Positions 1 to 52,952 of a stretch of DNA of 52,952 nucleotides are shown piece by piece; within the stretch, counting starts at the first letter, position 1, and each line of letters opens with the position of its first letter. Both the position numbers and the translations under genes were made by a program. Source of the DNA: Bdellovibrio sp. (lineage in GTDB: Bacteria > UBA10199 > 2-02-FULL-44-16 > DYJF01); NCBI GenBank assembly GCA_020723205.1, contig DYJF01000007.1, forward strand, positions 1 through 52,952. The letters are read 5' to 3'. The notes below the pieces were generated by a model. The model saw only the letters and a program-made list of their open reading frames with translations, did not search any database and was not told where the DNA came from.

Positions 1-271
1 CCAGCGCTCTCACTGTATCCTTCACTTGAACAACGCACACGTCCTTCGGGACCGGCACGGATAAAGAAACCACTACGGCGGACGCGCCCTTGCTTACCGC
101 GTCGTCAATAAAATCGTGGCCGTCAAAATGGGCGCCCGGTATCGCAACAAAAACATCTCCGCTTTTCAGCGTGCGGGTGTCGATCCCCATACCGGCGAAC
201 TCGCTCTTTCTGCCGCGGCTGATCACGTTCCCGCCGGTAGCCGCGGCCAGCTCTTCAAGTGTCAGTTTCAT
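1..271 (-). CDS. murF: UDP-N-acetylmuramoyl-tripeptide--D-alanyl-D-alanine ligase, N-terminal part (runs off the window)
   Basis: Reverse-strand translation from ATG at 271: MKLTLEELAAATGGNVISRG..GIDTRTLKSGDVFVAIPGAHFDGHDFIDDAVSKGASAVVV, a MurF N-terminal pattern; ATGA overlap with the murE stop. Confidence 0.9.
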   Translation of the reverse strand, partial: MKLTLEELAAATGGNVISRGRKSEFAGMGIDTRTLKSGDVFVAIPGAHFDGHDFIDDAVSKGASAVVVSLSVPVPKDVCVVQVKDTVRAL

Positions 272-1728
272 GCGAAACATTCCTTCAATACCTCGCGATC
301 GTCAAAATGGCGGCTCTCGTTCCCTACAATCTGATAGTCCTCGTGGCCCTTACCCGCCACTATCACGACGTCGTTTCTGACTGCGATCTCGACCGCGCGG
401 CTGATGGCCGATCTGCGGTCGGAGATGATCTCTCTCTCGCCCTTCTTCATCCCCGTCACTATCTCGCGTATGATCTCCTCGGGGTCTTCAGTGCGCGGAT
501 TGTCGCTCGTCACTATCGCGATGTCGGCGAGCTCCGATACGACGTTCCCCATGAGCGGACGCTTGGCCCTGTCGCGGTCCCCTCCGCATCCGAAAACGAC
601 TATGAGGCGGCCGCCGGAACTCTTCGCGATGTCCTTCACATGGGTCAGGACCTTTTCAAGCGCGTCGGGCGTGTGCGCGTAATCGACCAGCGCAAGGACG
701 CCGCGGCCGTTCTCGACCTTCTGCAACCTCCCCGGCACCACACCCATCTTTTCGATCCCTTTCTGGACCACATCCAGCGGGAGCCCCAGACCCAATGCCC
801 CGGTAACTGCCGCTAATATGTTCTGCGCATTGAAGCGCCCGATCAGTTTGGACCTGCACAAGAACTCTCCCGACGGTGTCCCAACGTTCATACGGATGCC
901 CGACGCATCGAGCTCAAGGCCCGATGCCGTGACATCCCCCTCCTTATCAAGCGAATACCTCCATAAATTGTGGTCAACGTCCTCGGCAAGACGCTGCCCG
1001 TATGGGTCGTCGGCATTGATGGCGGCGAACACGCCCTGCTTTGCGCTTTCGGCGAGCCGCTCCCTGAAAAGGCGTACCTTGCTCTCGAAATAGGATTCCA
1101 TCCCGCCGTGGAAATCCAGATGCTCCGGAGAAAGGTTCGTGAAGATGGCCCCGTCGAAGTGACAGCCGACCACTCTTTCGAGCGTCAGCGCATGTGACGA
1201 TACCTCGATGGCGCACGCGCCGACGCCCGCCCCTGTCATCTCGCGAAGTAGTTTCTGGAGATCGTAGGATTCCGGCGTAGTGTTGGAAGACCTGATCCTC
1301 TGGCCCATGAAGCGATGCTCCACAGTCCCTATCACGGCGGCTTCAAGTCCCGCCTCATGAAATATGGATTCGAGAAGGTACGTTATCGTCGTCTTGCCGT
1401 TCGTTCCGGTCACGCCGACGAGCTTCAGTTTTCCGGACGGCTCCCCGAAGAATTTCGACGACATCCTTGCAAGGGCGTCGCGAGAATCCTTCACGACGAT
1501 GACCGGAACGGAAAGGTCCGTCTTCCGTTCGCACACTACAGCGCGCGCCCCCCTCTTCACCGCATCATCTATATACCCGTGTCCGTCGGAAACGTTCCCT
1601 CTGATCGCAACGAAAAGAACGCCGGGCCCGACGCGCGAGCTGTGGTAGGCGATATCGGAGATCTCCTTTTCAAGGTCCCCTTTGACCGCTACCGCGTTGA
1701 TGTTCTTTATAAGTTCAGCCAGCTTCAT
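268..1728 (-). CDS. murE: UDP-N-acetylmuramoyl-L-alanyl-D-glutamate--2,6-diaminopimelate ligase
   Basis: GVTGTNGKTTITYLLESI ATP motif, TSDNPRTEDPEEI motif; dcw context. Confidence 0.96.
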   Translation of the reverse strand: MKLAELIKNINAVAVKGDLEKEISDIAYHSSRVGPGVLFVAIRGNVSDGHGYIDDAVKRGARAVVCERKTDLSVPVIVVKDSRDALARMSSKFFGEPSGKLKLVGVTGTNGKTTITYLLESIFHEAGLEAAVIGTVEHRFMGQRIRSSNTTPESYDLQKLLREMTGAGVGACAIEVSSHALTLERVVGCHFDGAIFTNLSPEHLDFHGGMESYFESKVRLFRERLAESAKQGVFAAINADDPYGQRLAEDVDHNLWRYSLDKEGDVTASGLELDASGIRMNVGTPSGEFLCRSKLIGRFNAQNILAAVTGALGLGLPLDVVQKGIEKMGVVPGRLQKVENGRGVLALVDYAHTPDALEKVLTHVKDIAKSSGGRLIVVFGCGGDRDRAKRPLMGNVVSELADIAIVTSDNPRTEDPEEIIREIVTGMKKGEREIISDRRSAISRAVEIAVRNDVVIVAGKGHEDYQIVGNESRHFDDREVLKECFA

Positions 1729-1731
1729 TTT

Positions 1732-3831
1732 TCACAGCACCGGTTTGAATTCGACCGTACATTCGGTCCCTGCCGGAACGACGCTGCCGGCGGGCGGGTC
1801 CTGCTTCACGGCTATACCGGAACCCGTGAACTTGAACCCCACTCTTCCGTTCCCGGCCGTCTCCAGAACGCCCTTCATGGTGAGTCCCCTGAAGTCGGGG
1901 ATCCTCCACATTTCCTTCCCTTCCGATACTATCTTCGCCATCTCCTGTCGGGAGCGCTGTTCGAGTACCGGGGCTGCGTTCGCCTCCGCGGGAATGTCTT
2001 TCATCTTCACGATCTCCGCCTGCCCGGTAACGTCAGTGTTGAGTATCTCGCCGGTTACGCCGTGCGGCGAGGGCCCCTCCGCCAGACTTTCCGCGTCGAT
2101 CGGCGCCGCCGCAACGACAAGACCCTTCTCCGCCGGCACGCTTAAATAATGCAGCGCCTCTTCCGTAACTTTTTTAAAGACAGGCGCCGCGACCTGTCCG
2201 CCGTAGTAGTATCCCTTCGGTTCGTCTATGCCGACATAGACGACTATCTTGGGATCGTTCATAGGCGCAAAACCGATGAACGATGAATAATATCTACCCT
2301 CCGCGTAACCTCCGTGAGAAGCCGCCTTCTGCGCGGTCCCCGTTTTTCCGCCGACGACGTATTCCTGGCTTGCGGCCAGCATCCCTGTGCCGCCCTGCTG
2401 GACGACGCGGCCCAGAAGCCGCCTCATCAGTGCCGCCGTTTCAGGACGAAGCACGGCCCGACGAACCTCTTTCTTTCTCTCATAGACGACCTCTCCGTCG
2501 GGCCCGATCAACCTCTTTATGATATGGGGCTTTAGCATCTCGCCGCCGTTGGCTATGGCGCCGAACGCCATCGCCATTTGAAGCGGGGTCGCGCTGATGC
2601 CCTGTCCAAAAGCGATCGTCACGAACTGCACCTCCGACCATGTCTTGGGCGAAGAAAGGATCCCGGCCGATTCGCCGGGCAGGTCTATCCCCGAAAGTTC
2701 GCCGAATCCGAAGGCCTTGAGCGCCTGATACGCCTTCTCCTTGCCCATCTTCGCTTCGATGCGAGCGGCGCCGATGTTGCTCGACACCTTGACGATGTCC
2801 GCTACCGAAAGACGTCCGTGAGGATGCGCGTCGCGCACGACATCCTTGCCGACCGCGAGCTTTCCCATACCGCAGTCGAAGACCTGCTCCGGTCCAACAA
2901 GGCCATGGTCCAGCGCGCTGGCTATGACGACCGCCTTGAAAGTCGAACCGGGCTCATATGCGTCCGTTATCACCCTGTTCTTCCACTCCTCCTGCTCGTG
3001 TTTTCCGAACCTGTTGGGATCGAAGGTCGGCGACGTCGCCATCGCCAGTACGTCGCCGCTCCTTACGTCCAGCACTATGGCCGTCCCGCTCTTCGCGCGG
3101 GCGCCTGCCACCGCCTGCGACAGTTCCCTTTCCGCCACGTACTGTATCGTCTTGTCTATGGTCAGCTCGACCTGAGACGGTTTCTCTTTTTCATCGGCTG
3201 CTGACGGCGAAAGATATAGATGACCGTGCGCGTCCCGCTTGTAAGAGCTCCTCTCGTTGCTCACGAGCAGCGCGTCGTTGAGCTCGAACTCGATCCCGGC
3301 CAGCCCCTCCGCGTCGACGCCGACTGTCCCTATGATGGACGCGGCAAGCGTACCGTTGGGATAGGAACGCGTATTTTCCGTCATCAGAAAAATTCCCGGC
3401 AGGGCCGCCTGCGCGATCTGCTGCGCCTCCTCCTGCGCAACGCGGCGCTTGATCCAGACGAACTTTCGGTTCGCGGCAAGCGACTCCGCAAGTTTTCCCT
3501 GATCGAGCTTCAATATCGAAGCAACCGTCGCAGATGTCTTCGAAGCGTCCTTCACGAACCTCGGATCGGCAAAGACCGATTCCGCCGGTATGTTGATCGC
3601 AAGTTCGCGCCCCGCCGCGTCGAGGATCTTCCCGCGCTCGGTGCTCTTGCGTACCGCGGTCCTGTACTGGCGCATCGCAACGCGCTCGATCTGCGTGTTG
3701 TCCTTCAAGTGAAAGAACACGGCGCGGCTTATGAGCAGTCCGAAGCAGACCGCCAGAAAGCCGCCGATCGCGAACAAACGCGCGGTCAGTCGCCTTCTGC
3801 TCTCATCCCCACCTGTTCTGAACCTCGGCAT
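1732..3831 (-). CDS. ftsI: Penicillin-binding protein / FtsI (transpeptidase) with C-terminal PASTA domain
   Basis: AYEPGSTFKAV (SxxK), KVSSNIGAA (SxN), GGKTGTAQ (KTG); PASTA-like C-terminus; located between ftsL and murE. Confidence 0.95.
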   Translation of the reverse strand: MPRFRTGGDESRRRLTARLFAIGGFLAVCFGLLISRAVFFHLKDNTQIERVAMRQYRTAVRKSTERGKILDAAGRELAINIPAESVFADPRFVKDASKTSATVASILKLDQGKLAESLAANRKFVWIKRRVAQEEAQQIAQAALPGIFLMTENTRSYPNGTLAASIIGTVGVDAEGLAGIEFELNDALLVSNERSSYKRDAHGHLYLSPSAADEKEKPSQVELTIDKTIQYVAERELSQAVAGARAKSGTAIVLDVRSGDVLAMATSPTFDPNRFGKHEQEEWKNRVITDAYEPGSTFKAVVIASALDHGLVGPEQVFDCGMGKLAVGKDVVRDAHPHGRLSVADIVKVSSNIGAARIEAKMGKEKAYQALKAFGFGELSGIDLPGESAGILSSPKTWSEVQFVTIAFGQGISATPLQMAMAFGAIANGGEMLKPHIIKRLIGPDGEVVYERKKEVRRAVLRPETAALMRRLLGRVVQQGGTGMLAASQEYVVGGKTGTAQKAASHGGYAEGRYYSSFIGFAPMNDPKIVVYVGIDEPKGYYYGGQVAAPVFKKVTEEALHYLSVPAEKGLVVAAAPIDAESLAEGPSPHGVTGEILNTDVTGQAEIVKMKDIPAEANAAPVLEQRSRQEMAKIVSEGKEMWRIPDFRGLTMKGVLETAGNGRVGFKFTGSGIAVKQDPPAGSVVPAGTECTVEFKPVL

Positions 3832-3841
3832 CCCTTTTCCT

Positions 3842-4180
3842 TCACGGTTCTATGATCACTATCTCTTCCCCCTTGGGCAGCCGCATCCCGAAACTATCCC
3901 GTGCGACCGACTCAAGGCGCTTGGGCGATTTGAGCGCCGCGATCTCCGACTCCAGCCGGCTCTTCTGCCCGACCATGTCCTCCGCCTCCCTGGTCAGGCG
4001 CGAAACATCGTAGCCGTGCTGAACAACCCTGATCCTCGTCCACACATAGATGAGGAGTGCGGACAGGGCGATCGCTATTATCACACAGTAGAGCTTCACT
4101 CTCCTGTTGCGAAGCACCACCGACTTGCCGGCGACGTGCTGGCGCCGTACGGTCTCCGCTATCACCAAGCTCGGCGGCAT
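3842..4180 (-). CDS. ftsL: Cell division protein FtsL-like
   Basis: Small single-TM protein with coiled coil between rsmH and ftsI. Confidence 0.75.
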   Translation of the reverse strand: MPPSLVIAETVRRQHVAGKSVVLRNRRVKLYCVIIAIALSALLIYVWTRIRVVQHGYDVSRLTREAEDMVGQKSRLESEIAALKSPKRLESVARDSFGMRLPKGEEIVIIEP

Positions 4181-4181
4181 C

Positions 4182-5075
4182 CTATTCCTTCTCGAGAACT
4201 CGAAGTTTGGCGCTTCTCGCCCTCGGATTCGTTTCGATCTCCTCTTCCCCGGGCGTCACTATCTTCTTTGTCACGACTTTGAAGCCGCCCTTTTTTTCAA
4301 GCTCCCTGAACGATGTCTTAACGAGCCGGTCCTCGAGCGAATGATAACTTATGACGACCAGCCGGCCGCCGCTGCACAGGAGGGGCGGTCCGTCCTCGAG
4401 GAATTTTCCGAGTTCGCCCAGCTCGTCGTTCACCCGGATCCTCAGCGCCTGAAACGTCCGCGTCGCGGGATGTATCCTGCCGTGCCTCGCGCCCGCCGGC
4501 ACCGACCTTGCGATCACGTCGGCAAGCGCCTTCGTCGTCATGATCGGACGACGAATCCTTTCGGCGGCTATCCCTCGCGCTATCTTTCGCGCGTAACGCT
4601 CTTCTCCAAGTTCAAAGATCATTTGCGAAAGTTCCTCTTCGCCGGCATCCCGCACAACGTCGGCCGCGCTTACCCCAAGTTCCGGGTCCATACGCATGTC
4701 GAGAGGGCCGTCCTTCATGAACGCGAAACCGCGCGACACCTCTTCAATCTGATGCGACGAAACTCCCAGGTCCGCGAGCATGCCGTTCGCGCACGGAACC
4801 TCGAATCGTCCGGCTATGCTCCCTATCTCCGAGAAGGCGCCCCTTTCGATGCGCGCGCGATCGCCGAATCGGGAGAGGGCTTCGCGCGCCGCCTTCACGG
4901 CGTCGGGATCGCGGTCGATCCCGAACAGCCGGCCCGAAGGGGAGGATGCGTCAAGTATCGCCCGCGCGTGCCCTCCGCCGCCGGCGGTAACGTCGATGTA
5001 GAACCCTTCGCGGCCGCACCTCATGAAGCGAATCACTTCTTCGACCATCACGGGTGTATGCCCAAAACGATTCAT
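4182..5075 (-). CDS. rsmH: 16S rRNA (cytosine(1402)-N(4))-methyltransferase
   Basis: HTPVMVEEVIRFM, DVTAGGGGHARAIL, DLGVSSHQIEEVSRGFAF, SYHSLEDRLVK motifs. Confidence 0.97.
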   Translation of the reverse strand: MNRFGHTPVMVEEVIRFMRCGREGFYIDVTAGGGGHARAILDASSPSGRLFGIDRDPDAVKAAREALSRFGDRARIERGAFSEIGSIAGRFEVPCANGMLADLGVSSHQIEEVSRGFAFMKDGPLDMRMDPELGVSAADVVRDAGEEELSQMIFELGEERYARKIARGIAAERIRRPIMTTKALADVIARSVPAGARHGRIHPATRTFQALRIRVNDELGELGKFLEDGPPLLCSGGRLVVISYHSLEDRLVKTSFRELEKKGGFKVVTKKIVTPGEEEIETNPRARSAKLRVLEKE

Positions 5076-5467
5076 TGCAGCTCGCCATCGGGCGTTTTTT
5101 CCAGAAAACTTAAGAGCGCGTCCTCAACCGACGGGAAGAACTCCTCTTCGAGGCCCATCACCTTCAGAATGCTCTGCACATAGGAGTTCACATTGGCCAT
5201 CTTTATGTCGCCCCCTTCGCACTGGAAAGTTACGATGTGGTCTGCGAGACGCCTGACCAGCTGATAATCCAAATGGCTAAGCCGCGCGAAGTTGAGAATG
5301 ATGTTGAGCTGGCCGCACTGCGAGAACGACCTTAGGACCTCCTCCAGTTGGCGCACATTGTGGCGGGACAGATCGCCGGCAACATCTACGACGGAAATAT
5401 CGTGGACGCGGTTGACCTGAAACATCCGCGATTCGTTTTCAGTATTGACGCGCATTCCGTAGTTCAT
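5072..5467 (-). CDS. STAS-domain (anti-sigma-factor antagonist-like) protein
   Basis: Translation resembles a STAS fold (DVAGDLSRHNVRQLEEVL..LNIILNFARLSHLDYQLVRRLADHI); 4-nt overlap with rsmH. Confidence 0.7.
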   Translation of the reverse strand: MNYGMRVNTENESRMFQVNRVHDISVVDVAGDLSRHNVRQLEEVLRSFSQCGQLNIILNFARLSHLDYQLVRRLADHIVTFQCEGGDIKMANVNSYVQSILKVMGLEEEFFPSVEDALLSFLEKTPDGELQ

Positions 5468-5469
5468 AA

Positions 5470-5910
5470 TTAGAGGCCAAGATCCGCGAGCTTACTGCCG
5501 AGAGATTCGAGTTTACGCTGTGCCGATTCGAAGACGACGTCCCAACGCTCCTTCGCCCAGATCTCGATGCGCTTCGTCATGCCGACAATGATCACGTTCT
5601 TGTCTATCGCAGCGTATTCGCGAAGCGACGGAGGCAAGAGTATCCTTCCCTGACGGTCGAACGGACATTCCGTCGCCGCCGAAATGAAGACACGCTGCAA
5701 CGCCTTCACTTCGTCCATGAATTGCGGGAGCGCGCCGACCTTCTTCTCAAGCTCCTGCCACTCGGCGACCGGATAGGCCCATAGACACTGGTCGAAATTG
5801 GTGACGATGAGGCGCTCGTCATAGTTTGAGGCAAGCGCCTCCCTGAACTTGGATGGGATGGAAAGCCGCCCCTTTGTGTCTATCCCGTGATAGAATCTTC
5901 CACGAAACAT
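5470..5910 (-). CDS. mraZ: Division/cell wall cluster transcriptional regulator MraZ
   Basis: MFRGRFYHGIDTKGRLSIPSKFRE.. and PFDRQGRILLPPSLREYAAI motifs. Confidence 0.96.
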   Translation of the reverse strand: MFRGRFYHGIDTKGRLSIPSKFREALASNYDERLIVTNFDQCLWAYPVAEWQELEKKVGALPQFMDEVKALQRVFISAATECPFDRQGRILLPPSLREYAAIDKNVIIVGMTKRIEIWAKERWDVVFESAQRKLESLGSKLADLGL

Positions 5911-5938
5911 GTGAAATACCCGCTAGTTAGGAGTTTTA

Positions 5939-5957
5939 TACCACTTTGTACCACTTT
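5939..5957 (-). promoter_or_regulatory. Candidate MraZ box: two direct repeats AAAGTGGTA with 10-bp period
   Basis: Plus strand TACCACTTT at 5939-5947 and 5949-5957, about 29 nt upstream of the mraZ ATG. Confidence 0.6.
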
Positions 5958-6334
5958 ATGGGCAAGTTAAGGGAATCAGGTGGGCAGGTCAAGAACAATC
6001 CTTTCTAATTGCTTGAAATATCGCTGTTTTTTCCGTTTCTCGACCCTGAAATTTGCATCGAAAATCCGTCAAAAAATTGGCATGTTGAAAACCTTAGTAA
6101 AAGTAAAAGCTCAACATGTCGTATAATATACTGAAAAATATACATTTATTAAATTATCAAAGAACACGGTGCCCGAGCGACTGCAAAGTCAGATTTTATG
6201 GGCATTCGGGCAATTTGAATTGTTCTTTTGCAGATAAAATAAGGATTTGGCAAGGGGAAAGCGGCGCATTTCCTTTTCAAACGAGGCATAGCGGGCGACA
6301 GAGCTTTTGATTGGAATTTATCGAGGATTCCGTT

Positions 6335-7201
6335 ATGAATCTCAAAACCGACACTATGAAAATTGGATCCTACGAACTTCATGCGATCGAAACAGGCGAG
6401 TTCGCCCTCGACGGCGGAGCCATGTTCGGCATCATTCCCAAGGTCTTTTGGGAGAAAAAGATCCCGGCCGACGACAAAAACAGGATCCCACTCCGTTTGC
6501 GGGCCCTCCTAATTTCCGGCAACGGAAAAAACATTCTTGTGGACGACGGGATAGGGACGAAGGAGGACGACAAGTTCTCGTCCATATACAAGATCGATCA
6601 CTCGAGATTCGCTCTCGAATCGTCGCTGTCGAAACACGGGCTATCCTGTAACGACATCACCGATGTGATACTGACGCATTTCCACTTCGATCATGCCGGC
6701 GGCTCCACCAAGCTTGACGGAAAAGGGAACCTCGTTCCGACCTTCCCTAACGCGACATACTATATTCAGCGCAAAAATCTTCAGTGGGCGAAGGACCCTT
6801 CGGAAAAGGACCAAGCGAGCTTTACAAAAGCCAACTTCGAGCCGCTTCTCGAAGCAAATCTTTTGAAGGAACTTGACGGGCCCTGCGAGCTCTACCCCGG
6901 GATCGAAATACTGGTCGTCGAGGGGCACACGCCCGCGCAGCAGCTGGTGAAGGTCTCGGATGAAAGGACCTCGCTTCTTTACTGCGGCGACCTGATACCG
7001 ACCTCGGCGCACGTTCAGATCCCGTGGATCATGGGATATGACAATCATCCTATCACGACACTTGGTGAAAAGAAGAGAATTCTCGAAAAAGCGGCCGACG
7101 AGAAATGGGTCCTCTTTTTCGAGCACTGTCCGCTCATGGCAGCATGCCGCCCCGTGAGAACCGCGAAGGGATTCGACTGTGGAGAAAAGATCGAGATCTG
7201 A
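6335..7201 (+). CDS. MBL-fold metallo-hydrolase
   Basis: LTHFHFDHAGG metal-binding motif; GAGGA-like SD upstream of ATG 6335 (the ORF is open to ATG 6311). Confidence 0.85.
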   Translation: MNLKTDTMKIGSYELHAIETGEFALDGGAMFGIIPKVFWEKKIPADDKNRIPLRLRALLISGNGKNILVDDGIGTKEDDKFSSIYKIDHSRFALESSLSKHGLSCNDITDVILTHFHFDHAGGSTKLDGKGNLVPTFPNATYYIQRKNLQWAKDPSEKDQASFTKANFEPLLEANLLKELDGPCELYPGIEILVVEGHTPAQQLVKVSDERTSLLYCGDLIPTSAHVQIPWIMGYDNHPITTLGEKKRILEKAADEKWVLFFEHCPLMAACRPVRTAKGFDCGEKIEI

Positions 7202-8015
7202 TTTCGTGAAACGCCTTTTTTCCGTGGGACAGCCGCTCCCCGGAGTGCCGCTCATTCTTCTCATTGTGGCCGCCGTCTCTCTTTTGCAGCTGCCCGCAAA
7301 TTACATCCTGGTCTCGGTCTCGAAAAACGCCGGGATCGTTCTGAACGAGATCGTGGTCATCCTCCTGTTGCCTGTCTCTCTCCTGTACTTTCTGGGCTTC
7401 GACATTTTTAAAGTACTTGTCTTCAGAAGGACGAAGAATGCCGTTTTAGTCTCCGCGATGATCCTGTCCGTTCCGGTCGCGATGCTCATCGATTACGCGG
7501 CTTCCGCGAGCGAGCTCGCCTTTCCGCTTCCGCAAAGATACCGCGATATCATGGAAGGTATAATGGCCTATTCGGGCGCCGCGGGATTCATCGTAAAATA
7601 TTTCATTCTCTGCGTGCTGCCGGGATTTTGCGAGGAGATATTCTTCAGGGGCGTTTGCCAGACATCGCTCGAAGCGAGGTGGGGAAAGAACGCGGCGATC
7701 TTCGTCACAGCCGCGCTGTTCGCTATCCTCCACGGAAACCCGTGGTACATACATCTCTATTTCCTGCTGGGATTGTTCTTGAGCTGGGTCTACGCCGAGA
7801 GCGGCACGCTCTGGGCGCCCATCATCTGCCATCTCGTCAACAACTCGTGGACGTTCGCGAACCACGCGCTTCGCATCGAATATCCGCTGAAAGGTTTTGG
7901 AAGTTCGGTCGACATCGCGATCATCTTGGGAGGGATTGTTCTGGCGGGCGCGGCATACGCAAGCTTTAAGCATTTCATCAGGCGCGAAAAGATGTACGGA
8001 CTCAAACGCGCCTGA
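7179..8015 (+). CDS. CPBP family intramembrane metalloprotease (CAAX protease-like)
   Basis: CEEIFFRGV, FAILHGN, CHLVNNSW motifs in a hydrophobic protein. Confidence 0.85.
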   Translation: MEKRSRSDFVKRLFSVGQPLPGVPLILLIVAAVSLLQLPANYILVSVSKNAGIVLNEIVVILLLPVSLLYFLGFDIFKVLVFRRTKNAVLVSAMILSVPVAMLIDYAASASELAFPLPQRYRDIMEGIMAYSGAAGFIVKYFILCVLPGFCEEIFFRGVCQTSLEARWGKNAAIFVTAALFAILHGNPWYIHLYFLLGLFLSWVYAESGTLWAPIICHLVNNSWTFANHALRIEYPLKGFGSSVDIAIILGGIVLAGAAYASFKHFIRREKMYGLKRA

Positions 8016-8030
8016 CCAATATCTCCGACG

Positions 8031-9974
8031 TCATTTGACCTTCGATCCTATCTCCACGTCTTTGAGCGGCGTTAGAATACTGACGGAATTCTCGTCAGAA
8101 GCGGCAAGGAGCATTCCGTTGGATTCGATGCCGCGAAGTTTTGCAGGTTTCAGATTGGCAACCACGACTATCTTTTTCCCCACAAGCTCCTCCGGAGAAT
8201 AGTGCTTGGCGATGCCCGCGACTATCTGGCGCGTCTCCGAACCGATGTCTATCTCGAGCTTCAGAAGCTTGTCCGCCCCTTCGACCCGCTCCGCCTGGAC
8301 GATCTTGGCGACGCGCAGGTCCACCTTTGCGAAATCGGTTATGTCTATGAGATCCGCCTTCGGCATTTCCATTTTCTTCTCCTTTTTCTTCTTCTCAACC
8401 TCGACCTTAACCTCAACCTTCTCATCCTCTATCCTCGGAAAGAGCGCTTCGCCCTGCTTCACCTCAACCATCTTCTTTATCCCTCCCCACTTCTCCACAT
8501 CTTTAAGTTCTTGCGAAGAAAAGATCCCCAGAGCGTTAAGGCCCATCTGTTCCCATATCCTCCCCGACGTGGCCGGTATGAAAGGCGCAGATTCGATAGC
8601 GACGAACCGGATCGTTTCGGCAAGATGATAAAGGACGCAGTTTATCTGCGCGGCGTTCCCGCTCTTGGCGAGCTCCCACGGCTTCCATTCATTTATATAG
8701 CGGTCCGCGGCCGCCATCATCTCCCATATCGTCGCAAGCGCATTGTGGAATTCTATCTCCCCGCCCTCGTGTTCAAGGCAGGTCCTTATCTTCTCAAGCG
8801 ACAGGCCGACGACCCCTTGGAGTTCTTTCTCTTTTTCGCCGATACATTCGGTGTCAGGCGGTTCGATCTTGCCGCCCTGGAACCTCGTCGCCATGCCGAT
8901 CGTCCGGGCCACGAGATTTCCCAGCCCGTTCGCAAGATCGCCGTTGTAGCGCTTTATGAAGTTCTCCCAGGTGAAATCGCCGTCCCTCCCGAAACCTCCC
9001 TCGCGCATGAGGTAATAACGCAGCGGGTCCGCTCCGTATCTCTTGATGACGTCGAGCGGCGTTACGACGTTGCCCAGCGTCTTGCTCATCTTCTCGCCCT
9101 TCAAAGATATGAAGCCGTGTCCGAAGACGGTCTTCGGCAGCTCTATCCCCGCGCTCATGAGCATCGCGGGCCATATCACGCAGTGGAAACGCGTGATGTC
9201 CTTTCCGATGACATGCACGTCGGCCGGCCACCATTTTTTGAATAGTTTTTCGTCCCACCCGTAGCCCACGGAAGTTATATAATTGATCAGGGCGTCGAAC
9301 CAGACATAGACGACGTGTCTGGGATCGTTCGGAAGAGGAATCCCCCACGGAAAGGACGCGCGCGATACGCTGATATCCTCGAGGCCCTCGTTCAGGAGAG
9401 AGAGTATCTCGTTCCGTCGCATCTCGGGAAGAATGAACTCCGGATGCTTCTTTATGTGCTCAAGCAGCCGGTCCCTGTACTTTGAAAGGGCGAAGAAATA
9501 ATTTTCCTCCTTGAGCCACACGGGCTTCGTCTTATGGTTTGGGCACGCCCCCTCGACAAGGTCCTTCTCCGTCAGGAACGCCTCGCAGGATTCGCAGTAC
9601 CATCCTTCATACTGGGACCGGTATATATCGCCCTTCTCCGCGATCACCGCGAACAGTTTCTTAACACCCGCCTCGTGGTTCACGTCGCTCGTCTGCATGA
9701 AGCCGTCATACGATATCGAAAGCTCTTTCCATATCTTTTCAAACTCTACGCGCATGCGATCGCAATAGAGTTTGGGATCAAGGCCGCGCTCGTCGGCCGC
9801 CTTCTTGACATTGACGCTGTGCTCGTCGTTGCCCATCTGGAAGTGTACATCGAAACCGTCCAGTCGCTTGAAGCGGGCCAGCACGTCGGCGCCTATCTTC
9901 TCATACGCCGTACCGATGTGCGGAAGACTGTTCACATAATCTATAGCCGTGGTGATGTAGAAACGCTTTGCCAT
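8031..9974 (-). CDS. metG: Methionine--tRNA ligase with C-terminal tRNA-binding domain
   Basis: MAKRFYITTAIDYVNSLPHIGTAYEKIGADV, KMSKTLGNVV (KMSKS-like), C-terminal DLRVAKIVQAERVEGADKLLKLEIDIG. Confidence 0.95.
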   Translation of the reverse strand: MAKRFYITTAIDYVNSLPHIGTAYEKIGADVLARFKRLDGFDVHFQMGNDEHSVNVKKAADERGLDPKLYCDRMRVEFEKIWKELSISYDGFMQTSDVNHEAGVKKLFAVIAEKGDIYRSQYEGWYCESCEAFLTEKDLVEGACPNHKTKPVWLKEENYFFALSKYRDRLLEHIKKHPEFILPEMRRNEILSLLNEGLEDISVSRASFPWGIPLPNDPRHVVYVWFDALINYITSVGYGWDEKLFKKWWPADVHVIGKDITRFHCVIWPAMLMSAGIELPKTVFGHGFISLKGEKMSKTLGNVVTPLDVIKRYGADPLRYYLMREGGFGRDGDFTWENFIKRYNGDLANGLGNLVARTIGMATRFQGGKIEPPDTECIGEKEKELQGVVGLSLEKIRTCLEHEGGEIEFHNALATIWEMMAAADRYINEWKPWELAKSGNAAQINCVLYHLAETIRFVAIESAPFIPATSGRIWEQMGLNALGIFSSQELKDVEKWGGIKKMVEVKQGEALFPRIEDEKVEVKVEVEKKKKEKKMEMPKADLIDITDFAKVDLRVAKIVQAERVEGADKLLKLEIDIGSETRQIVAGIAKHYSPEELVGKKIVVVANLKPAKLRGIESNGMLLAASDENSVSILTPLKDVEIGSKVK

Positions 9975-9979
9975 GTCCT

Positions 9980-10987
9980 TTATCTGCGACGCCGCCCCCC
10001 GCGCCTCCCCCTCTGTCCCTCTTTTCTTTGCTCTCCCTCTTTGCGTTCGCCGCCGCGTTCCGGCCGCCTTTCCGGCTGTCTCTCCTGCCGCTTCGCATCG
10101 GCCGCGGGTTTGGGCGCGCTCCCTTCGGCCCTTGGAGAGGGCGGCGAAATGTCCTTGAGCGGGACCTTGACCTCCTGCCCCTCGTCCAGCCGAACGATGC
10201 ACTGCTCCTTCAAGATGTCGAGGCCAACGACCTTTCCGTTCCCCTGCGGTACGGAAACGAACGTCCCCACGCGCGGAAGCCGCTGGCGTATCTCTGCGTA
10301 GAGAGCGCTCTCATAGGCGAGACAGCACTTGAGCTTTCCGCATATGCCGGTCAGCTTCGCGGGATTCGGCGTCAGGCCCTGCGTCTTCGCCATCTGTATG
10401 GAGATGGACTGGAACTGGCGCAGATGCTGGGAGCAGCACGTCAAAAGACCGCACGACCCGATACCGCCCCTGCACTTCACTTCGTCTCGCGCGCCTATCT
10501 GATGCATTTCGACGCGCATGTGCAAGGACGTAGCGAGGTCCTTCACGAGACTCCTGAAATCAACGCGTTCTTCCGCAAAGAAAGTGAGTATCACCTTCTT
10601 TCCCCCGTCGCGGAGTTCCGCCGCCAGAGGTTTCATCGGAAGGTTGCGCTCCTTGACCTTTTCCAGAAAATGCCCGTAGATCTCCATCTCCTTTTCGTTC
10701 AGGTTCGCCTGTTCCGCAACCTCGGCCGGAGATGCCTTCCGGAGGACCCTCTTTATGTCCTTGGGTATCTCCGCCTCGTCGATCGATTGGGGAGACAGGA
10801 TCACGGTTCCGACGGACGTCCCCTGCTCCGCCTCAACGACCACAGCTTCTCCGCGACCGAGCGTTCCGTCGTTCGTCAGGAAAGAATAGATCTTGCCGGC
10901 GTGGCGGTATTGCACTCCGACGACGAACCTCTGCTTCGGTTCGGACGGCTTCGCGTCTTTTTTTGTCTCCGGTGCGTTACCTTCCAT
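9980..10987 (-). CDS. PSP1 domain / RicT(YaaT)-like protein with Arg/Glu-rich C-terminal tail
   Basis: KCRGGIGSCGLLTCCSQHLRQFQSISIQMAKTQGLTPNPAKLTGICGKLKCCLAYE signature of the PSP1/YaaT family. Confidence 0.88.
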   Translation of the reverse strand: MEGNAPETKKDAKPSEPKQRFVVGVQYRHAGKIYSFLTNDGTLGRGEAVVVEAEQGTSVGTVILSPQSIDEAEIPKDIKRVLRKASPAEVAEQANLNEKEMEIYGHFLEKVKERNLPMKPLAAELRDGGKKVILTFFAEERVDFRSLVKDLATSLHMRVEMHQIGARDEVKCRGGIGSCGLLTCCSQHLRQFQSISIQMAKTQGLTPNPAKLTGICGKLKCCLAYESALYAEIRQRLPRVGTFVSVPQGNGKVVGLDILKEQCIVRLDEGQEVKVPLKDISPPSPRAEGSAPKPAADAKRQERQPERRPERGGERKEGEQRKEGQRGRRGGRRRR

Positions 10988-11014
10988 AAAGTTCCCTTGC
11001 TCAGCACTCCTCTC

Positions 11015-11953
11015 CTATTTCGTTAACGTAAACAGAAGCTGTTCAAACAGCAACTGTTTATTGGCGGTCGTCGCAAGCGCGTCGCGAACGCCGGAGATGG
11101 ACCTCAAATCCCGTTCCAGCTTCGATATCGAACGCCTTTCCAGGAACGCAGCGCCTCCCTGCGAGGAACCGGCGCCGGTCGAGCGTCCATACATGGCGTC
11201 TCTGTAGAACCTCATTATCAGGTCTATGATGAGGTGCGGCTGCTCGTTCTCTTTTGCCCATGTCTCCGCCAACGCTATGATGTCGGACGCGTTCGCGCCG
11301 GCAAGGAGCGTATTCAATCTCTCGATGACCATATCGACGAACTCGCCCTCCAACTCCGAAATGGAGCCGATCGAACCCTCCGAAAGTCCGGCAAGACGGC
11401 CCGCCTCTTTTCCGTCCATGCCCTTCTCTGCGACAAGATAGCCGGATACGTCGCTTGCGGTCAGGGGCGAAAAGACCATCTTCTGGCAACGCGACCTTAT
11501 GGTCGGCAGCAATTTGTGCGGGAACGCCGTTACAAGAATGAAGTGCGTCCTTTGCGGCGGCTCCTCCAACACCTTGAGCAGGGAATTCGCCGCCGTCAAC
11601 ATGTCCGCATCATCCATCAAGACGACCTTCGACGTGCCCTCGAGGGGATGAAACTTCAGCTCCTGCTGCAGCTCCCTCACCTGTTCGATCAGGATCTTTT
11701 CCGTCTTCGGTTCGATGAAGAACGCGTCCGGATGGGAGCGGTTCTTTATCTTCGCGCATTGGGCGCACGTACCGCACGCGTCAGGGGACCTTACACAGAA
11801 CAGTGCCGAAACGAACGCCTCTGCCACCCTTCTCTTCCCGATGCCGGCGAGCCCGGAGAAGAGATACGCGTTATGGAGCCGCCCTGTCTCAAGCGCCCTT
11901 CTCATCTCCTCTATCTGTCGCTTGTGACCGAAGATGTCGGACCACATGGTCAT
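11015..11953 (-). CDS. holB: DNA polymerase III subunit delta'
   Basis: AYLFSGLAGIGKRRVAEAF, CGTCAQCAKI, VLMDDADMLTAANSLLKVLEEPPQRTHFIL; adjacent to tmk. Confidence 0.9.
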   Translation of the reverse strand: MTMWSDIFGHKRQIEEMRRALETGRLHNAYLFSGLAGIGKRRVAEAFVSALFCVRSPDACGTCAQCAKIKNRSHPDAFFIEPKTEKILIEQVRELQQELKFHPLEGTSKVVLMDDADMLTAANSLLKVLEEPPQRTHFILVTAFPHKLLPTIRSRCQKMVFSPLTASDVSGYLVAEKGMDGKEAGRLAGLSEGSIGSISELEGEFVDMVIERLNTLLAGANASDIIALAETWAKENEQPHLIIDLIMRFYRDAMYGRSTGAGSSQGGAAFLERRSISKLERDLRSISGVRDALATTANKQLLFEQLLFTLTK

Positions 11954-11956
11954 AGT

Positions 11957-12598
11957 TCATTTCACGATCTTCATTATCTCCTGAACGACCCGCTGCCGGA
12001 CCGAATCGGCCGGTTCCGTCGCATCAACGACCTTCACGCGTGAAGGTTCGTTGCGAGCGATCATAAGATATCCTTCGCGGACCCGCTCGTGGAACTCGAT
12101 CGCCTCCTGTTCGAAACGGTCCTCTTTTCCCGTGATCTTCTCCCTTTCGTTCCTCTCCCAGGCCCGTTTCAAACCGACCTCCGCCGGGAGGTCCATCAGT
12201 ATCGTGAGGTCCGGTTTCAGGCCGCCCGCGGCCATCTTGTGCACCTGTTCCAAAAAATCGCCGCTTATCCTTCTGGCGGCACCCTGATATGCGGTCGTCG
12301 CGTCAGCGAAGCGGTCGCACAGAACGATCTTTCCATCTTTCAAGGCCGGCCTTATCACCTCTTCGACGTGCTGGTTCCTGGCCGCGGCGTAAAGGAAAAG
12401 CTCCGCGACGGGAAACATTCCGCGGTTCTCCACCGAGAGCAATATCTTTCTTATTTGGTCGCCGAGCCGTGTTCCGCCCGGTTCGCGCGTAAGGACCGTA
12501 TCATGGCTCCGCAATTTCAAAAAATCCTCGAGGAGCCGGATCTGCGTCGTCTTGCCGCATCCTTCGATACCCTCAAAGGAGATAAAAAGTCCTGCCAT
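11957..12598 (-). CDS. tmk: dTMP kinase
   Basis: MAGLFISFEGIEGCGKTTQIRLLEDFL, LTREPGGTRLGDQIR, DRFADATTAYQGAAR; start chosen at the internal Met. Confidence 0.94.
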   Translation of the reverse strand: MAGLFISFEGIEGCGKTTQIRLLEDFLKLRSHDTVLTREPGGTRLGDQIRKILLSVENRGMFPVAELFLYAAARNQHVEEVIRPALKDGKIVLCDRFADATTAYQGAARRISGDFLEQVHKMAAGGLKPDLTILMDLPAEVGLKRAWERNEREKITGKEDRFEQEAIEFHERVREGYLMIARNEPSRVKVVDATEPADSVRQRVVQEIMKIVK

Positions 12599-12767
12599 AA
12601 CGAACCTCCGTTCCAACACCCGACCGGCCCGTCCTCTATGCGTTTATGGCTAAAAAAGCAAGGATTTTAAATAGTTAGAATGGGAAGCAACTTCAGGGTA
12701 CCGCCCGGCCGATAATATATATGGAAGGGAACGCTCTATCTATCGGGAGGGATTCGGGTTTTCTTTT

Positions 12768-12962
12768 ATGAGTGACGTCAAGACGATAACATCGGTTCTC
12801 ACCGGCGAAGAGGTAAAGGTCTTCGATTTCTGCCGCGACGACCAGCGCGCGGATTCCTTTGAACCTTCGCCCGTCGCGATCGCGGACTCCTATGAGGGCC
12901 TCGCCGACAAGGGGGTCTCGCTTCAGTTCACTTCACTTCTGAACGGCATCAAAGAGACGTAA
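12768..12962 (+). CDS. Small hypothetical protein (64 aa)
   Basis: High-GC3 codon pattern like neighbouring genes, AT-rich upstream region; converges on pepA with a 14-nt 3' overlap. Confidence 0.5.
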   Translation: MSDVKTITSVLTGEEVKVFDFCRDDQRADSFEPSPVAIADSYEGLADKGVSLQFTSLLNGIKET

Positions 12963-14472
12963 TGAAATTGACAAGGATCCTTACTCCGGCGCCGGTGCAC
13001 CCGCGCGGGGAGTAGGGCAGATCTTCGTCCGTCCACGACGTCGAAGCGATGTCGAGATGGGCCCACTTCGTCTCTCCCACGAACTCTTCGAGGAACAGCG
13101 CGCCGTTTATCGTGTCCGCCCTGCTGGAACCGACGTTTTTGAGATCGGCGATGCTGCGCGTCAGCCCTTTCTTGTAATCTTTCTCCAGCGGAAGCTGCCA
13201 GACCGGCTCGCCCGCCCTCTCCCCGCTGTGCTTGAGCTTGTCTATCAAACGCTGGTCGTTGCCCAAGACCGCGGCATATTTTTCCCCGACCGCATAGACG
13301 CAGGCGCCGGTGAGCGTCGCCAGGTCTATCATGTAGTCCGGTTTCTTGTCGGAGGCGTATGAAAGCGCGTCCGCGAGTATCATCCGCCCTTCGGCGTCGG
13401 TCGTTATTATCTCTATGGTCTTTCCGTTCCGCGCCCTGACGACGTCTCCCGGCTTGACGGCGTTGCCCGCCGGCATGTTCTCGCATGCCGGAATATAAGC
13501 GTCCACCGCGACGTGCGGCTTCAATTGCGCGATCACCCTCATCACTGCGATGACCGCAGCGGCGCCGGCCATGTCGTCCTTCATCTGTTCCATGCCCTTC
13601 GGCGGCTTGATGGATATGCCTCCCGAATCGAACGTTATCCCCTTTCCAATGATGGCCACCTTCGCCTTTGCCTTGCGCGCGGGCTTGTACTGCATGTGGA
13701 TGAAGACCGGCGGCTGGGGACTTCCCCTTGCTATCGAGAGGAACGCCTCCATCTTCTCCGCCCTAATCTCCCGTTCGCTCATGACGCTCACGTGAAGGCG
13801 GCCCTTCGTCCCCTCCTCTTTTGCGAGACGCGCCAGGACCAGAGGGGTCATGTCGAGCGACGGCGTGTTGCCCAGATCCCTCGCAAAGTTGGTGGCCTTG
13901 CCCGTCGCCTCTCCCGCGAAGAGCGCCTTTTGGAACAGCGGCGCATTTCCCGCCGTGACGAGAAACACTGTTTCCAGAACGGACCTTTTTCTGTCCTCTT
14001 CCTTCTTATATTGTTCGAAGGAATACGAGCCGAGGAGCATCCCCTCGACGAACGCCTGTATACGCGTGGGCGTCCCAAACTCTCCCACCCTTTCTTTCTG
14101 AAAGACCACGGCAACGCTCTTGGCCTTCACATCGACCGCCGCCTTCGAAACGACGCTCCCCGCCCTCCTTAAAGTCTCAAGGCCGAACGCCTTCTTCTGC
14201 CCGAGCCCTATCAGCAGGACGTACCGCGCGGGAACGAGCCCGGCCGTGAAAATCAGCTTGCTCTTGCCTTCGGATCCGGCGAACTCCTCTGCAGAGATCA
14301 GCTTTGAGATCCCCCCTTTGAGCTTTCTGTCTACAGCGACCCCGCCGTCCTCTTTCATGAGGGACGCCGGCTTCGGCTTCTCCCCCTTTTTCGTCTCCTT
14401 CTCAAAACACACAATGGCGATGACATCCGCCTTGAAAGATTCGACAGCGCCTTTTGCTATTTTGAATTTCAT
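12949..14472 (-). CDS. pepA: Leucyl (cytosol) aminopeptidase, M17 family
   Basis: GKGITFDSGGISIKPPKGMEQMKDDMAGAAAV, NTDAEGRMILADALSYA-type motif. Confidence 0.95.
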   Translation of the reverse strand: MKFKIAKGAVESFKADVIAIVCFEKETKKGEKPKPASLMKEDGGVAVDRKLKGGISKLISAEEFAGSEGKSKLIFTAGLVPARYVLLIGLGQKKAFGLETLRRAGSVVSKAAVDVKAKSVAVVFQKERVGEFGTPTRIQAFVEGMLLGSYSFEQYKKEEDRKRSVLETVFLVTAGNAPLFQKALFAGEATGKATNFARDLGNTPSLDMTPLVLARLAKEEGTKGRLHVSVMSEREIRAEKMEAFLSIARGSPQPPVFIHMQYKPARKAKAKVAIIGKGITFDSGGISIKPPKGMEQMKDDMAGAAAVIAVMRVIAQLKPHVAVDAYIPACENMPAGNAVKPGDVVRARNGKTIEIITTDAEGRMILADALSYASDKKPDYMIDLATLTGACVYAVGEKYAAVLGNDQRLIDKLKHSGERAGEPVWQLPLEKDYKKGLTRSIADLKNVGSSRADTINGALFLEEFVGETKWAHLDIASTSWTDEDLPYSPRGCTGAGVRILVNFITSL

Positions 14473-14549
14473 AAAGCTCCTTTCTTACGCCGCTTTTGTA
14501 ATATGCCTTTTTCATTGTATCAAGGCAAAGTTTCCGATAAATTCGCGGC

Positions 14550-15320
14550 ATGTCGGAATCCTTCGAGGATTTTCTAAAAAAGGTGATGGCCGGAACCGGC
14601 CGCCTTGTCGAAAAGATCATCGGCGAGGCGCACAAGGCGAAGGTCTCGGTGGGCACGCGCGGCGGGCTAAAACCCATACTCTCTTTGGAGAGCCAGTTCA
14701 CGCCCGCGAAGCTGCGCGAAATGATAGCGGCAGCGACGGAGCGCATCTGCGTGCCGGCCATCCCCGAAATGAAGGGACAGTCCGCGCTTGAAATAGGGGA
14801 CGGACCGTCGTTTCTCGCGCCCCGTTTCATGTCCATGCAGGCGCGCATGGCGCTGGGCTTCGAGATAGGCGGAACGCCTTCGCTCCGTCAGGGCGATTCC
14901 ACCCGCGGCTATGTGACCCGCGGCCACGCGTCCGCCCTTCCGTTCGAAAAAGAGCTCTTCGATTATATCGGCGCGCGGCTCGCGACCAGTCTTCAGGGCG
15001 ACGTCATCAAGGCGGTGAAGGAGATCGGCAGGGTGCTCTCGCCCGGCGGACAGGGATTTTTTGCGGACTTCCACCCCTTCGGGCTGTACGCGAAAAAGGG
15101 CACGGAGAGGATGAGGGCGGTAGAATCCACCGTGCGCGGCATGGAGGATTATTACAAGGTCTGCCGCTCCGCGGGACTTCGCATCGTTGATCTTCGCGAG
15201 GCGTTCATAGACGAGACCTTTCGCTCGCTCTTTGCGGGAGAGGAGATCCAAGCTTACCGCAACGTGAAGGGTTCGCCGCTCCTCATTTTCGTGTTCTTCT
15301 TCAAACCGAAGGGAAAATGA
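14550..15320 (+). CDS. SAM-dependent methyltransferase (type 11-like)
   Basis: ALEIGDGPSFL.., ASALPFEKELFDYIGARL, EIGRVLSPGGQGFFADFHP. Confidence 0.75.
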   Translation: MSESFEDFLKKVMAGTGRLVEKIIGEAHKAKVSVGTRGGLKPILSLESQFTPAKLREMIAAATERICVPAIPEMKGQSALEIGDGPSFLAPRFMSMQARMALGFEIGGTPSLRQGDSTRGYVTRGHASALPFEKELFDYIGARLATSLQGDVIKAVKEIGRVLSPGGQGFFADFHPFGLYAKKGTERMRAVESTVRGMEDYYKVCRSAGLRIVDLREAFIDETFRSLFAGEEIQAYRNVKGSPLLIFVFFFKPKGK

Positions 15321-15323
15321 ACT

Positions 15324-15358
15324 AGACCTTAGACCTGAGACCTTAGACTTGAGACCTA
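15324..15358. repeat. Heptameric tandem tract AGACCTT-AGACCTG-AGACCTT-AGACTTG-AGACCTA
   Basis: Five consecutive 7-nt units read directly from the sequence. Confidence 0.9.
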
Positions 15359-15373
15359 AAGGGGAAAACAGCC

Positions 15374-15835
15374 ATGGATTTTGATGAAAAACTTGCCGAT
15401 CTATTCATCGACCTTGCAGAGCCACCGACGCCGGCCTCCGGCACGGCGCACGCGGTCCAGAGCGGTAAGCTCCTTTATATCAGCGGCGTGCTTCCCATAT
15501 CGGAAGGAAAGATCGCAGCGAAGGGCCGGGTCGGCCTTGAAGTGAGGCCGGATAACGCAAAGCTCGCCGCAAGGACAGCGGCCGTCAACGCACTTGCGAT
15601 AATAATGGCGGAGTGCCAGGGCACGCTCAACAAAGTGAAGAGGATCGTCAATGTCACCGGTTACGTCTCTTCCGGAGGAGATTTTCGCCAGCACAACAAG
15701 GTGCTGGACGGTGTCGCCGAACTCTTCAGCCAGGTATTCGGGCCGGCGGGAAAACACGCAAGGAACGCCGTCGGCTGCACCGGCCTTCCCAACGATGCGT
15801 GCATCCAGCTCTCTCTGATCGTGGAACTGAAATGA
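15374..15835 (+). CDS. ridA: RidA family protein
   Basis: VQSGKLLYISGVLPI, NVTGYVSSGGDFRQHNKVLDG, ARNAVGCTGLPNDACIQLSLIVEL. Confidence 0.88.
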   Translation: MDFDEKLADLFIDLAEPPTPASGTAHAVQSGKLLYISGVLPISEGKIAAKGRVGLEVRPDNAKLAARTAAVNALAIIMAECQGTLNKVKRIVNVTGYVSSGGDFRQHNKVLDGVAELFSQVFGPAGKHARNAVGCTGLPNDACIQLSLIVELK

Positions 15836-16258
15836 TTATTCGGATCTGATCGCGGTTTGAAATTCCTCTTCGCGGCGTTTTGCCAGCATGTGCTCGATCT
15901 TCCTCACAAGCGATCTCAAATGGAAGGGCTTGGAGACATAATCGTCCGCTCCGTGGGTCAGCCCCTCGATGCGGTCGGCCTGCGCATCTCTGGCCGAAAC
16001 TATGAGGATCAATATGTCTTTAGTGGCGGGATCGCCCTTTATGCGGTTGCATACCTCGATGCCGGATACCTTGGGCATCATGATGTCCAAAATGATGAGG
16101 TCGGGCCTTTTCGCCTTGATCTTCTCGAAGGCCTCATCCGCATTAAATGCGCTCTGGATGACGTACCCCTCTTTGACCAGCATCTTGCCCAGAACGGTGT
16201 GGACCTCCGGTTCATCATCCACTATTAAAATGAGGTTTGAATGCTGATTTATTCCCAT
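15836..16258 (-). CDS. Response regulator (receiver domain)
   Basis: LILIVDDEPEVH, DLIILDIMMPKVSGIEVC, GADDYVSKPF. Confidence 0.92.
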   Translation of the reverse strand: MGINQHSNLILIVDDEPEVHTVLGKMLVKEGYVIQSAFNADEAFEKIKAKRPDLIILDIMMPKVSGIEVCNRIKGDPATKDILILIVSARDAQADRIEGLTHGADDYVSKPFHLRSLVRKIEHMLAKRREEEFQTAIRSE

Positions 16259-16414
16259 ATTTCATGGACTTACATAATTTCGGGGGGTGGTCAAGGAAAA
16301 ATGGAAAAGATACGGGGCGATTTTTTTATTGCATCATATATTACATTCATTTATATTCCCATTTGCCCGTTTTTATGTCGTTTTTTGCCCTTTGAAAGCC
16401 GGGGGAAGGGACGC

Positions 16415-16443
16415 TTGACAGGGGGAATAAGGCACGTTATAAG
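16415..16443 (+). promoter_or_regulatory. Sigma70-like promoter TTGACA-N17-TATAAG
   Basis: TTGACA 16415-16420, 17-nt spacer, TATAAG 16438-16443, upstream of the outer-membrane protein gene. Confidence 0.7.
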
Positions 16444-16618
16444 CGCGTCAATCCAATGCCGTCCTTTGTTGGGGTGGGCGGTGTAAGTACTTGTCGTTAT
16501 TGATGAAATCTTAAAAGTGGTACCCGTAGCGGAAATCCGGTCTGGAAAGGAGGTGCCCTCTCAATAGGCCGTCCGCGGAAACTGTTAATTAAAAGGAAAC
16601 TAAAAGGAGAGGAAACAC

Positions 16619-17791
16619 ATGAAGAAATTCACAGTAGCAGTTCTGGCTTTGGCCATTGCGGCGTTCGTCGCCACATCGGCACAGGCCGAAGAGAAGTACG
16701 TAGCAGGTGGTTTTGAAGCATCCGGTCACATCGTGGCTGGCGGCGGCTGGCAGCGCCAGAATAACAAGGCCGTCACCTATATAACGACTGATGGTGACAA
16801 TTTCTACGGCCCTGGCGTGTTAGGTAAGTACATCAGCGATCCAGGTTATGGAGCAAGCTCTGATCAGTTCTCGTTCTTCATCGATGAGGTCGAGTTGGAC
16901 ATCATGAAGTCGTTCGGTGAGAACATCAGACTTCGCGCCGATTTGGATTTCGGCCGTGTAGCATCATCGGGTCTTTTCACGAACGCGTTCATGCTTGAAC
17001 AGGCCTATGCAACGGCGAACATCCCGGTTGGAAACGGCATCGAGTTCATGCTCGGCCGCTTCAACACACCGATCGGGTTCGAATCGGTTGATGTCGCAGA
17101 GAACGACACGATATCGAAGTCGGTTCTCGTAGAAGGTCTGCGCCCGGCCAACACGACCGGCGCGAAGATCTATTACTCGTTCAGCGATCTGGTTGACCTG
17201 CACTTCTACGTGGTCAACACGCTCTATGCCGACAGCGATGTGAAGATCAGCGACGTTCCGTCGATGGGCTTCCGTCTCGGCTTTAACTGGGGCGATGAAG
17301 GCAACGAGAGCACGTTCGGTTTCTCCGGATTGTTCGGACCGGAATCACGCAACTCGAACAAGCACTTCACGTTCGGCGGTGACATCGATCTGAACTGGTG
17401 GATCACAGAGGCCTTCGCATTAGGTCTCGAAGCGTTGTTCGTACGCGCTGATGCAGTTACCAGCACGACGGGCGTCGTTGCCGGAAGCAACACCGAGTAT
17501 CTGGGCGGATTGCTCAACCTGCACTATGCCTTCTCCGATGTTTGGGACGGCACGCTGAAATTCGCGTACGCGAAACAGTTCGACGCGGCAGCCAGTGTTG
17601 GCGCAGGTAACAACATGAACCTGACCGGCGCCGAGCAGGACATCTATCAGATCTCTCTGGCGGGCGGATATGAGATCGCCGACGGAGCGAAGATGAAGAT
17701 GGAAGGCCGCTTTGATATCGTCAATCCGATAGGCGCATCCAACACGGAATACACCTACGGCTTGGCCCTGGCCTTCGACTACGACTTCTAA
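16619..17791 (+). CDS. Porin-like outer-membrane beta-barrel protein
   Basis: Signal peptide MKKFTVAVLALAIAAFVATSAQA; alternating beta-strand pattern; terminal aromatic (YDF); strong promoter and SD. Confidence 0.8.
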   Translation: MKKFTVAVLALAIAAFVATSAQAEEKYVAGGFEASGHIVAGGGWQRQNNKAVTYITTDGDNFYGPGVLGKYISDPGYGASSDQFSFFIDEVELDIMKSFGENIRLRADLDFGRVASSGLFTNAFMLEQAYATANIPVGNGIEFMLGRFNTPIGFESVDVAENDTISKSVLVEGLRPANTTGAKIYYSFSDLVDLHFYVVNTLYADSDVKISDVPSMGFRLGFNWGDEGNESTFGFSGLFGPESRNSNKHFTFGGDIDLNWWITEAFALGLEALFVRADAVTSTTGVVAGSNTEYLGGLLNLHYAFSDVWDGTLKFAYAKQFDAAASVGAGNNMNLTGAEQDIYQISLAGGYEIADGAKMKMEGRFDIVNPIGASNTEYTYGLALAFDYDF

Positions 17792-17812
17792 ATAGAAGTT
17801 GGATCGGAAGCA

Positions 17813-17850
17813 AAAAAACCCCGTCCGGAAACGGACGGGGTTTTTATTTT
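17813..17850 (+). terminator. Rho-independent terminator, probably bidirectional
   Basis: AAAAAACCCCGTCCG-GAAA-CGGACGGGGTTTTT between convergent genes. Confidence 0.92.
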
Positions 17851-17860
17851 TCTTCCGATG

Positions 17861-18838
17861 CTATTTTTTGAATTCCTGCAAGATCTCCCGCAGCAAATTG
17901 GAAGGATGTTTCCATGCGCGGACGGAGAAGGGAACGATGCAGCCGCACCTGTCGCAATCGGCCTTGGGGCCTATCACGCAGGGTTTTTTGACGTTGCCTT
18001 CCGCATCAAATGCGGTTCCGTGTTTCACGAACACGCAATTTTTCCCGATCGACTTGTGCCTTTCGCCGGACCTCATGAGATTGAAGGTCATAGGCGGGGC
18101 GCCTATGAATTCCCTGTAACGGCCCCTCTTAAGATCGGAGAGTTTTTCAAGGATACGGTCGCGCTCCTCAAAAGTGAGCCAGAGACCGACAGAGGGGACG
18201 GTCCCCTTTTTAACAGGGGGATCGTCCCCGATAATGGGCGTGAAAAAATCGAAGAGGACGTGGCGGATATTGGGGATACGGCTCCATTCATCAAGAAGGG
18301 CGTCTATGCAATCCACGTTGGCCCTGTTCAAACAACAGGCGATGGCGACATTGAGACCTTTGATGCTCGAGACGTTCTTTTTGATCTTGGCGTATGTGCC
18401 CTTTCCGCGGATCGAATCATGGTACTCTTCCGTGCCGTCAACAGAGACATGGAACTCGACGTCCGGCCAAAAGGGCAAGGGCAGCGTGCCGTTCGTCACG
18501 ACCCTGTTGGCGCGGAAAAAACGGCGCCCCTTCTCGATCAGTTCGCGACGTAAGAGCGGTTCACCGCCTACCCAGGTGCAGCTGTAAAAGGGTTTTTTGC
18601 CCTTTTGCATCGCTTCGATCTTTTTCAGCCATTCCTCATCGCCAAGCTCCTTTTTTCCCTCCTGATCGTAGGAGAAAAAGTAGCAGTGCCCGCAGCGCAG
18701 ATTGCACTTCGTGGTCACATCTATCGAGCAGAACGTATTCTTGGGCAGCGGCGCCGCCATTAGGACCAGTCGCGGCAGGATTTTCCCCCGCCAGAACGGG
18801 TGGTTAGCTTTCGAAGGGTTGACTATCGTATTATCCAT
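17861..18838 (-). CDS. Radical SAM protein with SPASM-like C-terminus
   Basis: TTKCNLRCGHCYFF (CxxxCxxC), WVGGEPLLR, C-terminal CVIGPKADCDRCGC. Confidence 0.88.
   Translation of the reverse strand: MDNTIVNPSKANHPFWRGKILPRLVLMAAPLPKNTFCSIDVTTKCNLRCGHCYFFSYDQEGKKELGDEEWLKKIEAMQKGKKPFYSCTWVGGEPLLRRELIEKGRRFFRANRVVTNGTLPLPFWPDVEFHVSVDGTEEYHDSIRGKGTYAKIKKNVSSIKGLNVAIACCLNRANVDCIDALLDEWSRIPNIRHVLFDFFTPIIGDDPPVKKGTVPSVGLWLTFEERDRILEKLSDLKRGRYREFIGAPPMTFNLMRSGERHKSIGKNCVFVKHGTAFDAEGNVKKPCVIGPKADCDRCGCIVPFSVRAWKHPSNLLREILQEFKK
18194..18229. repeat. Double palindrome GGGGACGGTCCCC / GGGGATCGTCCCC inside a CDS
   Basis: 18194-18206 GGGGAC-G-GTCCCC and 18217-18229 GGGGA-TCG-TCCCC, translated as GDDPPVKKGTVPS. 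Confidence 0.85.
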
Positions 18839-18887
18839 AGGTTATGGAGCCATATTCTATCGGGGCGCCTTTAGGCAAGGAGAATAA

Positions 18888-21215
18888 ATGGGTCTGTTAG
18901 GTCTTAATCCCAAGGTCTGGATAACGCTTGGTCCGGTACTTTTCATAAATCTGGTTCTCTTCATATCCCTGCTGGCCTACACATTTACCGGCAGGAAACG
19001 CAAAAGAGACGTTCCTGAAGCGGCAAAGAGACACACTTCAAAGTTTCTGGCCGGACATTTCAAGGAGTGGTGGGTCTTCACGACGGACCCCGTTGCGAAG
19101 CTCTTCGTGCGCATGGGGGTCAGGCCCAGCACCCTTACCTTTATAGGGTTCCTTTTCAGCGCGGCAGCGGCTCTCCTCTTCGCAAAGGGTCTGTTCGGAT
19201 TCGCCGGCTGGACGATGATCTTCGGAGCGACCTTCGATATCTTCGACGGACGCGTCGCACGCCTGACTGGACAGGAATCCCGCTCCGGCGCGTTCTACGA
19301 TTCCGTCATGGACCGCTTCGGCGAAGGGGTATGCTTTCTGGGGCTGGCCTTCTATTTCCACTCGAGCTGGATACTCTTCTTTGTCGTGGCTGGCCTCATC
19401 GGCTCAATGCTCGTATCATACACGCGCGCCCGCGGCGAAAGCGTGGGCATCATCTGCAAGGGTGGCGCGATGCAGCGTCCGGAACGCATCGTGTACTTAG
19501 GCGTGTCGTCGGTGTTCGATCCCTTGACGAACATCGCGCTCGCGAGCTGGTTCGCCGCGCCGCCCCCTCTTCTGCTCATAGGCGCGATCATAATAATCGC
19601 CGTCATGACCAATGTCACCGCGGTCCATCGCATGATCTTCATCATGAACGCGCTCGACACCGCGGATAAACCCGAACGCGAGACGATCCCGCAGATACTG
19701 ACAAGACTTTCAACGCCCGAAGGGCGCGAGGCGTTCTTCGCAAAGGCGAAATACGGCTACGACAGGACGAGAACCTCGTTCGCGCACGTGATCCAATTCG
19801 TGCTCGACGGCGCGGACACAAGGACCTTAAAAGAGCTTCTGGACAGGGGGGACCTGCCTAACATCTCGGAACACGTCGTCCAAAAAGGCGGATTTTACGA
19901 AGCGGTCAGCTGTTTTCCCTCGACTACCGGTCCCTCGTTCACGCCCTTTGTAACCGGCTGTTTTCCGGGTACCTGCAACGTGCCGGCGGCCAGATGGTTC
20001 GACAGGTCGATATCTTCCGCGCGCGTTCTGACGCTAAACCGTTTTCGCGACTATCTGGGCTGGGGCGCTTACGCAATGGATTTCGATCTTTCCAAATCGG
20101 TACGCACGGTCTTCGAGTATTCCCGCCGCGCCGTTAACATATTCGGGATAGTCAATCGCGGCTGCGGCATCATCCGCGATCCGGCGTTCTTCCGCCTGCA
20201 CTCGTTATTCGGAAGTTCCAGACGCGATACGGACTTAACCGAGCTCGAGGATGTGGCGTTCCAGTGGTTCGAGGACGCGACGTGGCGCGACGCAGACTAC
20301 GTCTTTTACTCGTTCCCGTCTGTGGACGTCGCCGGCGACGACAACTCCTCTGTCTACAGGAGGTTCGATGACGTGGTCGGCAGGGCGGTCGCGCTCTTAA
20401 AAGAGCACGGCAAATATGATAACACCGCGATACTTATAACGAGCGACCACGGGCATGGGACCTTTGAACGCTCCTTTGACCTGACGCGCGCGCTTGAAAA
20501 GCTTATGCCGACGCTTAGATATCCTGCAAAACTTCGACAGTGGGAGGATGCGGACGCCATTCCGCTCGTATCCGGCACTTCAATGGCGCACCTCTATTTG
20601 AGAAAGGGCGCCCAGTGGGACGAGAAATATCTCTTTGAGGAGATCGAAACGGCCGGCATAACCGGGGCCCTGTTCGACCATCCCGAGATAGGGATCATCG
20701 CCGGAAGAAGCGCCGGCGGCGGGATCAACGTCCTTTCAAGGAAAGGCAGGGCGCACATAGTCGAGGATGCCGACGGGCGCATCACCTACATTATGAACGG
20801 CGGCGATCCATTCGGTTATCAGGACATTCCGCAGACGATCTACCCGGCGAAGGCGCTGGAGCTCACCGCAGCAAGCGAACATCCCGACGGCATCATGCAG
20901 CTCTTGCAGCTTTTCAGGTCCCCGCGGACGGGCGATCTTGTGATAAGCGCTTCGCGCGGGGCGACGCTCGGCGACAGGGTGCACAGGGCCGCGCGTACGC
21001 ACGGTTCGCTGTTGCGCGAGCATCTCATGGTGCCGTTCCTGTCGAACATTCCCGTCGAAACGAAGCATCTGCGAACCGCCGACGCGTTCGCGCTTATACT
21101 TGACATCTTCGGCATAGAGGCGGAACACAAGATAGACGGGAGAGTTCCCCTGTGGCATACAAAGAGGTCCGCGGCGGGTGCGTTGGAAAGGGAGAGGTCA
21201 TGCCAAAGCGTTTGA
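18888..21215 (+). CDS. Fusion: CDP-alcohol phosphatidyltransferase (N-terminal) and alkaline-phosphatase-superfamily phosphodiesterase (C-terminal)
   Basis: DGRVARLTGQESRSGAFYDSVMD matches DGx2ARx8Gx3Dx3D; C-terminal VIQFVLDGADTRTLKELLDRGDLPNI..FPSTTGPSFTPFVTG and ILITSDHGHGTF. Confidence 0.87.
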   Translation: MGLLGLNPKVWITLGPVLFINLVLFISLLAYTFTGRKRKRDVPEAAKRHTSKFLAGHFKEWWVFTTDPVAKLFVRMGVRPSTLTFIGFLFSAAAALLFAKGLFGFAGWTMIFGATFDIFDGRVARLTGQESRSGAFYDSVMDRFGEGVCFLGLAFYFHSSWILFFVVAGLIGSMLVSYTRARGESVGIICKGGAMQRPERIVYLGVSSVFDPLTNIALASWFAAPPPLLLIGAIIIIAVMTNVTAVHRMIFIMNALDTADKPERETIPQILTRLSTPEGREAFFAKAKYGYDRTRTSFAHVIQFVLDGADTRTLKELLDRGDLPNISEHVVQKGGFYEAVSCFPSTTGPSFTPFVTGCFPGTCNVPAARWFDRSISSARVLTLNRFRDYLGWGAYAMDFDLSKSVRTVFEYSRRAVNIFGIVNRGCGIIRDPAFFRLHSLFGSSRRDTDLTELEDVAFQWFEDATWRDADYVFYSFPSVDVAGDDNSSVYRRFDDVVGRAVALLKEHGKYDNTAILITSDHGHGTFERSFDLTRALEKLMPTLRYPAKLRQWEDADAIPLVSGTSMAHLYLRKGAQWDEKYLFEEIETAGITGALFDHPEIGIIAGRSAGGGINVLSRKGRAHIVEDADGRITYIMNGGDPFGYQDIPQTIYPAKALELTAASEHPDGIMQLLQLFRSPRTGDLVISASRGATLGDRVHRAARTHGSLLREHLMVPFLSNIPVETKHLRTADAFALILDIFGIEAEHKIDGRVPLWHTKRSAAGALERERSCQSV

Positions 21216-21802
21216 ATCCGGAAGACGTAAGGACGGGCGAAGCGGCGCTCGATGACGCGGTCGACACTTTTATTCAGGGAGCCGGAAAGGTCTCCTCGGC
21301 CCTTTTGGGCATGATCAACAAGGCGGGCGGTCAGATCTACGCCTTGCTCTTCTTGAGCGATGAGCCGCTTTCGCTCGATGAGATCTCAAAACGTTTGGGG
21401 ATCAGCAAGAGCAACGTCTCCATCAACATACGCCTGCTCGAGGATTTCAATCTCGTGAGAAAGGTCTGGGTGAAGGGTTCGAGAAAAGATTACTACGCCG
21501 CGGAACGCGTCTACCCGAAAAAGGTCTTAGGTGATTTTTTGGGTAAGATCAGGGGGACGATAGGCGACGCGATCATGACCATCGAAAGGACTCGCGCGAG
21601 GGCCACGGAGGCCAAGGTCCTGCTCGACGGTTCTAAAAAAGAAAAGATAGATTTCATATTGAACCAGCTGACACTCATGGGCCTTTTTTATTACGCGGCC
21701 GACAAGTTCTTTGACGACTTTTTCACCGGGAAGCCCATCAACGTCGATCTCCTGAGAAGAGCAATATCTAACCCTGAAGAGTTCCAGCGGGGAAGATCCT
21801 GA
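21200..21802 (+). CDS. GbsR/MarR-like winged-helix transcriptional regulator
   Basis: LSLDEISKRLGISKSNVSINIRLLEDFNLVRKVWVKGSRKDYYAAE; overlaps the 3' end of the fusion gene. Confidence 0.78.
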   Translation: MPKRLNPEDVRTGEAALDDAVDTFIQGAGKVSSALLGMINKAGGQIYALLFLSDEPLSLDEISKRLGISKSNVSINIRLLEDFNLVRKVWVKGSRKDYYAAERVYPKKVLGDFLGKIRGTIGDAIMTIERTRARATEAKVLLDGSKKEKIDFILNQLTLMGLFYYAADKFFDDFFTGKPINVDLLRRAISNPEEFQRGRS

Positions 21803-24517
21803 TCAGAAAAGATATCCGAAGGTAAGGTGGAAGCGGCCGAAACTCTCGTTCCCCGTTCGATTGAGATTTATACCGTAGTCCGCGCGTATGGGTCCGACGG
21901 GCGTAACATAGCGCAGGCCGAACCCGGCAGATCTCTTGAACGTATCCCCGCTCACGGACGAATAGTCGTTCGTCAGACTTCCCATATCAAAGAAGAACGC
22001 CCAGCTGAAACGGTTGAAGAGTTTGATGCGGAGCTCTTCGTTGAAGATTATCCTCAGGCGCCCGCCGGTGGGCTGCCCGGCCGCATCGACCGGGCCCAAG
22101 CTGTCCTGGCCTACGCCGCGCACCGTATCGTCACCGCCTAAGAACAAAAGCTCGTTGGTGGGAACGCTCACGTTCTTGCCCAAGGTCTGTATGTTGTTGA
22201 AACGGAGCATCGTCACCAATGTGAAGCGCTTGAAAAAGGTGATATCGTTCTCGCCCATCCAGTTGAACTGCACGAAATTCGCGTGCGCGCCGTAGATCTC
22301 GTTGAAGATATCGACGCCGCCAACGGTGTACCAGCCCTTTGTCGGGTTGGCAAAACTGTCGCGCGTATCGTAGCTCGACGAAAGCGATATCTTCGATATA
22401 TTGTTGTTCCTCAAGCTTTCGGCGTCGGCGGCGGTGGCGTTCCCTTCGATCATGTAGTTGCGGTCGAACTCGTACTTGAAAAACAAGCCCAAGGTCCTGT
22501 AGCGCCTGAAAAAGCCCATGCTGCCGGCCAGCTGTATGTAATCGAATGCCGGCCTTATCTCATGCTGGATCCAGCTCAACACCGACATTTCGACGCTGGA
22601 GCCGACGAAGCTGGGATCGAGCCAGCCCACCTCCGCCCTCGACAGATCGCGCCCGCCAGTCAGCTTGAACATCGTGCGTTTCGCCCATCCGAAGGAGTTG
22701 TAGTTTGTAAAGGCCAGCGCGCCCGCGAACGAATAGTCGGTCGAATAACCGAACTCCAGATCAAGCGTGAACGGCTTTTGTTCGTCGACCTGTACGAGCA
22801 GGTGGACCGTTTGGGCCTTGTCAGCCAGTCCGACCGTCTCTATCGTAACGGCGGAGAATGCGCCGAGCCGTCTTAACTTCAGCTGGCTGTCAACGATCTT
22901 CTTGTAGCTGAAGGGTTCACCCTCGCCTATCGTCATTGCGTTCTTGATCGCCTTCTGGCTTGTGAGCACGTCCCCCACTATGAGTATCTGGCCGATCTTG
23001 ACCTTCGGACCTTCGTTGATGTCGTATGTGATCACCGCGCTGCGATCTTGAACGTCCCTTGAAACAGCCTGCTTCACTTCTGCGTACGGGAACCCGTTGT
23101 CCGCATAGAAGATGAGCAATTGCTGGCGGTCCTGAGGGAGCGCTATCTCATCGAAGGGCCTCTTCGTTCTGACCTTGAGGACCTTGAACAACCGGTGGTC
23201 GGATATCTCTTCATTGCCGTTGAACTTCACGGAGCGAACGATCGTCTGCGAGCCCTCATTGACGGGGATCGTGAGCTCCACGTCGAACCCCTGCTTCGTC
23301 GGGGCAATCCCCCACTCCCCAACCTCGGCGTCCACATATCCTTCGCTTTTGAAGACGTTCCGTATCGCCTTGGAATCCTCGCCTTCAAGCGCAGGATCGA
23401 AAGCCCCTTTATGGCCGAAGGCGCGCTGCTTAGTGACCATCGCCTTCTTAAGACGGCCGGCGCCCACGTGCTCGTTCCCTTCGAAGCCGATATCCTTGAC
23501 TATCTGCGAGGCGCCCTCGTTGACAAAGAACGTGATAAGGACGGTGCCGTCCTTCCTGGTAACCGTCTGCGTTTCGACCGCCGCCTCCGGATATCCTATC
23601 TGGCGATAGAGCTTCTTGATCTCCTCAGCGCTCGCCTCTATCTCGAATGAATCGTAGCTCCCTTCTTTGAATATCGTAACCGTTTTTTTGAGCCGCCCAG
23701 AGCTCAAGTGGTGGTTACCCACGAACTTGACCTTGACGTGCGGGCCCTCTTCGACGCCCACAACGATATCGGCGCGGTTGATCGCGAAATCTATGTCCTT
23801 ACTGACCAGAAAGACCTTTGCCCTCGGGTAGCCGTGCATGCGGTAAAATTCAGTGAGCTCGCGAAGAGACCTTCTCAATCTTAGTTCGGAATACGGTCTC
23901 CATGAATCTATCGCCGAAGCGAAGCGGCTCGCCGGATAGGCGCGGTTCCCTTCCACTTTGATCGAGCGGTACCGGATCAGATCGCCGCGCCTGATGTGAA
24001 AAGTGACCGCCACCCCGTTGTCCGACGGTTCGTCCTCCTCTTCGACGTAGATCTGCGTATCGATATAGCCCTCGCGCTCGTAGAACTCCTTTATGCGCTC
24101 GATCTGGTCCTCGACGCGCTTCGGCGTGTAAAGATCGCCGGTGTGGACCGTCAGGTATTTAAGGACCTTGTTCTCGAGGTATGGGTAATTACCGACCACG
24201 TCCAAGCGCGTGATGACCTTCGCTTCGCCGAACGTTATCTCGACGACCACCCCGCCTGCGGAATCGTACGTCCTCGCCTCTATAGTGGAAAAAACGCCCC
24301 ACTTGCGGAGATATCCCACGGCCCTGTCGAGCTCGACATAGTTGAAGGGTTCCCCAACCTTGAACGGAATGACGTCCCGGACGGCCGTTTCGTTTATCCC
24401 TTCAAGTCCCTTCAAACGGATGTCTGCGACGGTTGGCTCGGCGCCGAAGAGAGGCATGGCGAAGAGCAGGATCATCGCCGCCGAAAGACAAGCCGCTATT
24501 TTTTTATTAGCCCCCAT
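21803..24517 (-). CDS. BamA/TamA (Omp85) family outer-membrane assembly protein with multiple POTRA domains
   Basis: Signal peptide, repeated POTRA-like segments (VxGNxxxxxxxLxxxxxxxxG), C-terminal GFGLRYVTPVGPIRADYGINL..FHLTFGYLF. Confidence 0.92.
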   Translation of the reverse strand: MGANKKIAACLSAAMILLFAMPLFGAEPTVADIRLKGLEGINETAVRDVIPFKVGEPFNYVELDRAVGYLRKWGVFSTIEARTYDSAGGVVVEITFGEAKVITRLDVVGNYPYLENKVLKYLTVHTGDLYTPKRVEDQIERIKEFYEREGYIDTQIYVEEEDEPSDNGVAVTFHIRRGDLIRYRSIKVEGNRAYPASRFASAIDSWRPYSELRLRRSLRELTEFYRMHGYPRAKVFLVSKDIDFAINRADIVVGVEEGPHVKVKFVGNHHLSSGRLKKTVTIFKEGSYDSFEIEASAEEIKKLYRQIGYPEAAVETQTVTRKDGTVLITFFVNEGASQIVKDIGFEGNEHVGAGRLKKAMVTKQRAFGHKGAFDPALEGEDSKAIRNVFKSEGYVDAEVGEWGIAPTKQGFDVELTIPVNEGSQTIVRSVKFNGNEEISDHRLFKVLKVRTKRPFDEIALPQDRQQLLIFYADNGFPYAEVKQAVSRDVQDRSAVITYDINEGPKVKIGQILIVGDVLTSQKAIKNAMTIGEGEPFSYKKIVDSQLKLRRLGAFSAVTIETVGLADKAQTVHLLVQVDEQKPFTLDLEFGYSTDYSFAGALAFTNYNSFGWAKRTMFKLTGGRDLSRAEVGWLDPSFVGSSVEMSVLSWIQHEIRPAFDYIQLAGSMGFFRRYRTLGLFFKYEFDRNYMIEGNATAADAESLRNNNISKISLSSSYDTRDSFANPTKGWYTVGGVDIFNEIYGAHANFVQFNWMGENDITFFKRFTLVTMLRFNNIQTLGKNVSVPTNELLFLGGDDTVRGVGQDSLGPVDAAGQPTGGRLRIIFNEELRIKLFNRFSWAFFFDMGSLTNDYSSVSGDTFKRSAGFGLRYVTPVGPIRADYGINLNRTGNESFGRFHLTFGYLF

Positions 24518-24518
24518 G

Positions 24519-27500
24519 TTATCGCAATCTGAACCTTATCGCTCCGTCGATCTCATATCTTCCGTTGGAGCTCTGCGAACCTTTGAGCAGGATATTGTCG
24601 GTGATGAGATACTCGCCAGTCACCGTCTGCGTCGCATCCTGCGTGTTTATGTCCGTTGCAAAATCTATGTTCAACCTGTCCGATATCTGTTTTCCGACCT
24701 TGACCCTCGATACGGTCTGCGAAGTGGGGTCGGCCGCTTCGAGGCGGAAGGTGTCCAGATGGGCGAACTTCGAGATCGGCTTTTCAACCACGTGCGTCAG
24801 CTGCTGCGCCGCCATTGACACTCCGAACTGCTGGCCCGTCTGCGCCGAATATTGCTGTCTCTCCGTTTCCGTCAGGCCGAACATGATGAGGGATATCACA
24901 TCCCGCTTTTCCAACGGGCCGGACGGCGACGTTGCGGACAGGTCAAGCGCGAGGTTGTCGGTGGTGCCGTGCGCGACTATCGTCACGTTGTAGATGTTGA
25001 TCTCTTTCTGGGCGGTCGCTTCAAGATAGGGGTTCGCCGAATCGCGCAATTCCATGAACCCCCTTGTGATGTCAAAATCGAGATTCATGTACCTGATCTT
25101 TCCCTCCACCACGTCAACGACCCCTACGAACTCCGGCTTCTTCCTCGTGCCCTTGATCTGCAGGTCGGAGCGCAGCCATATGTCGCCGACATTGTTCTTG
25201 ATCATAAGGTCGCCGGTGTTCCTAATGCGAAGGTCGAGCCGAGGCGAGAAAGTTATCTCCATCTCCTTTTGTTTCTTCGCCACGGCCGACGGCGCGGTAA
25301 GGGATTCGAATATATTGAAATCCTTCGTATACTTTCCGTCCAGAATGTTGATGTCGCCGGCAAGCAGCGGCTGCGGGAACTGGCCGGTAAGTTTAAGATC
25401 GCCGTCGAACTCCATGCGGAACGAATTGTCCTCGGTGCGGTAACGAAGATTCTTCCCTTCGAGGACAAGATCGCTGCCCGCCACCGACAAGCCGCTGTGC
25501 GTGATCCCTCCTTTGAGCGAGAACCTGCCGTCGTCGATGGCTCCGGTCACACCTTCGAAGCCGATGGAATGCCCGCTGAAGAGCAGCGCTCCCTTCACAT
25601 GCTCGAGCGGGAGGCGGACCTTGCGCGGAGAGATCGAGCAGCCCTTGAGGTCGAGACGGCCGTTGACGGCCGGATTTGACGCAGGACCGCTTACGGAAAG
25701 CTTGAGCTCCGCCGGCCCCGACGCCTCGCGGACCAGGAACCCGAGCGGGGCCAAAAGTGAGAGGTCCACGGCGCCGCCTGCGTTGAGTGAAATAGCGCCG
25801 CCGGTCGCAACGCTTCCGGAGACATCGAGGCGGCTTCCCGTCGCATCGTCCAAATACGAGATCTTCTTTATCTGCCACCGCTTCGGCGCGTACTGATACG
25901 AAGTGTCTATCGTGAGGCCGGGGCCCGGATCTCCCCACAGACGGAAGGAGCCCGCCACCAGGTCAATCGTGAGCGGCTGCTCCAAGTGCTGCGGACTGAA
26001 TTTCGCTATGGCAAGGTCGACGTCCCTAAAAACAATCTTTTTCCGCGCGATGTCGAGCACCGCCGCCACCCTGTCGAAAGGAAGGCCGTGAAGTTTCCCG
26101 TCGACGATCTCGGCCGTCGCCCTTCCGGTGAAGTTAAGATGCGGGCCTTTGATCGTTATCTCTCCGGTGCCGGTTCCCGAAAGCCCTATGGAAGAAAGGG
26201 ATTCGCCTACAGGGTGCCTATCGAGCCGCCCTTTTAGGTCGATGTCCTTTGCGCGCGTGTTGTCGGCGGTCTTTTTTCCGAGGCGGATATTGAGATCGGC
26301 GCTCCCAGTATGCCTGCCGCCCTGTATCACGTTCCACTTGAACGCCATGTTGTCATATGTCGCTTCGAGGTCGGTCTCCACGAGCTCCGCCACGATCGGC
26401 TTGTAGCCGCCATCGCGCGTCGTTCCCTTCACCTTCGCTTTGAAGGCCTTGCCCCATCCTTCGATACCGGCCGTCACGTCCGATCTTCCGAAGATAGGGT
26501 GAAAATGCTCGTTCTTGAACTTGTCGAAAAGCAGCTCGACCGGAAAACCAGTACCGCTCCCTTTGAAGGACATCTTCTTTTTTGCGATATCAACAAGACC
26601 GTCGAACTTAATCGCATCGGCGCCGGCCACTACCCGCCCGTCGGGTATCGTGATCTGCCCCCTCTTCCATTCCGCCTTAGCGTGCACGCCTATCGGGACT
26701 TCGGGCGATATCCTGAAGCGGTGGACGAAATCGGCCTCCGCTTTTCCCTGACTCTCCGAGGGCAAAAAACCGCTGCCGGAGATCTTCACGGAACCCGAAA
26801 GGTCGCCCGCCGTATCGAAAGTGACCAGCTCCCGTCCGATGTAGGGAAGCGTTACGGGTTTCGGAATGTCGAAGCGGGCCTCGAAGTTTCTCGTGTCGGT
26901 GTCGGCCGAGAGCGAACCGGTCAGGTCCCTGCCGGAGATGACGACCGCAAAAGGTTCAAGGACCAGTTTGCTGTCTAGATACTTAAGCTTGGCATCGAGG
27001 CGGTCGACGGAGAGCGCCTCAAGGCGGCCGTCCTCAATATTGAGAGAACCCTTCAGCGCGTTGAGATACGGAAATTCCATCCCCCATTTCGAAAGCGTGG
27101 TCGACGCCTTGACCGTGAGAGATGCGGCTTGGGCGACGGATCTTTCGCCCTTCGCAAGGGCCAACCCGTCGAGGCGCACCATGAGCTCGGTGTCGCCCAA
27201 GAACGACGGCGACAGCTCGAAACGCAGTTCGTCGGTCTTGAGATTCACATCTCCCGCGAACGAAACGTCGACGCCCCGCACGACGCTGTCCCTGATTATG
27301 ATGTTCTGAAGCAGAAAGAGGCGCGCGATATTGAGATGGAACGGTTTTTTTCGGGCCGGGGCTGCTGTTTTCGGGAACAAAAGCTTCACATCGTCCAGCT
27401 CAAGCGACGAGATAACGAGCTTTCCCCTCAAAAAATCCAGCGGCCTGTATCTGATGCTTATCTCTTTGGCCCTTCCATCCTTGCCGCCCAAGGCGTCGCT

Positions 27501-27713
27501 GACGTGGAGCCCCGAAATGCGAATACTGCTCCTGAATGGGTTCCAATGAAGGTCCTCGAACGATATCTTCCACGGGCTCTTGACCGTCGCGGCGCCGATG
27601 ACATAGCTCACGGTCTCCGGCCGGCTTAAAATGACGAGGGAGCCGGCGACAAAAAGAACGAAGGCAGCCACCGCCAGAAAAAAGTTTCTCAAGAATTTTC
27701 GTTTTACGCCCAT
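24519..27713 (-). CDS. tamB: Translocation/assembly module TamB-like (DUF490)
   Basis: Long N-terminally anchored protein; C-terminal SPSGPLEKRDVISLIMFGLTE..VKVGKQISDRLNIDFATDINTQDATQTVTGEYLITDNILLKGSQSSNGRYEIDGAIRFRLR. Confidence 0.88.
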   Translation of the reverse strand: MGVKRKFLRNFFLAVAAFVLFVAGSLVILSRPETVSYVIGAATVKSPWKISFEDLHWNPFRSSIRISGLHVSDALGGKDGRAKEISIRYRPLDFLRGKLVISSLELDDVKLLFPKTAAPARKKPFHLNIARLFLLQNIIIRDSVVRGVDVSFAGDVNLKTDELRFELSPSFLGDTELMVRLDGLALAKGERSVAQAASLTVKASTTLSKWGMEFPYLNALKGSLNIEDGRLEALSVDRLDAKLKYLDSKLVLEPFAVVISGRDLTGSLSADTDTRNFEARFDIPKPVTLPYIGRELVTFDTAGDLSGSVKISGSGFLPSESQGKAEADFVHRFRISPEVPIGVHAKAEWKRGQITIPDGRVVAGADAIKFDGLVDIAKKKMSFKGSGTGFPVELLFDKFKNEHFHPIFGRSDVTAGIEGWGKAFKAKVKGTTRDGGYKPIVAELVETDLEATYDNMAFKWNVIQGGRHTGSADLNIRLGKKTADNTRAKDIDLKGRLDRHPVGESLSSIGLSGTGTGEITIKGPHLNFTGRATAEIVDGKLHGLPFDRVAAVLDIARKKIVFRDVDLAIAKFSPQHLEQPLTIDLVAGSFRLWGDPGPGLTIDTSYQYAPKRWQIKKISYLDDATGSRLDVSGSVATGGAISLNAGGAVDLSLLAPLGFLVREASGPAELKLSVSGPASNPAVNGRLDLKGCSISPRKVRLPLEHVKGALLFSGHSIGFEGVTGAIDDGRFSLKGGITHSGLSVAGSDLVLEGKNLRYRTEDNSFRMEFDGDLKLTGQFPQPLLAGDINILDGKYTKDFNIFESLTAPSAVAKKQKEMEITFSPRLDLRIRNTGDLMIKNNVGDIWLRSDLQIKGTRKKPEFVGVVDVVEGKIRYMNLDFDITRGFMELRDSANPYLEATAQKEINIYNVTIVAHGTTDNLALDLSATSPSGPLEKRDVISLIMFGLTETERQQYSAQTGQQFGVSMAAQQLTHVVEKPISKFAHLDTFRLEAADPTSQTVSRVKVGKQISDRLNIDFATDINTQDATQTVTGEYLITDNILLKGSQSSNGRYEIDGAIRFRLR

Positions 27714-27714
27714 G

Positions 27715-29124
27715 CTATATTATCCTGCGCCTTTTCAGGCCTTCAAACAGGCGTCTCGGCAGATCGTCGAACGCGCCGTTCGACATGAAAAGCACGACAT
27801 CTTCCGCGCTGATGTTTCTCAGGGCGAACTCGAGGAGGTTGTCCGATCTCGGGATGTAATGCGCGTCTATCCCCTTTCTCATGAGCGTGTCCGCGACGCT
27901 CTGAACGTCGAGCCGCTCGCTCTCGGGTATCTTGTCTGAACGGAATATGCCGCCTATCAGAACGCGGTCCGCCTTCGAGAGCGCGTCGATGAAGCCGTCT
28001 CTGAAGACGTTGCGCCTGCTCGTGTTCGAGCGCGGCTCGAACACCGCCCAGATGCGCCTTTCGGGATATCTCTGGCGCATCGCCTCGATGGTCTTCGCGA
28101 CCGCGGTCGGGTGATGCGCGAAATCATCGACGACCACGACCGACTTTACCTCCCCCACAATCTCCTGTCTTCGTTTCACGCCTTCGAAGGTCTCAAGACC
28201 CCTTTTGATCTTCGCGATACCGACGCCGTATTCGCTCAACAGCGCGACCGCTCCCACAATGTTGGCAAGATTGTGCGCTCCGGACATGCCGGTCTTGAGG
28301 GTCACCGGGGTTCCCGGACCTGCGATCTCGAAGCTCATTCCCTCTTCCGAAGCAGCCACGTTTTTCGGATAATAGTTGAACCCTTCGTTCAGGCCGTAGG
28401 TCACAACGCGCCCTTTCGCGAGCTTTGCCGCCTCCATCACGTTCGCGTCCTCGCCGTTACAAACGAGGAGCCCGTCCGGCGGAAGGATGGCCATTAGCTT
28501 TCTAAACGACTCCTTGACGTGATCAAGATCGCGGTAGATATCCGCATGATCGAACTCTATAGATGTCAGAAGGACCGCCTGCGGCAGATAATGCAGAAAT
28601 TTGGGGCCCTTGTCGAAAAACGCGGTGTCGTATTCGTCCCCTTCGATGACGAAGATGCGCCCGCCACCGGCGTGCGCGCTCTTGCCGAAGTTCTTTCCGA
28701 CCCCGCCGATCAGAAAACCCGGGTCCTCTCCCGCCGAAGTAAACAGCCATGCAAGAAGGGTCGAGGTGGTCGTTTTGCCGTGCGTCCCCGCGATAACGAC
28801 CGGTATCTTTCCCTTGAGAAAGAATTCCGCCACCGCTTGCGGCATCGAACGATAGGAAAGGCCCAGGCGCATTACCTCCTGCGCCTCCGGATTCATCTTC
28901 GTGATGACGTTGCCGATGACAACGAGGTCCGGTCTTTCTTCGAGGTTCGACGGGGAATATCCCTCGTAGATCTTGATCTTGAGTTCCGAGAGCTGGTCGC
29001 TCATCGGTGGATAGAGCTTTTCGTCGCTGCCTGTCACACGGTAGCCCTTTTCGACGAAAAGGCGCGCAAGAGAGCCCATCCCTGTCCCGCCGATACCCAA
29101 CATGTGAATATGTTCGTTCTCCAT
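27715..29124 (-). CDS. mpl: UDP-N-acetylmuramate:L-alanyl-gamma-D-glutamyl-meso-diaminopimelate ligase
   Basis: HMLGIGGTGMGSLARLF, VIAGTHGKTTTSTLLAWLF, DDFAHHPTAVAKTIEAMR. Confidence 0.9.
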   Translation of the reverse strand: MENEHIHMLGIGGTGMGSLARLFVEKGYRVTGSDEKLYPPMSDQLSELKIKIYEGYSPSNLEERPDLVVIGNVITKMNPEAQEVMRLGLSYRSMPQAVAEFFLKGKIPVVIAGTHGKTTTSTLLAWLFTSAGEDPGFLIGGVGKNFGKSAHAGGGRIFVIEGDEYDTAFFDKGPKFLHYLPQAVLLTSIEFDHADIYRDLDHVKESFRKLMAILPPDGLLVCNGEDANVMEAAKLAKGRVVTYGLNEGFNYYPKNVAASEEGMSFEIAGPGTPVTLKTGMSGAHNLANIVGAVALLSEYGVGIAKIKRGLETFEGVKRRQEIVGEVKSVVVVDDFAHHPTAVAKTIEAMRQRYPERRIWAVFEPRSNTSRRNVFRDGFIDALSKADRVLIGGIFRSDKIPESERLDVQSVADTLMRKGIDAHYIPRSDNLLEFALRNISAEDVVLFMSNGAFDDLPRRLFEGLKRRRII

Positions 29125-29208
29125 CGGGCACACCCCTACTGTTAGAGTTTTAACCCCATAAAATAACCGGATTTTCGATTTATTTCAAGGATTTATAAGG
29201 CGTTTTGA

Positions 29209-29247
29209 AAATAAAAGGGGCCCTCTCCTGAAAGTCGGATGGGCCCC
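29209..29247 (-). terminator. Rho-independent terminator for the lipoprotein gene
   Basis: On the minus strand GGGGCCC-N17-GGGCCCC then TTTTATTTT. Confidence 0.8.
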
Positions 29248-29265
29248 ATTCGTTTCGATAACTTT

Positions 29266-30225
29266 TTACAAGCTTCCTTGCTGCCGCTCTCGCTCCTGCA
29301 CGCGTATGAGCTGGCGCTCACCGTCAGGATCGTGACACGTCATGCTCGAGCTGCCGAAATCCCTGACCGTGAACGACGTATGCATATCGGTCGCAAGCTC
29401 TTCTGCGTTCTCCGACAGTATTCCGCCCGCACCCGAAACGACCGTGACATTTATCACAGTTGCCATCTCGTACCCGCCCGCCGGAGCGAACGTCACTTCA
29501 TATTCGCTGTACTGTGCGTCCTCCCATACAGACAGCGTTCCGTCGACCGGCGTGCCGTCGTCCTTTTCGATCTTGACCGTCGCGTTCGTTACGGTCGCGT
29601 CGTCAAGCGGCTTTGTGAAGACGATCTTCACCGGCCTGCACGGCGCCACATGGGGCTGTTCGTCATATGGTCTGATGAAAAGGACGGAGAACAACGCCGT
29701 GTCTATTACCCCCTCGTCGTCGCCGAATTCGTTGGGAATGCCGTCCGCGTCCGAATCCTGACCGTAGAAGGAATATATCCCGTCTCCGCCGAGACCTGCG
29801 ATATCATCAAGCATCGCCATTTCCATATTGCGCAGGCGCATCTGGCCCAAGTCAACGTCTTCGCCGTCCTCCACGGTCAAGGCCGTTATCCCGTTGAGCG
29901 CGAGATACCCCAATCGCTGCCCGTTCCCGTCGAGGAATCCGAACATCCAGTTGCCGTTCCTCACCCTGACCCTCCACCGGTTGTTCGCAGGATCGATCTC
30001 CCCCTCCTTTTGAGAACCATCGGAACCATATGCCGCGACCGCACACACATCGCCTATGCAGCCGCTTGCGCCGTAATCCTTAACTACCGATGCCGCGACT
30101 TCCGACTCGATCTCGCCCGTTATGAGACGCCCCTCGTCTTCCGTGGTCGTTGACGTAGACGAACCGCATGCAGCGACAAAGAACGTTACCGCCAGGACCA
30201 ACAATATTTTTGATATTTTCTTCAT
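29266..30225 (-). CDS. Lipoprotein with bacterial Ig-like (Big_5/SbsA-type) region
   Basis: MKKISKILLVLAVTFFVAACGSS lipobox; CRPVKIVFTKPLDDATVTNATVKIEKDDGTPVDGTLSV..YEVTFAPAGGYEMATVINVTVVSG. Confidence 0.8.
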   Translation of the reverse strand: MKKISKILLVLAVTFFVAACGSSTSTTTEDEGRLITGEIESEVAASVVKDYGASGCIGDVCAVAAYGSDGSQKEGEIDPANNRWRVRVRNGNWMFGFLDGNGQRLGYLALNGITALTVEDGEDVDLGQMRLRNMEMAMLDDIAGLGGDGIYSFYGQDSDADGIPNEFGDDEGVIDTALFSVLFIRPYDEQPHVAPCRPVKIVFTKPLDDATVTNATVKIEKDDGTPVDGTLSVWEDAQYSEYEVTFAPAGGYEMATVINVTVVSGAGGILSENAEELATDMHTSFTVRDFGSSSMTCHDPDGERQLIRVQERERQQGSL

Positions 30226-30352
30226 AACGCACCCCCTTGTTTTTTTATTGTTTGTTCTACTGCCGTTCCTTTTACCCCCTTTCCTTTCGGCTGCCTTACA
30301 CCACCATTATCCTCCGCGGCACACGCGGAGACACGCGAAATGACTCTGAAAT

Positions 30353-30369
30353 GTATTCATGATGAATAC
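30353..30369. promoter_or_regulatory. 17-bp palindrome GTATTCA-TGA-TGAATAC (operator candidate)
   Basis: Same 7-bp arms and 3-nt spacer as the palindrome at 31767-31783; lies between two lipoprotein genes. Confidence 0.75.
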
Positions 30370-30379
30370 GAGCGGGGAA

Positions 30380-30859
30380 TCAGTTCTGACCGTTACCCAT
30401 CTGTCTTCTGGGTTCGTTTTCAGGGATGAACTCGCCGTTGACATAGCGCACGAGGCCCAGATCTATCGGGTCGCCCGCCTCTATTACCTCAAGGCGGTCG
30501 GACCTGTTGCCGGCATCGTCCTGTTCGAAACTGAACGGGCCCACAACGTCATAGAGCATACGAACATCGAACGCGTACGATATTCCCGCCTCGATCTGGA
30601 TCGAAAAGCTCCCGTCGACATCAACAGCCGATTCCCTTGTTGTGGAACCGGACGCAGTTGCGACGACCGTGAGGATCGTAGGGTCCAGCGACTCGTTTGA
30701 AACGCTTTTGGTCTGGATGTTCGAGGTGTCTATCACGCCTTCGATGGTCTGAAGGGTAGGGATATCTCCAGTGGGATTTCCGACCTCGGTAGCATTGCCA
30801 CAGCCGAAGAGCGCCGCGGCTATCAGAATAATAACGGATCTTTTTAAGAGTATTTTCAC
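30380..30859 (-). CDS. Small lipoprotein
   Basis: GTG start at 30859 preceded by AGGAGG; VVKILLKRSVIILIAAALFGCGNATEVGNPTG signal/lipobox. Confidence 0.72.
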   Translation of the reverse strand: MKILLKRSVIILIAAALFGCGNATEVGNPTGDIPTLQTIEGVIDTSNIQTKSVSNESLDPTILTVVATASGSTTRESAVDVDGSFSIQIEAGISYAFDVRMLYDVVGPFSFEQDDAGNRSDRLEVIEAGDPIDLGLVRYVNGEFIPENEPRRQMGNGQN

Positions 30860-31695
30860 GACGCCCTCCTTTCCTGCGTCACGCGGAAGAGCTGGAGGTT
30901 CAGCTGATATACATGATCGTCCTCGACCTTCCCGCGCGACTCCAGATAGGAAAGGATCTGCCTTCTGCAATCGTTCAATATCTGCGCGATCTCCTGAACG
31001 TCCTCCCTCCTCAAGGCCATGGTGATCGCTGAAAAGTTCCTCTCGTCGGGCATCTGTGTTCTAAGCGCGTCAAGCGCCAAACGCATCATCTGGTCATGAT
31101 AGAAATATGATGCCGCTGCCTGCGTTTCAGGACCGGTGGTCACGATCGCATCCGCCTGTTTGAGACAGCCCCCCGCGTCCTCGGTCAGGAGTCCCATGCC
31201 TATCAGTTTGCCGATGGCGTCGTCGACATGGAGCGGAGAGACATTGTGGCCTATGGTCCTTGAAATAGTGCGTCTGTCGTTCCTGAACTGCTTCGTCGTG
31301 ACAAGTTCCCGGATGACGGGATAATACCACTTAATCAGATACTCATACTGGCTCTGTTTCAAATTATCCTTATATTTTTTGAAATAGTTAGCCATCTCGA
31401 CGACATAGTTCGCCTTGGCCTCAGGCGTGTCGGCCTGATTTAAGTTCACGAGGATCTCAAAATATCTCTTCTCCCTGCGATTGAGCTTGAGAACCTTCGT
31501 AAAAATCCCCATCGTCGCAGACGTGATATTGCGTTCACCGTTGACAACGAGCAGAAGCTGATTCGGGGATTTAAATCCCGCCCATTTTGAAAAGGTGCGG
31601 TACGAGAAACCCGGATGCACCTCTTTCATCCATCTATACCAGTCTTTGAGGTAACGCCTGAAATCCTCATACTGTAAAACGTCCGGGCGGTTCAT
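30856..31695 (-). CDS. TIGR02147-like regulatory protein
   Basis: YEDFRRYLKDWYRWMKEVHPGFSYRTFSKWAGFKSPNQLLLVVNGERNIT..; second ATG (31695) chosen because AAAGGGG is 8 nt upstream. Confidence 0.75.
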   Translation of the reverse strand: MNRPDVLQYEDFRRYLKDWYRWMKEVHPGFSYRTFSKWAGFKSPNQLLLVVNGERNITSATMGIFTKVLKLNRREKRYFEILVNLNQADTPEAKANYVVEMANYFKKYKDNLKQSQYEYLIKWYYPVIRELVTTKQFRNDRRTISRTIGHNVSPLHVDDAIGKLIGMGLLTEDAGGCLKQADAIVTTGPETQAAASYFYHDQMMRLALDALRTQMPDERNFSAITMALRREDVQEIAQILNDCRRQILSYLESRGKVEDDHVYQLNLQLFRVTQERRAS

Positions 31696-31704
31696 ATACA
31701 TGGC

Positions 31705-31734
31705 CCCTTTCGTCCATATTATCTCACGAAAGGG
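31705..31734 (-). promoter_or_regulatory. 5'-UTR hairpin overlapping the Shine-Dalgarno of the TIGR02147-like gene
   Basis: CCCTTTCGT-N12-ACGAAAGGG, perfect 9-bp arms. Confidence 0.7.
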
Positions 31735-31766
31735 CTTTTGGCCGTAAGCAAATAATGAATAAACTT

Positions 31767-31783
31767 GTATTCATTCTGAATAC
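31767..31783. promoter_or_regulatory. 17-bp palindrome GTATTCA-TTC-TGAATAC (operator candidate)
   Basis: Perfect 7-bp arms; an extra half-site GAATAC at 31787-31792. Confidence 0.78.
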
Positions 31784-31818
31784 AGCGAATACATATAACT
31801 CATTGATATATAAGATAT

Positions 31819-31847
31819 ATATTAGGATTGTTTTCTATTTGGGTCAA
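31819..31847 (-). promoter_or_regulatory. Sigma70-like promoter TTGACC-N17-TAATAT (minus strand)
   Basis: -35 at 31842-31847, -10 at 31819-31824, 17-nt spacer. Confidence 0.65.
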
Positions 31848-31914
31848 TTAAGACCACCATTTTCAGATACAACATCCTACTTCGAATCCTGCGCGCCGTG
31901 GAAGCGGTCGGGGG

Positions 31915-32685
31915 TCATCGTCCGATGATGTAGCGATGAGGGTCCACCTGTTCACGAAGGATCTTGAGCTGAGTCGCGTCGGGCGGTTTTGTCGCTTTCA
32001 TCTTCTTCGAGACCAGAAGTTCGAACCCTGTGTTCTCCTTTACCTGTTCGATGGTGACGCCGGGATGGAGAGATTCCACCTCCATCCTTCTCTCCGGATT
32101 TTCAAAACCCATCACAGCGAGGTTCGTGATGATCTTGTACGGACCGGACCCTTTCGGCAGTCCCGCTTCATAACGCGAGTTTCCGCCCGTCAGGTATCCG
32201 GGCGAGGTCACAAAATCCACCTTGGCCGCGAAGCGCCTCTTTTCATGCGGCGTGATGACGATGGTCCGCCAGCAGTTCGTAGCAAGGTCGCACGCGCCGC
32301 CGCTTCCCGGAAGACGCACCTTCGGACGGTTGTAATCGTCGCCTATCATCGTGGAATTCAGGTTCCCGAACATGTCTATCTGCGCTCCGCCAAGGAAAGC
32401 ATAGTCGACCATCCCGCGCGCGGCCAAGCTCATCGTCTCCGTCATGGACGAGGCCATCAGCGCCCTGTGCGTGGTCCTCGAATCTCCGACGGAGACCGGC
32501 ATGGTGGGAAGCTCCGGAGCTATTCCGCCCGCCTCGAAGAGCATCAGAAGGTCGGGCGCGGCGGTCCGCTGCGCCAGCATCGCCGCGGCACAGGGTGCTC
32601 CGGTACCGACAACTATAGAGGCGCCGTTCTCGAGAAAACGGGCCGCGACACAAATCATGAGCTCCATCGAATTGTAGTCGGTCAT
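31915..32685 (-). CDS. CoA-transferase beta subunit (GctB/IpdB-like)
   Basis: GTGAPCAAAMLAQRTAAPDLLMLFEAG, FLGGAQIDMFGNLNST, GSGGACDLAT; GGAGG SD before ATG 32685. Confidence 0.85.
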   Translation of the reverse strand: MTDYNSMELMICVAARFLENGASIVVGTGAPCAAAMLAQRTAAPDLLMLFEAGGIAPELPTMPVSVGDSRTTHRALMASSMTETMSLAARGMVDYAFLGGAQIDMFGNLNSTMIGDDYNRPKVRLPGSGGACDLATNCWRTIVITPHEKRRFAAKVDFVTSPGYLTGGNSRYEAGLPKGSGPYKIITNLAVMGFENPERRMEVESLHPGVTIEQVKENTGFELLVSKKMKATKPPDATQLKILREQVDPHRYIIGR

Positions 32686-32694
32686 CAATCCTCC

Positions 32695-32722
32695 AGACAT
32701 TAGACCTTAGACCCGAGACCAA
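32695..32722. repeat. Heptameric tract AGACATT-AGACCTT-AGACCCG-AGACCAA
   Basis: Four 7-nt units in the CoA-transferase intergenic gap. Confidence 0.75.
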
Positions 32723-32737
32723 TTCAAATCCAAGGTC

Positions 32738-33733
32738 TCATGCCTCAAATCCAGCATCTGTTATGAATTCAAGCTTCCTCAACTCCTTCATTCTTTCGAT
32801 CCCGCCGTGTCTTTCCAGATACTCGCCGAAATCCTTCACATTATAGATATTGTCGTCCAAAAACTTCTTGAAAGCGGCGGCGTCCTCTTCGATCTCGAGC
32901 CACTCCTTCAAATGCGCCTCGTCCGAGAAGTATTCGAACGGCATGTTGCCCGGATAGCCGCCGTAAGGTATCTCGCAAACGGCGTCCACGCAGAAATACG
33001 GGATCATCACCTGATGCGGGTCTTTTCTGAACTCCTCGGTATCAACGATCCGCTCGCAAGTGATGATGACGTGCTTTGCCGCGCGCGCGAGATCCTCGTC
33101 CGCGATCGAAACGCCTTTTATGACCGAGTTGCCGTATATGTCCGCGTCGTTCACGTGGATTATGGCCACGTCGGGATAAAGGGCCGGAAAGGTCGCGAAC
33201 TGTTTGCCGGTGTAGGGACACTCAATGATCTTCGAGGCGCTCCACTTGATGGAATCCGCCCCCAGGCTCTGCCTTCCGATGAGAAAGGGGATGCCGAGCG
33301 AGGCCGCCTTGAAGCGCCACGCCATGCCGGCGTTCGTCCACTCCGCGCACTTCACCTTTCCGCTCTCCATATATTTTCGCGCGTTTTTCGAAACGCCGCG
33401 CGCCTCGAGCCCCACGATGTAGGCAACGTCGCAGCGGTCAAAACACTCCCCGGCGGCCAGTATCTGAAAATCGTGCGTTGCTGTATGACCGGATAGGCCC
33501 AGACCTTTCTTCCTCTGTCTCACTATCTCGTGCATCGCGGCCACCGGAACGCGCACGCCGCCGAAGCCGCCTATCGCGACATAACACCCGTCGGGGACGA
33601 ACTTCGCCACCGCGTCCCTGACGCTCATGATCTTGCCTGTCATCTCGCGGTTCTTTTTCCTGAAGTGTTCGCGCGCAGCGTCCGGGTCGGGATCCATGAA
33701 GAGTGCGCCTTTTCCCTCGTAAACGGCCTTCAT
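32738..33733 (-). CDS. CoA-transferase alpha subunit (GctA/IpdA-like)
   Basis: RDAVAKFVPDGCYVAIGGFGGVRVPVAAMHEIVRQRKKGLGLSG; paired with the beta subunit. Confidence 0.85.
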   Translation of the reverse strand: MKAVYEGKGALFMDPDPDAAREHFRKKNREMTGKIMSVRDAVAKFVPDGCYVAIGGFGGVRVPVAAMHEIVRQRKKGLGLSGHTATHDFQILAAGECFDRCDVAYIVGLEARGVSKNARKYMESGKVKCAEWTNAGMAWRFKAASLGIPFLIGRQSLGADSIKWSASKIIECPYTGKQFATFPALYPDVAIIHVNDADIYGNSVIKGVSIADEDLARAAKHVIITCERIVDTEEFRKDPHQVMIPYFCVDAVCEIPYGGYPGNMPFEYFSDEAHLKEWLEIEEDAAAFKKFLDDNIYNVKDFGEYLERHGGIERMKELRKLEFITDAGFEA

Positions 33734-33743
33734 CGAACCTCCA

Positions 33744-34898
33744 CTAAATGACGGCTTTATATATCAGATCGTGTATCTGCGGACGGAACGCCTTTATCTT
33801 CTCGTTGGTGCTTGAAGGATTGATCCTGTTCGTCAGAAGAACGACCCAGAAATTCTTTTCAAGGTCGATCCAGAGCGAACAACCGGTATAGGCGAGGTGT
33901 CCGATAGAATGTTTTGAAAAGTAGCGGCCCGAGGCGGAATTTTTAGGCGAAGGGGTGTCCCATCCGCCGGTAAAGGTGTGCGTGCCGCGCCTGTTCCCGA
34001 AGTTGATGAAGTTCCGGACGGCCTCCTTGGGCAGCCAATCGCTCTTACCCTTGTAGGCATTCGTCAGCTCCAATACGAAACGATGAAGGTCTATCGACGT
34101 GGAAAAAAGTCCGGCGTGGCCGGCGACGCCTCCCAACGCGTACGCGTTCTGGTCGTGCACTTCGCCGTGAATGATACGTTCGCGCCACGGGCAGTCCTCG
34201 GTGGGCGCGAACCTGCGGCGCTCTTCGGCCTTGCGAATGGCCCGCTCACCGGGCCGGCCGTGCTTGGGCGTCGGGACATGCTGATCCGCCGTCACAAAAC
34301 CGTGGCGCTTCGTCGTGCTGACGGGCGCGCCTATCGAGCGCACGAAGAACGTGTCGTTCAAACCAAGCGGCTTCGCGATGCGGTTCGCGAAGAAGGCGTC
34401 CAGCGGAATACCTCCCGCCTGCTCGATGATCTCGCCCAGAAAGATATAACCGATGTCGCTGTATAATGTTTTTTCGCCGGGCTCGTTTATTGCGGGTTCG
34501 TGATAACAGGCGTCGAGAACGAAACTCTTTCCGCCCTCCGTTCCCACTAGGTCCAGCGGCAGTTCGCGGTAATACGGCTGCCACGCGGGAAGTCCCGACG
34601 TGTGGTTGAGCAGATGCTCCAACAGCATCACCTTGTGTACCGGCATCCTTGCGCCGCCCAGCCACTGGTAGACCGTGTCGGAGAGTTTTAAGAGCCCCTC
34701 CTCGGCAAGTGACATCGTGAGCGCCGCCGTACAGACCGGCTTCGTGAGGGACGCGATATCAAAACAGGTGCCCTCGCGAGCATCGCCGTACTGCTTGTGA
34801 TGCACTATCTCGCCTTCCTTCGCTACAAGAAGGTCCGCCGCCGGAAAAACTCCGTCCGATACGGCCCTGTCCATCGCACGATCGATCTGATCTTTCAT
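33744..34898 (-). CDS. Serine hydrolase / beta-lactamase-like (class C fold)
   Basis: FDIASLTKPVCTAA (SxxK), YSDIGYIFLGEIIE (YxN-like). Confidence 0.86.
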   Translation of the reverse strand: MKDQIDRAMDRAVSDGVFPAADLLVAKEGEIVHHKQYGDAREGTCFDIASLTKPVCTAALTMSLAEEGLLKLSDTVYQWLGGARMPVHKVMLLEHLLNHTSGLPAWQPYYRELPLDLVGTEGGKSFVLDACYHEPAINEPGEKTLYSDIGYIFLGEIIEQAGGIPLDAFFANRIAKPLGLNDTFFVRSIGAPVSTTKRHGFVTADQHVPTPKHGRPGERAIRKAEERRRFAPTEDCPWRERIIHGEVHDQNAYALGGVAGHAGLFSTSIDLHRFVLELTNAYKGKSDWLPKEAVRNFINFGNRRGTHTFTGGWDTPSPKNSASGRYFSKHSIGHLAYTGCSLWIDLEKNFWVVLLTNRINPSSTNEKIKAFRPQIHDLIYKAVI

Positions 34899-34915
34899 AT
34901 TATCTTCTTGTCATC

Positions 34916-35827
34916 CTATGTCAGAAGACCGGTTGTGAAATTCATATGGGGCGTAAGATCCGCGGCGTCCAGAGAGATGCGGGCGCCCAGCGGCAGTGTA
35001 ACGAACTTCTTCGTATGGCCCGCAGGATAGTCAACCACGACGGGTCCCGCAAAATCGGAAAGAACGTCGCTTATCATCGTATGGACGTCGTGCGGCTCTC
35101 CCTCCTGCGTGATTATCGAGCCGAAGATTATCCCGCTTACATTTTTAAATTTTCCGGCGTTCTTGAGCTGGGTCAGCATCCGGTCCAGCACGTAGACCTT
35201 TTCGCCCGTCTCCTCGATGAAAAGAACACAGCCGTCCGTTGCAAGTTCATAGGGAGTGCCCATACTGCTGTTGATAAGAGACAGGCATCCGCCTACAAGC
35301 GCGCCTTCAGCTTTTCCCGGTCTTAAGATCTTCGCGCCATCGGCGGGGACATATCCCAACGGGCCCGCCTTCGTGAGGCCCAGAAGCAGGTGTTCCTTCG
35401 TAACGGGATCGCAGTCCTTCGCGAGGAGAGAGAGGACGGGACCGTAGAAGGTGGGCACGTCGCACTCCTGGCGCAAGAACGTGAGGAGCGCGGTAACGTC
35501 GCTGAACCCAACTACCGGCTTTGCGTGTGTCTCGATGGTGTGTTTGTCCAGAAGCGGGATGATGCGCTGCGAGCCGTAGCCGCCTCTGGCGAACATGATC
35601 GCCCTTATCTTGGAGCTCTTGAAAAGTTCCGTCAGCTCATCGGCCCTTCTTTTATCGCTGCCGGCAAGATAGCGTGTCTGGTCGAAGATATCTTCGCGGT
35701 ACTCTACCGAAAAACCCATCGTCTCGAGGGCCTTCACCCCCTTTTTGAACTCGCTCCGGTCGAAGGGGGACGCCGGCGCTGCGATGCCGATGGTGTCCCC
35801 TTTTTTAAGCGCGCGAATCTTCTTCAC
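34916..35827 (-). CDS. LD-carboxypeptidase (S66 family, LdcA/MccF-like)
   Basis: GDTIGIAAPASPF, IRAIMFARGGYGSQRIIPLLD, PVVGFSDVTALLTFL, GALVGGCLSLINSSMGTPYEL. Confidence 0.92.
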   Translation of the reverse strand: MKKIRALKKGDTIGIAAPASPFDRSEFKKGVKALETMGFSVEYREDIFDQTRYLAGSDKRRADELTELFKSSKIRAIMFARGGYGSQRIIPLLDKHTIETHAKPVVGFSDVTALLTFLRQECDVPTFYGPVLSLLAKDCDPVTKEHLLLGLTKAGPLGYVPADGAKILRPGKAEGALVGGCLSLINSSMGTPYELATDGCVLFIEETGEKVYVLDRMLTQLKNAGKFKNVSGIIFGSIITQEGEPHDVHTMISDVLSDFAGPVVVDYPAGHTKKFVTLPLGARISLDAADLTPHMNFTTGLLT

Positions 35828-35946
35828 ACGCCGGATTTAAGTGGATTTTACAAGAGAATACAAGGGGTCTTTTATCGATTCTCCGCGGCCTCTTCTATCT
35901 TTTTACGGGGCGGGGCCTTCGGTGTTTCCGCGGCGACTAGGATTCC

Positions 35947-36696
35947 TTACAATAACAGATCGTCAAGGTCCGGTACGAAGTCCTCCTTGGGGGGCGCTTC
36001 CTCTTTCGGCGGCGGCTTGGGGCGCGCGGTCGCCGGGGCCGGTTTTGAAAAACCGTGGCGGTAAAGGGAGATGTCGTCGCTGTTCGCGCGGACGATGTCT
36101 ATCTGGTGGCGCGATTGGCGCTCCCACTTCTTGAGCGCCTTTTCCAGAAGCGGCTGGTTCATGGACCACAGAAGCGCGTTCTCTCCCTCGAGCTTCTGCT
36201 CCGAAAAAAGCCGGTAACTTATCGAGAAGGTCTGCGTCCCCTGTTCGTCGGGCCCGCCCCACACTATGAAGCTGGCCGGCTCCTGTATCTGCAGCCGCAC
36301 CGGCTTGTCCGGGTCCCATTCCGTTCGCAGGAACCCCACGATGTTCGCGTTGAGCCGCACGACCCAAAGCGGCTCCGTCAGCCCCTTCATGATGAGCATG
36401 AGCTCGTCCAAGAACGTCATCTGGTTGAGCTTTTCCTTGTTGATCTGCTTTTTCGCGTTGTATGTGATGACCTCGAGATTGTCGGGCACCAGAAGACCGA
36501 AGAACGAGCGAAGGAAATTGAAGACCTGCTCGAAGAACCAGACGTTGGTCTCCTCCTGCGACATCTTCGTGAAGTCTAGCTTGGAACCGAACCCCCACGA
36601 GCCCACCACGAAATTACGCTTCGAGTGTTCAGCCAGAAAATCGTCTATCCCGGTGGGTATCTGCGGTCCGCGCGGCGGTGGTGGTTTTGGCGGCAT
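35947..36696 (-). CDS. Hypothetical protein (249 aa) with proline-rich termini
   Basis: Long ORF in an apparent operon; no family recognised from the translation. Confidence 0.65.
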   Translation of the reverse strand: MPPKPPPPRGPQIPTGIDDFLAEHSKRNFVVGSWGFGSKLDFTKMSQEETNVWFFEQVFNFLRSFFGLLVPDNLEVITYNAKKQINKEKLNQMTFLDELMLIMKGLTEPLWVVRLNANIVGFLRTEWDPDKPVRLQIQEPASFIVWGGPDEQGTQTFSISYRLFSEQKLEGENALLWSMNQPLLEKALKKWERQSRHQIDIVRANSDDISLYRHGFSKPAPATARPKPPPKEEAPPKEDFVPDLDDLLL

Positions 36697-36721
36697 AGGG
36701 TCATGCTAGCCGAAAACGGCT

Positions 36722-37093
36722 TCAGTGTCCAGCGATGAGGGACTTGATCTTCTCCACGAATTCGGCCGGCTCGTACGGCTTCGAGACGCATCCGTTGGCA
36801 CCGACCTCTCTGCAACGGGCCTCGACATCCTTTAAGTACGCTCCCGTGACCATGAGGATGGGGACCGACCTCGTTCTCTCGTCCGCCCTCAAACGCCGGC
36901 AGGCCTCGTAGCCGTCGATTTTGGGCATGTTGAGGTCCATGAGTATGAGATCCGGCACGTTCTCGAACGCCACCTTCAGCCCCTCTTCGCTGTCGCTGAC
37001 GGATGTCACCTCGAAGCCGTGAAAGGTCAGGAGCTTTTTCATCACGAAAATGATGTCCGGCTCGTCTTCGATGTGCAGTATCTTCTTGCCCAT
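36722..37093 (-). CDS. Response regulator (receiver domain only)
   Basis: KILHIEDEPDIIFV, DLILMDLNMPKIDGYEACR, GANGCVSKPYEPAEFVEKI. Confidence 0.9.
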   Translation of the reverse strand: MGKKILHIEDEPDIIFVMKKLLTFHGFEVTSVSDSEEGLKVAFENVPDLILMDLNMPKIDGYEACRRLRADERTRSVPILMVTGAYLKDVEARCREVGANGCVSKPYEPAEFVEKIKSLIAGH

Positions 37094-37099
37094 GATCCC

Positions 37100-39100
37100 T
37101 CAAGAAAGTTCGTACTTCAGTTCATGTTTGGGCCACACGATGCGCACTGTGATCCTTTTCCCAGTCTCCGCCGCCAGATATCCCCATGCGATCGCCAATC
37201 TCTCCAGCTGCACCTCCGGCGCGACCTGCTCCGACCTGCCGACCACTATCTCCATAGCGCCCAGTTCGAACGCCACCTTCGCCATGGCGAAGGTCGGGTC
37301 CTTCGCGGGCACGACCAGAGGTATGACATGTGTACCATGTTTTTCGGCCATTGCCACGACATTTGTCAGCAAGAGCTGGTCGTCGTGGGGCAGGGCTTCC
37401 ACTTCGCCGCTGGTCGGGACGATCATCTTCTCTATCGTCAGCACCACGACGTCGGTTACCTTGGGATCGAAGCGTCCGAGCGTAACTTTGAGGTGATAGA
37501 GACTGTTGGGGTCGCGGACCGCAACGACCACGCGGTTTTGCTTCCTGCAACCGCAGTGTTCCGGATTTATCTCGCCCTCAAAACGCAGATTCACCCTTTC
37601 GTGTTTGTCGATTTGGGCCTTCCGTATGTGCTTATTGTGTATTTCGGAGATCACAAGGATAACAAAGAACGCCACCGTGAAAGCGGAACCCCACTTGGTA
37701 GCGACCGTTTTTGTCAAAAAGTTTGCGGCGGCGATAAAGAATAACACCACAAAGATAACGCCTATCCCTATGGGGATCTCACGACCGAATATCCTTAAAT
37801 TGAGCGGGACCTTATATTCTCGCGGGCTCTTGTCTTTGAACCGCAGCATGAACACGGCTAGCGTCTGCGTCGTAAAGCTCCATATCACTCCGAATGCGTA
37901 CGCTTCGCCTAACAAATAGATGTTGCCCCATGACAATATGATCGTGAGGATCTGTACCGCCGCGATCATGGTAACGATTCGATATGTCGTCCCATACCTC
38001 TTATGCGGCGCCCGAAACCATCCCGCCAATACACCGTCTTCCGCGACGCGGCATAGCACGCTGTTGGAGCCGATCATCGCCGTGTTCACCGCGCCTGAAA
38101 GGATCGCTGCGCCCACAAGCACGACGACCCCCTGAAAGATGAGACGAAGGATCACAGGACCCTGAAGATACATGACAAGACCCGCGATCATGTTGTCATA
38201 ATATCTGGATCGCGCGTCGTCGGGAATGATCATGACCGCCAGAAGCGACACTACGGCCGTGAACATGAAGCTGAATATGAACATGACGAGCGCAGTACGT
38301 TTCATGTTCAGCAGCTTGGGTTTTGCGATCTCTCGATATACCTGTGCAAGCGTCTCTTCCCCGCTCATGGCAAGAATGGAGTGCCCGATCGCTATCAGTA
38401 TACCCACAAGCCCGACCGCTTTAAGCCATGGTATGTTATTCAGCCACCCCCAAGCTTCGGGCATGACGACTGGTTCGATCGGAGGCAAGGGTTTGGGATC
38501 CATGATCAAGCTGACAACCGACCACAAAAGCAGAATCGCGACCATTATTGCCGTCACCGTCATTATCCGAAGGGCCTTGCCGCTCGACTCTTCGATGCCT
38601 ATGACGTTCTTTCTCCAGAAATAGAGAGTAACGACAATGGCAAAGACCACGGAACCGCTCGCCGGAGCGACGGCGAACGCTTCCATTCCAAAAAGATTGA
38701 GGATATCGTTCACAAAACCGACCAGATACGTGCCCGCGCATACCGCGCTGATGGGCCCCGTGAGAACATAATCGAAGATAAGGGCCGAAACAGACAGCTT
38801 AGCCATCGTTCCGCCCATCGCCTCTTTGACGACGCGGTAAACTCCGGCGCGTACAAACATCGCGCATGATTCGATATAAACGGAGCGAAGCGCATACGCG
38901 ATCACCATGACAAGAGCGATGAACCACGGGGCGGCCTTTCCGATCGCCTGTTCCGCTATACCGCAAACGTAATAAGCCGTAGAAGATATATCGCAAAGCA
39001 CGACCGCGGCGGCGCGCCAGAACGAGATGAAGGTCAGCATCGCCGTCGTGATGACAACCGCCGTGGCCTTCGCCCTGTAGGGCGCCATTTGATCATGCAT
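37100..39100 (-). CDS. APC-family amino-acid permease with C-terminal USP-like cytoplasmic domain
   Basis: Many hydrophobic segments; C-terminal soluble domain (NRVVVAVRDPNSLYHLKVTLGRF..DVVVLTIEKMIV..GAMEIVVGRSEQVAPEVQLERL). Confidence 0.82.
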   Translation of the reverse strand: MHDQMAPYRAKATAVVITTAMLTFISFWRAAAVVLCDISSTAYYVCGIAEQAIGKAAPWFIALVMVIAYALRSVYIESCAMFVRAGVYRVVKEAMGGTMAKLSVSALIFDYVLTGPISAVCAGTYLVGFVNDILNLFGMEAFAVAPASGSVVFAIVVTLYFWRKNVIGIEESSGKALRIMTVTAIMVAILLLWSVVSLIMDPKPLPPIEPVVMPEAWGWLNNIPWLKAVGLVGILIAIGHSILAMSGEETLAQVYREIAKPKLLNMKRTALVMFIFSFMFTAVVSLLAVMIIPDDARSRYYDNMIAGLVMYLQGPVILRLIFQGVVVLVGAAILSGAVNTAMIGSNSVLCRVAEDGVLAGWFRAPHKRYGTTYRIVTMIAAVQILTIILSWGNIYLLGEAYAFGVIWSFTTQTLAVFMLRFKDKSPREYKVPLNLRIFGREIPIGIGVIFVVLFFIAAANFLTKTVATKWGSAFTVAFFVILVISEIHNKHIRKAQIDKHERVNLRFEGEINPEHCGCRKQNRVVVAVRDPNSLYHLKVTLGRFDPKVTDVVVLTIEKMIVPTSGEVEALPHDDQLLLTNVVAMAEKHGTHVIPLVVPAKDPTFAMAKVAFELGAMEIVVGRSEQVAPEVQLERLAIAWGYLAAETGKRITVRIVWPKHELKYELS

Positions 39101-39106
39101 ATGGGA

Positions 39107-39589
39107 TTATTCCTCGGACATTTCCCGTTCGCGAACCTGCAGGCGTTCGAAGATGTCCTCCGCAGAGTCCATCTTGGCTATCTCCGGAACGAGTTTCGTG
39201 TCTGAAAAGACCGCCGCGATGCGGGCAAGGAGCTTTAGATGTCTTCCGAACTCTTTGTCTTCCGTTGGCGAAAAAAAGAGGCAAAAGACGTTAGCGGTGA
39301 GAGGGGCCGCGTCCTTCGCCGTATCCTTTATATCGTGAGAAGTGACCCCCATGGCGACGACTATATCGTCCACGTCGGGGATCCTTGCGTGCGGGATGGC
39401 AACGCCTATCGGCAGAAATGTCGAAGCAGATTCCTCGCGCTCCAGTATCGCCTTCAAGAGCCGCCCCGCGTCCTTGATGCGGTTCTCCCGCGAAAGGTGA
39501 GTGACAAGCTCTTTATAGACGGCGTCCTTCGTCGTTCCTTTCAATGGGACGATGATCTCGTCGGGCGTTATATAATGGGTCAGCTGCAT
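39107..39589 (-). CDS. PTS EIIA / PtsN-like protein
   Basis: FLPIGVAIPHARIPDVDDIVVAMGV phospho-His motif. Confidence 0.82.
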   Translation of the reverse strand: MQLTHYITPDEIIVPLKGTTKDAVYKELVTHLSRENRIKDAGRLLKAILEREESASTFLPIGVAIPHARIPDVDDIVVAMGVTSHDIKDTAKDAAPLTANVFCLFFSPTEDKEFGRHLKLLARIAAVFSDTKLVPEIAKMDSAEDIFERLQVREREMSEE

Positions 39590-39706
39590 AAATTTTCGCG
39601 CAATCTAGCACAGCGCGTCTATACTGTCAAACCGCATAAAAAGCGTAACTATACGAATTTATTGATTATTGTTCCAGTTAGGGTGTTTCATCGAAACCGG
39701 CAATCC

Positions 39707-39726
39707 GCTCATTCACCGCTGTCTTC
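39707..39726. repeat. 20-bp direct repeat, copy 1 (GCTCATTCACCGCTGTCTTC)
   Basis: 19/20 identical to 41041-41060. Confidence 0.85.
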
Positions 39727-41010
39727 TTTATCTTTTAACTTCTCAAGAAAGGACAAAAAGTCATCGTCCACGATCTCAAGGGGTTTTTTCAATTGGCCCT
39801 GCAATTGTTCCGGCGTCCAGTCGTCCAGAAATATTCCGTCGTAATTCAGACAATTCGCGGGCAATACGACCATATCCCCAAGCGATCTCCGGCCAAGTTG
39901 TTTATAAATATCTTGACCCGTCAATAGCCCGGTTGCGGTCACGCTGTCTCCATAAAAAACATTTTTGACGGCAACGACCTCCGCGGTCAAGTTCTCAACT
40001 CCGTTCAAAGAGGGGATCACCCACCGTTCGATGATGGGAGCCGCAAGGACCCCGCTCACCAGCGTTACCATCCGGGAGCGCTTTATTTTGCGCGGCAGAT
40101 ATTGTCTTTGTTCCTCGAATCGGTCGATGAACTTTCGAGCCATCCCGACGCCATTCTCTATCTGTGCGAATTCTCCATATCGTCCGGCAGGAGGAAATTC
40201 CGTTCCCGCTAACAGGTAGAATTCGTCCGCCGGATAGACGAAACTATCGCCAATGTTCCGTTCGAATTCCGAAGCCAATTCTTCGACCTTGCCGATCAGG
40301 TCCTTTGCAAATCGGGGGGTCGCCGGCTGAAGCGGATAAAGACGTTGCCGATGTTTGGTCAAGCCGACCGGAACTACGGCGATCGACCTTAATTGTGGAT
40401 AATACAGGGCCAAATCGCGGATCGTTCTGACCATGCTTTCTCCGTCATTGATCGACGGACACAGGACGATCTGGGCATGCAGCTCTATCTTGTTCTCGGC
40501 CAAGAATCGGATCTTTTCGATCAGGCGATCGTCTTTTTTCAGACCCAGCATTAATCTTCTGATCTCCGGATCGGTGCTGTGCACCGAAATGTAGAGCGGC
40601 GAAAGGCGCTGCTCGACGATCCGCCGCAGATCGGCACGGCCGACATTGGTGAGCGTCACGTAATTGCCGTGCAGGAACGAAAGCCGAAAATCTTCGTCTT
40701 TGAAGTACAAGCTTTTTCGAAGTCCTGCAGGATTTTGATCGACAAAGCAAAAGATGCAGTTGTTGCCGCACGAGCGATAAATCGTGTCTTCAAAGACGGC
40801 TCCGAGAGAGTCGTCGTGATCCTTTTCTATCTCGAAAATAACCTTTTTGCCGTCTCGAACGACCTCCATCTCCAGTTCTTCGCCGCCGGCATGGAACTTG
40901 AGATCGATCTCGTCACGAACGGGATGACCGTTGATCCGGACGAGATCGTCTCCGATCCGGAAGCCCGCATCCTCGGCGATGCTCTGTTTTTCAAAGGCGA
41001 TAACCTTCAT
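39709..41010 (-). CDS. DUF512 radical SAM / PDZ-domain protein
   Basis: RSCGNNCIFCFVDQNPAGLRKSLYFKDEDFRLSFLHGNYVTLTN; start at MKVIAFEKQSIAEDAG (the ORF is open to 41118). Confidence 0.9.
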   Translation of the reverse strand: MKVIAFEKQSIAEDAGFRIGDDLVRINGHPVRDEIDLKFHAGGEELEMEVVRDGKKVIFEIEKDHDDSLGAVFEDTIYRSCGNNCIFCFVDQNPAGLRKSLYFKDEDFRLSFLHGNYVTLTNVGRADLRRIVEQRLSPLYISVHSTDPEIRRLMLGLKKDDRLIEKIRFLAENKIELHAQIVLCPSINDGESMVRTIRDLALYYPQLRSIAVVPVGLTKHRQRLYPLQPATPRFAKDLIGKVEELASEFERNIGDSFVYPADEFYLLAGTEFPPAGRYGEFAQIENGVGMARKFIDRFEEQRQYLPRKIKRSRMVTLVSGVLAAPIIERWVIPSLNGVENLTAEVVAVKNVFYGDSVTATGLLTGQDIYKQLGRRSLGDMVVLPANCLNYDGIFLDDWTPEQLQGQLKKPLEIVDDDFLSFLEKLKDKEDSGE

Positions 41011-41040
41011 TTTATCCAATCGGCATACAGGTGGCGGGCG

Positions 41041-41060
41041 GCTCATTCGCCGCTGTCTTC
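41041..41060. repeat. 20-bp direct repeat, copy 2 (GCTCATTCGCCGCTGTCTTC)
   Basis: 19/20 identical to 39707-39726. Confidence 0.85.
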
Positions 41061-41363
41061 CATTAGATACCTGCAAGCGACCCAGCCGGCGGCGTCCTTG
41101 TATCTGATCTTGCACCATACCGGCGAATCCATGTCGGATTTGACCTCGGGGAACGTCTCGCCCGCGTTCTCTATCCCGCGGGCGTCAAACGGAATCGTGC
41201 CGACGACCTTGGCCTTCGCGTTGGGCTTATCCCTCATGTTCAGCACGTCATTTTGTTTCACGTTCCGGACGGCGTAGAAGTCCGGCCCGTCGGCCACGGC
41301 AAGAAGCGCGTTTGGCGTGAGTATACCAATGATCACGAATGCCGCGAAAGTGCGTATGTTCAT
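41043..41363 (-). CDS. Secreted SH3-domain-like protein (106 aa)
   Basis: N-terminal signal peptide; VLNMRDKPNAKAKVVGTIPFDARGIE..WCKIRYKDAAGWVACRYL SH3b pattern. Confidence 0.78.
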   Translation of the reverse strand: MNIRTFAAFVIIGILTPNALLAVADGPDFYAVRNVKQNDVLNMRDKPNAKAKVVGTIPFDARGIENAGETFPEVKSDMDSPVWCKIRYKDAAGWVACRYLMEDSGE

Positions 41364-41403
41364 AAATTATCATTCTCCCGAATAACCATCCCCTTGTAAG
41401 GGC

Positions 41404-42894
41404 TTAGAACGACCCTGTTACGATCGCCAGCAGATTGGACGGGAAGATGCCGAAGTAGGCGACGCCCAAGGCGGTGATTGCAAGGACGGCGACAATGAAA
41501 GGACTCAACGCGTGTGTTTCCCCCTCACCCTGACCCTCTCCCACAAGGGGAGAGGGAATTTTGAAATACATGACGACTATCGGGCGCAGATAATAATACG
41601 CGGATATCGCGCTGTTGATGACCGCGATGACGACGAGCCAGATGTAGCCCGATTTGACCGCCGTCAGGAAGAGATAATATTTTGCGAAAAATCCCACGGT
41701 CGGAGGGATCCCAAGAAGCGACAGCAGGAAAAGCGTAAGTGTCGCCGCCAAGACGGGTCGCCTCTTTCCAAGCCCCGCAAGACGCGAGATGCCGGTCGGC
41801 TCATCTTTTCCAAGTCCCATCACGACCACCACCGCAAAGGCGCCCGCCGTCATGAGTATATACGCGAAGAGATAGAAGAGGACCGCGCGCCCTGCCCCTT
41901 GCGGATCGCTCACTATGGACGGGAACGCGACCAGAATGTATCCGGCGTGCGCGATGGAGGAATAGGCGAGCATCCGCTTGATGTTCTCCTGAACGATCGC
42001 CGCCAAGTTTCCAAGGAGCATCGTCGCGACCGCGCCGACCGAAAGCACCGTTATCCAGACCTCCCCTCCCGCGCTGAATACTGAAACGCCCAGCCGCAGG
42101 AACGCGACGAACGCCGCCGCCTTGACCGCCGTGGCCATGAAGACCGTAACGGGCGTCGGCGCGCCGTCATAGACGTCCGGCGCCCACGCATGAAAGGGCA
42201 CCGCCGCTATCTTGAAGCCGAAGCCGATCAAAAGCATCGCCACGCCGAAGAGATAGAACGACCGCCCCTCACCCGCCATGATCTCCGTCGAGCGTTCGGC
42301 AAGCACCGCGAGGTTCGTCGAGCCGGCGCTCCCGAAGACGAAGGCGATGCCCATGAGGAGGAACGCAGAGGCGAACGCGCCGATAAGGAAATATTTCAGC
42401 GCCGCCTCGTTGGAGGCCGCGCGGTAGCGCAGGAAACCTGCCAGCACATAGACCGCAAGCGACATCGTCTCGATGCCCAGATACACCATGAGCAGATCGC
42501 CCGCCGAAACGAGACAGGCCATGCCCAAGGTGGAAAGGAGCAGGAGGCCGTAGTACTCCGGTTTTACGAATCCGCGCGCAGCAAGATACGGGATGGAGAG
42601 AAGAACGCTTATCGCCGCGGAGAAAAGTATCATGAGCCAGACGAAGACGGAGAGCTTGTCGAAGACGAGCATTCCGAAGGAAAGTCCCGGAAGCGGCGAG
42701 AGCCACCTCCCCCACGAAAGGGCGAACGCGACCGCTATGGCGACGAGCGTCATGACCGGCGTGAAAAGGGAATTCTCCTCTTCGACAAGCGCAGCGGTGA
42801 GAAACGCAATGGCCGCCGCCGCGAATATTACGATCCACGGCAGTCCCATATTGAAGAGCGAGGACCAATCAATCTGTGTAAACTGCGGCATCAT
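41404..42894 (-). CDS. nuoN: NADH-quinone oxidoreductase subunit N
   Basis: ENIKRMLAYSSIAHAGYILV; PFHAWAPDVYDGAPTPVTVFMATAVKAAAF. Confidence 0.94.
   Translation of the reverse strand: MMPQFTQIDWSSLFNMGLPWIVIFAAAAIAFLTAALVEEENSLFTPVMTLVAIAVAFALSWGRWLSPLPGLSFGMLVFDKLSVFVWLMILFSAAISVLLSIPYLAARGFVKPEYYGLLLLSTLGMACLVSAGDLLMVYLGIETMSLAVYVLAGFLRYRAASNEAALKYFLIGAFASAFLLMGIAFVFGSAGSTNLAVLAERSTEIMAGEGRSFYLFGVAMLLIGFGFKIAAVPFHAWAPDVYDGAPTPVTVFMATAVKAAAFVAFLRLGVSVFSAGGEVWITVLSVGAVATMLLGNLAAIVQENIKRMLAYSSIAHAGYILVAFPSIVSDPQGAGRAVLFYLFAYILMTAGAFAVVVVMGLGKDEPTGISRLAGLGKRRPVLAATLTLFLLSLLGIPPTVGFFAKYYLFLTAVKSGYIWLVVIAVINSAISAYYYLRPIVVMYFKIPSPLVGEGQGEGETHALSPFIVAVLAITALGVAYFGIFPSNLLAIVTGSF
41521..41557. repeat. 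Palindromic repeat CCCTCACCCTGACCCTCTCCCACAAGGGGAGAGGG read in-frame in nuoN
   Basis: CCCTCTCCC (41534-41542) / GGGGAGAGGG (41547-41556); translates as PSPLVGEGQGEG. Confidence 0.85.
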
Positions 42895-42903
42895 ATATAT
42901 GTA

Positions 42904-42975
42904 CCCCTCCCCTTTATAAGGGGAGGATGGGCGGGGTAGATCTACCTCCCCTCGCCCCTCCTTACAAAGGAGGGG
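42904..42975. repeat. Three-hairpin composite repeat, copy 1
   Basis: CCTCCCCTT-tat-AAGGGGAGG, GGTAGATCTACC, CCCCTCCTT-aca-AAGGAGGGG. Confidence 0.9.
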
Positions 42976-44492
42976 AAAGCGTTCTCAGCTCCCTTCGACG
43001 CTGTCGGTGAAAAAATTTCAACCCTCTTCGTCAAACCCAGGAACGTGTTCGACGACCTCTCTATCGCCGTTATCCAAGGCCTTGGCCACACGCCTATGGC
43101 GAAGACCAATATGATGATGGGGGCCAAAACCCAGTATTCGCGCACTCGAAGATCCGGAAGCTTTACGTTCTCCTCGTTCGTTATCTCACCGAAGAAAACG
43201 CGCTGAACCATCCACAACATATATATGGCGGAGATCACGACGCCCGATATGGAGACCGCCGAATAGATCGTCCTCGTCTGGAACGAGCCCAGAAGGACCA
43301 TGAACTCGCCCACGAAATTGTTGAGGCCCGGGAGCCCTATCGAGGAGAACGTTATCAGGACGAAGACCGCGGTCAGAACCGGGAGCGTGCGCGCCACCCC
43401 GCCGTAATCGGAGATCATCCTCGTGTGGCGGCGTTCATAGAGCATCCCCACCATCAGGAACAGCGCGCCGGTGGAGATGCCGTGGTTCACCATCTGGAGC
43501 ACCGCGCCCTCAACCGCCTGCGGATCGAGAGAAAAAAGGCCCAGCATGACGAATCCCAGATGCGAGATGGAGGAATACGCAACCAACCGCTTCACGTCGG
43601 GCTGAACCATCGCCACAAGCCCGCCGTAAACGATGCCGATCACGGAGAGGGTCAGCATGAGCGGCGCGAACTTTATGACGGCCATCGGAAAGAGCGGCAT
43701 GGCGAAGCGGTAAAAACCGTACGTGCCCATCTTGAGGAGAACGCCTGCAAGGATGACGGAGCCCGCCGTCGGCGCCTCCGTGTGCGCGTCGGGAAGCCAC
43801 GTGTGGAACGGGACCATCGGCACCTTGATGGCGAACGCGACGGCAAACGCGCCGAAGAGCAGGAACTGTTCGGTCAGGCCGAACTTGTGCGCGTACCACG
43901 CGACGACGTCGAAAGACCCGCCCGCCGCGTTCGACGAGTAGAGGATCGCGGCGAGCATCAGGACCGAGCCCGCCATCGTGAAGATGAAGAACTTGAGAGC
44001 CGCACGGATGCGATCTTTCGAGCCCCACATGCCGATAAGAAAATACATCGGGATGAGGACCACTTCCCAAAAGACGTAAAAAAGGAAAACATCGAGCGAC
44101 GCGAAGACGCCCAGCATCCCCGTTTCCAGAAGGAGGATGAGCGCGTGGAACGCCTTGACGCTCCGGTTTATCTCCCGCCAAGATGCGAGAATGGAGATCG
44201 GTACGAGGAACGCCGTCAGCGCCATGAGCAGGAGCGAAACGCCGTCGGCACCTACGCGGTAGAATATCTGCACGGACGGTATCCAGGAGGCGATCTCGAC
44301 GAACTCGAACTCCCCGCTGCCGGCGAACCCGCCCCACAATTTTCCGACAAGCAGCAGAACGAACGAACTCGTGACGATGCTCACCACCCTTATCGTCTTC
44401 TCATAGCGGGAAGGAATGGCAAGCGTCACCAGCAGGCCGACAAGCGGCAGAAAGATGATCGAGGTCAGAAGATGTGCATATATCCAGTTCAT
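42942..44492 (-). CDS. nuoM: NADH-quinone oxidoreductase subunit M
   Basis: PFHTWLPDAHTEAPTAGSVILAGVLLKMGTYGFYRF; DVKRLVAYSSISHLGFV. Confidence 0.95.
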   Translation of the reverse strand: MNWIYAHLLTSIIFLPLVGLLVTLAIPSRYEKTIRVVSIVTSSFVLLLVGKLWGGFAGSGEFEFVEIASWIPSVQIFYRVGADGVSLLLMALTAFLVPISILASWREINRSVKAFHALILLLETGMLGVFASLDVFLFYVFWEVVLIPMYFLIGMWGSKDRIRAALKFFIFTMAGSVLMLAAILYSSNAAGGSFDVVAWYAHKFGLTEQFLLFGAFAVAFAIKVPMVPFHTWLPDAHTEAPTAGSVILAGVLLKMGTYGFYRFAMPLFPMAVIKFAPLMLTLSVIGIVYGGLVAMVQPDVKRLVAYSSISHLGFVMLGLFSLDPQAVEGAVLQMVNHGISTGALFLMVGMLYERRHTRMISDYGGVARTLPVLTAVFVLITFSSIGLPGLNNFVGEFMVLLGSFQTRTIYSAVSISGVVISAIYMLWMVQRVFFGEITNEENVKLPDLRVREYWVLAPIIILVFAIGVWPRPWITAIERSSNTFLGLTKRVEIFSPTASKGAENAFPSFVRRGEGR

Positions 44493-44495
44493 AAG

Positions 44496-46481
44496 TTATA
44501 GCGCCAAATATCCGACTATGACGACCGCGCCTATCAAAAAGTATAATAGATACTGCTGGAGAACGCCGGTCTCCGCCATGGAGACGATGTTCGCCCAGAC
44601 GCCGACCGCCCGCGCGGTCCCGTGGACGGCAAGCCCGTCGATGAACGTGTCGTCCAAGGTCTGCCAGAGCACTTTCGTCGAGACCCAGTTCAGCGGCCGC
44701 ACGATGAGCCGGTCGTATATCTCGTCCACGTAATATTTGTTGGCGACGAGGCGGAATATGATGCTGATCTTCTTCGCCACTGCGTCGGGCCATTCGCGCC
44801 GCTGCGCGTAGATGACCCATCCCAGAACGACGAAGTGGATGGACCACAGAAGCGTTATCACCATCACTATTATCTCGCGCGCGGCCATGCTTGGATCGGG
44901 CGCGTGCGCGGTCTCGTACGCGATGAGCCGCGAGAGCCAAGCTCCCAGACGGTCGGAGCCGCCAAGGATCTTCGGCACTTCAATGACGCCGCCCAGTAGC
45001 GACAGGAACGCCAAGATGATAAGCGGTATTATCATGGACGTCGGCGACTCATGAACCCTCTTCCATTTTTCAGGAGGGATGTTGCTCTCGCCGAAGAAGA
45101 CCATGCCCACCGCGCGGAAGATGTAGAAGGCCGTAAGTCCCGCCGCGATGAAGCCCACCGCCCACAGGCCGTACTGGCCGCGCTCGAACGTCTGCCAGAG
45201 GATGGCGTCCTTGCTGAAAAATCCGGACGCCGGCGCGACGCCTGCTATGGCAAGTGCGGCGATGACGAACGTCCAGCAGGTCACGGGCATCCTCAAGCGC
45301 AAGCTTCCCATGTTCCTGATGTCCTGCTCGCCGGACATGGCGTGGATGACGCTCCCTGCGCAGAGAAAGAGCAGCGCCTTGAAGAACGCGTGCGTGACGA
45401 GATGGCCGATCGCCGCGGAGAAGGCACCCACTCCAGCTGCCATGAACATGTAACCAAGCTGCGAGATGGTGGAATATGCGAGTATCTTTTTGATGTCGGT
45501 CTGCGTCAGACCCATCGTCGCCGCAAAAAGGGCCGTGGCCGCGCCGACGGTGGCGACTACGGAAAGCGCGAAAGGCGAGAGCGCGAATATGAAGTTCAGG
45601 CGCACGACCATGTAAACGCCGGCCGTGACCATGGTGGCCGCGTGAATGAGCGCGGAGACCGGCGTGGGACCCGCCATCGCGTCCGGCAGCCAGACATAGA
45701 GCGGTATCTGCGCCGATTTTCCGATCGCCCCGCCGAACAGAAGAAGCGAGATGAGCGTCGCCGCCGGGACGAAATAGGCGTTGTAGCGGCTCATCATCTC
45801 GAAGTTGAAATAGCCGGAGCCCACCGGCGCGTTGGCGGAGGCCATCACCGCGTAGACAAGGAAGAGCCCCGCCAGAAAAAAACCGTCGCCGATGCGGTTC
45901 ACGACAAAGGCCTTCGTGCCGGCGCGCGCCTTCGCCTTGTCTTCGAACCAGAAGCCGATGAGAAGATAGGAGCACAGCCCCACGCCCTCCCAGCCGACGA
46001 ACATGAGTATCAAGTTGTCGGCCAGAACGAGCACGAGCATGAAGAACAAGAATAGATTTAGTTCCGCAAAATATCTCGCGTACCCCTCGTCGTGGCCCAT
46101 GTATCCTACGGAATAAAGATGTATGAGCGTGCCGACGCCCGTGACCATGAGCGCCATGACGATGGAGAGCTGGTCAATCTTGAGGCCGATATCAACGACG
46201 AGGCCAGGGGTGACCGCCCATTGCAGGAGCGAACCGGTTATGAAAGAAGGGTCCACGCCCTCGAAGTTCGTCATCGTGACAAAGATCGCCGCGGACGCCG
46301 CGAATGCCAAAAGCGGCAAAAACACTCCGAAAAATGAAACGACCCCGCGGTATGCGCCCATCTCGCGTTTTGCCGTGCCTACGGCGATAAGCGCGTTGAC
46401 GGCCGCGCCCGCAAGAGGAAAAGCGACGATGAGCCACGCCAGCGTCTGTATGCTCACTAATTGGTAGAGCGAATCGAGCAT
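44496..46481 (-). CDS. nuoL: NADH-quinone oxidoreductase subunit L
   Basis: KSAQIPLYVWLPDAMAGPTPVSALIHAATMVTAGVYMVVR; DIKKILAYSTISQLGYMFMA. Confidence 0.96.
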   Translation of the reverse strand: MLDSLYQLVSIQTLAWLIVAFPLAGAAVNALIAVGTAKREMGAYRGVVSFFGVFLPLLAFAASAAIFVTMTNFEGVDPSFITGSLLQWAVTPGLVVDIGLKIDQLSIVMALMVTGVGTLIHLYSVGYMGHDEGYARYFAELNLFLFFMLVLVLADNLILMFVGWEGVGLCSYLLIGFWFEDKAKARAGTKAFVVNRIGDGFFLAGLFLVYAVMASANAPVGSGYFNFEMMSRYNAYFVPAATLISLLLFGGAIGKSAQIPLYVWLPDAMAGPTPVSALIHAATMVTAGVYMVVRLNFIFALSPFALSVVATVGAATALFAATMGLTQTDIKKILAYSTISQLGYMFMAAGVGAFSAAIGHLVTHAFFKALLFLCAGSVIHAMSGEQDIRNMGSLRLRMPVTCWTFVIAALAIAGVAPASGFFSKDAILWQTFERGQYGLWAVGFIAAGLTAFYIFRAVGMVFFGESNIPPEKWKRVHESPTSMIIPLIILAFLSLLGGVIEVPKILGGSDRLGAWLSRLIAYETAHAPDPSMAAREIIVMVITLLWSIHFVVLGWVIYAQRREWPDAVAKKISIIFRLVANKYYVDEIYDRLIVRPLNWVSTKVLWQTLDDTFIDGLAVHGTARAVGVWANIVSMAETGVLQQYLLYFLIGAVVIVGYLAL

Positions 46482-46482
46482 C

Positions 46483-46788
46483 TTACCCCTTTAACAATCT
46501 CATCTCGTCCACATAGACCGTTTGTCTGTTGCGATATATAGATATCACGATCCCAAGCCCCACCGCCGCCTCTGCGGCTGCGACCGCCAGAACGAACAGC
46601 ACGATCATCTTCCCCTCTATGAGAAGGTTCCAGCGCGCGAACGCCAAGAAGGCGATGTTCACGGCGTTGAGCATGAGCTCGATCGACATGAAGATGATGA
46701 GCGCGTTCCTGCGCGTAACGACCCCTATCGCTCCGATTGTGAAGAGCAAAATAGAGAGAACGAGATAGTGATGAACGGTTATGATCAT
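46483..46788 (-). CDS. nuoK: NADH-quinone oxidoreductase subunit K
   Basis: 101-aa hydrophobic protein, [40 protein letters not shown]. Confidence 0.95.
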
Positions 46789-47282
46789 ATCTTTTTCTTC
46801 GCCAGTACGACCGCGCCGACGATCGCTATCAAAAGAAGCACCGATAATATTTCGAACGGCAAAAGGTACGTCGTGACGAGCTGCTTTCCTATCGTCGCGG
46901 GCGACAGGAACGCGTCTCCCGCCATAGGCGCCGCGATGAAGGGCGGCCTCCACGCGGCCAGCCCCAAGACTATCGCCAGATATACCGCCGCAGCCGCGCC
47001 CAATATCTTCGCAAACGTCATCTGCCTCCTCTTTAGGTCCGCTGGATCGGTCCCGATGAGCATGATGACGAAGATGAAAAGGACCATGATGGCGCCCGCA
47101 TAGAGAAGTATCTGCAAAATGGCGATGAAGGCGGCTCCTAATATAGCGAACACTCCCGCCGTCGCCATGAAACATACGACCAGCATCAGCGCGGACGAGA
47201 TGGGGTTCACGCGCGTGACGACCAGGAGCGCCGATATCACGGCGACCGCGGCCAAGCTGTAAAATAAAATGGCTTCAAACAT
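46785..47282 (-). CDS. nuoJ: NADH-quinone oxidoreductase subunit J
   Basis: [50 protein letters not shown]. Confidence 0.94.
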
Positions 47283-47289
47283 AATAACC

Positions 47290-47324
47290 AGACCCAAGAC
47301 GCAAGACACGAGACCTTAGACTAA
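47290..47324. repeat. Heptameric tract AGACCCA-AGACGCA-AGACACG-AGACCTT-AGACTAA
   Basis: Five 7-nt units in the nuoH-nuoJ gap. Confidence 0.8.
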
Positions 47325-47329
47325 AAACA

Positions 47330-48604
47330 TCACGGTCTAAAAACCATGACGGCACTTGTCACAACAACATTGGCAACACCGATAGGTATCATCACCTTCC
47401 ATCCCAAGTTCATCAATTGATCGTATCTGAAGCGCGGGAGAGTCCAGCGCACCCAGATGAAAAATGCGCAGAAGAAGAGCGCCTTTGCAAGCAGAGTTCC
47501 GAGCTGGACCGCGAAGACAACGGCGTTTCCTATCCACGCGGGTATGTTGTCCAGATAGCCCCTCGTCAGAAGGCCGGCCCATGCGATGAGAAGGAGCGTC
47601 GCGAAGAGCATCGCCGGCACGCCAAAGAGAAGCGTCTCGTAGTCGCGAAGGTCGCGGTAGCGGCGACGGAACCTGGAGACCAAGAACATGCCGAACATAA
47701 GAAGCGCGATCCCCGCTGCCGGCCAGCCAATAACGATCACGCCGTCCATGTTCGAGCGCATGAGCTCTGCGGCGACGAACGGGAATTGCCAGCCGCCGAA
47801 GAAGAGCGTCGCTATGATGAGCGAACCGACGATGATGTGCGTGTACTCGCCCATGAAGAAGAGCGCGAAACGCATGCTGGAATATTCGGTGTGATATCCC
47901 GCCACGATTTCCGATTCGCCTTCCGGAAGGTCGAACGGGAGCCGGTTAGTCTCCGCGAAGAGGGCCACCATGAAGAGCACGAACGCGACCGGCTGCCTTG
48001 CGACGTTCCAGTCCCAAATAAGCGCGCCCTGCTGGATCACTATGTCCTGAAGCCGAAGCGATCCGGATAACAAAAAGATCGCAACGACCGAGAGCCCCAA
48101 CGCCACCTCGTAGCTCACCATCTGCGCGGCGGCACGGAGTGCGCCGAGCAAAGGATATTTTCCGCTCGCGGCCCAGCCGGCGATGAGCAGGCCGTACACG
48201 CCGATCGAAGACATCGCAAAGACGTAGATGAGCCCCGCGTTCAGGTCCGCGATCTGCAGATTAAACTCATACCCGAAGAGGCGGAGCGGCTCCGCGAACG
48301 GGACCACCCCGACGGTCACGATCGCGATGAAGAACGTTATCATCGGCGCGATGTAAAAGAGGGGTTTGGAAACGGACCCCGCCGCGATCTCCTCTTTGGT
48401 GAAGAGCTTCAGGGCGTCGGCAAAGCTGTGCACGATGCCGCCAAGCCGCATGCCCAAGATAGACGCGCGATTCGGACCGCGCCTGTCCTGAATGTAGGCC
48501 GCGCCTTTGCGCTCCATCCAGATGAGAACGGGCACGACCCCCAAGATCATCGCGAAAATGATCACCACCTTCGCAAGCGCTGTGAGCAGATCCAGTATCA
48601 TCAT
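47330..48604 (-). CDS. nuoH: NADH-quinone oxidoreductase subunit H
   Basis: WMERKGAAYIQDRRGPNRA, FAETNRLPFDLPEGESEIVAGYHTEYSSMRFALFF. Confidence 0.96.
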   Translation of the reverse strand: MMILDLLTALAKVVIIFAMILGVVPVLIWMERKGAAYIQDRRGPNRASILGMRLGGIVHSFADALKLFTKEEIAAGSVSKPLFYIAPMITFFIAIVTVGVVPFAEPLRLFGYEFNLQIADLNAGLIYVFAMSSIGVYGLLIAGWAASGKYPLLGALRAAAQMVSYEVALGLSVVAIFLLSGSLRLQDIVIQQGALIWDWNVARQPVAFVLFMVALFAETNRLPFDLPEGESEIVAGYHTEYSSMRFALFFMGEYTHIIVGSLIIATLFFGGWQFPFVAAELMRSNMDGVIVIGWPAAGIALLMFGMFLVSRFRRRYRDLRDYETLLFGVPAMLFATLLLIAWAGLLTRGYLDNIPAWIGNAVVFAVQLGTLLAKALFFCAFFIWVRWTLPRFRYDQLMNLGWKVMIPIGVANVVVTSAVMVFRP

Positions 48605-48610
48605 ATCCTC

Positions 48611-48687
48611 CCCCTCCTTTGTAAGGAGGGGCGGGGGAGGTAGAAATTTCTCTACCCCACCTTCATCCTCCCCTTACAAAGGGGAGG
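48611..48687. repeat. Three-hairpin composite repeat, copy 2 (inverted relative to copy 1)
   Basis: CCCCTCCTT-tgt-AAGGAGGGG, GGTAGA-aatttc-TCTACC, CCTCCCCTT-aca-AAGGGGAGG. Confidence 0.9.
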
Positions 48688-50093
48688 AAATATTCCATCA
48701 ACTTTGCCGAGATCTCCACTCCCGAAAGTGCCTCGCCTTTCGGATCCATCGCCTTTTCGAACCTCTGCCTCAAGCCGTTCCTGTTCACGAAAGTGCCCGA
48801 CTGCTCCGCGAACGTCGCCTTCGGAAGCACGATATCGGGATAGTGCAGCCGGAAATCGAAGCGGCTGGTTATCAGCACAATGCCCTTGGGGCCCGACGAT
48901 ATGATGCCCATCAGTTCCCTTTCGGGCAGTTCGTCTATGATGAAAAAGAACCCGAACTTTTTAGGGTCGTCCAGCCGCGACGGCGCGATCTCAGCCACGC
49001 CCTTGCGGTTGGGGTTCTTGTCCTTGTCGCGAATGATGTCGTCTGCAAAACCCGTGTCCTCTTCGAGCGCGCTCATAAAGATATTTTGCGTCCCGACCTT
49101 CCCCCTGAAAAATGAAGCGATCGCCCCGTTCTCCTCCTGCGAGGCGCGCGCGGAGAGGATAACAGCGATCTTCTTCGGATCGGCGCTTCCTATCACCTCG
49201 ACGATGTTCGAGACGGCGTCGTCCCACGTGGTCCTTTTGAAATCGCCGCCGTTCTTTATCATGGGGAAGACGATGCGGTCCTCTCCCATGAGCCGCTTAT
49301 ATGAAAGGCGCCCCTCGTCGCACAGCCACTCCCCGTTGACCGCGGGGTTCTCGCGCGGACGGTAGCGATAGACGATGCCGTCGTCGTGATCCATGAAGAT
49401 GTTGCAGCCGGTCGCGCAGTGGTCGCAGACCGAAGGCGTGGACGTCAGAAGCCAGACCCTCTTCTTGAAGCGGAAGTCGCGGCTGGTAAGCGCTCCCACC
49501 GGGCATAGATCTACGGTGCAAAGCGAGTACGGGTTTTTCAGCTCCGCACCCGGATATACCGATATCTCCGAATGATCGCTCCTCTCCTTTATCGTAAGCT
49601 CGTTCGTCTTCGTTATCTCCTGGCAGAAGCGCACGCATCGCGCGCACTCCACGCAGCGTTCGGCGTCGAGCACGACGTTGGGGCCGGCCGCGACCGCCTT
49701 GGGTTTTTTGACCTTCTTTTCCGTCATACGCGAGGGAGCGAGCGAATGGGAGAAATAATAATCCTGCAGCTTGCACTCGCCGGACTGGTCGCACACGGGA
49801 CAATCGATCGGATGATTTATCAGTATGAACTCGAGGACCGATCTGCGTGTCGAGACGGCCATCTCCGAGTTCGTGCGGACGACCATGCCCTCCTTCACCG
49901 TCTCCCTGCAGGAAATAACTGGCTTGGGCTGTCCCTCCACCTCGACTGCGCACATGCGGCAGTTGCCGGCGATCGTAAGCAGCGGATGATAGCAGAAGTG
50001 CGGGATGTCAATCCCTACGAGCTTTGCCGCCTCGAGGATCGTCGTCCCCTCTTTCGCTTCGACAGTTTTTCCGTCTATGGTTATCTTGGGCAT
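48663..50093 (-). CDS. nuoG: NADH-quinone oxidoreductase subunit G (short form)
   Basis: FCYHPLLTIAGNCRMCAVEVEG, CPVCDQSGECKLQDYYF, CVECARCVRFCQEI. Confidence 0.92.
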   Translation of the reverse strand: MPKITIDGKTVEAKEGTTILEAAKLVGIDIPHFCYHPLLTIAGNCRMCAVEVEGQPKPVISCRETVKEGMVVRTNSEMAVSTRRSVLEFILINHPIDCPVCDQSGECKLQDYYFSHSLAPSRMTEKKVKKPKAVAAGPNVVLDAERCVECARCVRFCQEITKTNELTIKERSDHSEISVYPGAELKNPYSLCTVDLCPVGALTSRDFRFKKRVWLLTSTPSVCDHCATGCNIFMDHDDGIVYRYRPRENPAVNGEWLCDEGRLSYKRLMGEDRIVFPMIKNGGDFKRTTWDDAVSNIVEVIGSADPKKIAVILSARASQEENGAIASFFRGKVGTQNIFMSALEEDTGFADDIIRDKDKNPNRKGVAEIAPSRLDDPKKFGFFFIIDELPERELMGIISSGPKGIVLITSRFDFRLHYPDIVLPKATFAEQSGTFVNRNGLRQRFEKAMDPKGEALSGVEISAKLMEYFLPFVRGG

Positions 50094-51319
50094 CTTCCGA
50101 ACCTTATGTGTTCTTCGAACTCGTCCTTAAACTTCGTCACGAACGACTTCACGGGCATTGCCAACGCGTCGGCGAAGACGCAGATCGTTTTGCCCTGCAT
50201 GTTGTCGGCGACGGCTAGCATCAGTTCGAGATCGCCCTCCCTTCCCTCGCCCGCCTCAAGCCGCTCGCATATTTTCTTTATCCAGCCGCAGCCCTCGCGG
50301 CATGGCGTGCACTGCCCGCACGATTCATGGTGATAGAATTTTGCGATATCGGCCAAACAGCGGACCATGCATGCGCTCTCGTCCATCACTATCATCCCGC
50401 CGGAGCCGAGCATTGAGCCCGCCTTTTCGCAGCCCTCGTACGAGAGACATCCGCCCAGCGCCTCGGCGGCGGTCATGACCGGCACGGAGGAACCGCCCGG
50501 CACCACCGCCTTGAGCGCCCTCTCTTCTGGTGTCCCGCCGGCGTGTTCGGCTAAAAATCTCGCGATCGACATTCCCAGCTCTATCTCGTAGACGCCGGGC
50601 CTGTTCACGTGTCCGCAAACGCTTATGAGCTTCGTGCCGCGGCTCTTTTCCGTTCCGATCTTGGCGTACGCCTCCCCGCCTTCTCTGATTATGTACGGCA
50701 GCGAAGCGAGCGTCTCGACGTTGTTGATGATCGTGGGACATCCGAAGAGCCCCGACACGGCGGGGAACGGCGGCCTGATCCTCGGCACACCTCTGTAACC
50801 CTCTATGGAGTTGAGAAGGGCGGTCTCTTCGCCGCAGATATAAGCGCCGGCGCCGCGATGTGCGTGGATAAAAGGCCTCTCGCCAACGATCCTTGCCTCC
50901 TTCGCCTCTTTGAGGGCCGAGAGGAACCGCTCCCACTGCCTGTAATATTCGCCGCGGAAATAGACGTACACAGTATCGGCGCCTATCGCATGTGAGGCGA
51001 TCAATATCCCCTCTATCAGAAGATGCGGGTCCTTTTCGATGATCGCGCGGTCCTTGAACGTGCCCGGTTCGCTCTCGTCCGCATTCACGACGAGATAGAC
51101 GGGCTTGCCCGTCCCCTTCGGCACGAAACCCCACTTCGTTCCCGTGGGGAAACCGGCGCCGCCGCGCCCGCGAAGCCCGGACTTTTTCACCTCTTGGACC
51201 GCGTCCTCGGGCTTCATCGCGAAGAGCTTACCCAAGGAAGAATACGCGCCGTTCGCGCGCGCGACCTTGAGCAGGTGCGAATCGGGAACGCCGAAATTTT
51301 TTGTAAGTATCTTCATCAT
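50081..51319 (-). CDS. nuoF: NADH-quinone oxidoreductase subunit F
   Basis: KSGLRGRGGAGFPTGTKW, GAGAYICGEETALLNSIEGYRGVPRIRPPFPA, ESCGQCTPCREG. Confidence 0.97.
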   Translation of the reverse strand: MMKILTKNFGVPDSHLLKVARANGAYSSLGKLFAMKPEDAVQEVKKSGLRGRGGAGFPTGTKWGFVPKGTGKPVYLVVNADESEPGTFKDRAIIEKDPHLLIEGILIASHAIGADTVYVYFRGEYYRQWERFLSALKEAKEARIVGERPFIHAHRGAGAYICGEETALLNSIEGYRGVPRIRPPFPAVSGLFGCPTIINNVETLASLPYIIREGGEAYAKIGTEKSRGTKLISVCGHVNRPGVYEIELGMSIARFLAEHAGGTPEERALKAVVPGGSSVPVMTAAEALGGCLSYEGCEKAGSMLGSGGMIVMDESACMVRCLADIAKFYHHESCGQCTPCREGCGWIKKICERLEAGEGREGDLELMLAVADNMQGKTICVFADALAMPVKSFVTKFKDEFEEHIRFGRCPR

Positions 51320-51789
51320 TTAAGACCGGCAATTATCCTATCAACCTTCTCTGCATCCAGCTCTTCATGATAATCGTCGTCTATCTGCATCATCGGCGCG
51401 GTGCCGCAGGAGCCCAGACATTCGACGGTCGAAAGATGAAACTTTCCGTCGGACGTCGTGGCACCGGCCTCAACGTTCAGCTTGTTCTTTAGATAGCGAA
51501 GCAGCCAGTCCGCTCCCTTGAGACGGCAGCAGAGATTCGTGCAGACCTGAACGTGATGCCGGCCGGCCGGCTTCCTCTCGAACATCGTGTAGAAAGTGGC
51601 GACTCCCCATACGTCGGCCGGAGAGATATCCAAGAATCCGGCCATAAACTTCACCGCATCGTCGGAGACGTATCCGTCCTTTTCCTGAACCAGCCAGAGC
51701 AGCGGCAGAAGCGCCGCGCGCTTCACAGGATAGCGCTTTAAAATCTCTTCAGCGCGCTCCTTCTGTTCCTTTGTAAAAGAAAATTCCAT
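51316..51789 (-). CDS. nuoE: NADH-quinone oxidoreductase subunit E
   Basis: WGVATFYTMFERKPAGRHHVQVCTNLCCRLKGA, ECLGSCGTAPMMQID. Confidence 0.95.
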   Translation of the reverse strand: MEFSFTKEQKERAEEILKRYPVKRAALLPLLWLVQEKDGYVSDDAVKFMAGFLDISPADVWGVATFYTMFERKPAGRHHVQVCTNLCCRLKGADWLLRYLKNKLNVEAGATTSDGKFHLSTVECLGSCGTAPMMQIDDDYHEELDAEKVDRIIAGLK

Positions 51790-51790
51790 C

Positions 51791-52952
51791 TTACCTGTCT
51801 ATCTCCCCTGCGATGATGTTCAAACTCCCCATGATCGCGATGGCGTCGGCCACCAGGCGCCCCTTGATGAGCTCCGGATAGGCCTGATAGAACGTGTAGC
51901 ATGGCGGCCTCACCTTTATCCTGTAAGGTTTGGGGCCTTTGTCGCTCACGATGTAAAATCCAAGTTCGCCGTTCGCCGCTTCCGTGTACGAATAGACCTC
52001 GCCGGCCGGCGGTCTTATCCCTTCCATCACGAGCTTGAACTGGGCCATCGTGCCTTCGATCGAGCCGTAGACCTCGTGCTTCGGCGGAAGAGCAAGCGAA
52101 CGGTCGGATGTGATGACAGGGCCCGGCTCCATCATTGCCATGATCTGTTCGATTAGATGAGCCGACTGTTTCATCTCTTCGATGCGCACGAAGATGCGGT
52201 CGTATGTGTCGCCTTCGAGACCGACGGGAATGTCCCAGTCGATATCGTCGTAGAAATAATAGGGGTGCGCGCGACGTACGTCGTAGTCGCAGCCGGTGGC
52301 GCGCAGGCACGGCCCCGTGAACCCCCAGTTTATTGCCTCTTTCTGCGATATCGCACCGACCCCGCGCGTCCGATCGATGAGTATCCTGTTCTTCTTCGTC
52401 AACCCTTCGACGTCCCGGATCGCCTTTCTCAATTCCTTCAGGCATTTCGCGATGTGCGTCAGGGTGTTCTCGGGGCAGTCGCGCGCAACCCCGCCGATCC
52501 TCGTGTAGTTGGTCGTCAGACGCGCGCCGCAGAGCGCCTCCACCCAGTCGATGAACATCTCGCGCACGTTGAAAAAGTACCAGTAATTGGTGAGCGCGCC
52601 CATATCCACGAGGTTCGTACCGACACAGACAAGATGGTCCGCTATTCGCGACACCTCGCAGACGAGCATCCTTATCCACTTCGCGCGCTCCGGTATGTCG
52701 GCGCCCAAGAGCTTTTCGACCGCCATGCAATAGCCCACGTTGTTCATGAGGGGTGAGACGTAGTTGAGCCGGTCCGTGTACGGGATCACCTGCGTGTAGG
52801 TGTGATATTCGGATTCCTTCTCGAAGCAGCGGTGCAGATATCCGATCTCCGGAACTGCGCCCACGATCCTCTCGCCGTCGAGCTCCACGAGCACGCGGAA
52901 ACAGCCGTGCATCGCCGGATGCGACGGCCCCAGATTTAGATACATGCGCTCT
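51791..52952 (-). CDS. nuoD: NADH-quinone oxidoreductase subunit D (5' end outside window)
   Basis: (ER)MYLNLGPSHPAMHGCFRVLVELDGE, typical internal NuoD start region; reading frame open to window edge. Confidence 0.95.
   Translation of the reverse strand, partial: ERMYLNLGPSHPAMHGCFRVLVELDGERIVGAVPEIGYLHRCFEKESEYHTYTQVIPYTDRLNYVSPLMNNVGYCMAVEKLLGADIPERAKWIRMLVCEVSRIADHLVCVGTNLVDMGALTNYWYFFNVREMFIDWVEALCGARLTTNYTRIGGVARDCPENTLTHIAKCLKELRKAIRDVEGLTKKNRILIDRTRGVGAISQKEAINWGFTGPCLRATGCDYDVRRAHPYYFYDDIDWDIPVGLEGDTYDRIFVRIEEMKQSAHLIEQIMAMMEPGPVITSDRSLALPPKHEVYGSIEGTMAQFKLVMEGIRPPAGEVYSYTEAANGELGFYIVSDKGPKPYRIKVRPPCYTFYQAYPELIKGRLVADAIAIMGSLNIIAGEIDR

Follow-up and report, generated by a model that had tools for sequence, protein, structure and literature searches.

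A predicted phosphatidylinositol-phosphate synthase whose phosphodiesterase-fold tail is conserved but catalytically degenerate, in a Bdellovibrio sp. genome

The fusion gene and its surroundings

The window, by which we mean the whole stretch of 52,952 nucleotides analysed (contig DYJF01000007.1 of a Bdellovibrio sp. assembly), carries a single open frame with an ATG start that joins a CDP-alcohol phosphotransferase domain to a C-terminal domain of the alkaline phosphatase (AP) superfamily (Table 1). Both Pfam domains scored above their cut-offs: PF01066 (CDP-OH_P_transf) over residues 80-181 (E 9e-14, 52.6 bits against a cut-off of 22) and PF01663 (Phosphodiest) over residues 301-549 (E 2e-17, 64.6 bits against 23). 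The domain content given in a preliminary description of this DNA was thereby confirmed. The synthase core is preceded by an extra N-terminal helix, seen in the hydropathy profile and, over residues 8-34, in the full-length AlphaFold model. Part of the linker between the domains (IPQ..L.T.EGRE) was also found in unfused phosphatidylinositol-phosphate (PIP) synthases of sister lineages; another part, ARYGYDR, occurs in fusions only, apart from a possible remnant in the unfused genome G005.

The same architecture was present as one open frame of 755-779 amino acids in six further genomes of the same class as the window, Deltaproteobacteria MAGs from independent assemblies; the class is probably GTDB UBA10199. 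The fusions are 47-54% identical overall. In a scan of genome contigs, relatives were found with an alignment query, though not with the single protein. All seven fusions occupy one syntenic position between a BBP2 porin and BamA/TamB, and where contigs extend far enough the order is M17 aminopeptidase, methyltransferase, YjgF, response regulator, BBP2 porin, the gene in question, BamA and TamB. Since seven genomes share both architecture and locus, the join is real and old. An assembly frameshift or chimera is ruled out, and the preliminary description was right to treat the frame as a single gene. The full architecture was not found in any plasmid record searched. The open literature searched held nothing relevant on AP-superfamily pseudoenzymes or on this architecture, which, as had been supposed, has no characterised example there.

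Beside the fusion gene lie a divergent radical SAM gene and a downstream gene for a MarR/GbsR-type regulator. The radical SAM protein has C-terminal cysteines, and its gene was seen beside the PIP synthase locus, in two orders, in G000, G003, G005, G007 and G038. The top NCBIfam match of the regulator was the choline regulator CudC, below cut-off, and several class genomes have relatives of it at the PIP synthase locus or close by. Farther away, Complex I (nuo) genes occupy 41404-50093 of the window on the minus strand, with a strong AT skew.

Table 1. Features of the fusion locus, in window positions, and radical SAM genes beside AP470 on other contigs (last row)
Feature	Position	Strand	Remark
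Radical SAM gene, divergent neighbour	17861..18838	-	Kept at this position in four further genomes, fused as well as unfused
Shine-Dalgarno-like AAGGAG	18877..18882	+	Direct reading, just 5' of the fusion-gene ATG
Fusion gene, 775 aa: PIP synthase domain and C-terminal pseudo-phosphodiesterase domain	18888..21215	+	
Extra N-terminal transmembrane helix, about residues 12-30, then K/R-rich GRKRKRD	18921..18977	+	Hydropathy
PIP synthase (CDP-alcohol phosphotransferase) domain, about residues 60-258	19065..19661	+	
CDP-alcohol phosphotransferase signature, D117 to D142	19236..19313	+	Invariant in 52/52 sequences compared, 7 fusions included
R200, equivalent of inositol-phosphate-binding R153 of RsPIPS (R155 of MtPIPS)	19485..19487	+	
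R248, equivalent of R191 of RsPIPS (R195 of MtPIPS)	19629..19631	+	
Linker, residues 258-300	19659..19787	+	
Alkaline-phosphatase-fold (PF01663) domain, residues 301-755	19788..21152	+	Catalytically degenerate across orthologues
DxxxD (D480, D484), lost metal ligand	20325..20339	+	DxxxH in 44/44 free-standing relatives
MarR/GbsR-type HTH regulator, downstream	21200..21802	+	ORF call starts at 21152 (GTG); in-frame ATG at 21200
Radical SAM genes beside AP470	L236 4803-5903, L238 7380-8396, L240 4841-5809, L243 4618-5616, L245 4879-5850, L247 2281-5656		

Active-site residues of the two halves

The synthase half carries the complete signature D117-x2-D120-G-x2-AR-x8-G-x3-D138-x3-D142 with all eight residues kept, in agreement with the motif reported earlier. 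Furthermore, R200 and R248 were invariant in 52/52 homologues, all fusions included. Their counterparts in RsPIPS, R153 and R191, bind the phosphate of inositol phosphate, and their importance is known from mutagenesis (PMC4634129). The nearest solved structures, by sequence and by fold, were MtPgsA1 and the Renibacterium and M. kansasii PIP synthases. The three top NCBIfam matches were PIP or archaetidylinositol-phosphate synthase models, all below their equivalog cut-offs (NF045883, 121 of 170 bits; NF040950, 136 of 180; NF052561, 143 of 350); the half is therefore named by its residues and context and not as a model-level equivalog. As to context, an inositol-phosphate synthase (PF07994, 333 bits) is encoded in the window's genome at C46:1041-2261 and in 41/46 genomes of the class, and homologues of the synthase half adjoin such a gene in KSB1, Calditrichota and other phyla. 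The window's genome has four CDP-OH_P genes, and the fusion gene is the only PIPS-like one of its subfamily. Judged by homology, the synthase half is a PIP synthase, a more precise name than the one first given to it. Another CDP-OH_P protein of the same genome (L063 3292-4659, 455 aa) has a C-terminal part that resembles a bifunctional inositol-phosphate cytidylyltransferase/DIPP synthase.

AlphaFold modelled the whole protein poorly (pLDDT 66), and the fold of the tail was judged only from an AlphaFold2 model of the C-terminal domain built on 44 sequences (pLDDT 92.1, pTM 0.90). Foldseek matched this model to NPP, to ENPP7 among the ENPPs and to phosphonoacetate hydrolase, and the motifs VLDGAD, FPSTTGPS and SDHGHG are all present, as previously noted. 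The tail is predicted to lie on the cytosolic side, given the topology of PIP synthases, in which it would follow the six-helix core. This agrees with the free-standing relatives, for which we coined the name AP470 when they are intact: they begin directly with the AP domain and have no signal peptide. A second AP-fold paralogue in the window's genome (L059 7142-8998), with relatives in other class genomes, begins with a signal-peptide-like stretch and keeps its catalytic set intact, with Ser as the nucleophile.

The catalytic set D307/T347/D480/H484/D520/H521/H705 reads DTDHDHH in 44/44 free-standing homologues of the subfamily; the more distant free-standing outlier G074, with Ser for Thr, stands outside these 44. 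In the fusions the set was broken in seven out of seven. The window copy (DTDDDHH) has lost one residue, and the other six have lost three to seven (GAAPDCH, SVLGDHH, EA-PLYY, QAGHEHS, GTARDCH, STGRDHE). The window copy thus keeps D307, T347, D480, D520, H521 and H705, six of the seven core residues, the nucleophile T347 among them, which is gone in 4/7 fusions. Of the six metal ligands (D, D, H, D, H, H) it has D484 in place of His. Besides this ligand, about a dozen family-invariant residues have been lost; R310, D312, H529, N564, D693, R695, E699 and H701, each conserved in at least 42 of the 44 free relatives, are all changed along with H484, and the copy does not carry the residue set of AP470. 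A bifunctional synthase-hydrolase would have both active sites intact; here the tail is degenerate. The architecture and fold in the preliminary description stood, but its functional reading, a synthesis coupled to turnover or transfer of the head group, was not supported, the hydrolase half being degenerate in every fused orthologue. Hydrolase or transferase function of the tail is unlikely, with residual activity possible in the window copy.

Loss of catalytic residues did not mean loss of constraint. Identity between fused orthologues was 39-58% for the tail compared with 47-59% for the synthase half, and the tail is without stops across seven lineages. It also has invariant residues specific to the fusions, namely D388 (Ser in the free enzymes), G393, D431, W460 and I558.

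History of the fusion and the free-standing AP470

The fused AP domains form one clade (support 100/99), with the intact free-standing enzyme of G025 as its sister. Monophyly of the fused PIP synthases, in contrast, was rejected (AU p 5e-6); the PIPS domains follow the organism tree as given by the neighbouring BamA. In the BamA and PIPS trees alike, unfused G005 groups with fused G003, and G002 and G008, which are unfused, with the fused G004 and G006; unfused G038 groups with fused G028 in the PIPS tree. The label fused or unfused changes five times on the latter. Because the AP domains are one clade while the PIPS domains follow the species, the simplest reading would be a single fusion with several later losses of the tail. 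For the same reason, neither fusions that arose independently nor a transfer of the fused gene as a whole were favoured; transfer of the AP part alone between lineages would be conceivable. A search downstream of the unfused PIP synthases found no AP remnants except, in G005, the short stretch resembling the fusion linker.

AP470 was found in nearly every genome of the class. Its gene is intact in five of the fused genomes and present as two contig-end fragments in that of the window. Outside the class, strong matches (>300 bits, the next match being at 170 bits) occurred in 17/339 genomes, and every one of the 17 belonged to the 93 genomes that had a strong match to PIP synthase (Fisher p 9e-11, not corrected for phylogeny, the 17 genomes belonging to 13 families). 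An inositol-phosphate synthase was present in 15 of these 17. The gene neighbourhoods recur as well: in the class, AP470 comes after genes identified by Pfam as TolC and MlaC; MlaC adjoins AP470 in G176, and G059 has TolC-MlaC next to PIP synthase. In L202, L208 and L211, genes for inositol-phosphate synthase, PIP synthase and MlaC lie side by side, accompanied by TolC in the last two. Outside the class, at least six genomes have a radical SAM protein different from that of the window next to their free AP470 (Table 1); it could be a third component of the pathway. Radical SAM neighbours were dropped as evidence, the AP470-side and window-side proteins sharing only general radical SAM similarity.

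The PIP route of bacterial phosphatidylinositol (PI) synthesis requires a PIP phosphatase. One such enzyme is known, the PgpA-like BT_1525 from Bacteroides (PMC9246714). In the class studied here, 43/46 genomes have one PgpA gene each, which presumably serves PG synthesis; with a single PgpA per genome, a further PgpA-like protein dedicated to PIP, such as Bacteroides has, is therefore not evident. AP470 may be the PIP phosphatase, and from its distribution it would be the best and simplest candidate for the step from PIP to PI.

Role of the tail and relation to known systems

We favour, with moderate confidence, a membrane PIP synthase that carries a pseudo-phosphodiesterase tail with a regulatory or docking role, and AP470 as the candidate PIP phosphatase. 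The synthase half would convert CDP-DAG and inositol phosphate to phosphatidylinositol phosphate and CMP. The cytosolic tail would descend from an AP-superfamily phosphodiesterase, a paralogue of the free-standing cytosolic AP470 that itself appears tied to the inositol-lipid pathway, with its catalytic and metal-binding residues lost or in the course of being lost. Most likely non-catalytic, the tail might bind a phospholipid head group or nucleotide and so tune the synthase; alternatively, it might dock an active AP470 beside the synthase. DxxxD in place of DxxxH, together with the degenerate sets of the orthologues, therefore points to a synthase that probably has a regulatory or docking tail and not to a two-enzyme fusion. 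Several points weigh against this explanation. The window copy keeps most of its core residues, and residual or altered activity is possible there; repeated loss of the tail fits dispensability; the PIP synthase scores stay below the equivalog cut-offs; and the co-occurrence statistic is uncorrected for phylogeny.

Repeated tail loss, seen in the five label changes of the PIPS tree with which the BamA tree agrees, would also be expected if the tail were the functionless, decaying relic of an old fusion, a redundant hydrolase vanishing lineage by lineage. That lineages differ in which catalytic residues went, and the possible linker remnant in G005, would fit this as well. We nevertheless find it unlikely, as conservation of the tail comes close to that of the synthase half, no stops interrupt it in the seven lineages, and it has conserved substitutions specific to the fusion. 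A tail still active in the window's lineage, either turning PIP to PI at the same membrane face as part of a bifunctional enzyme or acting as a phosphodiesterase of changed specificity, might be imagined from the six retained residues, as Asp could stand in for the His ligand. The co-occurrence of AP470 with PIP synthase, the absence of a signal peptide in free AP470 and the position of the AP domain after the last synthase helix, which should place it in the cytosol, speak for it too. However, H484, conserved in all 44 free relatives, is gone along with the eight other residues listed above, the closest fused relatives are clearly dead, and AP470, intact in five fused genomes and present here as fragments, would already supply the activity; we consider this reading rather improbable. 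The AP superfamily also includes transferases of the LtaS and GPI ethanolamine-phosphate type, and the Thr nucleophile kept in the window copy would suit a synthesis coupled to head-group transfer by such a phosphotransferase. These enzymes work outside the cytosol, on the other side from where the tail is predicted. With the nucleophile lost in most fusions and NPP-type hydrolases as best fold matches, such coupling is highly improbable.

A bolder form of the regulatory or docking explanation is tentative and, to us, rather doubtful: AP470 would be an unrecognised bacterial PIP phosphatase of AP fold, and the dead fused copy would act on PIP synthase, allosterically or by docking, to sense or channel PIP. 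If true, the enzyme of one pathway step would have given rise to a pseudo-enzyme that now controls the step before it. Both the fusion and the co-occurrence suggest that an AP-fold family, unrelated to the Bacteroides phosphatase, could carry out the PIP phosphatase step in other phyla. In itself the fused copy is a natural experiment, a degenerate yet conserved hydrolase domain on a synthase, repeatedly lost, which makes it possible to test directly for a regulatory role.

With MtPgsA1 (6h53/6h59) and RsPIPS (5d91/5d92) the fusion protein shares the CDP-alcohol phosphotransferase fold, the full signature, the two inositol-phosphate arginines and an inositol-phosphate synthase in the genome, but it differs by the extra N-terminal helix and a C-terminal AP-fold tail of 475 residues. 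The tail shares its fold and most motifs with the type I phosphodiesterase/nucleotide pyrophosphatase family PF01663 (Xac NPP, ENPPs, phosphonoacetate hydrolase). Unlike that family, the fused clade has degenerate metal and nucleophile residues, is predicted to be cytosolic and is joined to a lipid synthase. Inositol-lipid synthases with a second domain have other examples: the putative CDP-alcohol phosphatidyltransferase-HAD fusion of Prevotella veroralis (PMC9246714), and a PIP synthase with a C-terminal GtrA domain that we observed in a Myxococcales MAG (L215 928-2433). Their partners are HAD and GtrA and not AP-fold domains; in the inositol-lipid cluster of Bacteroides, BT_1524 too is described as belonging to the GtrA family. 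The closest parallel in pathway is that of Bacteroides, where BT_1523 and BT_1525 are the PIP synthase and the PgpA-like PIP phosphatase (PMC9246714). As there, PI synthesis would take two steps, the first by a PIP synthase that belongs broadly to the same family; the Bacteroides phosphatase, however, is a separate PgpA-like protein, whereas the candidate in the class described here is an AP-fold enzyme.

Follow-up and report, generated by a model that had tools for sequence, protein, structure and literature searches.

What is the function of a 17-bp palindrome, GTATTCA-N3-TGAATAC, that occurs twice around a gene of the TIGR02147 family and its neighbouring lipoprotein gene? Both copies lie in a 52,952-nucleotide stretch of DNA from Bdellovibrio sp. 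(contig DYJF01000007.1), hereafter the window. We consider it likely (probability about 0.84) that the TIGR02147 protein whose gene lies between the two copies uses the palindrome as its operator and regulates its own operon and a second lipoprotein gene, more probably as an autoactivator than as a repressor; this reading is computational and rests on no binding or expression data. The sites, the gene arrangement, the covariation between protein and half-site and the promoter geometry are shown by sequence. Binding of the regulator to the palindrome at its own promoter is an inference in which, even without binding data, we place high confidence, and control of both its own operon and the second lipoprotein gene is inferred as probable.

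Two exact palindromes at a regulator/lipoprotein locus

On the minus strand, the order of the elements is operator 1, regulator, lipoprotein 1, operator 2 and lipoprotein 2, where 'operator' denotes the inferred role of the palindrome. The features are as follows.

31767..31783, no strand assigned: putative operator 1, GTATTCATTCTGAATAC, before the regulator operon; core GTATTC-N5-GAATAC; position in agreement with the operators of homologues
31718..31723, minus strand: predicted -10 (GATAAT) of the regulator operon, 43 bp 3' of operator 1; an inference
30856..31701, minus strand: regulator gene, 281 aa, TIGR02147 family (TIGR02147, E 1.4e-66; PF14394, E 2.3e-32)
31549..31569, minus strand: codons for S45-P46-N47-Q48-L49-L50-L51, the specificity residues at the start of the recognition helix, from column scan, tree, clustering and model
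30380..30859, minus strand: lipoprotein 1, 159 aa, N-terminus ...LFGCGNATEVGNP; its GTG start shares GTGA with the regulator stop
30353..30369, no strand assigned: putative operator 2, GTATTCATGATGAATAC, separating the lipoprotein 1 and lipoprotein 2 genes
30306..30311, minus strand: predicted -10 (GATAAT) of lipoprotein 2, 41 bp 3' of operator 2; inferred by analogy with homologues
29266..30225, minus strand: gene for lipoprotein 2 (319 aa), which contains a Big_5 Ig-like domain; the other predicted target

Operator 2 is located shortly past the lipoprotein 1 stop (30380) and 128 bp 5' of the lipoprotein 2 start (30225). The arms of operator 1 reach 8 bp (TGTATTCA-TTC-TGAATACA); the core conserved among relatives is GTATTC-N5-GAATAC, without a general requirement for the seventh A/T pair. 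In the genome as a whole (1,745,931 bases in 85 contigs, 83% complete), we identified only these two exact copies of GTATTCA-N3-TGAATAC, with no near-copies at 1 mismatch and 4 at 2 mismatches. Because the chance expectation for an exact 14-base site in a genome of such size is about 0.007, two exact copies 1.4 kb apart around one gene are far beyond chance. The possibility that the palindromes are chance or duplicated intergenic sequence without function is all but excluded: both copies do lie within one locus, but their spacers and flanks are not alike, the arrangement recurs in unrelated genomes, and the enrichment is several hundred-fold. The preliminary description, made from the sequence alone, had reported two exact palindromes and no other full copy in the window; both statements held, the latter even when up to 3 mismatches were allowed. 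The genome-wide motif scan that it proposed was also favourable, the exact motif being confined to the regulator/lipoprotein locus.

The regulator and its family

The regulator matches TIGR02147 (Fsuc_second) over its full length at 224.7 bits (cut-off 50), meeting the criterion of a full-length match, and DUF4423 (PF14394) at 112.5 bits (cut-off 30), both far above the cut-offs. This family was first named from Fibrobacter and is so far defined by paralogy alone, with no known function. TIGR02147 was not found by name in the literature searched, and DUF4423 appeared there in a single table entry, for Bdellovibrio Bd3700, which is upregulated during growth within prey (PMC12546842). The family is nevertheless widespread, with 2 copies in the genome of the window and dozens in Fibrobacteres, and no function is assigned to it in the literature searched. 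What is new here, relative to the family as known, is DNA binding, an operator, a code and a partner, all computational, with the binding itself inferred; this provides the family with a predicted domain for DNA binding, together with an operator, a code relating residues to bases, a geometry for its promoters and typical targets (lipoproteins and secreted proteins), and makes it possible to predict the target genes of uncultivated bacteria from their sequence. The second TIGR02147 gene in the genome, located elsewhere, likewise overlaps a lipoprotein gene; the exact palindrome is absent at that gene.

The regulator is predicted to comprise an N-terminal lambda-repressor-like HTH (residues 14-89) and a DUF4423 domain (residues 111-274). 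AlphaFold predicts a five-helix HTH with high confidence (pLDDT 94.5), with the recognition helix at residues 48-53 and residues 45-47 at its start. Its likeness to the lambda-repressor-like/XRE proteins lambda cI, C.AhdI, C.BclI and HigA is at the level of predicted fold only: the best Foldseek matches of the HTH model were C-proteins, HigA and lambda cI, at probabilities of 0.9-0.99 but with E-values of 0.11 or above, which are not significant. No Pfam match was obtained for residues 1-95, even at E 1, and the criterion of a hit to a curated HTH profile was thus not met. Sequence searches found no relatives of solved structure, and a full-length fold search gave no significant match.

Lambda-repressor-like/XRE regulators also have a palindromic operator beside their own gene. 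The window regulator differs from them in its C-terminal domain and in an operator that lies upstream of the promoter instead of over it, and the likeness is qualified by the best E-value of 0.11 and by an HTH unseen by Pfam. Rgg/ComR-type regulators have an N-terminal XRE-type HTH and a large, mostly helical C-terminal domain, are autoregulatory and have an adjacent small gene. The window regulator has the same layout, its predicted N-terminal HTH being of comparable length and its C-terminal part likewise large and mostly helical, and it shares with them an inferred autoregulation and a small neighbouring gene; this neighbour, however, encodes a lipoprotein, not a pheromone.

Palindromes and lipoprotein genes at homologous loci

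We sampled 47 genomes of the window's class (107.6 Mb), 38 of which contain TIGR02147 genes, and analysed the upstream regions of 122 TIGR02147/DUF4423 genes of this class, 115 of them with at least 250 bp of upstream sequence. Palindromes of the form GTnnnC-N4-6-GnnnAC recur upstream of these genes, mainly at -62 to -105 from the start codon. An exact 6-bp GT-arm palindrome is present at -125..-40 in 34 of the 122 genes, whereas 100 dinucleotide shuffles gave on average 0.59 such genes and never more than 3. Across the 47 genomes, 18 of 57 exact GTATTC-N4/5-GAATAC sites (expected 0.02) and 7 of 22 GTGTTC sites (expected 0.008) fall within 300 bp upstream of a TIGR02147 gene. About two thirds of the homologues have no exact palindrome under these criteria.

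A lipobox ORF follows the TIGR02147 gene in 162 of the 225 cases with downstream sequence, the commonest junction being a 4-bp overlap of the ATGA type. Within 40 residues of the cysteine, a T/S-E-x-G-N-like motif is found in 85 of the 162 coupled ORFs but in only 5 of the 207 lipobox ORFs at other places in these loci. Lipoprotein 1 itself has no confident Pfam match. Exact operators located elsewhere than in front of a TIGR02147 gene are often followed by a gene for a lipoprotein or secreted protein that has the same promoter (L249, L250, twice in L252 and twice in L253), and in three loci (L100, L112 and L149) an exact operator precedes a second lipoprotein gene near the regulator, an arrangement like that of the window.

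Several further observations concern the partners and their distribution. The conserved T-E-x-G-N-P segment near the lipid cysteine marks TIGR02147-coupled lipoproteins (85 homologous loci) and is rare in other lipoproteins of the same loci. One genome, G026 (L249-L255), has eleven exact GTATTC operators, several of them before secreted-protein or lipoprotein genes, and might possess a larger regulon. Three Fibrobacteres/Chitinispirillaceae genomes, G076, G078 and G081 (L213, L228, L241), contain 49 to 54 TIGR02147 genes each, many with a lipoprotein gene next downstream.

Covariation between the recognition helix and the half-site

An unbiased scan of about 270 alignment columns identified residues 46, 45 and 47 (Pro46, Ser45 and Asn47) as most informative for half-site base 3, and Leu51 as the best protein column for base 5. 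Among 70 non-redundant genes, Pro46-Asn47 is associated with AT at bases 3-4 (GTAT) in 30 of 30 cases, Ser-Asn at residues 46-47 with GT (GTGT) in 6 of 7, x-Gly with TT (GTTT) in 10 of 13, and Pro-Ser with AC in 3 of 6. The mutual information (MI) between the residue doublet 46-47 and bases 3-4 is 1.99 in these 70 genes (shuffle maximum 1.14), and 2.26 in the 23 genes left once sequences had been clustered at 40% identity outside the HTH (maximum 2.07 in 5,000 shuffles, p = 2e-4). Because the association survives this clustering, it is not a product of relatedness. On a tree built without the HTH, a change from Leu51 to Arg51 is paired twice with a change from GTATTC to GTATCC (L119/L078 and L081/L151), and in L050/L060 a change from Pro46 to Ser46 occurs together with GTATTC to GTGTTC; supported branches were too few for a tree-based independent-pairs test. 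The window regulator, with Ser-Pro-Asn-Gln and GTATTC, conforms to the rule, as does its relative L055 (65% identical).

Loci from other phyla, taken as a separate set, show the same trends: Pro-Asn-Tyr occurs with GTATAC (L177, L215), x-Gly-Phe with GTTTTC (L213, L219, L228), and Phe or Val at residue 51 with GTTTAC. The code has exceptions: L180 pairs Ser-Asn with GTAT, and GTTC occurs with helices of the Pro-Ala and Pro-Ser types. A simpler rule in which the pairing of Pro46 with A is the entire code was rejected, since it is not significant in the out-of-class set (p = 0.59) because the half-sites paired with Pro-Gly and Pro-Ala helices are GTTT and GTTC; the rule based on two residues performs better, and it alone is supported.

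These data bear on the alternative that a different, global regulator of many envelope genes binds the palindrome and has the TIGR02147 gene as merely one of its targets. In favour of this alternative, some exact sites are not near any TIGR02147 gene, for example several before secreted-protein genes in G026. Against it, the half-site varies from gene to gene with the recognition helix of the neighbouring TIGR02147 protein, the two changing in parallel, and genomes without TIGR02147 are nearly free of sites (3 sites altogether in the nine such genomes of the class); we consider it very improbable. Under the preferred reading, that the TIGR02147 protein binds the palindrome beside its own gene, the criteria for an autoregulator (an operator upstream of its own gene, conserved in homologues, with specificity tied to the protein) are met computationally.

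The preliminary description had suggested that TIGR02147 proteins are autoregulatory and control adjacent lipoproteins, and had proposed a comparison of the upstream regions of homologues. This comparison was favourable, the same class of palindrome being strongly enriched. Autoregulation is supported computationally, binding and regulatory sign remaining inferences, and lipoproteins are supported as targets in that they are the recurrent partner, their control being inferred. The covariation of the half-site with the recognition helix of the neighbouring regulator was not foreseen and supports the same reading.

Among paralogues, half-site and spacer are shared by 0 of 21 pairs within the class (null mean 2.7, P = 0.044), which is weak support for a distinct operator for each paralogue. 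Strict insulation of paralogues within a genome was rejected: the Fibrobacteres G081 paralogues L372, L383 and L384 all have GTTTAC-N4-GTAAAC.

Promoter geometry and regulatory sign

Promoter positions were counted from the 3' end of the palindrome. Of 11 loci in a sigma70-like class, 9 have TTG at +18 and 8 have TAnnnT at +41; the second class is characterised by GCAAC at +18 and CGATAA at +40. Based on predicted start sites and -35/-10 elements, the operator centre would lie about 62 bp ahead of the inferred start in both classes. The class-I criterion of a site upstream of the -35 at a fixed helical phase is thus met, with the -35 at +18 and the -10 at +41 in two promoter classes. The predicted promoter of the window regulator has a -10 spacing of 43 bp, where most homologues have 41 bp, and a weak -35 (GCTTAC). 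Class-I activators such as CRP are positioned at -61.5. The present loci resemble CRP-like systems in that the operator is centred about 62 bp upstream of the inferred start and keeps a rigid spacing to the -35 and -10, but the fold of the TIGR02147 regulator differs, the starts are predicted and activation is undemonstrated.

Operators located upstream of the -35 at constant phase favour activation, because repressors usually overlap the promoter, and the fixed distance, with the centre about 62 bp before the inferred start, makes an activator the best-supported role; without expression data, our preference for activation over repression, inferred from the fixed operator-promoter spacing, is moderate. 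It remains possible that the same protein acts on the same operator as an autorepressor, exerting negative feedback. The HTH resembles HigA antitoxins, C-proteins and lambda cI, which are mostly repressors of their own promoters, and in a few loci the palindrome is closer to the start codon (-22 in L074, -47 in L071). Conversely, in both promoter classes most operators keep a rigid distance from the -35 and lie upstream of it, and do not cover the -10 or -35, the usual location for a repressor.

Under the favoured model of an activator, a dimer of the regulator would bind the palindrome via the N-terminal lambda-repressor-like HTH, and S45-P46-N47-Q48...L51 at the start of the recognition helix would recognise the inner bases of GTATTC. 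Bound at operator 1, the regulator would govern its own operon, which comprises the regulator gene and the translationally coupled gene for lipoprotein 1; bound at operator 2, it would govern lipoprotein 2. It would contact RNA polymerase from upstream, in class-I geometry, resulting in positive autoregulation, and the DUF4423 domain would presumably receive a signal, the identity of which is not known. A bolder reading, which we regard as unlikely, is that TIGR02147 proteins, of which Fibrobacteres relatives have up to 54 per genome, make up a large repertoire of self-activating regulator-lipoprotein modules, each with its own half-site and spacer specified by the recognition-helix code, in which the T-E-x-G-N-P segment of the lipoprotein reports the state of the envelope to the partner regulator.

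The palindromes could also be RNA hairpins (attenuators, terminators or leader structures), given their perfectly complementary arms and loops of 3-6 bases. This alternative is very unlikely and was rejected on position and protein covariation: a hairpin in RNA gives no reason for the half-site to vary with protein residues, transcripts of one promoter class seem to be leaderless, and the palindromes would not be transcribed because they lie upstream of the predicted promoters.

In the sigma70-like class, the -10 stops six bases short of the start codon, which suggests leaderless mRNAs (L092, L098, L104, L119, L135, L150 and similar loci). The motif GCAACTT-N13-17-CGATAA is present in all 47 class genomes at about 8 to 96 copies per genome, compared with 0-2 for a reversed control, with an example in the window at 12687-12715 (plus strand); the motif resembles a FliA/sigma28-type promoter (GCCGATAA -10) with an unusual GCAAC -35.
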